Source of the DNA: Streptomyces sp. E2N166
Lineage (GTDB): Bacteria > Actinomycetota > Actinomycetes > Streptomycetales > Streptomycetaceae
Assembly (NCBI RefSeq): GCF_003671715.1
Contig: NZ_RAIF01000006.1
Span: 28,276-65,397 of the forward strand
Length of the DNA: 37,122 bases
Reading direction: 5' to 3'
The notes beneath the pieces were generated by a model that had not been told where the DNA came from, ran no database searches, and saw only the letters and a list, made by a program, of their open reading frames with translations. Of the stretch, positions 1 to 37,122 are shown piece after piece (within the stretch, counting starts at the first letter, position 1; each line of letters starts with the position of its first letter). The translations under genes and the position numbers were made by a program.

Positions 1-16
1 GTGCGGGCGGGCGGGT

Positions 17-715
17 TCAGCCGCCGTGCGGGGGCCGGTCGCCGGGCGCGAGCCGGGGGGCGAAGGGCCCGTGCAGGGCTGCCCACTGCAGGAGCAGGAG
101 GGTCTTGCCGTCGGTGATGCGTCCGTCGGCGGTCATGGCGAGGGCCTCGGTGAAGGGGAGTTCCAGGACCTCGATGTCCTCGCCCTCCTCCTCCACTCCC
201 CCGCCCGCGGCGAGGCGGTCGGCCGGGGTATAGGGGGCGGCGAAGAAGTGGAGGCGCTCGGTGACCGAGCCCGGGCTCATGTAGGCGTCGAGGACGTGGG
301 TGAGCGGGCCGAGCCTGACGCCGAGTTCCTCGGCGCTCTCGCGGCGGATCGCGGTGGCCGGATCGTCCGCGTCAAGCAGTCCGGCCGCCGCCTCGACGAG
401 CATGCCGTCGGGGTGGCCGTTGACGTAGGCGGGGTAGCGGAACTGACGGATGAGCAGGACGCGGCCGCGGCCGGTGTCGTAGGGCAGGACGACGGCGCCG
501 TTGCCGCGGTCGTAGGTCTCGCGCTGCTGGGTCTCCCATCGTCCGTCGCGGCGCCGGTAGTCGAAGGTGGTGCGGCGCAGGACGTGCCAGCCCTGCGAGG
601 TGAGCTCCACGTCGCGTATCCGGACGCGGGGGTTGCGGTCGAGGCCGCGTCCGGCGAGGTGGAGACCGGTGCGCCCGCGGTGGTCGGGGATGTCGACACC
701 CGGGCCGCCTTTCAC
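17..715 (-). CDS. Nudix hydrolase, NudK-like (nucleotide-sugar / ADP-ribose pyrophosphatase)
   Basis: This 232-aa protein is predicted to cleave a nucleoside diphosphate linked to another moiety. The Nudix box runs from about residue 112 to 133 as GLLDADDP...RRESAEELG. It has the one-residue-shorter spacing and GLLD start typical of the NudK branch (GDP-mannose pyrophosphatase); the usual Glu at position 118 is Asp, while the REx2EE core (E126, E129, E130) is intact. Another feature of the subgroup is the RQFRYPAYV segment before the box. The start is a GTG sharing a 4-bp GTGA overlap with the stop of the upstream DUF4406 gene, so the two are translationally coupled. ADP-ribose is an equally possible substrate; the exact substrate cannot be read from the sequence. 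Confidence 0.9.
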   Translation of the reverse strand: MKGGPGVDIPDHRGRTGLHLAGRGLDRNPRVRIRDVELTSQGWHVLRRTTFDYRRRDGRWETQQRETYDRGNGAVVLPYDTGRGRVLLIRQFRYPAYVNGHPDGMLVEAAAGLLDADDPATAIRRESAEELGVRLGPLTHVLDAYMSPGSVTERLHFFAAPYTPADRLAAGGGVEEEGEDIEVLELPFTEALAMTADGRITDGKTLLLLQWAALHGPFAPRLAPGDRPPHGG

Positions 716-1095
716 GCGGCCTCCTGCGGGGTGCGGCGGGGAAGGTCGGCGACGTCGTGGTAGACGGGCAGGCCGCGCCGGCGGGCGGTGGCGACGTCCT
801 GGTCGGCGCCGGCGGAGTCACCCGGCAGGCGCAGCACGGCGTCGCAGTGGGCGAGCAGCCGGTCGGCTGCCGGGTAGAGCACCTGGTCGGCGAGGGGGTC
901 GGTGGGGCCGGCACCGGCGGAGCGCAGGATGGGCAGGGCGATCCACTCGCCGATCACGGGGAGGTGGCCGGCCGCGAAGACGGGCCAGGCGGCGGCTTCG
1001 AGGCGGGCGAGGTTGGCGGCCATGGCCTGCGGGTCGCCGTCGGTGCCGGAGCGGTACGGGCCGGCGATCAGGATGAGCAGGGGCTTGTCGTTCAT
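712..1095 (-). CDS. DUF4406 / nucleoside 2-deoxyribosyltransferase-like protein
   Basis: This 127-aa protein opens with the strand-loop LLILIAGPYRSGT, the signature of DUF4406 and nucleoside 2-deoxyribosyltransferase-like Rossmann folds. Later segments (CDAVLRLPGDSAGAD, then ARRRGLPVYHD) match the C-terminal half of that fold. Family members handle N-glycosidic bonds of nucleosides; the true reaction here is unknown. I chose the ATG at 1095: an A/T-rich -10-like TATCTT lies 7 nt upstream on the minus strand and there is no ribosome site, so the mRNA may be leaderless. It is the first gene of a two-gene operon with the Nudix hydrolase and is divergent from the DeoR regulator 48 bp away. Confidence 0.8.
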   Translation of the reverse strand: MNDKPLLILIAGPYRSGTDGDPQAMAANLARLEAAAWPVFAAGHLPVIGEWIALPILRSAGAGPTDPLADQVLYPAADRLLAHCDAVLRLPGDSAGADQDVATARRRGLPVYHDVADLPRRTPQEAA

Positions 1096-1143
1096 GACCG
1101 CTAAGATACATGCAGAATCGCGCAACAACCGGAAGGAACGTGA
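1096..1143. promoter_or_regulatory. Divergent promoter/operator between DUF4406 and DeoR genes
   Basis: This 48-bp gap must hold both promoters. On the minus strand TATCTT (1103-1108) ends 7 nt before the DUF4406 ATG. On the plus strand GGAAGGAA (1131-1138) is the ribosome site of the DeoR gene. An imperfect dyad TGC-N8-GCA spans 1111-1124 and is a candidate DeoR operator, which would let the regulator control itself and the Nudix operon. The dyad is short, so this is inference. Confidence 0.4.
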
Positions 1144-1902
1144 ATGCTGGCTGCTGAACGACGCGAGCACCTGCTCGCTCTGCTCGCCCGCACGGGAAAG
1201 ATCGTGGCCAAGGACGTCGCCGCCGACCTGGGCATCTCCGAAGACAGCGTGCGGCGCGACCTGCGCGACCTCGCCGCGGAGGGGCTGTGCCAGAGGGTGT
1301 ACGGCGGCGCGCTGCCCGCGTCGCCCGCGGTGGTGGACTACGACGCGAGGCGGGCGGTGGCCCCGGAGGGCAAACGCAAGGTCGCCGCGGTGGCCGCCGC
1401 ACTGGTGCGGCCGGGCAGTTCGCTGATCCTCGACGGCGGCACCACCGCCCTCGCGGTGGCACAGGCGCTGCCGCAGGAGCTCACCTGCACGGTGATCACA
1501 CACAGCCCGACGATCGCCACGGCTCTGATCGACCACCCGGGGGCGGAGCTATTCCTGCTCGGCGGGCGCGTCTTCAAGCACTCGGCGGTCACCTGCGGTG
1601 CCGCCGCGGTCGAGGCCGCGCAGAACGTCTCCGCCGAGCTGTGCCTGCTCGGCGTCACCGGCGTGCACCCCGAGGCGGGACTGACCACCGCGGACGCCGA
1701 CGAGGCGGCGATGAAACGCGCCCTGGCCGCACGGGCCGCGGACACCTACATCCTCGCCTCCTTCGAGAAGATCGGAACGGCCTCGCCCTACCGCGTCCTG
1801 CCGTGGGAGAAGATCACCGGACTGATCACCGACGCCGATCCCCACGACACGGTCATCGGACGGCTCAGGGCCCTGGGCGTCAAGACCCTCACCGCCGAAT
1901 GA
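1144..1902 (+). CDS. DeoR/GlpR-family transcriptional regulator
   Basis: This 252-aa protein has the full DeoR layout. An N-terminal helix-turn-helix (about residues 20-58, AADLGISEDSVRRDLRDLA, followed by the family hinge RVYGGA) is joined to a sugar-phosphate-isomerase-like sensor domain (LDGGTTALAVAQAL near residue 100, GVTGVHPEAGLTT near 178). The start ATG follows GGAAGGAA with good spacing. DeoR members are usually repressors released by a phosphorylated sugar or nucleoside. Next to a deoxyribosyltransferase-like gene and a Nudix hydrolase, a phosphorylated ribose-type effector is plausible but unproven. Its stop overlaps the next start as ATGA. Confidence 0.93.
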   Translation: MLAAERREHLLALLARTGKIVAKDVAADLGISEDSVRRDLRDLAAEGLCQRVYGGALPASPAVVDYDARRAVAPEGKRKVAAVAAALVRPGSSLILDGGTTALAVAQALPQELTCTVITHSPTIATALIDHPGAELFLLGGRVFKHSAVTCGAAAVEAAQNVSAELCLLGVTGVHPEAGLTTADADEAAMKRALAARAADTYILASFEKIGTASPYRVLPWEKITGLITDADPHDTVIGRLRALGVKTLTAE

Positions 1903-2324
1903 AGAAGCAGCCCAGCAGCAGCCGGCCGCAACAGGACCAGCCGGCCGCAGCCGCCGCTCGCCCCGCACCCGGGGAACCGGAGCACCCCCTCGTCCGCGAC
2001 GTCTTCCCGGACCTCGTCGCCGAACTGACCGCCCTTCTGCAGGACGAGGGGGAGAGCGAACTGGCGGTCTGCGCGCGGGACCTGCGGCTGGTCGAGGAGT
2101 GCGGCTGCGGCGACGGCTTCTGCCAGAGCATCCGGACGGCAGAACATCCGCGGGGGCGGCCCTACGGCCCGGGCCACCGGTGCGTACCTCTCTCGCCCTC
2201 GACGGGCACGCTGATCCTGGACGTCGTGGACGGGCGGATCGTGTACATCGAGGTACTCGACCGGCCGACCCTGCACCGCCTGGAAGAACGGGCTCAGCCG
2301 AAGGGGCCGCCGGCGAAGGCGTAG
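1899..2324 (+). CDS. Hypothetical protein coupled to DeoR regulator
   Basis: This 141-aa protein starts at the ATG of an ATGA overlap with the DeoR stop, so it is translationally coupled. After a Gln/Ala/Pro-rich N-terminus (residues 1-30) comes a compact acidic domain with a Cys cluster (EECGCGDGFCQS, about residues 68-79) and a C-terminal beta-type segment (TGTLILDVVDGRIVYIEVLD). The CGCGDGFC cluster could bind a metal or simply be structural. I do not recognise a named family. Its last 31 bases overlap the tail of the convergent SGNH hydrolase pseudogene. Confidence 0.75.
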   Translation: MKKQPSSSRPQQDQPAAAAARPAPGEPEHPLVRDVFPDLVAELTALLQDEGESELAVCARDLRLVEECGCGDGFCQSIRTAEHPRGRPYGPGHRCVPLSPSTGTLILDVVDGRIVYIEVLDRPTLHRLEERAQPKGPPAKA

Positions 2325-3451
2325 GCGGCGAAGCGCCTACCCATGCGGCGGTACGCGGCGGCGGTGGAGTGGAGGCCGTCGCCCAGGTCGCCCGCCTCGT
2401 GCGGGCCGAGCAGTGTTCGTCCGTCGAGATGGTGGAGGTGGGGATCGGACGCCTGGCGTGCCGCGGCGATCCGGGCCAGCTCGGCACGGACCACCGTATG
2501 CGACAGTGCGCCGCCGGCCACGTCGGCCGGGTCGCCCAGGGCGGCGATCCTCCCGTCCGGTCCCGTCCGGTCCGGTCGCGGCCGGGCCGGGAACCTGCTC
2601 AAGGGCCGGACAGCTCACCGGGGAGATCAGCAGCAGCGGGGTGTCGGGGTGGCCGTCGCGGATCGTGTCCAGGAATCCGTGGAGCGCCGGGCCGAACGTC
2701 CGCAGCCGGAAGGCGGACAGGGCCACGATGTTGATGCCCACCTTGAGGCTGATCAGGTCGGCAGGCATGTCGCGGGTCGTCCGGGCGACGTAGGGGTCCA
2801 GCAGTGCGTTGCCCGCCTGGCTGAGGTTGATCACCTCCGCACCTGCGAGCACGGCCGCCACCACCGACCAGGTCCCGGTCGGGCCGTCGGCCTCGATGCA
2901 GTGGCTGATGGAACTTCCGTGGTGCACCCAGCGGCGCCGCCCGTCCGGCAGCGGTGCCAGCACCTCGCCGTCAGCGCGCAGTGCCACCAGCTCCGTAGGG
3001 GTCTGCTGAGGAAGCCACAGCTCGACGTTCTTCATGCCCCTCGGCAGTCCGGCGACCCGTACGCTCCCGGGCTTGTCCGCAACGAGTCGCTGGACGGCCC
3101 CGGGGCCCGCCATCCGCAGCACGTTGCCCACCGGCGCCTGCCGGCGCCCGGCCAGGGCGCCGTCCACCAGCAACTCGAGCATTCCGGTCGGGCGAGGGCG
3201 GGGGTCGCCGTCGAGCCGGGCGGTGGAGGTGAGTACCTCGAACTCCAGGGTGCGCGCGTCGGTGCGGAACACCAGCCGCACCCCCGAAGGGATCACGTCG
3301 GTCCATGGACCGAGGGGTCCTGGTACTGCTCCTTGGTCCACGCGGGAAACCGGCGCGGCATCACCCCCGCCGGTGTGGTCTCCAGGTCCAGCGCACCCAG
3401 CCACTCCACCGGCCCGCCGACCAGGGGAACCATCCGCATCCTCACCGTCAT
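2294..3451 (-). pseudogene. SGNH/GDSL-type hydrolase, broken by two frameshifts
   Basis: The central reading frame (about 3320 down to 2570) encodes a lipase/esterase-like SGNH hydrolase: RWVHHGSSISHC carries the nucleophile Ser, LISLKVGINI the GxN block, and LLLISPVSCPA the strand before the C-terminus. The catalytic Asp-His block (GDGLHS) lies in another frame at 2294-2602. The two frames would join if one copy of an exact 10-bp tandem duplication at 2551-2570 were removed. At the 5' end a third frame starting at 3451 or 3439 (MRMVPLVGG, WTKEQYQDP) must shift near 3300-3320 to enter the main frame. As read here no full-length protein can be made. Either the gene has decayed or the assembly has indels; the exact duplication favours a real mutation. 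Confidence 0.75.
2551..2570. repeat. Exact 10-bp tandem duplication causing a frameshift
   Basis: TCCCGTCCGG occurs twice back to back (2551-2560 and 2561-2570), followed by TCCGG. Removing one copy gives a continuous minus-strand reading through GPDGRIAALGDP into the catalytic Asp-His block of the SGNH hydrolase. Confidence 0.95.
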
Positions 3452-3512
3452 CGCCCCTGTCTTCCCGGGCCGGTGCGCCTGGTAGCGGGCGCCGGGCCGG
3501 TGTCCGCGTGGT

Positions 3513-4061
3513 TCATCGGCGCCCGCCGGGCTCCCAGTCGTGGACCTCGATGTCCGCGTACCGGTCCGCGGTCAGGACGGCGCGGGCCGCCTCCGGGTCC
3601 GGGGCCCCGAGGAGCACCGCCGTGCCCAGCCATGTGCCGCCGTCGTCGGACAGCAGCGGCCCGTAGGCGATCAGCTCGTCCTGGCCGGGCGGCGGGGCGA
3701 GGTCGGCGGCCGGGCCCTGGCCGAGGCCCAGCACCAGGTACCGGCTGCCGCCGCCGCGGCCACCGGGCGCATCCCACATGGTGCGCCCCAGCACGTTGCG
3801 CCACCGGCGCAGCAGCACGTCCCGGTACGCACCGGCCTGGTAGGTGGGCTCGTCGAAGGCGAACGCGCGGGCGTCGGAGGCAGCGGGCAGGTCGACGATG
3901 TGCACGCTTCCCGTGGGCGTTTCCCCGTCGTCGGCGAAGGTCGGGCCGCGGGCGATCAGTCCCTTCGCGTACCGGTCCATGTAGGACCAGTGCTCCTCCT
4001 GTAGCTCCTCGCGCAGCGCGAGGGAGCCCAGCCGGTCCCGGTGATAGCAGAAGTACTCCAT
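3513..4061 (-). CDS. YCII-related domain protein
   Basis: This 182-aa protein starts MEYFCYHRDR and contains the pattern of a YciI-like alpha/beta barrel domain: SYMDRYAKGLIARGPTFADDG, then SVHIVDLPAASDARAFAFDEPTYQAG. It appears to hold two such halves, since a second similar stretch (LIAYGPLLSDDG ... GTAVLLGAPDPEAARAVL) follows residue 120. YciI-type domains bind small molecules and some act as dehydrochlorinases or muconolactone-isomerase-like enzymes; no substrate can be named. I prefer the ATG at 4061, 9 nt after GGAAGGG, over the GTG at 4067, which is only 3 nt away. Confidence 0.82.
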   Translation of the reverse strand: MEYFCYHRDRLGSLALREELQEEHWSYMDRYAKGLIARGPTFADDGETPTGSVHIVDLPAASDARAFAFDEPTYQAGAYRDVLLRRWRNVLGRTMWDAPGGRGGGSRYLVLGLGQGPAADLAPPPGQDELIAYGPLLSDDGGTWLGTAVLLGAPDPEAARAVLTADRYADIEVHDWEPGGRR

Positions 4062-4390
4062 GACCACGAACCCTTCCTCACCAAGGGCGCCGTCTCAACC
4101 GGCTTTCGGCGGCGAGCTCCCCACGTCCCCGTTCCGGAAGACGTGACGAAGCCCCCGTACGGCGCCGGCGCCCCGGTGCGGGACGGCCGGCAACCACCCG
4201 ATGATCCCAGGGCCGGTGCGGGACACGCCGGTGCGGGTGAGCCGGGTGCGTGTTCCGGAGGGACGATCGCTCACGGGCGATGACTTCGCTCCGCGGTGAG
4301 AGTCTCCTTCACGAGCCTGCCCGCCGGACGCACCCCTGCTTCCGGCCCGGCCGCGACGCAGAGCACGACCCGCGACAGGAGACCTTCCCC
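4062..4390. other. Divergent intergenic region, no gene seen
   Basis: This 329-bp gap separates the YCII gene (minus) from the MPI-type gene (plus). It carries several short repeats of GGTGCGGGAC/GGTGCGGG between about 4174 and 4250. Reading frames across it do not look coding. AGGAGA at 4377-4382 is the ribosome site for the GTG at 4391. Confidence 0.5.
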
Positions 4391-5056
4391 GTGACCGAAC
4401 CCGAGCCGACCGTCGACCGCAGCCGCGGAAGAGGCCTCTGGCCCCTGATCCACACCGAGCGGGCGGCGCCGGCGGCCGACCTCGAAGACCTGACCGACGA
4501 GCAGTGGGCCACACCCGCGCTCTGCACCGGCCTGACGGTGCGTGAGGCGCTGGCCCATCTCACCGCGGGTGCGAGCCTCGACACCGTGCGCTGGCTGACG
4601 GGGGTGTTCCGCTGCCGGTTCGACTTCGACAAGCAGGTCGCCGTACGGCTGGCCGAACAGCTGGGCGCGGCTCCGGCCGGGACCCTCGATCGGTTTCGGC
4701 GGATCGTCCCGAGCACCACCACGCCTCCCTTGCCCGTCATCGCCATGCTGGGCGAGACGCTCGGGCACGGCGAGGACATCCGGCGCCCGCTGGGCATCCG
4801 TCACGCCTACCCGGTCGACGTCCTCACGCAGGTGGCCGAGTACTACCGCGGCTCTGACCTCGTCGTCCTCGCCAAGGGACGCATCGGCGGACTGGGACTC
4901 ACCGCGAACGACGGCCCCTTCACGACCGGTTCCAAACCTGCGGTGTCCAGCCCCACCCTGGCCCTGGTGATGGCCATGACCGGACGCGCCGCGTACTGCG
5001 ACGACCTCGAAGGCGACGGAGTGGACCTTCTCCGCAGCCGCCGCGAGACGGCGTGA
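4391..5056 (+). CDS. DinB/maleylpyruvate-isomerase-type mycothiol-dependent protein
   Basis: This 221-aa protein matches the TIGR03083-type family of actinobacterial four-helix proteins that includes mycothiol-dependent maleylpyruvate isomerase. The N-terminal helix is followed by the classic LEDLTDEQWATPALCTGLTVREALAHLTAG (W-x-x-P-x-x-C/L-x-G-W/L-T-V-R-x-x-L-x-H-L). A second helix pair carries GETLGHGEDIRRPLG with the metal-ligand-like His/Glu residues. The GTG start at 4391 follows AGGAGA by 8 nt; earlier in-frame ATGs read through the non-coding leader. The likely role is thiol-dependent isomerisation or transfer on a small metabolite; the substrate is unknown. Confidence 0.82.
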   Translation: MTEPEPTVDRSRGRGLWPLIHTERAAPAADLEDLTDEQWATPALCTGLTVREALAHLTAGASLDTVRWLTGVFRCRFDFDKQVAVRLAEQLGAAPAGTLDRFRRIVPSTTTPPLPVIAMLGETLGHGEDIRRPLGIRHAYPVDVLTQVAEYYRGSDLVVLAKGRIGGLGLTANDGPFTTGSKPAVSSPTLALVMAMTGRAAYCDDLEGDGVDLLRSRRETA

Positions 5057-5102
5057 AGAGTGTCGCGTACACCGCGCGGCCCAGGGCCCTACGCTGGCCC
5101 GC

Positions 5103-6161
5103 ATGCCGACCCGTGTACCGATCAGCGACGAGCTGCGTTCCGTGTTCGGCTCCCCCACCCGGGCCGCCCTCCTGGACAGCAGTCCGCGCTCCCGGGTGTG
5201 GCGGGTCGAGCTGAGCGGTGGCAGCCGGGTGATCGTCAAGCAGATCGCCGACGGGGGCGGGACCGGGTCCGACGGGGACGCGCGATACGCGCGGGAGGTC
5301 GCCGCGCTGCGGCTCGCCGCGCGGGCGACCCGGCCGGCCGTGGCGCCCGCACTCCTGGCAACGGACCCGGCGTCACGCGTGATGGTCCTGGAACACCTGG
5401 ACGACCTCGGCGCGGCCGACGACTGGATGCCCGGCTACGCCGAGTCCCTGGCCCGGCTGCACGCGCTCACCGGGCCGGCCGACACGGGAACGCTCCCGGC
5501 CTGGTCCGGGCCGACCGCCGCCGACGCCGAGTCATTCCTCGGGCTCGCCACGGCCCTTGACGTCGCCGTCCCGCCCCAAGTGCCGGACGAGCTCGCCGGC
5601 CTGCTCGACCGGCTCGACCCGGCGTCCCACCATGCGCTGCTGCACGGGGACCCCTGCCCCGGCAACGACCTGCGCACCGCCGCCGGCGTCCGGTTCGTCG
5701 ACTTCGAGCAGGCGTCGCTGGGCAACGGCCTGGTCGAACTCGCCTACCTGCGCATCGGCTTCCCGACCTGCTGGTGCGCCATGTCGGCCACCGCCGCGCC
5801 CCTCGCGGAGGCCGAGGCCGTCTACCGTGCCACCTGGCGCGGTCTCACCGGCAGGGACGTTCCCGGCGACCTCGCCGACGCCTGCGCCGGCTGGCTGATC
5901 CGTGGCGACGCACTCGTCGAACGCGCCCACCGCGAGACCGTCGACCACCTCGCGCGGGTGCCCGCGGAAGACTTCACATGGGGTTACGCCTCCGCCCGCG
6001 AACGCCTCGTCCACCGGCTCGGCGTGGTCGCCGGCCTGACCCGCGAACACGACCGCCTGCACGCACTCGGGCAGCTCAGCGCGGCGCTGGCCGCGCGCCT
6101 GCTGGAACGGTGGCCGGCCCTGCGCCCGCTCCCCACCCACCGCACACGGCCCTGGTCCTGA
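5103..6161 (+). CDS. Aminoglycoside-phosphotransferase-fold kinase (APH family)
   Basis: This 352-aa protein has the APH/choline-kinase fold. A nucleotide-loop Lys is seen at VIVKQ (residue 46). The hinge-like MVLEHLDD is at about 94-101. The catalytic loop LLHGDPCPGND is at 179-189 (H181, D183, N188). The metal-binding DFE is at 200-202. Members phosphorylate antibiotics, sugars, choline or thiols; the substrate here is not evident. The ATG at 5103 is preceded 7 nt upstream by TACGCT (5090-5095), a -10-like hexamer, and no ribosome site is visible, so a leaderless mRNA is likely. It lies 46 bp after the MPI-type gene but probably has its own promoter. Confidence 0.85.
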   Translation: MPTRVPISDELRSVFGSPTRAALLDSSPRSRVWRVELSGGSRVIVKQIADGGGTGSDGDARYAREVAALRLAARATRPAVAPALLATDPASRVMVLEHLDDLGAADDWMPGYAESLARLHALTGPADTGTLPAWSGPTAADAESFLGLATALDVAVPPQVPDELAGLLDRLDPASHHALLHGDPCPGNDLRTAAGVRFVDFEQASLGNGLVELAYLRIGFPTCWCAMSATAAPLAEAEAVYRATWRGLTGRDVPGDLADACAGWLIRGDALVERAHRETVDHLARVPAEDFTWGYASARERLVHRLGVVAGLTREHDRLHALGQLSAALAARLLERWPALRPLPTHRTRPWS

Positions 6162-6392
6162 CCGCCCGCGTGCTCACCGGGGCAGGGGGTGCGCCTGCGC
6201 CCAGCCGGTATCCGCGAGCCCTCCTGCCGCGCAGACGGCGCCCACGGCATGCCGCAGCGGTACCAGGGCACAGGGGCGCGATCCTGAATCCGCCAAGGCC
6301 GGTGAGCGGAGGATGTCGAGAAGGTGCCGCCGGCTCCGTCCCAGGGACATCAGCGGCCGCTACGGCCGCACGAGGAAGAAGGAGAGACCAGC

Positions 6393-6833
6393 ATGGCGAT
6401 TCAGCGGATGGACAACGTCGGCATCGTCGTCGAGGACCTGGACGCCGCCGTCGCGTTCTTCGTGGAACTCGGCATGGAGCTGGAGGGCAGGACGGAGGTC
6501 GAGGGCCTCTTCGCCGACCAGTGCACCGGACTCGACGGCGTCCACTGCGACATCGCGATGCTCCGGACCCCGGACGGCCACAGCCGGCTCGAGCTGGCGA
6601 AGTACCGCAGCCCCGCGGCGACCAGCGCCGGCCCACGCAACCCGCCGCACAACATCCTGGGCACGCACCGCGTCATGTTCGCCGTCGACGACCTCGAGGA
6701 CACCCTCGCCCGCCTGCGCCCGCACGGCGCCGAACTCGTCGGCGAGATCGCCAGGTTCCAGGACAGCTACGCGCTCTGCTACATCCGCGGCCCTGAAGGG
6801 ATCATAGTCGGACTGGCCGAGCAGCTGCACTGA
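6393..6833 (+). CDS. VOC-family (glyoxalase/bleomycin-resistance fold) protein
   Basis: This 146-aa protein has two beta-alpha-beta-beta-beta halves. The first opens MDNVGIVVEDLDAAVAFFVELGMELEG; the second is centred on HRVMFAVDDLEDTLARLRPHGAELVGE and ends YIRGPEGIIVGLAEQL. The usual first-strand metal His is Asn here (N8), whereas H at the second half and the terminal Glu are present. VOC proteins act as lyases, dioxygenases or resistance binding proteins. The ATG is preceded by GAAGGAGAG (6378-6386). A strong hairpin follows the gene. Confidence 0.88.
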   Translation: MAIQRMDNVGIVVEDLDAAVAFFVELGMELEGRTEVEGLFADQCTGLDGVHCDIAMLRTPDGHSRLELAKYRSPAATSAGPRNPPHNILGTHRVMFAVDDLEDTLARLRPHGAELVGEIARFQDSYALCYIRGPEGIIVGLAEQLH

Positions 6834-6944
6834 CAGGCGCGCGAGCCGCACCATGCGTCCGAGCAGGTTCCCGAACTCCCGGCATCCCGGCTGGCCTCGG
6901 GGAGGGGGCTCCGCCGTGCGTCCGCGGCCCCGGCTCCGCGGGGC

Positions 6945-6983
6945 GGCCGCCCCCGGTGCACTGGGGAACCACCGGGGGCGGCC
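6945..6983 (+). terminator. Hairpin terminator after the VOC gene
   Basis: GGCCGCCCCCGGTG (6945-6958) pairs exactly with CACCGGGGGCGGCC (6970-6983) across an 11-nt loop. An outer GGCTCCG/CGGAGCC pair extends the stem. There is no T-run, as is usual in Streptomyces. Confidence 0.75.
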
Positions 6984-7002
6984 CGGAGCCCGAAGGCCCC
7001 TA

Positions 7003-8006
7003 GGCGCTGTTTCTCGGATCTCCTGACTGGGGCGGGGTGTTGGGGTCAGGCTGGCTTCATGAGTCGTGGGGATCTGACGAACGCGGAATGGGCTCGGTTG
7101 GAGTCGTTCTTACCTCCTGGCGGTGCGCGGGGAGGTCGGTGGAGCGATCACCGTCGGGTGATCAACGGAGTGCTCTACCGGGTGCGGACGGGGGTGCAGT
7201 GGCGGGATCTGCCGGAACGGTTCGGCCCCTGGGAGACGGTCTATAAGCGGCATCGCCGCTGGTCAGCGGATGGAACGTGGAGAATGCTGCTGTCTCGCAT
7301 CCAGGCCGCCGAGGATGCCGCGGGCGGGATCGACTGGGACGTGTCAGTGGACTCGACCGCGGTGCGGGCCCATCAGCACGCCGCCGGTGCGAGGAAGGAG
7401 CCGCCGGCCCTGGATGCTCAAAAGGGGAACGGCCGGGGGACGAACCAGGTCGATCCGGTGCTGCGGAAACTGGCCATCCGCCTGGAGGAGGTGGTCAGAT
7501 CGGCGAATGTCTGGGACGCTCCCGCGGTGGATTCACCACCAAAATCCATCTCGCCGCCGACGGACGATGCCGGCCCCTCGCCTTCGTTCTGACACCAGGA
7601 CACTACGGTGACGGCCCGCAGCTCGAGCACGTGCTGGGGCAGATCTCCGTACCCCGATCCGGAGTGGGACGGCCCCGCACCCGGCCCGACCACGTGCTGG
7701 CCGACAAGGCCTACACGTCCCGAAGCAACCGGCGCTACCTGCGACGACGCGGAATCCGGCACACCATCCCCGAACGTCTCGACCAGCAAAGGCACAGGCA
7801 CAACCGAGGATCCCAAGGCGGCCGGCCCACCGGATTCGACCGCGAGCACTACAAGAAGCGCAACACCGTCGAACGTGCCATCAACCGACTCAAGGGCTTC
7901 CGCGCCGTCGCCACCCGCTACGAGAAACGCGCCTACATCTACCTCGGCACCGTCGCCCTCGCAGCCCTCATGGTCTGGCTCCGCACATGATCCGAGAAAC
8001 GGTGCC
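7003..8006 (+). mobile_element. IS5-family insertion sequence with frameshifted transposase
   Basis: This element of about 1.0 kb has 18-bp terminal inverted repeats, GGCGCTGTTTCTCGGATC at 7003-7020 and its near-complement at 7989-8006 (16 of 18 match). It is flanked by TA on both sides (7001-7002, 8007-8008), as expected for IS5-family target duplication. Sharp ends and little divergence suggest recent arrival even though its transposase is broken. Confidence 0.9.
7059..7990 (+). pseudogene. IS5-family DDE transposase, frameshifted
   Basis: The first frame (from the ATG at 7059) runs MSRGDLTNAEWARLESFLPP ... VDSTAVRAH, which carries the first catalytic Asp, up to EEVVRSANVWD. The second frame, ending at 7990, continues as LGRSRGGFTTKIHLAADG ... 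HVLADKAY (second Asp) ... RNTVERAINRLKG (Glu). The protein leaves frame at about 7506-7520, in AATGTCTGGGACGCTCC. One base or 13 bases appear missing. No slippery run lies at this point, so it looks like inactivation rather than programmed frameshifting. The stop codon lies inside the right inverted repeat. Confidence 0.88.
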
Positions 8007-8128
8007 TAATGGTGGAGCAGCCTTTCGACCAGGGACCACAGCGCGCGCGCTGCGATGGCGATCCCTAGGCGTTCGGCCGCTGTGCGTACCCACCCCTTGC
8101 GGGGCGCGGTATTCTCCGTTGCCACCAT
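8006..8128 (-). CDS. Possible 40-aa peptide ending at the IS junction
   Basis: A minus-strand ORF reads MVATENTAPRKGWVRTAAER and then an amphipathic/hydrophobic helix LGIAIAARALWSLVERLLHH. It resembles the very short single-helix proteins common in Streptomyces, but I cannot assign a family with confidence. A GAGGTG-type ribosome site lies 12 nt before the ATG at 8128. Its stop codon is made at the right border of the IS5 element (8006-8008), so the IS may have trimmed or replaced its original C-terminus. Confidence 0.4.
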   Translation of the reverse strand: MVATENTAPRKGWVRTAAERLGIAIAARALWSLVERLLHH

Positions 8129-8584
8129 CTGCCCACCTCACCTCATCTTGTTGGGCCAGGGCCGCCGGGAGGTCCCGGCGTCCCCCCAGCGGGAGCCGGG
8201 CAACCAAGCGGCCCCGGCCTGCCAACTGATGAGGTGTGGCAGTTCAACGCTACGAGTCGCCCGGCGCGTTGAGAAGGGGCCGGCAGGTGGATTCGTGCCG
8301 GCAGACAGGCACACCGGTCACAGCCGCCTCACGGGCACCGGGAGGCCCCGCTGCCGCACTCACCGGGGGCGAGGCAGCCTGACCGCCCCTCTCATGGGCA
8401 CGAGTGATCCCGAACAGGGTGGAGCGGCGTCAACCGCCCGACATGGCGTGATCCGGCCACTTGAGGGCACCCTCGGGCACCCCCTCAAGAGCGATGTGAA
8501 GGCAACGTGTTGACACTGCGGGGATGGCGTGCCGGAGGGTCGGCTATGGTTCAGCCGTCAACGTGTGAACGAGAGGGGGCGTCT
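8129..8584. other. Intergenic region, no convincing gene
   Basis: A 152-codon plus-strand frame (8055-8513) crosses this stretch, but its composition looks random (Arg/Pro/Gly/Thr-rich, no motif) and it starts inside the neighbouring small ORF. The last 40 bp hold the promoter region and a GAGAGGGGGC ribosome site for the gene at 8585. Confidence 0.5.
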
Positions 8585-8905
8585 GTGAACACGCCTAATC
8601 AACCGCCGCAGCAGTACGGGCAGCAGGCGTATGGGCAGCAGGCGTATGGGCAGCCGCCCCAACCGCAGTACGGGCAGCAGGGGTACCCCCAGCCGCCGCA
8701 GCCTTACGCGCCGCAGCCGATCATCATCAACAACAACGTGTCGGCGGCCGCTTCGGCGTCGGCCGCGGCGTTCGCCGGCGGGTACGGCCGCAGGAAGCGC
8801 CACTCCTTCTGGGCGCACTTCTGGCTGTTCCTGTTCACCGCGGGCCTGGGCAACATCGCCTACGCCTGGTACGTGAGCGACTGGAACAAGAAGCGCGGAC
8901 TGTAG
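8585..8905 (+). CDS. Small Q/P/Y-rich membrane protein
   Basis: This 106-aa protein has three parts: a low-complexity N-terminus with repeated YGQQA/YGQP units (about residues 8-44); an Asn/Ala-rich middle (IIINNNVSAAASASAAAFAGG); and one C-terminal membrane segment (FWLFLFTAGLGNIAYAWYV, about 78-97) ending in KKRGL. The layout fits a cytoplasmic disordered tail with a single anchor. The GTG start follows GAGAGGGGGC at good distance. No enzymatic role is seen; such proteins are frequent in streptomycetes with unknown function. Confidence 0.8.
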   Translation: MNTPNQPPQQYGQQAYGQQAYGQPPQPQYGQQGYPQPPQPYAPQPIIINNNVSAAASASAAAFAGGYGRRKRHSFWAHFWLFLFTAGLGNIAYAWYVSDWNKKRGL

Positions 8906-8922
8906 CCCGGCCGCGGCGCGAC

Positions 8923-8945
8923 GGCCGTGCCACACAGGCACGGCC
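8923..8945 (+). terminator. Hairpin terminator after the Q/P/Y-rich gene
   Basis: GGCCGTGCC (8923-8931) and GGCACGGCC (8937-8945) form a perfect 9-bp stem with a 5-nt loop, 17 bp after the stop codon. Confidence 0.8.
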
Positions 8946-9041
8946 CGGCGGGCTCGGCGGTGCGTATCTCGTTCCCTCTCCCCCAAGGGCGCCCGCCCGT
9001 TGCTACGGTCTCTACCCGGGCCAAGGTCTCCAGGGGGATTC

Positions 9042-9584
9042 GTGGAGAGCGGAGTCAACAAAGCGGCAGCCTGGCTCGGCGTGGTGACCGGGACCATCGC
9101 CATCCTTGCGTTCTTCGGAGTGAACAACTTCGAGGAACTGCAGCGAGCCGTCGCCGACAGCGCACGGTCGGACGATGCACTGTCGGACCCGTGTGAGGCC
9201 CTGCCGGCCGACTACCTCAGCAACTTGCGCGTATCAGGGCCGAAGCATGCGGGAGACGAGTTCCGGCTGGACTGGCCCAAACCGAAGAGCGGGAACCCCT
9301 ACCGCTGGTGGAATTGCGGCTGGCTCGGGCCGAATCCGAAGGTCGGTGAGGGGAATCTCGTCATCGGCTACTCGCAGAACACGAACCCCAGTACGCAGGG
9401 GATGCGACCGATGAACGGCATCCCGGACGCGACGTACGGACCCCAGAACCCGGGATACGACTCCTCGTGCTTTGTCGAATGGCCCATCGCCGACGGCAAG
9501 GGCCAGGCCTCCGTCTGGTACGGAGGCACGTGCTCGGACGCCCGGGCCATCGCCCGCAAAGCATACGAGAAACTCTCCCGCTAG
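9042..9584 (+). CDS. Membrane-anchored extracytoplasmic protein, unknown
   Basis: This 180-aa protein starts at a GTG 3 nt after AGGGGGATT. Residues 9-27 (AWLGVVTGTIAILAFFGVN) form a membrane anchor or uncleaved signal. The rest looks extracytoplasmic, with paired Cys (SDPCEALP, WWNCGWLG, SSCFVEWP, GGTCSDAR) that could form two disulfides. I recognise no named domain, but the C-terminal SDARAIARKAYEKL resembles small secreted lipoprotein-like proteins of actinobacteria (DUF3558-type), a weak resemblance. The TAG stop sits at the left border of the next IS; the reconstructed pre-insertion site would give the same stop. Confidence 0.75.
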   Translation: MESGVNKAAAWLGVVTGTIAILAFFGVNNFEELQRAVADSARSDDALSDPCEALPADYLSNLRVSGPKHAGDEFRLDWPKPKSGNPYRWWNCGWLGPNPKVGEGNLVIGYSQNTNPSTQGMRPMNGIPDATYGPQNPGYDSSCFVEWPIADGKGQASVWYGGTCSDARAIARKAYEKLSR

Positions 9585-9679
9585 AGCCTGTCTGACAATT
9601 CCCGTCCAATCAGCGAGGTTCGGCTGAGTTGGCAATCGGGAGGTGCGCCGACCGTCCGGCGGGGATTACCGGGCAGGGC

Positions 9680-10309
9680 CTACGAACGGCGGGCCAGCAG
9701 ATGGGCGTCGAGGAAGCCCCTTTCGGAGGCTGGATCGTGGAGCAACCGGGCGAAGGGAACGAGCTCGGCGTCGGCCAGCAGTTCGGCCAGGCGATCCGCC
9801 GGCCAGCTGTAGGCAGGCGCCACCTTGTGGTCGAAGCGGACCGGTTCTTGTTCGTCGGTCCCGAAGAAGGAGACCAGGAGCAGGCCATCCGGCGCCAGGA
9901 CGCGTGCCTGCTCGGCGAGCAGCTCCGGCAGTTCTCCCGGAGGAGTGTGGATCATCGAGTAGTGGGCCAGTACGCCGCCGAGCGCGGCGTCCTCGATCGG
10001 CAGGCATTCCATCCGCGCCTCCTGGAAGCGCAGCGCCGGATGGGCCTGCCGGGCGTGGTCGATCATGCCGGGGGCGAGGTCGAGTCCGAAGGCGTCCAGG
10101 CCCAGTTCGTGCAGCATGGCTGTCAGATGTCCGGGACCGCACCCGACGTCCGCTGCCCGCGGGTTGCCCGTCGCGCGCACCAGTTCGGCGAAGGTGCCGA
10201 TCATGGTCCGGGAGAAAGGCTGTGTCTCCAGCCGGTTTGCGAACAGCGATGCGTACAGCTCGACGACTCCGTCGTAGGCCGTCCTGGTCTCGTCCTGATG
10301 ATTCACCAC
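9680..10309 (-). CDS. Class I SAM-dependent methyltransferase (IS passenger)
   Basis: This 209-aa protein has the Rossmann methyltransferase pattern: motif I ADVGCGPGHL (53-62), motif II acidic end FGLDLAPGM (74-82), then MECLPIEDAALGGVLAHYSMIH for motif IV. A C-terminal substrate region follows with RFDHKVAPAYSWPADRL. It is a full-length member of a family common on Streptomyces chromosomes; the substrate is unknown. The start is GTG at 10309 (or the next GTG, 10306). A -10-like TATAGA straddles the internal IS end just upstream, so transcription may originate from the IS. The gene points away from the transposase. Confidence 0.88.
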   Translation of the reverse strand: MVNHQDETRTAYDGVVELYASLFANRLETQPFSRTMIGTFAELVRATGNPRAADVGCGPGHLTAMLHELGLDAFGLDLAPGMIDHARQAHPALRFQEARMECLPIEDAALGGVLAHYSMIHTPPGELPELLAEQARVLAPDGLLLVSFFGTDEQEPVRFDHKVAPAYSWPADRLAELLADAELVPFARLLHDPASERGFLDAHLLARRS

Positions 10310-10322
10310 GGGCAGGACTCTA

Positions 10323-10339
10323 TAGCCGGTCTGATAATT
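10323..10339 (+). repeat. Internal copy of the IS left end
   Basis: TAGCCGGTCTGATAATT matches the outer left end GAGCCTGTCTGACAATT at 14 of 17 positions and is also preceded by TA (10321-10322). It sits 7 bp before the transposase start, where the left end of a normal-size IS would be. Confidence 0.75.
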
Positions 10340-10345
10340 GATCTT

Positions 10346-11237
10346 GTGGTAAGTCGAGGTGAGTTGACGGATGCGGCATGGGGGCGGATAGAGCCCCTTT
10401 TGCCCCAGGTGGACGGACGGGGCCGTCCGTGGCGTGATCACCGGCAGGTGGTCCACGGCGTGCTGTGGCGGCTACGGACCGGGGCTCCTTGGCGCGACCT
10501 GCTCGAGCGGTATGGGCCGTGGCAGACCGTCTACGAGCGGTTCGCCCGCTGGGAGGCCGATGGCACGTGGGCGAAGCTGCTGGAGCATGTCCAGGTCCAT
10601 GATGACGCGGGGGGGGCCGGGTGGAGTGGATCGTCGCCGTTGACTCCACGATCAACCGGGCCCACCAGCACGCCGCGGGCGCCCGTAAAAGGGGGACGCA
10701 GACAGGGACAAACTGGAAGATCCGGGCCGCTCGCAGGCGCATCAGGCACTCGGTCGGTCCCGGGGCGAGCTGACCACCAAGGTTCATCTCGCCGTCGACG
10801 GCCGGGGACTGCCGCTGTCGATCGTGCTCACACCCGGAAACGTCAACGACGCCACCGCGTTCGCCGACGTCCTCGACGGGGTCCGCACCCCGCGCGTCGG
10901 CACGGGCCGCCCGCGCACGACACCGGACCGTGTGCTGGGTGACAAGGCCTACTCCAGCAGGGCCATCCGTCATCTGCTGAAGCGTCGGGGCATCGCCGCC
11001 ACGATCCCCGAGCGCCGCGACCAGGTGGCCAACCGTCGACGCAGGGGGCGCTTCGGTGGCCGGCCACCCGCCTTTGACAGGGAGATCTATCGCGACCGCA
11101 ACATGGTCGAACGATGCTTCGCTCGCCTCAAGCAGTTCCGTGCGATCGCAACTAGGTTCGACAAGCTCGCGGACCGCTACCGCGCGGGAGTCGTCCTAGC
11201 CTCCCTAATTCTCTGGCTCCGCGAAACGGCCAGGTGA
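10346..11237 (+). pseudogene. IS5-family DDE transposase with two frame changes
   Basis: Reading begins at the GTG at 10346 (VVSRGELTDAAWGRIEPLLPQ). At an 8-G run (10609-10616) the frame must shift by -1 to give VEWIVAVDSTINRAHQHAAG (first Asp). At AAAAGGGGG (10687-10695) it must shift -1 again to reach LEDPGRS ... LGRSRGELTTKVHLAVDG ... VLGDKAYS (second Asp) ... RNMVERCFARLKQ (Glu). The second site is a plausible programmed -1 site, as known in the IS427 group. The first is more likely a homopolymer indel (true mutation or sequencing error). If so, the element may be only one base from being functional. Confidence 0.82.
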
Positions 11238-11373
11238 TCATTTGTCAGACAGGCTCTAGCGGAGGCAGGCTTCGCCGGCAGTGCGCAGCGTGGCCGTTCC
11301 GGCTGCCTGGACGACACCTTCCACCGGGGCAACGGCATGGTGGGGTCCGCCGTTGGTGGCGGGAAGAGCGTCC

Positions 11374-11958
11374 TCACGCGGCCCTCTCGGGCCGGCGCAC
11401 GCGGTAGCGCAGGTGCGTGACGTCGCGGTCCTCGAGGCGTCGTACGAGGTCGAGTTCGATGTGACGAGCGCCCAGGTGGTCGAAGAGCCGTCGGCCGTCG
11501 CCGAGGAGGACCGGGACCAGGTGGACCTCCATCTCGTCCAGCTGCCCGGACCGCAGCAGTGCCTGGGCGGCCCCCGCCCCGTGGACCATGACCGGCCGGT
11601 CGCCCGCGGCTGCGCGAGCCTGCCGGGCGCAGTCCTCGACGTCGGTGACGAAACGCGCGTGGCCCAGTGGCACGTCCCCATCCTCCACCCGGTGGGTGAG
11701 TACGAAGATCGGCACCCCGTCGTGATGGTCGCCCTGCCAGCGCCCGGCGAGTTCGAAGGTCCGGCGGCCGGAGATCACCGCGCCGCTCGCCCACGCCTCG
11801 CGGTAGACCTGGCCGCTCGGGCCGTCGGACTCCCGGTCGTCGAGCCAGTTGAACAGGCGCCCGCCGTCGCGTCCGAGTTCCTGCCCCGGCCGGTCGTCGG
11901 GGCCGGCGATGAAGCCGTCGAGCGACATCGACATGTACAGCCGAATCGGGTTGTTCAT
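11374..11958 (-). CDS. Dihydrofolate-reductase-family protein (RibD C-terminal-like)
   Basis: This 194-aa protein opens NPIRLYMSMSLDGFIAGPDD, the standard first strand of the RibD-C/DHFR-like family. It then shows SGAVISGRRTFELAGRW, PIFVLTHR and a C-terminal VPVLLGDGRRLFDHLG block. Such proteins bind NADPH and reduce pterin-, flavin- or sugar-like substrates; most members have no assigned role. The ATG at 11958 follows GAGGGAGG by about 8 nt. It lies 117 bp from the right end of the methyltransferase IS. Confidence 0.88.
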   Translation of the reverse strand: MNNPIRLYMSMSLDGFIAGPDDRPGQELGRDGGRLFNWLDDRESDGPSGQVYREAWASGAVISGRRTFELAGRWQGDHHDGVPIFVLTHRVEDGDVPLGHARFVTDVEDCARQARAAAGDRPVMVHGAGAAQALLRSGQLDEMEVHLVPVLLGDGRRLFDHLGARHIELDLVRRLEDRDVTHLRYRVRRPERAA

Positions 11959-12084
11959 CCTGGCCTCCCTCGCTCCTGCAGGACACCGGGTCCGGTGGTG
12001 CCCGATCCGCCCGGGCGGGCATGTCATCAGGTAGACCGCAGGGCGACGGCGAATTCATCGGTCCGCGCGCTCGCCCCGCCGCCG

Positions 12085-12105
12085 GGCCCCCGGGGAGCGG
12101 GGGCC
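12085..12105 (-). terminator. Hairpin between SgcJ-like remnant and DHFR-like gene
   Basis: GGCCCCCG (12085-12092) and CGGGGGCC (12098-12105) form a perfect 8-bp stem with a 5-nt loop, placed just after the minus-strand remnant that ends at 12148. Confidence 0.65.
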
Positions 12106-12147
12106 GCGGCCGGCGTCCCGGTCCGTGCCGGGGCGCCGGCGACTGTC

Positions 12148-12435
12148 TCAGCCGGCGTGCACCTCGGTGTTCTGGCCCGCGTGCAGCAGCCACCTGCCGT
12201 CGTCCTGCCTGGTCATGACGTACAGCGGAGTGCCTTGCGTGTCGCCCTGTGCCGAGTGGTAGACCTGGCGGACCTTGACGGCCGCCACATCGGCCCGCAG
12301 GAGCTGCGTGTGCACTGCCTCGTAGGTGACCTCGCCGTCCCAGCTCGCGGCGGGCGACGCTGCCGCCGACCCGTACGCGCGCTGCCTGGTGTTCCACGGT
12401 CTCACGTTCACGGCTGCGACCGAATCCCACTCCAC
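12148..12435 (-). pseudogene. C-terminal half of an SgcJ/EcaC-like (NTF2-fold) protein
   Basis: Residues EVTYEAVHTQLLRADVAAVKVRQ through PLYVMTRQDDGRWLLHAGQNTEVH match the C-terminal beta-sheet of SgcJ/EcaC-type SnoaL/NTF2 proteins. The first half of the fold is absent: upstream codons (VEWDSVAAVNVRPWNTRQRAYG) do not resemble the family, and no credible start or ribosome site is seen. I read this as a truncated remnant. A much diverged full protein starting at the GTG or ATG near 12435 is less likely. Confidence 0.6.
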
Positions 12436-12803
12436 CCGGCCGACCAGGTCCTTGCTGCGCGTTGCCGGGGCGGGCGCGGTCCGACCGTCTCCTCCACACC
12501 GCGTCGGTCCGTGCGATGGCCGACTGGTGTCAGGACGCCCCGCGGCCTCCGGCCCCCGTCGTCCTCCACCCCTGGTGCACCGGGCTCATCCGCCCTGGAC
12601 ACTGCCTTCAACTCCCGCCCGGCCAGGCGGGACTATGCTTCGTTCACGCGTCTGAGCGCACCGCGAGGACTATTGGCCGCTCGACACCTGTGACCACGCC
12701 CCGGAGGGGCCCTGACCGACCTCGAAAGGGTCGACGACCAGGAACGGACACACCGCCGAGACACCAGCCAACCTCGAACTTCGATTCGACTACCATCTCA
12801 CCC

Positions 12804-13820
12804 GTGCATGAGAACCCACCTGTTCGGCGCCGCGGCCGCTCCCGCCGGGAGCAACGACGTCGCCGCAGGGCCAGGCGACGCCGCATAGCGTGGACCGTGA
12901 CGTCGGTCGTGGTCCTCATCGGCGGCTTCACCACCTATGCCGTCACCGGGAGCGACTCCGGTGAGTCGTCCGCGCCCGCCCGGGCGAAGGCTCCGTCCCC
13001 GCCGGCCGTCTCGGCCCGGGCGAAGGCAGGCGAGGCGCCTGCGGACTCACCGAAACCGCTGGCGTCGCCTACCCCGGCACAGAAGTCCTTCGATCTCGAA
13101 CCGGCTCTGGCCCCCGTGACAGCGCTCTTCGGCGACAACCGGATGTCCGTGGCGATGCTGGACGTCAACAGCGGTGCCATGGCGACGTACGGACGCGACG
13201 CTTTCGACACCGCCAGCATCGTGAAGGTGGACATCCTGGCGACCCTGCTGCTCCAGGCCCAGGACGAGGGGCGGAAGTTGAGCACCGAGGAGCGTGCCCA
13301 GGCCGCTGCCATGATCCAGAAGAGCGACAATGACTCCACCAGTGCCCTGTGGACCCGGATAGGCAGTGGCCCCGGGCTCGATGCGGCCAACGAACGGCTC
13401 GGCCTGTCCCAGACCCAGGGCGGTGAAGGGACCGTCTGGGGCATCACCCAAACCACAGCGGAAGATCAGATACGCCTGCTCCAGTCCGTGTTCGGCGACA
13501 AGTCACCCCTGAGCGAAGCGTCGCGTGCCTACATCCAGGACCTGATGCGGCACGTCGTGGGAAGCCAGGCCTGGGGCGTGTCCGCAGCGGCCGACTCGGG
13601 CACGACCGCGCTGAAGAACGGGTGGCTCAAGCGGACTCAGACCAAGAAGTGGGATGTCAACAGCATCGGTCGGATACAGCATGAGGGGCGCGTCTACCTG
13701 ATGGCGGTACTTCTCAACGGCTGCAGCTCCCAGGAGGTCGGCATCAGCATCGTGGAGCGAGCGTCGCGCGCGTCCGCGACGGCGTTCTCCCGAGAACTCA
13801 AGGGGAAGTCCATCACCTGA
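12804..13820 (+). CDS. Membrane-anchored serine hydrolase, class A beta-lactamase fold
   Basis: This 338-aa protein has an Arg-rich cytoplasmic N-terminus (7-27), one membrane segment (about 28-48), a Pro/Ala-rich linker to residue 96 and an outer serine-hydrolase domain. The SxxK motif is SIVK (138-141), the SDN motif is KSDND (173-177), and the KTG-equivalent is KNGW (271-274). I see no class A ExxLN omega-loop, so it is probably a DD-peptidase-like or other hydrolase rather than a true lactamase. The GTG at 12804 is preceded 7 nt upstream by TACCAT (12791-12796) and by no ribosome site, fitting a leaderless mRNA. Confidence 0.85.
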   Translation: MHENPPVRRRGRSRREQRRRRRARRRRIAWTVTSVVVLIGGFTTYAVTGSDSGESSAPARAKAPSPPAVSARAKAGEAPADSPKPLASPTPAQKSFDLEPALAPVTALFGDNRMSVAMLDVNSGAMATYGRDAFDTASIVKVDILATLLLQAQDEGRKLSTEERAQAAAMIQKSDNDSTSALWTRIGSGPGLDAANERLGLSQTQGGEGTVWGITQTTAEDQIRLLQSVFGDKSPLSEASRAYIQDLMRHVVGSQAWGVSAAADSGTTALKNGWLKRTQTKKWDVNSIGRIQHEGRVYLMAVLLNGCSSQEVGISIVERASRASATAFSRELKGKSIT

Positions 13821-13867
13821 CGCCCGACCAGGGCCGAACCACCTTCTCGATCCGCTTCGCGCGTTTC

Positions 13868-14105
13868 GGCCGCCTCCCGCCCTCTACAGTGCAGCCATCG
13901 AGGAATTCGGAACGGTACTGGAGGCGTTTGAGCCGGTTGCGGACCAGTATCTGCAGGTGGTCGAGGGCGGTGAGAGGTTGGCCATACTGCGTGCGACATG
14001 CGCCCATCCCCACTCGACCGGGTTCAGGTCGGGCGAGTAGGCGCCGGTAGCAGGAACACGGCCAGCCACTCGCTCTGGTCAACCAACTCCCGCATTCTGT
14101 GCGGG
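13868..14105 (-). pseudogene. IS630-family transposase C-terminal remnant
   Basis: Three minus-strand frames together give a recognisable IS630 C-terminus: LVDQSEWLAVFLLPA, then AYSPDLNPVEWGWAHVARSMANL (with the final catalytic Glu), then LTALDHLQILVRNRLKRLQYR. At least two indels separate the pieces, and the N-terminal two-thirds is missing. Confidence 0.75.
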
Positions 14106-14177
14106 ACATGGGTGTTCAACCGGCACCAAACCGGTACAATCGGTGCGCAGACGAGCTGGTGAACGCCGTCGATCAGC

Positions 14178-14596
14178 AATGAGTTCTCCGACCTCGCCGA
14201 CCGGGCGATGAAGGGCTACCACGTCCGCTGCACACCCGCCGCGAAGCTGGTAAACGAGCTGGCCGCGGCCGTCGACGAGACGCCGCTGAACAAGACGACC
14301 GCCCGCTACGGCCGTGTCGATCTTCTTTGCATCGACGAACTCGGCTACCTGGAACTCGACCGCCACGGCGCCGAGCTCCTCTTCCAGGTCCTGACCGAAC
14401 GCGAGGAGAAGAACAGCGTCGCCATCGCCTCCAACGAGCCGTTCGGCGGCTGGACCAAGACCTCCACTGACCCCGCCTTCGCGCGGCCACCGTCGGCCGG
14501 CTCACGTGCAACGGCACCATCATCGCGACCGGCACCGACTCCTGTCGCCTCGCCAGCACCCGAGCCCGGGCCGAGGAACCCGCCAAGGCCCACTGA
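14178..14596 (+). pseudogene. IS21-family IstB helper ATPase, truncated and frameshifted
   Basis: The frame gives PAAKLVNELAAAVDE, RYGRVDLLCIDELGYLELD (Walker B: CIDELG) and LFQVLTEREEKNSVAIASNEPFGGWTKT, typical of IstB. The Walker A half is missing upstream. After STDP (about 14474) the frame shifts: the neighbouring frame continues RLRAATVGRLTCNGTIIATGTDS to a natural stop at 14596. The IstA transposase is absent. Confidence 0.85.
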
Positions 14597-14678
14597 GTGC
14601 GATAGCTGCCGATCTTGACGTCAGCGACGAGGGGGTTGAGGGACACCGGAACGAAGACCGGTGCTGCAAGATTGCTGT

Positions 14679-15227
14679 ATGTGGGTTCAGCGAGTGATCG
14701 AACTGACCGGGTGGGAACCGCTCGGGATCTGCGTCGACTGGGCGGCGATCGAGGGAGAGCTGGGGGTTCCGCTGCCGTCGGACTACAAGGAGCTCTACGA
14801 GGCGTTCGGCGGCGGCGTCTTCAGTGATTCCGTCTACTTTCTGGGGCGCGACGAGGGCAGCGTGTTCGACTTCCTGACACAGTGGCGGGTCTGGCTGTCG
14901 GTCGACCAGGACGGCGAGCTCGGAAGCGTCTCCGCCGTCGATCCCCATGCGATCTACGCGCCGGGCGGCAAGGGGCTGGTGCCCTGGGGCTCCACCGAAT
15001 GGGCCGACGGGTACTTCTGGCTGATCGATGCCGAGCGCCCGGGCGATCACCCCGTCCTTGCACGGCCCGAGGACGGCGTGTGGCGCCGGTACGACATGTC
15101 CACCTCTGAGTTCCTCTACCGCGTCCTTACCGATGCCGATTTTCAACCCTTCGGGATCGCACAGTACAACCTCGGCACGACGTTCAAGCCCGGCTCCGGC
15201 GACCCCTTCGACGGCCAGCCGTTCTGA
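14679..15227 (+). CDS. SMI1/KNR4 (SUKH) family protein
   Basis: This 182-aa protein shows the SUKH pattern: WAAIEGELGVPLPSDYKELYEAFGGGVFSDSVYFL near the N-terminus, a central GLVPWGSTEWADGYFWLI strand pair, and DMSTSEFLYRVL at the end. SUKH proteins are often immunity partners for contact-dependent or secreted toxins, but many in Streptomyces are orphans. No toxin gene flanks it; it sits between IstB and IS5 remnants. I chose the ATG at 14679; GTG at 14661 is an alternative. No clear ribosome site is present. Confidence 0.8.
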   Translation: MWVQRVIELTGWEPLGICVDWAAIEGELGVPLPSDYKELYEAFGGGVFSDSVYFLGRDEGSVFDFLTQWRVWLSVDQDGELGSVSAVDPHAIYAPGGKGLVPWGSTEWADGYFWLIDAERPGDHPVLARPEDGVWRRYDMSTSEFLYRVLTDADFQPFGIAQYNLGTTFKPGSGDPFDGQPF

Positions 15228-15480
15228 CGAAAGGCCGGCCGTCCCACATTCGCGGACACGACAATGCCGTCGTTTCTCAGCGAGATTCGTGAGCCAGATG
15301 ATCACCAACTGCCTCCGGAACCGGTCGCCAAACGCTGTTCCTGGAGATCAACGAAGCCACCCTGCCGTCCGCACAGCCGGGACACCAGCGGGGAGCAGCG
15401 CGCTTCGTGCCTGAACTGGCCCAGGACGACCGGCCGGACGTGTTCGGCACTTCTCGGCCGCTGCTGAAGGGGCGGGGCCC

Positions 15481-15914
15481 GATGTCACTGGTGAGCGCGG
15501 TCGGGCAGCGCGGTGACTTCCCGCGATTCCAGGTAGTTTTGGGCCGTATCCGGGTGGCCAGGCTCGCGCCGGGGCCGCCCGCGCACCCGGCCGGGCAAGG
15601 TTCACGCCGACAAGGCGTACGGAACCCTCACGGACCGCACCCACCTGCGCGAACGCAGTATCCGGTGCACGATCCTGGAGAGGCGTGACCGGATCGCCAA
15701 CCGCGAGGAACGAAGCTCCCACGGTGGCCGGCCGCCGAAGTTCGACAAGGCCGACTGCAAAGAGCGCCACGCGGTGATGTGCAGAATCAATCGCCTCACA
15801 CGCCACCGCGCGGTCGCCACGAGATACGACAAGTCCGCCGTCCACTACGAGGCGACGGTGCTGGTGGCAGCCCTCAACGAGTGGCTGGACCAGCACTTCC
15901 GAAGGGCACCCTAG
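15481..15914 (+). pseudogene. IS5-family transposase C-terminal remnant
   Basis: The stretch up to about 15580 reads VGQRGDFPRFQVVLGRIRVARL. After a frame change it reads KVHADKAYGTLTDRTHLRER (second Asp) ... TILERRDRIANREERSSHGGRPPKFDK ... ERHAVMCRINRLTRHRAVATRYDK, and stops TAG at 15912-15914. The N-terminal half is missing. The expected Glu motif is altered to HAVMCRINRL, so it is dead. Its TAG shares a CTAG with the stop of the convergent MurE gene. Confidence 0.8.
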
Positions 15915-17401
15915 TCCCGTACGGCTGACAGCTCGCGCACCGTCGCCATATCGCTGAACGGGATCAGCTGGTCGCCGACGATCTGGTACGGCTCACTGCC
16001 CTTCCCCGCGACCAGCACGATGTCGGCCGGCCCGGCGGCGGACAGGGCGAAGGCGATGGCGTCGCGGCGGTCGGCGATCCGCTCGAAGGGGGTGCCGGTG
16101 GCCGTGAGTCCCGGAGCGATCTGGTCCATGATCGCCTGGGGGTCCTCGTCACGGGGGTTGTCCGATGTGAGCACGCACAGATCGGAGTGGGTCCCGGCGA
16201 TCTCCCCCATCTGGGGCCGCTTGGTGACGTCCCGGTCTCCTCCGCAGCCGAAGACCGTGATGACGCGTGCAGCGGCGAAGTCCCTGATGGCGGCGAGCAC
16301 CTTGTCCAAGGAGTCGGGCGAGTGCGCGTAGTCCACGATCACGGAAGCGCCCTGCGGGGTCTCGAGCCGTTCCAGTCGCCCCGGGACCGGGGGCATCCGG
16401 TCGAGCGCCGCCACCAGACCGGCCAAGTCATGGCCCAGCAGATGGCATGCGGCCAGGGTGGCCAGGGCGTTGGAAACCGAGAACCTGCCGGGCACTGGGA
16501 TCGCGGCCGGATACTTGCGCCCCTCGTGGTGGAGCGTGAACCGCGTACCGAAGGCATCCATGTCCAGGTCGGTCGCCCGGTAGTCGGCTTCGGCGTCCAG
16601 GGCGTACGTACGGACCAGACCCGGCATCATCGCCGGAATCAGCGCGCCGACCGGGTCGTCCGCGTTGACCACCGCGCGCCGGCAGAGTCCGTCGAAGAGC
16701 CGGAGTTTGGCGTCCCGGTAGTGCTCCATCGTGCCGTGGTCGTCCAAGTGGTCCTGGGTGAGGTTGGTGAAGACGCCCACGTCGATGAAGGAGTGGTCGA
16801 TCCGGTGGTTCAGCAGGCCCATCGAGGTGGCCTCCAGGACCACGGTGCCCACCTCGTGATCGCGCATGTGCCCCAGCAGATACTGGAAGTCCGGTGACTC
16901 CGGAGTGGTCAGCACCGAGCGCGGCATCGGGATCAGCTCGTCCCCGATCCGGTTCCCGCCCGTCCCGATCACACCCACCTTCCCGCCCTCGGCGATCCGC
17001 AGTACGGACTCCACCATGTACGAGACGGACGTCTTGCCGTTGGTGCCGGTGACGGCCACCATGTCCATCGCCCGGCCGGGCTCCCCGTAGTAGCGCGAGG
17101 TGATCAGCGCTGCGGTCTTACGGGTGTCGGCCACCCGCACGACGCAGGCGCCTTGTGCCGACGGCCATACCGCTGCGGGAAGACCGGCCGCGGGCTCCTC
17201 GACGAGCACCGCGACGGCGCCCCGCGCCAGCGCGGAACCGACGGCCTCGGGGCCGCCCTCGCGGTGCCCGGGCACCGCGAGGAAGAGCGAACCCGGTGAG
17301 ACGCGGTGGGCATCCAAGCATGCTCCCGCGGTGACTCTCGTCCCCGGATCGCCCAGAAGCAATTCGTAATCGTGCCCGGCCAGCAACTCGCTCAGCTTCA
17401 C
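15911..17401 (-). CDS. murE: MurE-type Mur ligase (UDP-MurNAc-tripeptide synthetase)
   Basis: This 496-aa protein has all three Mur ligase domains. Residues 1-105 form the UDP-binding domain. The ATP P-loop is GTNGKTS (119-125), followed by TTPES (165-169) and the carbamylated-Lys segment HYRDAKLRLF (K232). The C-terminal domain contains DNPRDED (414-420), the DNPR motif associated with diaminopimelate recognition, and GKGSEPYQ where most MurE have GKGHExYQ. It would add diaminopimelate to UDP-MurNAc-Ala-Glu in the cytoplasm. The GTG start at 17401 follows GAGAGGA. No other mur or fts genes adjoin, so it is likely a second copy outside the division cluster. Confidence 0.88.
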   Translation of the reverse strand: MKLSELLAGHDYELLLGDPGTRVTAGACLDAHRVSPGSLFLAVPGHREGGPEAVGSALARGAVAVLVEEPAAGLPAAVWPSAQGACVVRVADTRKTAALITSRYYGEPGRAMDMVAVTGTNGKTSVSYMVESVLRIAEGGKVGVIGTGGNRIGDELIPMPRSVLTTPESPDFQYLLGHMRDHEVGTVVLEATSMGLLNHRIDHSFIDVGVFTNLTQDHLDDHGTMEHYRDAKLRLFDGLCRRAVVNADDPVGALIPAMMPGLVRTYALDAEADYRATDLDMDAFGTRFTLHHEGRKYPAAIPVPGRFSVSNALATLAACHLLGHDLAGLVAALDRMPPVPGRLERLETPQGASVIVDYAHSPDSLDKVLAAIRDFAAARVITVFGCGGDRDVTKRPQMGEIAGTHSDLCVLTSDNPRDEDPQAIMDQIAPGLTATGTPFERIADRRDAIAFALSAAGPADIVLVAGKGSEPYQIVGDQLIPFSDMATVRELSAVRD

Positions 17402-18086
17402 AGGAGGTCCTCTCAGGATGCCGCCGGCCCGCCGGCTCGCGGAAAGCGATACCGACGGCACGCCAGGGGCGCGGGCGCAGGGGGAAATGCGGGGGGAATG
17501 TGCGGTTCAGGGATACACGGTGCGGGAGCCCGCGGAACCCTTCCGCAAAGGCTCAGGAGGAGGCCGCAGCGCGCCGGGGCCGCCGTGGAGGTGTGCCTGC
17601 GGGCGCCTGGGCATGGCGGGACGAGGGAGGCGGGAGAACCGGATGCGCGGGCCCGTCGGGAAAGTTGCTAGCCGTGCCCGTGCAGCGCACGGCAGCGCGC
17701 ACGGGGCGCGACGGGACCCAGCGGTTGACGGGCCCGGACCGGGCCCTCCGCCGCCGTATGTGTATGCCCCATAGGGCGAGTGTACTGCCCCGAGCGCCCG
17801 CCCCTACGGGAACGGAGCTCGCCACCGGCCGAAGTCGCCCACCCCAAGGAACCATGCACACCCTGCAACTCCGGCGCGGCGATGCAGGAGCCCAGCTCTC
17901 CCGCCCCGATCCGATGCCACACCACGCGGCCTTGGCGATCACCTCATCCACCATGCTGATCACCTCGCCCAGAAAATCGACAGCGGCAGTGGGACCGAGT
18001 GGTTCCAACAAGCGAGACCAGGTTCCAACTACTGATCTTTTCGTTAGGGTCCGTCTTCAGAGATCATTCGGGTGGTGGATCATGGT
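17402..18086. other. 685-bp region with no convincing gene
   Basis: Frames across the region (for example 17553-18011 minus, 17500-18093 plus) are Arg/Pro/Ala-rich and lack motifs. One minus-strand stretch, PTAAVDFLGEVISMVDEVIA (about 17930-18000), looks protein-like but has no family I recognise. GGTTCCAAC occurs twice (near 18000 and 18023). The right end probably contains the left terminus of the IS5 stub that starts at 18087. Confidence 0.4.
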
Positions 18087-18152
18087 GTCGTGATACGTCG
18101 TCATGAACTCACTGACCAGGAGTGGGAGTTACTCGCTCCGCTGATACCTTGG
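18087..18152 (+). pseudogene. IS5-family transposase N-terminal stub
   Basis: GTG at 18087 begins VIRRHELTDQEWELLAPLIP, the standard N-terminus of an IS5-family transposase. After about 20 residues it runs directly into IS701-type sequence on the other strand and stops at once. Confidence 0.8.
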
Positions 18153-18930
18153 TAGTCGTCCAGGCCGCATTCCTGTTTCGCGCTCTGGAAGCATTCCTCG
18201 ATGGCCCACCGGCTGCCCGCGATGCGGATCAGCTCATCAAGCGTGGTCCCGGTGGGGCAGTAGGCGATGTAGTAGGAGATCTCCTGCGGGCGGGCGACGC
18301 TGCGGCGGGCGATGACCCAGTGCCGCCGGTCGGGTCGGTGCCAGGGCCGGACCTCGACGCGTGCCCAGTCGTAGATCCGCAGGCCGTGGGCCCCGCTGCC
18401 GCAGGAACGACGCTTCCATTTCTGCCGGGCGAGGCCGTTGAACAGGTCGTGGACGGGATGGTCGATCACCCAGCGGGTGACCACGGTGTCGTGGCGGGTG
18501 GTGGCCATGACGTGGAAGACGTCCGCCCGCCCCAGCTCGGACCGCCAGCCTTTGCTGAATCCGTAGGCGGCATCCGCGGTCACCCACCGAAACGGGATCT
18601 TGTCCGCGTTTACGCGGCGGACCATCGCCTTGGCCATGGCCACCTTGGTCTCGAAGGCGACCTCGTCGTCGACGCCGGCCCGGCGGCACCTTTCGCGGTC
18701 GTCGGTCCAGGAGGTGGGCAGATACAGACGTCGGTCGATCAGCGTCCGCCCGCGGTCCGTTGCATAGGCGAGGAAGACGCCGACCTGGCAGTTCTCCGTC
18801 CGCCCAGCGGTGCCGGAGTACTGCCGCTGCACTCCTGCCGACCCGCGTCCCCTTCTTCAGAAGCCCGTGTCGTCCACGACCAGGACGGCGTCCCGGTCGC
18901 CGAGGTGCAGCGGAGCACCGGACAGACGAA
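18153..18930 (-). pseudogene. IS701-family transposase internal fragment
   Basis: The minus strand gives DAVLVVDDTGF, then SAGVQRQYSGTAGRTENCQVGVFLAYA, ... PFRWVTADAAYGFS ... RIAGSRWAIEECFQSAKQECGLDDYQ. Both ends are cut: the N-terminus is lost near the MarR stop and the C-terminus at the IS5 stub. Near 18845-18860 there are two opposite indels: a missing C makes a TGA right after DDTGF, and an extra G about 16 bp later restores the frame. Confidence 0.85.
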
Positions 18931-19365
18931 TCACTCGCGCATACGGCCTGACGCGGGCGAGGCGAGCATCGCTTTGAGGATGCGTTGCAGCTCAACGCGG
19001 TCCTGGGGGGTGACCCTCGCCAACCTGCGGTCGTACTCCGCCGCGAGAGCTGCAAGTGCTCGATCGCGTGCTTGCGTGCCCTCAGCGGTCAGTACGAGCC
19101 GATGACGCCGCAAGTCCGCCTCGTCGATCTCGCGGCGGACAAAGCCCTTGGCGACGAGGTTGCGAACGTAGACCGTCACGCTCGCCTTGGGCAGCAGCAG
19201 CGCAGTCGCGATCTCAGCCGGGTACGGCGATGCCTCCACCTCGGCCAGGACGAAAAACTCCTTCGTCTCCAACCCGAGCTCGGCCAGCTCCCCCGTGCAT
19301 GCATCCATCACAACACCCAGCAGCCGCTGGTTCAGCGTCCACAGCTGCGCCCCGTCGACTGACAT
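18931..19365 (-). CDS. MarR-family transcriptional regulator
   Basis: This 144-aa winged-helix regulator contains LGLETKEFFVLAEVEASPYPAEIATALLLPKASVTVYVRNLVAKGFVRREIDEADLRRHRLVLTAEG, which covers the recognition helix and wing. The ATG at 19365 follows GGAGGG. It is divergent from the alpha/beta hydrolase 106 bp away, with an A/T-rich palindrome between, so it probably represses the hydrolase and itself in response to a small aromatic or reactive compound. The stop lies at the border of the IS701 fragment; the last residues (ASGRMRE) may have been altered there. Confidence 0.92.
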   Translation of the reverse strand: MSVDGAQLWTLNQRLLGVVMDACTGELAELGLETKEFFVLAEVEASPYPAEIATALLLPKASVTVYVRNLVAKGFVRREIDEADLRRHRLVLTAEGTQARDRALAALAAEYDRRLARVTPQDRVELQRILKAMLASPASGRMRE

Positions 19366-19409
19366 CGACCCTCCATCCAGGTGATACAGTTTCGTATTAG
19401 TTTCAGACC

Positions 19410-19430
19410 GTACAAGATATTGTTTTGTAC
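19410..19430. promoter_or_regulatory. Candidate MarR operator palindrome
   Basis: GTACAA (19410-19415) and TTGTAC (19425-19430) form a perfect inverted repeat around a 9-bp A/T-rich centre in the divergent promoter region. Size and position fit a MarR dimer site. Confidence 0.6.
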
Positions 19431-19471
19431 TGGATTTCTATGGAACAACAATCTCACGAAGGAAGCCAGGC

Positions 19472-20386
19472 ATGCTTCAGCACCTCACGATCCCGCGCGG
19501 TCCCATCAACCTCGCCGCGGACCTCCACCTGCCCGACAACGCCGACAGCAGCGCACCGCTGCGCGCCGTGGTGCTCTCCACTCCAGGCAGCAGCGTGAAG
19601 GAGCAGATCGGCGCCAACTACGCCTCCCGTCTCGCCGCCCGCGGCATCGCGGCGCTCGTCCTCGACCCCGCCCATCAGGGCCAGAGCGAGGGCGAGCCCC
19701 GCGACCTCGAAGACCCCTACCGCCGAGGTGAGGACATCTCCTACGCCATCGACGTGCTCACCACGACCCCCGGCATCGACTCGCAGCGCATCGGCGTCCT
19801 CGGCATCTGCGCCGGTGGCGGCTACGCCGTGCACACCGCCCGCACGGACCACCGCATCAAAGCGGTCGGCACGGTCGTCCCCGTCAACATCGGCGCCTCA
19901 TTCAGCAGCTTCCAGCCCGACGGCCCGGCCGCAGCACTCGACGCCCTCGCGGACGCACGTACCGAAGAGGCCCGCTCGGGCGAGACGACCCGCGTGAACT
20001 GGCTGCCCGACACCCTCGAGGACGCCACGGCAGCGGGCCTGACCGACATCGACACCACTCAGGCCGTCACCTACTACCGCACCGAGCGCGGCGGTAACGA
20101 ACACTCCACGAACCGGCGCCTCTTGCGCAGCGACTCCCTCCTGCTGGGCTACGACGCGTTCCACCTGGCCGATCAGCTCATGACCCAGCCACTCCAGGTC
20201 ATCCTCGCCGGACGCATCGGCAACACCGGCTCCTACGACACCGGCATGCAGCTGTGGAAGCTGGCCCCCAACCCCGTCGACCTCATGGTGATCGACGGCG
20301 CCGGCCACTACGAGATGTACGACGAACCCGAATACGTCGACGCTGCCGTCGAACGACTCACCAGCTTCTATGCGAACAACCTGTAA
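19472..20386 (+). CDS. Alpha/beta hydrolase, dienelactone-hydrolase-like (Cys nucleophile)
   Basis: This 304-aa hydrolase has the oxyanion strand LRAVVLSTPGSS (about 30-41) and LVLDPAHQGQSEGEPR. The nucleophile elbow is LGICAGGGYA with C113 in place of Ser, as in dienelactone hydrolases. The late His segment is MVIDGAGHYEMYDEPEYVD (near residues 268-286). It likely hydrolyses a small ester or lactone in the cytoplasm. GAAGGAAG precedes the ATG by 6 nt. The divergent MarR gene and the operator between them suggest substrate-responsive expression. Confidence 0.88.
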   Translation: MLQHLTIPRGPINLAADLHLPDNADSSAPLRAVVLSTPGSSVKEQIGANYASRLAARGIAALVLDPAHQGQSEGEPRDLEDPYRRGEDISYAIDVLTTTPGIDSQRIGVLGICAGGGYAVHTARTDHRIKAVGTVVPVNIGASFSSFQPDGPAAALDALADARTEEARSGETTRVNWLPDTLEDATAAGLTDIDTTQAVTYYRTERGGNEHSTNRRLLRSDSLLLGYDAFHLADQLMTQPLQVILAGRIGNTGSYDTGMQLWKLAPNPVDLMVIDGAGHYEMYDEPEYVDAAVERLTSFYANNL

Positions 20387-20399
20387 GGCATCCGAACCG

Positions 20400-20897
20400 G
20401 TGAGCCTTCCCGGTCAGAGCACTAGCAAGCAGCTCCCGGCCCCGTTCCTGCGCGACGCGCCCATCCTGGCCACGGCCATGACCGAGCTCCTGCAGCACGG
20501 ACCCGCAGCGCCTGTCTGGCGACCTGTCACCCAACCCGGCCACACACCCGTTCAGCTGCCCGAGCCCGTCGCCCAGCTGGCCCGCACTGTCGCCGCGAAC
20601 CGCAAGGGGCATGCGACCATCGGCGCCCTGCCACCGTCTCCATGGCTCTTCCCCGGCGGCCAGCCCGGACGTCCAATCAGCACCACACAGCTGGCCCAGC
20701 ACCTGAACCAGCTCGGGATCCGGCCCAACCAGGCCCGCAGCACCGCTCTCTTCCAGCTCGCCACCGAGATCCCCGCCGCGATCCTCGCCCGCACCCTGGA
20801 CATCCACACCGACGTCGCCGTCGCCTGGCAGCGACTCTCCACAGGCGACTGGGCCACCTACGCCGCCGAGGTCAGCCAGCGAGCGAGGCCGACGTGA
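20400..20897 (+). pseudogene. C-terminal fragment of a site-specific recombinase-like protein
   Basis: The frame includes HTPVQLPEPVAQLARTVAANRKGH, SPWLFPGGQPGRPISTTQLAQHLNQLGIRPNQARSTALFQLATEIPAAILARTLDIHTDVAVAWQRLSTGDWATYAAEVS. This matches the C-terminal part of tyrosine-recombinase-like proteins common on Streptomyces plasmids and ICEs. The catalytic core upstream is missing, and the first codons (20400 on) look like junction sequence. It overlaps the convergent nucleotidyltransferase gene by 26 bp. Confidence 0.6.
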
Positions 20898-21501
20898 CGC
20901 TTCCGGACGGCCACTCCAGGACCGTCAGCTCGGGCCACAGCTCACGCCACCGCGCCGCCTTGCTCTCATGGACCGACTGCGGCGCGAGCACCGGATTCGG
21001 ACGAACGACGAGGTTGAACACGTCCGAAAGCCCGTGCGGCGCATACACACGCCACCGGCCGTCAGGGACCACACAAACTCCCAGACAGCACGTCGTCGCA
21101 GCGAAACTGTCGATCGCCGCCTCGGTGGAGTCATACGGCGAACACGCCACTCCGAACTTCTCCTCGTACCAGAGGTGAACCCGTGCCTCGTTCCGGATCT
21201 CGACCTCTGCGGGCAGGTCGGCGAAGACCGCCTGCCCAGCCTTGATCACGGCGTCCTCAGCCTCCCAGGACAGATCGCCCTTGTCGAAGTAGAAGACGTC
21301 GTAGTCCTTGATGCCGCTGGTCGGCGGCCTGTCCGTGACTACGTTCCACACCGTCTGGAACAGGCACCCTGCCGTCACATACCACCCAGGCAGATCCAAC
21401 GTCGCAGTCCGAGCCAGCACCTCCGTCAGCACATCGTTGCGCGACAGCACCGCGCGCAGGGACTCAAGTTGCTCGTCGAGAGGAAGTCGGCTGATCACCA
21501 A
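20872..21501 (-). CDS. Nucleotidyltransferase-fold protein (NTP_transf_6 / PF06042-like)
   Basis: This 209-aa protein carries WYVTAGCLFQTVWNVVTDRPPTSGIKDYDVFYFD at about residues 40-73. The A-G-C ... G-x-K-D-x-D-V-x-Y-F-D arrangement is the nucleotidyltransferase active-site pattern, with D69 and D73 as candidate metal ligands. Later VHLWYEEKFG and PYDSTEAAIDSF are typical of the PF06042 group. The function of this family is not settled. The start is TTG at 21501 or the adjoining GTG at 21498. It stands alone among recombinase remnants. Confidence 0.8.
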   Translation of the reverse strand: MVISRLPLDEQLESLRAVLSRNDVLTEVLARTATLDLPGWYVTAGCLFQTVWNVVTDRPPTSGIKDYDVFYFDKGDLSWEAEDAVIKAGQAVFADLPAEVEIRNEARVHLWYEEKFGVACSPYDSTEAAIDSFAATTCCLGVCVVPDGRWRVYAPHGLSDVFNLVVRPNPVLAPQSVHESKAARWRELWPELTVLEWPSGSVTSASLAG

Positions 21502-21719
21502 CCCTGCCTACCACGGCTCGCCCGCCAGCGGGCTCGATCCGCCTCAGAGGACCCTCGCCCCAGCGGCATTCCAGCAGTTGCAATACCCGACGTCACCATT
21601 AGTGTCCCTGAAGCGGGAACGCGAAGCGATCACGACCATGCGGCAGCACACCATCGACCGTTCCGGACGGCCAGCACCATTCGCCAGCACCGCCGACTAC
21701 GAGGCTCAGAGGCTCAGTC

Positions 21720-22077
21720 GGTCGCTGTCCCGTTCAGCAACTGCCGCGAGCCCAGCAACAACGTCAAGGCCGGCGGCAAAGCCTGTGCGATCCGCTTCCA
21801 GTGCGCCGGCTACGGCTTCTATCGCCCCGACCCGTCCTACCTGCCCGCGATCGAGGAGCACGTCAACGACCTGCGGACCGACCGCGAGACCGCCAAGGCC
21901 ATGGACGCCGACGACTTCGTCGTCCGCAACCTCACCGACCAGATCACCGCCTTCACGACCGTCGCCGACACCATGCGCGACCGGCTCAGCAAGCTCCCCA
22001 CGGACGAGCGCGAGGAAATCGAGGAGGCCAGCAAGATCCTGCGGAAGGCCCGCGCGCACGAGATCATGCCCACGTGA
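21720..22077 (+). pseudogene. C-terminal remnant of a Tn554-type (TnpB-like) recombinase
   Basis: The frame reads SNCREPSNNVKAGGKACAIRFQCAGYGFYRPDPSYLPAIEEHV and then two helices (DRETAKAMDADDFVVRNLTDQITAFTTVADTMRDRL, DEREEIEEASKILRKAR), matching the Cys-containing C-terminal tail of large Streptomyces site-specific recombinases. The catalytic part is absent and upstream frames look unrelated. Its stop overlaps the next gene as GTGA, so the original downstream gene pairing is preserved. Confidence 0.65.
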
Positions 22078-22412
22078 CCCCTTGGATCCGCGCCTACGAC
22101 GACGACAGCGACACCTGGTCCTACTTGGAGCTCGACGCCAACGGATGGGCGCTACGGCAGGTCGACCTGCAAGGACCTCAACGCCGGCCCGTGGCTGCAG
22201 CCCGCCTGACGGAGGCCATCGAAGCCCGGGACCACGCCGACCTCGCGGCGATGACCGCCTACGAGCGGAAGTATGGAGTCCTCGCGGAGGGCAGTCTGCA
22301 CAGGTGGCAAGAGGCGGACGGCACTGCCGAGATCACCCAGCATGAATTTGAGTCGACGTGGGCCGCCGCGCGAGAGGCCCTCGACGTGAATCGCACCGAG
22401 GAGACCAGTTGA
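22074..22412 (+). CDS. Hypothetical protein downstream of recombinase remnant
   Basis: This 112-aa protein starts at the GTG of a GTGA overlap with the recombinase stop. It is acidic and looks globular: VTPWIRAYDDDSDTWSYLELDANGWALRQVDL, then ARDHADLAAMTAYERKYG, HRWQEADGTAEITQHEFESTWAAAREAL. The D-x-D-x-D run and the W-containing strands suggest a small alpha/beta fold. I do not recognise a family. Its stop overlaps the following gene as TTGA, so it is in a tight operon. Confidence 0.75.
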   Translation: MTPWIRAYDDDSDTWSYLELDANGWALRQVDLQGPQRRPVAAARLTEAIEARDHADLAAMTAYERKYGVLAEGSLHRWQEADGTAEITQHEFESTWAAAREALDVNRTEETS

Positions 22413-23002
22413 TCACGGAGTACCAGCAGAGGCTGCGCGAGCGCTACCTCACCGCACCCGTCATGCCGGCCCCGGAGCCATGGCAGCCGGCACTTGACCG
22501 CAGAACCCCCATCGGCGGCCTGCTCGGCATCGGCTTTGCCGCCCACCCCGACAGCGGGCACGACCTCGTCATGGTCGTCTCCAGCGACGGACACGGACTC
22601 TTCGACGCCGTCACTGGCGAGAAGATCGCCCGCGACCGGGACCCCAACCCCGACACCAGCACTCCCGACGCCCAGCCAGACCTCACCTGCCCCGGTCTCG
22701 GCCCGATCGAAGGCACCCAGGTCCGCATCGCCGGTATCTTCGGCGGCGGCCTCCACAGCACCACCCCCGACGGATGGTCCGTGGACATCGTCAGCCCGGA
22801 ATGGCCCCACGACCGCGTCATCCTCTCCGCTGGCGGAGGGGTCCACAAAGGCACAGCGGGAGAGACATGGTGGCACGTCTTCCACTCGGAGTACTCAGAA
22901 CTTCGCACCGCCGGATTCTCTCCCTCCGGCCTCACCCTGGCCGTCGCCACCAGTAGCGACCTCACTCTCTGGACCCGCCAGCGGCTCCACTACAACGACT
23001 GA
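22409..23002 (+). CDS. Hypothetical protein, second gene of coupled operon
   Basis: This 197-aa protein starts at a TTG overlapping the previous stop; GAGGAGA about 6 nt upstream supports this rare start. The body is beta-rich: GLLGIGFAAHPDSGHDLVMVVSSDGHGLFDAVTGEKIARDRDP, GIFGGGLHSTTPDGWSVDIVSPEWPHDRVIL, then AGFSPSGLTLAVATSSDLTLWTRQRL. The repeated S-x-D-G-x-x-L-F and P-D-G-W elements look like propeller- or WD-like blades, though too few for a full propeller. No known domain is assigned. Confidence 0.75.
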   Translation: MITEYQQRLRERYLTAPVMPAPEPWQPALDRRTPIGGLLGIGFAAHPDSGHDLVMVVSSDGHGLFDAVTGEKIARDRDPNPDTSTPDAQPDLTCPGLGPIEGTQVRIAGIFGGGLHSTTPDGWSVDIVSPEWPHDRVILSAGGGVHKGTAGETWWHVFHSEYSELRTAGFSPSGLTLAVATSSDLTLWTRQRLHYND

Positions 23003-23038
23003 GTCCAACTCCGGCACCAAAGGGCAGGAAGGGGGCAG

Positions 23039-23383
23039 ATGAACCGGGCAGCTCTGGCCGAGATGTTCAACGGACAGACCACAGCTCGCGAACCAGCGAA
23101 GGCAGCACTTCTCGGCGGAGGTGACTTCGTCATCTGGGACGGCACCGTCCGCAGTCAGCGACTTGCCCGCATCTACGCCGCTCGCCACCGGCGCGCAAGG
23201 AGACGGGGCGCCGAGACACTCGCCCTGTCGACCACCGTCGACATCCTCAGCCAGTACGGCACCGCGCCGTTGCGAATCGGCTGCATCTTCACGCGCCACA
23301 GAACCTGCGCCTTCATGCTCTTCCTTGCCGAGGACGCCAGCGTTGTCTTGGCCTGCACGGGAGTCCGCCAAGCCGACCAATGA
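23039..23383 (+). CDS. Hypothetical protein, third gene of the run
   Basis: This 114-aa basic protein follows 36 bp after the previous gene; GGAAGGGGG (23028-23035) precedes the ATG. It has a hydrophilic N-terminus (LAEMFNGQTTAREPAK), then LGGGDFVIWDGTVRSQRLARIYAARHRRARRRG and a C-terminal beta part (TVDILSQYGTAPLRIGCIFTRHRTCAFMLFLAEDASVVLACTG). It may be the last member of the operon beginning at 22074. No family is recognised. Confidence 0.65.
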   Translation: MNRAALAEMFNGQTTAREPAKAALLGGGDFVIWDGTVRSQRLARIYAARHRRARRRGAETLALSTTVDILSQYGTAPLRIGCIFTRHRTCAFMLFLAEDASVVLACTGVRQADQ

Positions 23384-23438
23384 CAGCTGGCGGCGGCGGA
23401 GAAGGCGATGCGGGCGCGGCGTGGACCGTGTGGTCGGG

Positions 23439-23675
23439 TCACCAGGCGACGGCCGGGCGCTGGCGGGTGAGCCGGGCGAGGTGGATCTCGCGCAGGTCCT
23501 CCCACGGCGTGCAGTCCTCCACTGAGGGCAGGCCGTTGGTGGCGATGTCTTCGAGGACGGCGGCGAGCTGGTCGGCGTTCTCGCGGGTCTTGGCCACATA
23601 AGCGCGGACCGCATCGGCGGCCGCGGGCTCCAGCTGCTGGCGGGCCGTGTCCGTGGTGGCCGGCTGTTCGCTCAT
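23439..23675 (-). CDS. Small hypothetical alpha-helical protein
   Basis: This 78-aa protein is mostly helical (DAVRAYVAKTRENADQLAAVLEDIATNG), followed by LPSVEDCTPWEDLREIHLARL. The start ATG at 23675 is the first in-frame one before the helical body; upstream codons look like non-coding sequence. Size and layout would suit an antitoxin or a small DNA-associated protein, but there is no neighbouring toxin and no motif to decide. Confidence 0.55.
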   Translation of the reverse strand: MSEQPATTDTARQQLEPAAADAVRAYVAKTRENADQLAAVLEDIATNGLPSVEDCTPWEDLREIHLARLTRQRPAVAW

Positions 23676-23914
23676 CGAGGGCTCCAGGGCGCGTGACTGG
23701 CGTATCGCACCACGGGTACCGCCGGGCGCGAGAGGGGGTGGCCCTTCCGTCCGAAGCCGTTTACCGGTCCACCGCTTGGCCTGCGGCCGGCGCTGGATCC
23801 TTGTGCGGCTCACGCTGCTACGCCTGCTCCCCGCCCGCACAGCAGCGCCACCCGGACGGGAGAGCAACACTTCGGGCCGAAGAGCCTTGGTGTGCAAGTA
23901 TCACCGAATACGCG

Positions 23915-25054
23915 TCAGCTGACCCGAAGACCGACCGCCAGCGTCAGTTCAAGAACCCGGTGCGGCGATGCGAGATCCGGAAACACCTCCCGCAGCTGCG
24001 ACATCCGGTACCGGACCGTCTGGGGATGGACGAACAACGCCGCCGCCACCTCGTCCCGCCTGCCCTGGTGCAGCAGCCACGCCCGCAGCGTCTCCTCCAG
24101 CCGCCGTGCGGTCGCGACAGGCAAGGTCCGCAACGGTGCGAGGGCTCGGGCACGCAGGTCTGCGAAGGCGTCCACGTCGGCGCTCAGCACCAGCTCGGGC
24201 AGGTGGTCCTCGGTATCGCGAATATCAGGGGAGAGGGAGCGCGCGCGTACGGCTCGTGCGTACGAGGCGGACGCACGAGTCCATGGCCGGGCCGGGCCGA
24301 CCACGGCGGTGCGGTCGGTCAGCTGCCGCAAGAGATGTGATCGGTCGGCATCGGGGACGAGCAGCACACCGGTGGCGTCCGGCAGGTCGTCGAGGACGAG
24401 GGTGCTCGGGTCGAGTGCGCGGTAGGCAGGCCGGGTCTGGGCGGCGGGCAGCAGGACCGCGGTCAGCGAGACCGGAGCCTGCCATCCGGCCCGTTGAACA
24501 GAGGCCAGCAGCACGTCCGGGCTCGCGCCGGCGAGGAGGTCACGGGCCAGGTGCTCCAGGTGGCGCTCGTGGGCCCTGCCCCGGGCGGCCAGTTCGTCGG
24601 CGTGGCCCGCGGCACTCGCGGCGGAGAGCTCGTCAATGTAGGCGAAGGTCAACTCGGCGAACTTGGCGACCTCGGCGGCGGGCAGACCTGCGGGTACGGC
24701 GCCCGCTGCCAGGCATCGCCAGGCCACGCGGGCGCCGACGCGGTAGGCGCTGAGTAGGGCGTCCATCGAACGGCCGTCGCGCACCTCGCCGCGGCCCAGC
24801 TCGTAGGCTGCGTCACCGGCGTCGCCGCCTGTGGCGTTCCCGCTCGCGAGGTCCAGGTAGTGCCCCAGGGCAGTTCGGACAGCTCGGCGGATGGTGGCGC
24901 CCATGTGGCCGGAGAGGGCGTTGGCGTAGGGAGGGACCTCGTCGATGATCGCCTGGACGACCTCGTCGGCGGTGGTCTTCAGCGCGGCCCGCAGTGCGGT
25001 GACCGTCGTCTCATCCAGGGCCAGTTCGCTGGCCCTCCGAAGTGCATGGCTCAC
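23915..25054 (-). CDS. PucR-family transcriptional regulator
   Basis: This 379-aa protein has an N-terminal helical sensor region (ALSGHMGATIRRAVRTALGHYLDLA, LGRGEVRDGRSMDALLSAYRVGARVAWR), a central GGDEF-like domain and the C-terminal PucR helix-turn-helix: LEETLRAWLLHQGRRDEVAAALFVHPQTVRYRMSQLREVF (about 327-366). The GTG start follows CAGGGAA. It is divergent from the reductase-desaturase operon, which it very likely controls. A palindrome overlaps its own ribosome site. Confidence 0.93.
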   Translation of the reverse strand: MSHALRRASELALDETTVTALRAALKTTADEVVQAIIDEVPPYANALSGHMGATIRRAVRTALGHYLDLASGNATGGDAGDAAYELGRGEVRDGRSMDALLSAYRVGARVAWRCLAAGAVPAGLPAAEVAKFAELTFAYIDELSAASAAGHADELAARGRAHERHLEHLARDLLAGASPDVLLASVQRAGWQAPVSLTAVLLPAAQTRPAYRALDPSTLVLDDLPDATGVLLVPDADRSHLLRQLTDRTAVVGPARPWTRASASYARAVRARSLSPDIRDTEDHLPELVLSADVDAFADLRARALAPLRTLPVATARRLEETLRAWLLHQGRRDEVAAALFVHPQTVRYRMSQLREVFPDLASPHRVLELTLAVGLRVS

Positions 25055-25057
25055 GTT

Positions 25058-25074
25058 TTGTTCCCTGCGAACAA
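25058..25074. promoter_or_regulatory. Palindrome in the PucR/reductase intergenic region
   Basis: TTGTTC (25058-25063), 5 bp, GAACAA (25069-25074) is a perfect inverted repeat covering the PucR ribosome site. It is a candidate operator for self-control. Confidence 0.5.
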
Positions 25075-25140
25075 TTCAGCCGACCAGATTTACATCCTGC
25101 GGTCAGGACTTTACGCCTTGAGGCACAGCAAGCTGAAGTC

Positions 25141-26196
25141 ATGACGAGTACAGCGCTCCGCAGCAGGGCGTGGAAACTGCTGGAGATGGTCACGACTCCG
25201 CTGCTGCCGTCGGACTACCTCGACCTGGTCAGCCCGCTGCGTGCGGGCGCTGACCTGCGTGGGCGCATCGAGGCCGTGCGCCCCGAGACGGGTGACGCCG
25301 CGACAATCGTGATCAGGCCTGGACGGGGCTGGCGCGGCCACACAGCCGGTCAGTACGTGCGGATCGGGGTCGACGTCGACGGGGTGCGCCTGTGGCGTGC
25401 CTACTCCATCACCTCGCCGGCAAACCGCCAGGACGGCCGCGTGACGATCACCGTAAAGGCGATCCCGGACGGCATGGTCAGCAACTACCTGGTCCGCAGG
25501 GCGAAACCGGGCACGCTGATCCAGCTCGACCAGCCGACTGGTGACTTCGTGCTGCCGCAGGTCAAGCCCGCCAAGGTGCTCTACCTGACGGCCGGCAGCG
25601 GCATCACGCCCGTGATGGGCATGCTGCGCGACACCGAGTTCGACGACGTCGTCATGGTCCACTGCGCGCCACGGCCGCAAGACGTGATCTTCCGCAACGA
25701 ACTGCACGACCTGGTCGCGGACAAAAAGCTGCGGCTCACCGAGGTGCACACCGACACAGACGGCATGCTCGACATCGCCCGTCTCGACGAACTCGTGCCC
25801 GACTGGGCCGAGCGCGAGACCTGGGCTTGCGGGCCCGCGGGCCTGCTCGACGCCGCCGAAGAGCACTGGACCAAGCACGGCGTACAAGAGCGCCTGCACA
25901 CCGAACGCTTCCGCCCCGGCATCGTCGTCGCCGGCGAGGGCGGCGAGGTCACGTTCAGCGCCACCGGCAAGACCGTCGACGCGGACGGCGCCACGCCGTT
26001 GCTGGACATCGGCGAGGAGGCCGGTGTGCTCATGCCCTCCGGGTGCCGGATGGGCATCTGCTTCGGCTGCGTCACGCCGCTCAAGGCAGGCGCCGTCCGC
26101 GATCTGCGCACCGGCGAGATCACCGAGGCCGAGCCCGGCGTCCTCATCCAGACCTGCGTGTCCGCCGCGGCGGGCCCCTGCGACATCGAACGGTAG
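25141..26196 (+). CDS. Ferredoxin reductase with C-terminal 2Fe-2S domain (desaturase partner)
   Basis: This 351-aa electron-transfer protein has three domains: a flavin-binding barrel with RAYSITS (87-93), an NAD(P)H domain with TAGSGITPVMGM (150-161) and WACGPAGLLD (228-237), and a plant-type [2Fe-2S] domain with C302, C307, C310 and C339 (GCRMGICFGC ... TCV). This is the layout of mycobacterial Rv3230c, the partner of the desaturase DesA3. It would pass electrons from NADPH to the membrane desaturase encoded 7 bp downstream. The ATG at 25141 has only a weak ribosome site. Confidence 0.92.
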   Translation: MTSTALRSRAWKLLEMVTTPLLPSDYLDLVSPLRAGADLRGRIEAVRPETGDAATIVIRPGRGWRGHTAGQYVRIGVDVDGVRLWRAYSITSPANRQDGRVTITVKAIPDGMVSNYLVRRAKPGTLIQLDQPTGDFVLPQVKPAKVLYLTAGSGITPVMGMLRDTEFDDVVMVHCAPRPQDVIFRNELHDLVADKKLRLTEVHTDTDGMLDIARLDELVPDWAERETWACGPAGLLDAAEEHWTKHGVQERLHTERFRPGIVVAGEGGEVTFSATGKTVDADGATPLLDIGEEAGVLMPSGCRMGICFGCVTPLKAGAVRDLRTGEITEAEPGVLIQTCVSAAAGPCDIER

Positions 26197-26203
26197 GAGC
26201 ACC

Positions 26204-27322
26204 TTGACCTCCATCGACCCCACCGCCCACCTGACCGCGGAGCAGATCGAGGAGCTCGGCCGCGAGCTGGACACGATCCGCGACGAGGTGATCGCCGGCC
26301 GCGGCGAGAAAGACGCCGCCTACATCCGTAAGGTCATCTCGGCGCAGCGCAAGCTCGAGCTGGTCAGCAGGGGTGTGCTGCTGTTCTCAATCTTCCCGCC
26401 CGCGTGGCTGCTCGGCACCGCCGGTCTGTCCGTGGCCAAGATCATGGACAACATGGAGATCGGCCACAACGTCCTGCACGGCCAGTGGGACTGGATGCGC
26501 GACCCGAAGATTCACTCCACCACCTGGGAGTGGGATCACGTCTCGCCGGCCGACCAGTGGAAGCACTCGCACAACGAGCTGCACCACACGTACACCAACG
26601 TGATCGGCAAGGACAACGACCTCGGCTACGGCATCATGCGGGTCGACGAGGACCAGAAGTGGCACCCGTTCCACCTCGGCCAGCCGCTGTGGAACTTCAT
26701 CAACGCCTGCTTCTTCGAGTACGGCATCGCAGCGTACGACCTGGAGCTCGGCAAGAACCTCAGCAAGCACCGCCGCAAGAACCCGGAGTTCCGCGCGCGG
26801 GCCAAGGCCGTGGGCCGCAAGATCCGCAAGCAGGTGCTCAAGGACTACGTGATCCACCCGCTGCTGTCGGGCCCGTCGTTCCTCCCCACCCTCGCCGCCA
26901 CGTTCACCGCGAACCTGGTCCGCAACATCTGGTCCCACTCGGTGATCATGTGCGGACATTTCCCCGAGGGCGTACAGGTCTTCGAGCGCCGATCGATCAA
27001 GGGCGAGACGCGCGGCCAGTGGTACCTGCGCCAGATGATGGGCTCGGCGAACATCAGCGGCAGCAGGGCCATGCATTTCATGACCGGCAACCTGTCGCAC
27101 CAGATCGAGCACCATCTGTTCCCGGACCTGCCAAGCAACCGGTACGCCGAGGTCGCGGTGAAGGTGCGCGCGCTGTTCGACAAGTACGAGCTGGAGTATG
27201 TCACCGGGCCGCTGCCCAAGCAGGTGGTCTCCGCGTGGCGCAAGGTCTTCCGGCTCTCGCTGCCGAACAAGAAGCCCAAGGCCAAGACGCCGGACCGCGA
27301 GCATGAGCTCGTCGCGGCCTGA
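26204..27322 (+). CDS. Membrane fatty-acid desaturase (DesA3-like)
   Basis: This 372-aa integral membrane di-iron enzyme has the three His boxes: HNVLH (88-92), HSHNELHH (121-128) and HQIEHH (299-304). Hydrophobic segments lie near 57-80 and 222-250. It is expected to introduce a double bond (delta-9 type) into acyl chains at the membrane, using the reductase encoded just upstream. The TTG start at 26204 is supported by AGGAG (26195-26199), which overlaps the reductase stop; the two genes are co-transcribed. This is the best-preserved operon of the window. Confidence 0.93.
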   Translation: MTSIDPTAHLTAEQIEELGRELDTIRDEVIAGRGEKDAAYIRKVISAQRKLELVSRGVLLFSIFPPAWLLGTAGLSVAKIMDNMEIGHNVLHGQWDWMRDPKIHSTTWEWDHVSPADQWKHSHNELHHTYTNVIGKDNDLGYGIMRVDEDQKWHPFHLGQPLWNFINACFFEYGIAAYDLELGKNLSKHRRKNPEFRARAKAVGRKIRKQVLKDYVIHPLLSGPSFLPTLAATFTANLVRNIWSHSVIMCGHFPEGVQVFERRSIKGETRGQWYLRQMMGSANISGSRAMHFMTGNLSHQIEHHLFPDLPSNRYAEVAVKVRALFDKYELEYVTGPLPKQVVSAWRKVFRLSLPNKKPKAKTPDREHELVAA

Positions 27323-27353
27323 TTCCCGGTATTGATTGGTTCAGACCCTTCGG

Positions 27354-27473
27354 CCGTCCCGGCGGCACCGCCTCCCGTCCCTGGCCCGTTCGCTCGCAGC
27401 CGTCCACGAACAGCGACGAGCCCTGGAAGCGCAGATCGAACAGCTGTTGGAGGCCCACCCTAATGGGCAGTGA
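27354..27473 (+). pseudogene. IS110-family transposase fragment
   Basis: About 39 codons read RRHRLPSLARSLAAVHEQRRALEAQIEQLLEAHP and stop, matching the coiled-coil linker region of IS110 transposases. Both flanks are lost. Confidence 0.65.
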
Positions 27474-27649
27474 TGTGGGGCACCGCCAGGCCCACCCCGG
27501 CCCATCGAGGGCCCTGAAAGAGACTGCGGGCCCCGCATCACTCTCGTAACGGTGGTCGGTTCCGGAGAAGCCGCACACACCCCCTGGGACTTGGATCCCT
27601 TGGTCAAGAGTCGGCCTCCGGGACCGCCCAGCCCCACGAGTTCGCGCCT

Positions 27650-28151
27650 CCACCGCATCCTCCTGGCCCTGCAACTCCCGCAGGTCGACGTCGAGGTCGA
27701 CGTCGAGGTCGGCATGAAACGGAAGATCGCCAACACATCGGCCGCTGGCCAGACCCACAGGTTGGGGCACTCGGCATCCACCGGGCGGGACAGCACGGCC
27801 TCCGCCCGGGGCATCGGAAGCACTGTCTCTCCCTCGGAGTACTGGCACTTCCAGCCTGATGTGCATCACCAGCCGCCGCACTGCCTCGTCCGGCACATCA
27901 CACCACCGCACATTGCCCGGGGCCGAGTACGGTACACGCGCATCGGCGTACCCCAGCATCCGCGGCTCGCCAGCCCCAAGGATACGGAGCGCCTCCGCCA
28001 GCTCCCCGGCCCGCACAGTGTCTACGTCCCAGGTCGCCGTGACGACCGCGGTCCGCGCGCCCGCAGTCGCATGACGAGCCAACACCTCACCCACAGACAA
28101 TGATTCGTCATCCGGGGGAGCGAACACAGCCAGCAGACTCGGCACCGTCAC
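27650..28151 (-). pseudogene. PIG-L family deacetylase, decayed
   Basis: From a GTG at 28151 the frame reads VTVPSLLAVFAPPDDESLSVGEVLARHATAGARTAVVTATW ... LRILGAGEPRMLGYADARVP ... EAVRRLVMHIR, an N-terminal PIG-L (LmbE/mycothiol-deacetylase-like) domain. The metal-binding AHPDDE is APPDDE (His lost). After about residue 99 the similarity stops: the HPDH region is missing and the C-terminus is scrambled. A 12-bp tandem repeat encoding Asp-Val/Leu dipeptides lies at about 27684-27710. Confidence 0.7.
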
Positions 28152-28354
28152 AATCCAGACCACCCCCCGGCACGAACGAGAGGGCCGGATCGTACGCCGC
28201 CCAGCACGGGGGCGAGCGACGGCTGAAAGATTCCATAACGCCGACCACGCTGGCTGAGATTCCATGTGATCGCTACGTGGGGCCCACCCAGCGGGATCAC
28301 GCATGTCCGATTCGTTCAAGAGGACCGTGGCCACCGTCCATTACCGTCACCGCC

Positions 28355-28765
28355 ATGAACAACATCGGCGAGGCTTCACGTCACCTCAGTACCCGTGTCG
28401 ACCGCACCGTCAACGACGTCTACGCCTACGCATCGGACCCGGCCAACCTGCCCGCGTGGGCCCATGGCCTGGGAGAATCAGTCGAAAGGGTCGACGACCA
28501 TTGGGTCGCGGAGTCCTCCCCCATGGGACGAGTCGTGATCACCTTCGCACCGCACAACGAGCTGGGCGTACTCGACCACGACGTCACGCTCCCCTCCGGG
28601 GAAACCGTGTACAACCCGGTCCGCGTCATCGCCAACGGCGCAGCGAGCGAAATCGTGTTCACCCTCCGCCGTCGGCCCGGGACCAGCGACGCCGACTTCG
28701 ACCGCGACGCCAGCATGGTCGCCGCCGACCTGGCCCGCCTCAAGAAGCTCATGGAGTCCCGCTGA
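28355..28765 (+). CDS. SRPBCC-family (START-like) protein
   Basis: This 136-aa protein has the helix-grip pattern: STRVDRTVNDVYAYASDPANLPAWAHGLGESVERVDDHWV, then GRVVITFAPHNELGVLDHDVTLPSGETVYNPVRVI, and a C-terminal helix DRDASMVAADLARLKKLME. Members bind hydrophobic ligands in a cavity; some are cyclases or stress proteins. TACCGT (28342-28347) lies 7 nt before the ATG with no ribosome site, pointing to a leaderless mRNA. It stands alone. Confidence 0.88.
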   Translation: MNNIGEASRHLSTRVDRTVNDVYAYASDPANLPAWAHGLGESVERVDDHWVAESSPMGRVVITFAPHNELGVLDHDVTLPSGETVYNPVRVIANGAASEIVFTLRRRPGTSDADFDRDASMVAADLARLKKLMESR

Positions 28766-28917
28766 CCTCCCCCGAGACCCGCCGATCACGTGAGAGCCCC
28801 GGGACCAGGCCCCGCCCCGTCAATCGCCCAGACACTCTGACTACCACGACAAGAACACCAGACACACCGCTCCGCTCAGGAGTACCCATCCACCCCAGAC
28901 ACAGACCACAATTAGGC

Positions 28918-29146
28918 GAACCGTCCCCCGCCGGCATGGGGAGCAGTTCGACTGGAACAAGCCCGCGCGGCCCGGCGAGACGCCACCCCCGCGAGCGCGG
29001 GGAGGCACGTCGCCCGCATCTTCGGCGAGCTGGCCGACGAGGGCCGTCGCCGCACGGGGACCATCCCTGCGGGTGCGGGGAGCGGCATGAACGGCGCCCC
29101 CAAGGCGTTCTGCGCGAGGGACCATCCCTGCGGGTGCGGGGAGCGG
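28918..29146 (-). CRISPR. Decaying type I-E-like CRISPR array without cas genes
   Basis: Two identical 29-nt repeats lie at 29057-29085 and 29118-29146, separated by a 32-nt spacer (29086-29117). This is exactly the type I-E geometry. Read on the minus strand the repeat begins CCGCTCCCCGCACCCGC, like the E. coli type I-E repeat. Two diverged copies lie to the left at 28979-29007 (19 of 29 match) and 28918-28946 (17 of 29), again 61 bp apart with a 32-nt spacer (28947-28978). The gap 29008-29056 is 49 nt, so one unit there is disturbed. Degenerate repeats at the left and exact ones at the right fit a leader on the right (29147 onward). No cas gene is visible in the window. Confidence 0.72.
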
Positions 29147-29199
29147 ACTGTTTGACCTGCGATCTTATAGCCGCAGTATCGCAGTCTCAGCCACTTTCA

Positions 29200-29560
29200 C
29201 AGATACCGGCAAATAGCACACGGAGTGGCATCAGGAACGCAGGGCCACCCAGAGCACGCCGAAGAACCGGCGCGTGCTCGAGGCCGACGAAGCCCAGGTC
29301 GGCGATGGTGCCGAGGCCGGCCGCAGCCTGGCGGTGAGCCGGTCGTGGCGGCAGGCGGTGATCTCCGAGGTCCGTCCTGGCCGGGTCGCCGAGACCCAGA
29401 GCAGTCGGCCACGGTCGTCGGTGAGCGCAATCACGAGCAGGCCATGGCATCGGCTCTTGCCCGGGTGGTTCTTCCGGTTGTCCTTGCCGGTACGCCGCCG
29501 GGTGCGGATCAGTGTGCCGTTCGTGATCACGGTGGCCGTACTCATGCCCGCACCCGCCCC
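29200..29560 (-). pseudogene. IS5-type DDE transposase fragment next to CRISPR leader
   Basis: The minus strand reads ITNGTLIRTRRRTGKDNRKNHPGK (TLIRTRR where other members have LDGTLVRTRR), then HGLLVIALTDDRGRLLWVSATRPGRTSEITACRHDRLTARLR. After a frame change near 29330 it reads AAGLGTIADLGFVGLEHAP. The N-terminus and the final Glu region are absent. Confidence 0.75.
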
Positions 29561-29712
29561 GGCAACACGCTGACCAGAAAAGACGCAACTACAAATGCCG
29601 TGTGTGTGCTCCCCGCTTTGGACGAATGTGTCCTGCGCTCAAGTGCAGCACCGCCGTTCGTCTACGGGTGACAAGCCCAAATCGCGGCATGGCCCCGTGG
29701 CCGGACAGCGCG

Positions 29713-30108
29713 TCAGCAACTGGAGGAGGTGCTGATGCGGATGCCGGTCACCGTGTAGGCAGAGCCGAAGTACTGGGTGGAGTTCGGGGGCAAACACATG
29801 TCCCAAACCGCGCCTGTGGAGTTGGTTTGCACACGGAGGTGAGCCACGTCGTCGTTGCGGGTGTTGAGGACATAGTCGGCGCCCCGGCTGGCCGAGCCGA
29901 GGTTCTGCCAGCTGCTAGTGACGTCCTGGAACCCAGCGTTCGGGTCCTTGGCGTCCCAGTTCGACTTCTTGAGATAGAAGCAGACCCGGGGATAGGCACA
30001 TCCCCGTGTGGGAGATTCAGCGGCCGTGGCCGATGGCGCGACGGCCAGCGAGGCGGCGGCGAAGGCGGCGGCACCGACGACAATGGCTGACCTGCGAATG
30101 GCATCCAT
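29713..30108 (-). CDS. Secreted protein, peptidase-inhibitor I36 / crystallin-like
   Basis: This 131-aa precursor has an Arg-containing N-terminus, a hydrophobic core (IVVGAAAFAAASLAVAPSATA) and a likely cleavage after ATA (about residue 29). The mature part has Cys at CAYPRVCFYLKK, DMCLPP and the C-terminal TSSSC, and WQNLGSASRGADYVLNTRNDDVAHLRV, resembling the I36 inhibitor / beta-gamma-crystallin-like secreted proteins of Streptomyces. It may bind a protease or cell wall; this is family-based inference. The ATG at 30108 follows AGGG at 8 nt. Confidence 0.75.
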   Translation of the reverse strand: MDAIRRSAIVVGAAAFAAASLAVAPSATAAESPTRGCAYPRVCFYLKKSNWDAKDPNAGFQDVTSSWQNLGSASRGADYVLNTRNDDVAHLRVQTNSTGAVWDMCLPPNSTQYFGSAYTVTGIRISTSSSC

Positions 30109-30125
30109 GGGGATGACCCTACGGA

Positions 30126-30164
30126 GGAACCTCGTACGAACCTTACTGAAAAGTTATAGGTTCC
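30126..30164. promoter_or_regulatory. Inverted repeat in the I36-like gene promoter
   Basis: GGAACCT (30126-30132) and AGGTTCC (30158-30164) are exact inverted copies, with another GAACC between them (from 30138). They lie upstream of the secreted-protein gene, around a TATAAC (minus strand) -10-like element, and may be an operator. Confidence 0.45.
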
Positions 30165-30251
30165 CCGCCTCCGCGATGCTCGGCACGATGAGGGCGCGCT
30201 GCGCGAGTTTCCTCCCTCTCAGGTCGTGCGGCCCTGCCCAGCACATCGTTT

Positions 30252-30267
30252 GAACCCGGAGGTTCAG
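30252..30267. repeat. Short perfect palindrome TGAACC-CGGA-GGTTCA
   Basis: A 6-4-6 inverted repeat in the otherwise gene-free 30165-30471 stretch. It shares the GAACC/GGTTC core with the repeats at 30126-30164, so it may be a second site for the same protein. Confidence 0.4.
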
Positions 30268-30471
30268 ATGAGAACGCGCCCTACGCGCACAAAGGTCGTC
30301 ACCACGACTGCGGATGGCGTCCCGACGAGTGGTGTAAGAGATCTCCGCGGTTGAGTGCGCGGGTTCCGCTCCCCGGGATGCACCGTCTGCCGATGTCTAC
30401 TCCCTGCTCAACCGGCAGGCCACCGGGCAACTGTCCAGAATGAAGGGGCAGTTCGACCCCCGGGGTGCACG

Positions 30472-30733
30472 ATGGCCTTGTCTCAGCATGACCTACTGCG
30501 CCTGCTTGAGTCACTTACGTTCGGCCGATGGTCTTGAACTCGTCCCCAAGGTCGCCGAACGGCTGCTGCAGGAACTGATCGAGGCCGAGGCCACCACAAA
30601 GATCGGCGCCGAATGGGGCGAACACACCGACACCCGCACCACCTGGCGCGACGGACACCGCGAGAAGACGGTGACCGCGCAGGCCGGCGACCTGGAACTC
30701 GCTCTCCCGAAACTGCGGGCCGGAAGGCCGTAG
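30472..30733 (+). pseudogene. IS256-family transposase N-terminal fragment
   Basis: ATG at 30472 reads MALSQHDLLRLLESL. An extra A near 30512 shifts the frame, which resumes as SADGLELVPKVAERLLQELIEAEATTKIGAEWGEHTDTRTTWRDGHREKTVTAQAGDLELALPKLRAG. It is cut at 30733 by the C-terminal end of an oppositely oriented IS256 copy. Confidence 0.85.
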
Positions 30734-31608
30734 TGAGCCGACCCTCGAAGGCGATCTGGAACGCGTTGAGAGGTGTCTTCCAGCGCCATCGCTTGCGGCC
30801 CTTGCCGGTCGGGGCGAGGCTCGTCAGAGCCATGGAGACGCACTTGAGGGTGGCGGCCTCGTTGGGAAAGTGTCCGCGGGCCCGGACGGCCTTGCGTATG
30901 CGGGCGTTCACGGACTCGATCGCGTTCGTCGAGCAGATGACCTTCCGGATCTCGACGTCAAAGGAGAGGAAGGGCACGAACTGGGCCAGGAGTTCTCCCA
31001 CAGCTTGATGGTCGCCGGATACTTCCGGTCCCAGGCTTCCGGGAATTCCCCGAACCGCTCCGTCGCCGCCTATTCGCTGGGGGCGATGTAGACGGGTTTG
31101 AGGGCCTTGGCAACCTTGTCCCAGCCCTGACGGGCCGCGCAACGGAAGCTGTTGCGCAGGAGATGAGCTCGGCCATGCCCTCCATCACCTTGTCGGTGAT
31201 CGTGGAGATGGTCTGCTTGGACACCTCCGCCCCGTAGACCTCGGCCAGGTGCGCGGAGATCTCCCCGTGGGTGAGGCCCTTCGCCGACAGCGACAGCACT
31301 ACCTCGTCCACGCCGGACAGGCGGCGCTGCCGCTTCTTGACGATCTGCGGCTCGAAACACCTGGCGGTGTCCCGGGGCACCCTGACCTCGACCGGGCCGA
31401 CATGCCCGGTGATCTCGCCCTCCAGCGCGGGCTCCAGCACTCGCTTGGTGAGCTGCTGGAGCAGTCCGCCTTCGCCAGTCAGCTGCAGGCCCTCGCTGCG
31501 GGCCCGGTCGACCAGCATCGCGACGAGCTGTTCGTCCGACGCGGCCGACGGCGTTGCACCATCCGCCGGCTCCTCGACGGACTCGTGCTCGATCGTCGTC
31601 TTGCTCAC
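30734..31608 (-). pseudogene. IS256-family transposase with internal deletions
   Basis: From the ATG at 31608 the frame is VAMLVDRARSEGLQLTGEGGLLQQLTKRVLEPALEGEITGHVG, missing about 30 residues, then PVEVRVPRDTARCFEPQIVKKRQRRLSG ... ISAHLAEVYGAEVSKQTISTITDKVMEGMAE. A large deletion removes the region with the first catalytic Asp. It resumes out of frame as LLRNSFRCAARQGWDKVAKALKPVY and ends FVPFLSFDVEIRKVICSTNAIESVNARIRKAV ... LNAFQIAFEGRLT. The natural stop is lost at the junction with the plus-strand fragment. Confidence 0.88.
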
Positions 31609-31789
31609 TTGGCGTCTCTCCTTGATCAGCAGATCCGCCGTTGACCAGACACTCCCCCTTCACGATGCCCTCATCACTGCGCAAGCCGACCCAACAGGGG
31701 CGTCTCGAACGGCTCAGCCTGACATGCGGCTACCGGCGGGCACTGGTGAAGTAATGCTGTCCCTGTCCTCCAGCATCTGGAGAAAGATC

Positions 31790-32122
31790 ATGATGGGTAT
31801 ACGTAGGACTGCCGCGGCCACCGTCCTGGCTGCTGCTGCTGTGCTGGCCGGATCCGGCGTGGCCGCGGCGGGAGACGACTCCGGCGGTGACAGCGTCCAG
31901 CAGGTGCTGGACGCGCAGTGCAACGACTTCACCACCCAGGTAGGTGTGGTCAACGTCAACCAGGGTCCTGTCTGTATCGACTTCGACGACGACAACGCCG
32001 GCACTCAAGAGGCCCTCGGCGGGGACAGCTACGACAACAACACCACCGCCTACTGCAACTCCTTCGTGAACCAGTACGGCGTGATCAACGTCAACCAGGG
32101 ACCGGTCTGCATCGACTTCTGA
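31790..32122 (+). CDS. Secreted protein with two copies of a CNxF...NVNQGPVCIDF repeat
   Basis: This 110-aa precursor begins MMGIRRTAAATVLAAAAVLAGSGVAAA, a clear signal peptide. The mature 80 or so residues hold two near-identical units of about 22 residues, QCNDFTTQVGVVNVNQGPVCIDF and YCNSFVNQYGVINVNQGPVCIDF. They are joined by an acidic linker rich in Asp/Asn/Gly. Each unit has two Cys, likely an internal disulfide, and a beta-prone GVxNVNQGP core reminiscent of, but not the same as, chaplin or rodlin strands. GGAGA precedes the ATG by 7 nt. I recognise no named family. Confidence 0.8.
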   Translation: MMGIRRTAAATVLAAAAVLAGSGVAAAGDDSGGDSVQQVLDAQCNDFTTQVGVVNVNQGPVCIDFDDDNAGTQEALGGDSYDNNTTAYCNSFVNQYGVINVNQGPVCIDF

Positions 32123-32934
32123 AGTAGCGTCGCGCGGACCGAATCCGAACGGCGGAGCTCCCTTCCCGCCGAAAGGCCAAGCCGCTGCGCGTGGATACTC
32201 CGGTCGCGTGAAGGGAACGCACGAAGTGCGTGAGCATCCGACCTGGCGCGGCTTCGCAGTCAATTGGTTCTCCCAGCTGGCTCCGACCGCGCCAGGCTGG
32301 ATGAGGTCGCCCCAAGTGTCCCTTCTCGTCGAGCCATTACGGCACGCCGGCGGAGTAGCGATGCACTCAGCTGCCCTGGGCGCACGAGCAGGAGCCGACT
32401 TACGGCGCATCGGTCGCGTTTGTTCCCCGACCTGGCTGGCAGCGCTACAGTGACGCCCCCGCTGGGCAGGGGCCTCCATCCGCATCCTGCCCCGACCGCT
32501 CCCCGCCGGTCGCCCCGGAGCGGGTTGGCGGTGCGAAACCGAGCCTCCTGACCCTCTGGCGACATCGCGGACCATTCACGCGAAGTAACCCCCGTCGCAC
32601 CAGATGGCATCCCGGCCACCGCAGGATATGGCGGGCAGAACCGCCTGCCGGGGCCACGGGCGGAAGAGGATCCGGCACATGGTCCGAATTCCTTTGCATA
32701 CAGGCGCCAGCTCAGTTCGGCGGCGTGGGCGCCGCGAGGGTGGCGCCGCACGCAGGAGCTCCCCCAGACGTCGCGAGCCGGACACTCCGAAAGCCAAGGT
32801 CTGGCGTCGACCACGCTCAGGCGCTGCTGCCTGGCGAACATCCCCGCCGGCCCGGCCACGCGGCCTCTTCTGATGCTCACCGCAACATCGGCGCCGTGTA
32901 CCTGACAGGCGGTGCCGTTACCGGTAGTTCGTCA
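32123..32934. other. 812-bp region without a convincing gene
   Basis: A plus frame at 32208-32453 (starting MKGTHEVREHPTWRGFAVNW) and a minus frame at 32260-32880 are open, but neither shows a domain or a ribosome site, and both are Arg/Pro/Ser-rich. It may contain unrecognised remnants, given the IS fragments on both sides. Confidence 0.45.
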
Positions 32935-33360
32935 AATTCGGCGGCAGAGGTCAATGCCGTGTCCGGTGGTGACCGCGCCGATCAGGGCCCGCAGGTCCGG
33001 GGGTGGGTCTCTGTCCGTCCAGGATCGCCACAGTCGGTTCAGGGTGGTGGCAGGGGTGAGCCAGGCGCGTACCGAACGTAATGCCGTGGGCCAGCAGGGC
33101 TGGTGGGGCTGGTGGGGCTGGTGGTGTCCGGTTGGTCCCCCTATCTGGCCCCTCGTCGGGGCACGGGCCCGGGGCTGTGGCGTGCAGGGGGCCGGGTGGG
33201 GCGAACCACTGGGCCCAACAGAAGGAGAAGGCGCGGTTGACCAGGGTCTGGTGGCGGCGGATGGCGCGGTCGGAGCGGACTTGAAAGTCGGCCCAGCCAA
33301 GTTCGTCCTTGATGTGTTTGCAGCTCTGCTGAAGTGCCATCTGAGTGCCGTCACCTGACA
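32935..33360 (-). pseudogene. IS701-family transposase C-terminal remnant
   Basis: The minus strand gives CKHIKDELGWADFQVRSDRAIRRHQTLVNRAFSFCWAQWFAPP. After a frame change in a repeat-rich stretch it gives VRAWLTPATTLNRLWRSWTDRDPPPDLRALIGAVTTGHGIDLC, the standard end of IS701-type transposases. GGCTGGTGG is repeated three times in tandem at 33099-33125 (Pro-Ala-Pro linker), where the frame breaks. Confidence 0.75.
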
Positions 33361-33561
33361 TAGGCTCGTCACTGAAGAAGCCTCCGTGGACGGTCTCGTC
33401 GTTGGGGGGCGCCATCGCACGCCCCCGTCCGGTTGTGTTGATGTGCGTCAGACCCTGTGGCGGGGTGGCGCCGCAAACCGGGCAGGGAGTCCGATCTTGA
33501 GCAGGGCCAACGACCCAGTGCCGGTCAAGACGCGGCCGCAGTCTTCAAACGGGAGGGGTCC

Positions 33562-34422
33562 ATGCTGAAGCAGGTCGCCGAGGGTGTACTGATCCACCAG
33601 AGTGAGTTACTCGAGAACAACACCGTTGTCGTGCATGGCAGGGACGGCGTGCTACTCGTAGACGTCGGGATTACCGGCGCCGAAATGACCTGCCTGGCGA
33701 ACGACCTTCGTGAGCTGGGCCAGCCCGTTGTGGCAGGCTTCTCGACGCATCCTGATTGGGACCACGTGCTCTGGCATGCCGAACTTGGCGAAGCGCCTCG
33801 CTACGGCACAGCCCGCTGCGCGGCCTTCATGCAGGATGTGTTGTCGAACGCGGACTGGAAGGCTGGCGTCGCCGAGGGGCTGCCGCCGGAAATCGCCGAG
33901 GACACACCGCTGGCCTTGTACGGCCTCATCACTGGTCTGCCTGCTGAAACCGCGCAGCTTCCCTGGGATGGCCCCAAGGTGCGGATCATTGAGCATACGG
34001 CGCATGCCCCGGGCCATGCGGCGCTGTTGATCGAAGAACGCCGAGTTCTCATCGCCGGAGACATGCTCTCCGATGTCTTCGTTCCCATGTTCGACGACAC
34101 CGACAACCCGATTGAGGACTACCTCGTCGGGCTGGGACTGCTCGAGGGCGTAGCGGACGACGTCGATGTCCTCATCCCCGGGCATGGATCCGTCGCCAGG
34201 GACGAGGAGGTACGCGCGCGGATCAAAATGGATCGAGCGTACGTGGAGGACCTACGTGACGCCCGGGTCACCAGCGACCCACGGGTCGTATCGCCCAAGC
34301 CCGGCTGGGAGTGGGCAAGCGGCATTCACGAAGGGCAGGCCCGAAGCCTCGCCGGAGGAAGCGAGCACGAGGGGACGCCTGACCAGAGATCCGCTTCCGC
34401 CACAGGACGACCCGGCCAGTGA
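33562..34422 (+). CDS. MBL-fold metallohydrolase
   Basis: This 286-aa protein has the metallo-beta-lactamase fold: GRDGVLLVDVGITGAE near the start, the metal site THPDWDH (62-68; H-x-D-x-D-H form), EHTAHAPGHAALLIEERRVLIAGDML with a downstream His and Asp, and DVLIPGHGSVARD with the last His. It is likely a hydrolase of a small ester, lactone or thioester. GGGAGGGG lies 3 nt before the ATG at 33562, a close spacing. The tail after residue 255 (SLAGGSEHEGTPDQRSAS) looks extended or altered. The gene is alone on its strand. Confidence 0.9.
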   Translation: MLKQVAEGVLIHQSELLENNTVVVHGRDGVLLVDVGITGAEMTCLANDLRELGQPVVAGFSTHPDWDHVLWHAELGEAPRYGTARCAAFMQDVLSNADWKAGVAEGLPPEIAEDTPLALYGLITGLPAETAQLPWDGPKVRIIEHTAHAPGHAALLIEERRVLIAGDMLSDVFVPMFDDTDNPIEDYLVGLGLLEGVADDVDVLIPGHGSVARDEEVRARIKMDRAYVEDLRDARVTSDPRVVSPKPGWEWASGIHEGQARSLAGGSEHEGTPDQRSASATGRPGQ

Positions 34423-34606
34423 ACCGATTCCAAGCTGGCGTCGCTGACCACGAGTGCGAGCCTCCGGCGCGTGATCCGAATCGAGAAGTCACAGACCGGG
34501 TCAAGCAGCCAGAGCTGCCCAACACGTTGGAGGACTCGACCGTCCTCCGTCCTGGCCCTTCGTATCCGCTGGTCACCGGCATCAAAGCTGAACGGCCGTA
34601 CTGCTT

Positions 34607-35434
34607 CTACGTCGTAAAGAAGTCGGCGAGCGCTCGGCCGATCTGACCGGGGGCATTCTCCGTGGGGATGTGATCCGCATTCGGGATACGGAGGAGCGTA
34701 GTGTGAGGCATTTCGGCGGCGAACCGCTCGGCGTACGCCACCGTCTCGTGGAGATCGTCCTCGCCCCAGATCAGCAGCTTGGGCACGATGGACCTCTGCA
34801 GCGGGGCAACGAGGTCGAGTGTGTAGCGATTGTCGGCCGCGCCCGCCAGGGCCGTCCAGGAGCGGCGCACCCGCTCATCGGTCCACGGATCCGCGTAGTC
34901 CGCGATCAACGACTCAGTGGCGATACCGGACAGCACCCTCGCAATCGCCTGCCGGCGGGCGGCGAGCACGCCTTCGCCCGTGGCCGAGTCCCGGAATCGG
35001 GCGACGTGAGGCGCGGGCCAGGAGTCGTAGAGGACCGAGTTGACCAAGGCGAACCGGGACACGTCGAGCCGGTTGTAGGCAAGGAGGTGCTGGGCGATGG
35101 CGCCGCCGATGTCGTGGCCTGCCAGGGCGATGGGGCCGGAGAGGTTCAACGCGGAGACGAATCGAGTCACCCAGTCGGCGAGAGCCGGAACCGTGGCCGA
35201 TTCAAGGGTGAGTTGGCCTCCTGAACGTCCCAGTCCGGGGAGGTCGACCGCCAGGGGCCGCAGCCCCGCGTCGGCGAGGTGGCCGAGTACCGGGAGCCAG
35301 ACCCGGCTCCAGTACGTTCCGTGCAGCATCAGGAGGGGCGGGGCGTCCTGCCGCCCTGCGGTCAAGTAGCTGGCCGGCTCGCCGTCGACCTGGACCACGG
35401 TCCTCGACACTGTCGTTTCGGTGGTTTCGCTCAT
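34607..35434 (-). CDS. Alpha/beta hydrolase with Asp nucleophile (epoxide hydrolase / dehalogenase type)
   Basis: This 275-aa hydrolase has the oxyanion HGTYWSRVW (38-46), DLPGLGRSGG and the nucleophile elbow LAGHDIGGAIAQ. There the centre of Sm-x-Nu-x-Sm is D108, the residue used by epoxide hydrolases and haloalkane/fluoroacetate dehalogenases. The C-terminal acid/His pair lies around LLIWGEDDLHETV and RIPNADHIPTENAP. It would attack an epoxide or C-halogen bond, but a simple esterase or C-C hydrolase cannot be excluded. It is divergent from the GlxA regulator 70 bp away and is probably its target. Confidence 0.88.
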   Translation of the reverse strand: MSETTETTVSRTVVQVDGEPASYLTAGRQDAPPLLMLHGTYWSRVWLPVLGHLADAGLRPLAVDLPGLGRSGGQLTLESATVPALADWVTRFVSALNLSGPIALAGHDIGGAIAQHLLAYNRLDVSRFALVNSVLYDSWPAPHVARFRDSATGEGVLAARRQAIARVLSGIATESLIADYADPWTDERVRRSWTALAGAADNRYTLDLVAPLQRSIVPKLLIWGEDDLHETVAYAERFAAEMPHTTLLRIPNADHIPTENAPGQIGRALADFFTT

Positions 35435-35492
35435 GGGTCCACTGTGTCCTGTGCGGGCCGTCCGGCCGAGAGTCCAGAAAGACACTTGAGGG

Positions 35493-35498
35493 TATAAT
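35493..35498 (+). promoter_or_regulatory. Consensus -10 TATAAT giving a leaderless GlxA mRNA
   Basis: A perfect TATAAT ends 6 nt before the GlxA ATG at 35505. No ribosome site is present, so transcription probably starts at the start codon. No good -35 hexamer is seen. Confidence 0.7.
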
Positions 35499-35504
35499 CT
35501 TGCC

Positions 35505-36530
35505 ATGCGTCCTCATCGGGTGGTGGCCTTGATCAACCCGCCGCAGTCACCCTTCGAACTCGCCTGTGCCACCGAGGTCTTCGGCACCGCCCCGCAGGAC
35601 GAGCCGCCCCGTTACAGCATCCGTATCTGCTCCGAGTACCCCGGCCCTGTGCAGACCACCGCCGGCTACGCGATGCTCGTCGACACCGGCCTTGAGGCCC
35701 TGAAGCAGGCGGACACCGTGGTCGTCCCCGGCTGGCAGCCGCCGGGCGCACCCGTACCACCGGCCGTCACCGCGGCGCTGCGGGCCGCCCACCGGCGCGG
35801 GGCGAGGATCGTCGCCATCTGCACGGGGGCTTTCGTCCTCGCCCGGGCCGGACTGCTCGACGGCCGCCGCGCCACCACCCACTGGCGCGACACCGCCCGA
35901 CTCGCCGCCGCCTTCCCTCATGTGCACATCGACCAGAACGTGCTCTTCGTGGACCACGGCGACGTGGCGACCAGCGCCGGAACCGGCGCGGGCATCGACC
36001 TGTGCCTGCACCTGGTCCGTTCCGACCACGGCGCGGCCTACGCCACCCAGATCGCCCGGAACATGGTCCTGCCGCCACACCGGGAGGGCAGCCAGCTCCA
36101 GTACGCGGCACAGCCCGCACCAGCCAAGGCGGACGAGACACTGGCGCCACTGCTGGAGTGGGCCACCTCCCGGCTCGACACCCGTCTCACCCTCGACCGC
36201 CTCGCCGAACACGCCGGACTGTCCAGCCGTACCCTCGCCCGGCGGTTCACAGAACAGCTCGGCACCAGCCCCGGACACTGGCTGCTCCGCCAACGCATCG
36301 ACGCGGCACGGGTATTGCTGGAGCAGACCGACCTGCCGGTCGAAGCCATCGCCACCCGCGTCGGACTCACCTCGGCGGTCAACCTGCGCCGCCGCTTCCG
36401 GGCGCATCTGGGCACCACGCCCGGCGCCTACCGACGCGCCTTCAGTCAGAAGCCTTCAGTCAGCCCCGATGGTCGGGTGACCCGAGGGCGAGATCCCCTC
36501 GGGCTACCCACCGGCCGAGATCGTGCCTAA
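35505..36530 (+). CDS. GlxA/FtrA-family AraC-type regulator with DJ-1/PfpI domain
   Basis: This 341-aa regulator has an N-terminal DJ-1/PfpI-like domain (VVALINPPQSPFELACATEVFG, VVVPGW, and the nucleophile-like Cys in VAICTGAFVLARAG at C106) and a C-terminal double helix-turn-helix. The two are TLDRLAEHAGLSSRTLARRFTEQLGTSP and PVEAIATRVGLTSAVNLRRRFRAHLGTTPGAYRRAF. It likely activates the divergent hydrolase in response to a small ligand. The last 25 residues (PSVSPDGRVTRGRDPLGLPTG) go beyond the usual family end. Confidence 0.93.
   Translation: MRPHRVVALINPPQSPFELACATEVFGTAPQDEPPRYSIRICSEYPGPVQTTAGYAMLVDTGLEALKQADTVVVPGWQPPGAPVPPAVTAALRAAHRRGARIVAICTGAFVLARAGLLDGRRATTHWRDTARLAAAFPHVHIDQNVLFVDHGDVATSAGTGAGIDLCLHLVRSDHGAAYATQIARNMVLPPHREGSQLQYAAQPAPAKADETLAPLLEWATSRLDTRLTLDRLAEHAGLSSRTLARRFTEQLGTSPGHWLLRQRIDAARVLLEQTDLPVEAIATRVGLTSAVNLRRRFRAHLGTTPGAYRRAFSQKPSVSPDGRVTRGRDPLGLPTGRDRA
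36481..36503 (+). terminator. Hairpin overlapping the GlxA 3' end
   Basis: CCCGAGGG (36481-36488) pairs with CCCTCGGG (36496-36503) over a 7-nt loop, inside the last codons of the GlxA gene. It fits an intrinsic terminator into which the coding frame runs. Confidence 0.5.
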
Positions 36531-36593
36531 CGTGCTTGAAGGCGTTCATGTCCTCTGACTCGGACCAATACTTGACAGCTGTGGACAAAGACG

Positions 36594-37031
36594 GACCCCG
36601 AAGCCGAGTTCGAAGGCTTCGACCGCGTCCGCCGCCCCGCCGCACCGAACCGAGCCGTCGTCCTGGTCACCCACCGCATGCCCGGCGTCCGCCACGCCGA
36701 CCACATCCACGTCCTCGACAACGGGCACCTCGCCGAGCACGGCACCCACGACGAACTCATCGCCGCCCGCGGCCGGTACGCCGCCATGTTCTACGCCCGG
36801 CAAGCCCAACACGCCCCGACCGCGACCATCCCTCACCCCGCCGCGCCCACCGTCTCGGACCAGGTGAGACCCACTCGACCGCTGTGTACGCCGACGCCGT
36901 CGTCGCCATGCGCCACAGCGACACCCGCCAACGTCCGACGGTGGGTGGGACCGGCGCGCACACGCCGCGCGGTGTCCGGAGCCCCGGACCCGGTCAGCCG
37001 GCTTCCGTCAGGGCCGCGTGCGCGGCGGTGA
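36594..37031 (+). pseudogene. ABC-exporter ATPase C-terminal fragment
   Basis: The frame opens right after the expected Walker B/D-loop position: DPEAEFEGFDRVRRPAAPNRAVVLVTHRMPGVRHADHIHVLDNGHLAEHGTHDELIAARGRYAAMFYARQAQ, containing the H-loop His (VTHRM). The membrane domain, Walker A, signature and Walker B are all missing. Similarity ends at about 36810; the remaining codons to 37031 look like read-through. Confidence 0.8.
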
Positions 37032-37122
37032 GGATCTCCTCGGAGAGCGGGGGACCCGCGGTGGCCCGGGACAGCACCAGCGCACCGAACAAAGTGCACA
37101 GCCGGGTGATGCCGTCCTCGCC
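36994..37122 (-). CDS. TetR/AcrR-family regulator, C-terminal end (cut by window edge)
   Basis: The last 42 codons read GEDGITRLCTLFGALVLSRATAGPPLSEEILTAAHAALTEAG, typical of the ligand-binding C-terminus of TetR-type repressors. The DNA-binding half lies outside the window. Confidence 0.65.
   Translation of the reverse strand, partial: GEDGITRLCTLFGALVLSRATAGPPLSEEILTAAHAALTEAG

Follow-up and report, generated by a model that had tools for sequence, protein, structure and literature searches.

Structure of the unit and its transposase

The window, which is the whole 37,122-nt stretch of Streptomyces sp. E2N166 DNA that we analysed, contains a 1,673-bp unit in which an IS5-type element is joined to a gene for a class I SAM-dependent methyltransferase, so that one left end lies at the outer border, beyond the gene, and a second lies within the unit, between the gene and the IS (Table 1). 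The unit is present as a single copy in its own genome. A preliminary description of this DNA had reported an element with perfect 15-bp outer inverted repeats next to TA/CTAG, about twice the normal size, with a complete SAM methyltransferase on the opposite strand. We find all of these features: the repeats and flanks are as described, the gene is whole and encodes a Methyltransf_25 protein, and relatives that lack the passenger measure about 930 bp, compared to 1,673 bp here. Similarly, the internal left end agrees with the outer left end at 14 of 17 bases (read by eye), and its sequence supports the proposal that it is an old IS left end.

Table 1. Features of the methyltransferase-carrying unit, in window coordinates
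Feature	Position	Strand	Remarks
Whole mobile unit: MITE-like left end, methyltransferase and IS5-type element	9584-11256	+	1,673 bp
TA target duplication, left copy	9582-9583	none	CTA/G context; by sequence
Outer left terminal inverted repeat	9584-9598	+	15 bp, identical to the right one
MITE-type end	9584-9615	+	long-form consensus GGGCCTGTCTGACAATTCCCGTCGGATCAGCG
Spacer from MITE-type end to methyltransferase stop	9616-9679		common to long forms; source not found
Passenger gene, class I SAM-dependent methyltransferase	9680-10309	-	starts with GTG; 209 codons, coordinates include the stop
Predicted hybrid -10 box TATAGAGT	10317-10324	-	IS end plus the captured gene's own DNA; from sequence
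CTA, left half of the target of the first IS insertion	10320-10322	+	by sequence
Inner (ancestral) IS left end TAGCCGGTCTGATAA, with CTA before it	10323-10337	+	by sequence
Transposase ORF A, up to the A4G5 motif	10346-10690	+	GTG start; frame disturbed here
AAAAGGGGG at the ORF A/ORF B junction, a presumed site of programmed -1 frameshifting	10687-10695	+	lies where the two frames begin to overlap
Transposase ORF B, DDE_Tnp_1 domain	10688-11237	+	Pfam
Right terminal inverted repeat	11242-11256	-	15 bp
TA target duplication, right copy	11257-11258	none	by sequence

The perfect inverted repeat at the borders spans 21 nt (9578-9598 and 11242-11262). The element accounts for 15 bp of this, and the remainder comes from its target, CCGCTAGCGG, which is palindromic. 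Since this palindrome surrounds it, the 2-bp duplication of the window copy is weak evidence. The duplicated bases are TA, inside a CTAG target, in the arrangement CTA-unit-TAG; we conclude that CTAG as a whole is not duplicated, because left ends of relatives that start with A (for example, L033) keep the CTA flank.

The transposase places the element in the IS5 family. ORF B matches PF01609 (DDE_Tnp_1) with an E value of 2.7e-14, a homologue on NZ_CP109310.1 is annotated 'IS5 family transposase', and the short (15-bp) inverted repeats and fixed short target duplication (TA) are those of this family. Many copies have two ORFs with the A4G5 motif and some have a single ORF, a layout that may be compared to that of the IS427 group. 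Excerpts from PMC3281130 and PMC4133298 describe that group of the IS5 family as having two overlapping ORFs, a frameshift motif and TA at the target; by description, our unit may be related to it, with its ORF layout, presumed frameshift motif and TA at the target, and adds a passenger and a hybrid left end. The window copy contains a run of eight G residues at 10609-10616, where the close relatives L052 and L053 have six and L012 has fewer. The frame of ORF A is disturbed by this run, and thus the transposase of the window copy is probably defective and would have to be supplied in trans. A second IS5-type transposase region lies about 1.6 kb from the unit, at 7059-7990 of the window; this region is probably multicopy, since contig C54 of the same genome has two places with identical scores against the unit.

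Distribution and mobility of the whole unit

The preliminary description had proposed looking for the whole 1.67-kb unit, with both ends, at other sites. In 392 genomes of the genus we found three classes of match, to the full unit, to the IS half only and to the methyltransferase only. Full-length units with 85-98% identity are present in other genomes, and therefore the arrangement is not due to chance. The outer left ends also differ in location: no two of the 48 copies that have a credible outer left end share a left flank, and the closest two flanks agree at 57% over 40 nt. (Duplicate records were removed before this comparison; 49 rows passed, and L037 was excluded as spurious, with five mismatches and an end absent from the alignment. 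The left flank of L084 is just 28 nt.) Thirty of the copies have a right end as well, at 1.6-1.7 kb. TA is present on both sides in 25 of these 30, and by machine count 24 have the arrangement CTA-unit-TAG; L018 and L049 also have it if the repeat is placed one base later, while L013, L019, L041 and L068 do not.

Plasmids of S. platensis and of S. anulatus are 99.8% identical over positions 1503-3177 of the query, have no similarity outside it, and stop matching within about five bases of the unit's ends on either side. Five plasmids carry at least 80% of the unit in one place, and phage records gave no match to the unit. When one genome per species was searched with the inner-end pattern GGACYYTATAGCCGGTCYGAT, 39 stretches were found, 38 in Streptomyces and one in Streptomonospora mangrovi. 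This last copy (L072) is in another family, and its methyltransferase groups with one from Streptomyces griseoflavus.

These observations bear on whether the unit has ever moved whole. Two independent IS events could have bracketed a resident gene, and the palindromic target, by weakening the 2-bp duplication of the window copy as evidence, leaves some room for this. Such an account is contradicted by the 48 different flanks and by the near-identical copies on plasmids of different species, and we give it practically no weight; two separate events bracketing a resident gene may be true of the origin of the unit, but not of the present unit. Its telling case, named in the preliminary description, would be the methyltransferase in the same flanks without the IS. 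We did not see it among the 48 left flanks, nor was an empty target site found for any of three copies: the joined flanks of the window copy had no match across the join in 100 genomes, and those of the G190 and G115 copies had none in 71 genomes each, in searches where scoring was limited to the best few candidates of each genome. Nor did plasmids show an empty site when they were searched with four copies and the DNA flanking them. With a whole methyltransferase in 56 copies, and with 48 different sites, the unit is, on the evidence of its borders and flanks, a real and widespread transporter IS that moves as one 1.67-kb element, and the methyltransferase and IS have since spread together to many species.

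The methyltransferase passenger

The product of the passenger gene matches Pfam Methyltransf_25 (E value 6.7e-17); no NCBIfam model reached its cut-off. It has the Methyltransf_25/11 domain with the GxGxG motif of small-molecule class I enzymes, and the sequence DVGCGPGH is invariant among 17 aligned sequences. Motif IV of DNA methyltransferases is (D/N/S)PP(Y/F), and it is absent from the translation as read by eye; the enzyme does not look like a DNA methyltransferase. The best relative by sequence in the PDB is 3h2b (E value 4.1e-20), which is titled only 'SAM-dependent methyltransferase' and gives no substrate, and an AlphaFold2 model had a mean pLDDT of 54.6, too poor for use.

The passenger gene is generally intact. 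Among 57 element-borne methyltransferase ORFs that could be judged, 56 are whole, each open over exactly 209 codons, and the single damaged gene is L124 (residues 90-209 only). In this count 12 duplicate records were dropped, plus the five partial rows L054, L057, L066, L083 and L124, the first four being genes cut by the edge of the stretch. The 39 stretches with the inner-end pattern, which were not selected by gene length, contain a whole gene in 35 cases, and it is intact in 35 of 35 (12 of these 35 records are shared with the genus search). The median pairwise dN/dS is 0.185 for element-borne methyltransferases (1,403 pairs with dS > 0.05) and 0.224 for methyltransferases without the element (170 pairs). 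Of the copies, 45 extend at least 1.1 kb past the inner end; in 15 of these the right end is missing from its normal distance, yet all 15 retain a whole gene. Since this conserved enzyme often outlives its transposase, the passenger probably matters to the host; most likely it is a small-molecule methyltransferase that is useful to it.

The 56 whole element-borne methyltransferases form one clade with respect to 20 genes without the element, with a support of 100/100 (L015 and L122, in which the inner end is changed, are counted as element-borne). The single clade implies that the gene was probably captured once. The 20 element-free genes (L085-L104) have different neighbourhoods in almost every genome that we read, so the gene seems to move in other ways too: only L092 and L093 have long flanks in common, and L089, L090 and L091 have 58-196 bp in common just upstream. 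The conserved neighbours of these 20 genes name neither a function nor an ancestral locus.

The probable original insertion site of the IS

The inner border of the unit lies immediately upstream of the passenger gene, and only 7 nt separate the predicted box TATAGAGT from the GTG on the minus strand. The preliminary description had noted a -10-like TATAGA at this border; it is present on the minus strand at 10324-10319, and the border does help to form the -10-like box. Element-free methyltransferase genes mostly start with GTG and are preceded by sequences such as TGTTAGCTTCCTTCCC, and element-borne genes mostly have CTATAGAGTCCTGCCC before the GTG. A TAG at -13 to -11 is found in 51 of 56 element-borne genes compared to 8 of 20 other genes; within -15 to -10, TAG occurs in 15 of the 20 element-free genes and the IS target CTAG in three. 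The box TATAGAGT itself is present in 44 of the 56 element-borne genes. Bare relatives of the IS start with GGCCTGTCTGATAA or similar sequences, and the inner end, TAGCCGGTCTGATAA, differs from this start at the bases that form the box.

Judging from the positions of TAG before the GTG, the IS appears to have inserted in the -10 region, with the last bases of its end and the TAG together forming TATAGAGT. This suggests that the IS went into TAG or CTAG in the -10 region of a leaderless gene and built a hybrid box, which, judging from the sequence, would be the promoter element of the passenger. The TAG being off the exact place in 12 of the 20 element-free genes counts against this insertion point.

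The outer left end and its relation to MITEs

The outer-left stretches have CTGACAATTCCnGTCnGATCAGCGAG in common, which differs from both the IS left end (CTGATAATTGATC) and the right end (CTGACAAATGATC). The outer-end pattern (allowing three mismatches) occurs in 24 of the 392 genus genomes, and 20 of these 24 hold long forms, that is, methyltransferase-carrying units. The four without long forms are G335 (15 places), G376 (10 places), G297 and G286. The places that we read in G335, G376 and G286 are MITEs: they are short, have two such ends and are mostly flanked by CTA and TAG; G297 has one MITE-type end only. A shorter outer-end pattern (one mismatch) was found in 16 of 150 genomes, in G082 and G115 only through long forms, and a reversed control pattern had no matches in either the 392 or the 150 genomes. 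In all, we read 27 MITE end pairs with distinct flanks, of 53-296 bp, one of them nested in another (L225). MITEs with IS5-type ends and mostly CTA/TAG flanks are found at L200-L204, L206, L208 and most of L211-L238, and a single genome has as many as 18 pattern matches (G095).

The outer left end resembles these MITEs beyond the 15-bp repeat. The long-form outer-left consensus agrees with a 162-bp MITE of G335 at 30 of 32 bases, but with the best IS left or right end at only 21. At positions 16-25 the mean agreement out of ten is 7.3 for MITE ends, 3.3 for bare left ends and 2.2 for right ends (L037 excluded); because the patterns came from the long form's own end, this likeness is partly by selection, and the comparison is evidence that such a family exists and has this end in common with the unit, but not for how typical the resemblance is. 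What can be said of the family, found with a pattern derived from this end, is that it consists of multicopy, transposase-free elements that are bounded by inverted repeats and use the same target. The 30/32 match to the end of a multicopy MITE makes it most likely that a second mobile element supplied the outer left end.

The preliminary description had the IS landing beside the methyltransferase gene and then moving by means of a distant end-like sequence. The first part is supported by our results: an IS beside the gene captured it. If the second end was a chance sequence beyond the methyltransferase, used once, a single element would be enough, and the outer left end does equal the right end over 15 bp and differ after that. 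A chance sequence does not account for agreement with MITE ends that continues past the repeat (even though the MITEs were chosen by the pattern of this end), for a 30/32 match, or for the silence of the reversed control; we consider this origin very unlikely, and chance is probably not the source of the outer left end.

Alternatively, the unit could be composite in origin, if the gene lay between copies of two related ISs, of which the left copy, with ends reading GTCTGACAATTCCCGTC, lost all but its outer end. An inverted second IS copy would leave an outer left end resembling a right end, as is seen in related units with another passenger (type Y, below), whose outer left ends are near the right ends of the lineage (24-29 of 32 bases in eight copies, compared to 19-24 for bare left ends, with more right ends compared). 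For the methyltransferase unit this seems unlikely, since the bare left and right ends of the lineage reach at most 21 of 32 bases against the MITE-type end. Moreover, a transposase query of 39 loci with MITE-type ends, with flanks of about 1.5-3 kb, matched only L209 and L213, both long forms, and found no IS5 transposase beside the MITEs. The donor of the outer end could also be an unseen autonomous IS with such ends. Taking these comparisons of ends together, capture most likely involved an IS on one side of the gene and a MITE on the other.

A model for capture of the methyltransferase gene

We therefore favour, with a probability of roughly 70%, a transporter IS of the IS5 family in which an IS and a MITE end together captured the methyltransferase and which now moves as a 1.67-kb unit. 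A bare IS of about 930 bp would have entered TAG or CTAG in the -10 region of the leaderless methyltransferase gene, and beyond the gene there would have been a MITE whose terminal repeat had the same 15 bp. The IS transposase would then have paired its own right end with the MITE end and moved everything between, the remainder of the MITE being lost or never included. The inner IS end would have stayed as the promoter border of the passenger, now seldom used as an end, and the methyltransferase may be expressed from the predicted hybrid -10 box, modify a small molecule and benefit the host. No locus with the gene, an intact MITE and the IS was found, and thus we infer the steps in which the MITE lies on the far side and the ends are paired.

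The phylogeny of the transposase does not fit this model simply. Long forms do not come together in the transposase tree, which counts against the explanation: the label 'with methyltransferase' needs four changes there, at least three of them forced, while the methyltransferase tree needs one. ('Short' forms in the transposase tree are those with no methyltransferase, and include the X, Y and Z units described below.) Exchange of the transposase half would be the simplest reading of this conflict, and repeated loss would be another.

Copies starting at the inner end in new flanks were found in one of 392 genomes (L191/L239, at most 291 bases from a contig end), using an exact match in which the fifth flank base before CTA is not G (about three quarters of sites). 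L191 begins at the inner end and is without the methyltransferase, and so the inner end may not be dead; either this end is seldom used or L191 is an assembly artefact.

The conversion of an IS into a gene-carrying transposon is usually inferred without intermediates. In this case the bare IS, candidate donor MITEs, element-free methyltransferase genes and the finished unit occur in one genus, and thus each step is testable. The model also suggests a role for MITEs in gene capture, as suppliers of the second end.

Comparison with known gene-carrying elements

The IS1595 group of ISs includes passenger-carrying examples (transporter ISs, or tISs), and in mobile insertion cassettes (MICs) the ends of an IS carry a non-transposase gene and the transposase is absent. 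Our unit is like the MICs in having IS ends around a non-transposase gene, but differs in having a transposase. MICs of Bacillus cereus are named in excerpts from PMC3129680 and PMC3281130. A tIS, as defined in excerpts from PMC3129680 and PMC9330008, is one IS with outer inverted repeats and a passenger unrelated to transposition, and the same is true here; as compared to the tISs of those excerpts, our unit has retained two left ends, of which the outer is MITE-like, and its relatives hold different modules in the same slot. In TIME-COMPs, genes are mobilised between two Tn3-derived MITEs (excerpts from PMC4133298 and PMC13367494). As there described, the ends of MITEs can be carried about as transposon ends and mobilise the intervening DNA, a likeness to our unit; however, TIME-COMPs have two MITEs, a transposase in trans and a Tn3 origin, whereas here there is one MITE-type end and a transposase-coding IS5-type element, whose right end is that of the IS and not MITE-type. 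Thus the transporter IS is a known kind of element, and the hybrid IS/MITE architecture appears to be new. Titles and abstract openings of openly licensed PMC papers mention neither a methyltransferase-carrying IS5 unit nor these Streptomyces MITEs, which is a weak negative, and the words 'Streptomyces', 'capture' and 'cargo' do not occur in the main text of the MITE review PMC10969869.

Relatives with other passengers

A scan for the start of the transposase (at most two mismatches) found, among the matches listed, 86 places in 61 of the 392 genomes. With sequence for most of these places, and near-identical methyltransferase junctions collapsed, we distinguished 72 junctions: 29 are bare ISs with CTA (including L191), 9 are bare-like without CTA, 16 have the methyltransferase, 9 are of a type Y and 3 of a type X with other ORFs in the slot, and 6 are unclear. 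The slot holds a same-strand ORF, of 109 codons in X, about 105-119 codons in Y and about 148 codons in a possible third type, Z (L040). Modules X, Y and Z match no Pfam family up to an E value of 1 and no NCBIfam model above cut-off. The median dN/dS of X is 0.18 in the sense frame (6 pairs, four copies) and 0.31-2.7 in the other five frames; for Y it is 0.41 (15 pairs, six of ten copies tried) and 0.52-1.6 in the other frames. By this measure the sense frame of both X and Y appears to code for protein.

The outer left ends of these units resemble the right ends of the lineage, with agreement at 26-29 of 32 bases in seven of eight Y copies and at 24 in the eighth (L190), at 25-27 in X and at 27 in Z; the best bare left ends reach 19-24, but the comparison favours right ends because more of them were compared. 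The X, Y and Z units may be captures, or they may represent an earlier state of the IS. With the odds slightly short of even, we put forward that in actinomycetes this IS lineage acts generally as a machine for gene capture. Any end bearing the shared 15-bp repeat would be accepted by the transposase, MITEs and stray right ends dispersed in Streptomyces genomes would be portable second ends, and any gene between such an end and a resident IS would become cargo. Three or more unrelated modules (the methyltransferase, X and Y, perhaps also Z) would thus have come to occupy one slot, and recombination would swap the halves between lineages.

A candidate 2.2-kb passenger unit, L193, was dropped, as it is a single case with an end 2,168 bp away. 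Upstream of the transposase, type X units are found at L106, L110, L118 and L128, and in part at L039/L194. The possible type Z unit is likewise a single case, at L040:2420-2863 on the minus strand; it contains an ORF of 148 codons and has an outer left end of its own. Three IS-like transposase starts (L160, L195 and L196) have a common upstream lipoprotein-like ORF at the border; this ORF may represent another passenger, or the three may have a target site in common. Type Y units are found at L107, L108, L111, L127, L183, L185 and L197, with diverged ones at L175, L177 and L190; their ORF holds ..IDTLCGRL..TTYRLSRFV.., and similar DNA is present on Embleya and Kitasatospora plasmids.
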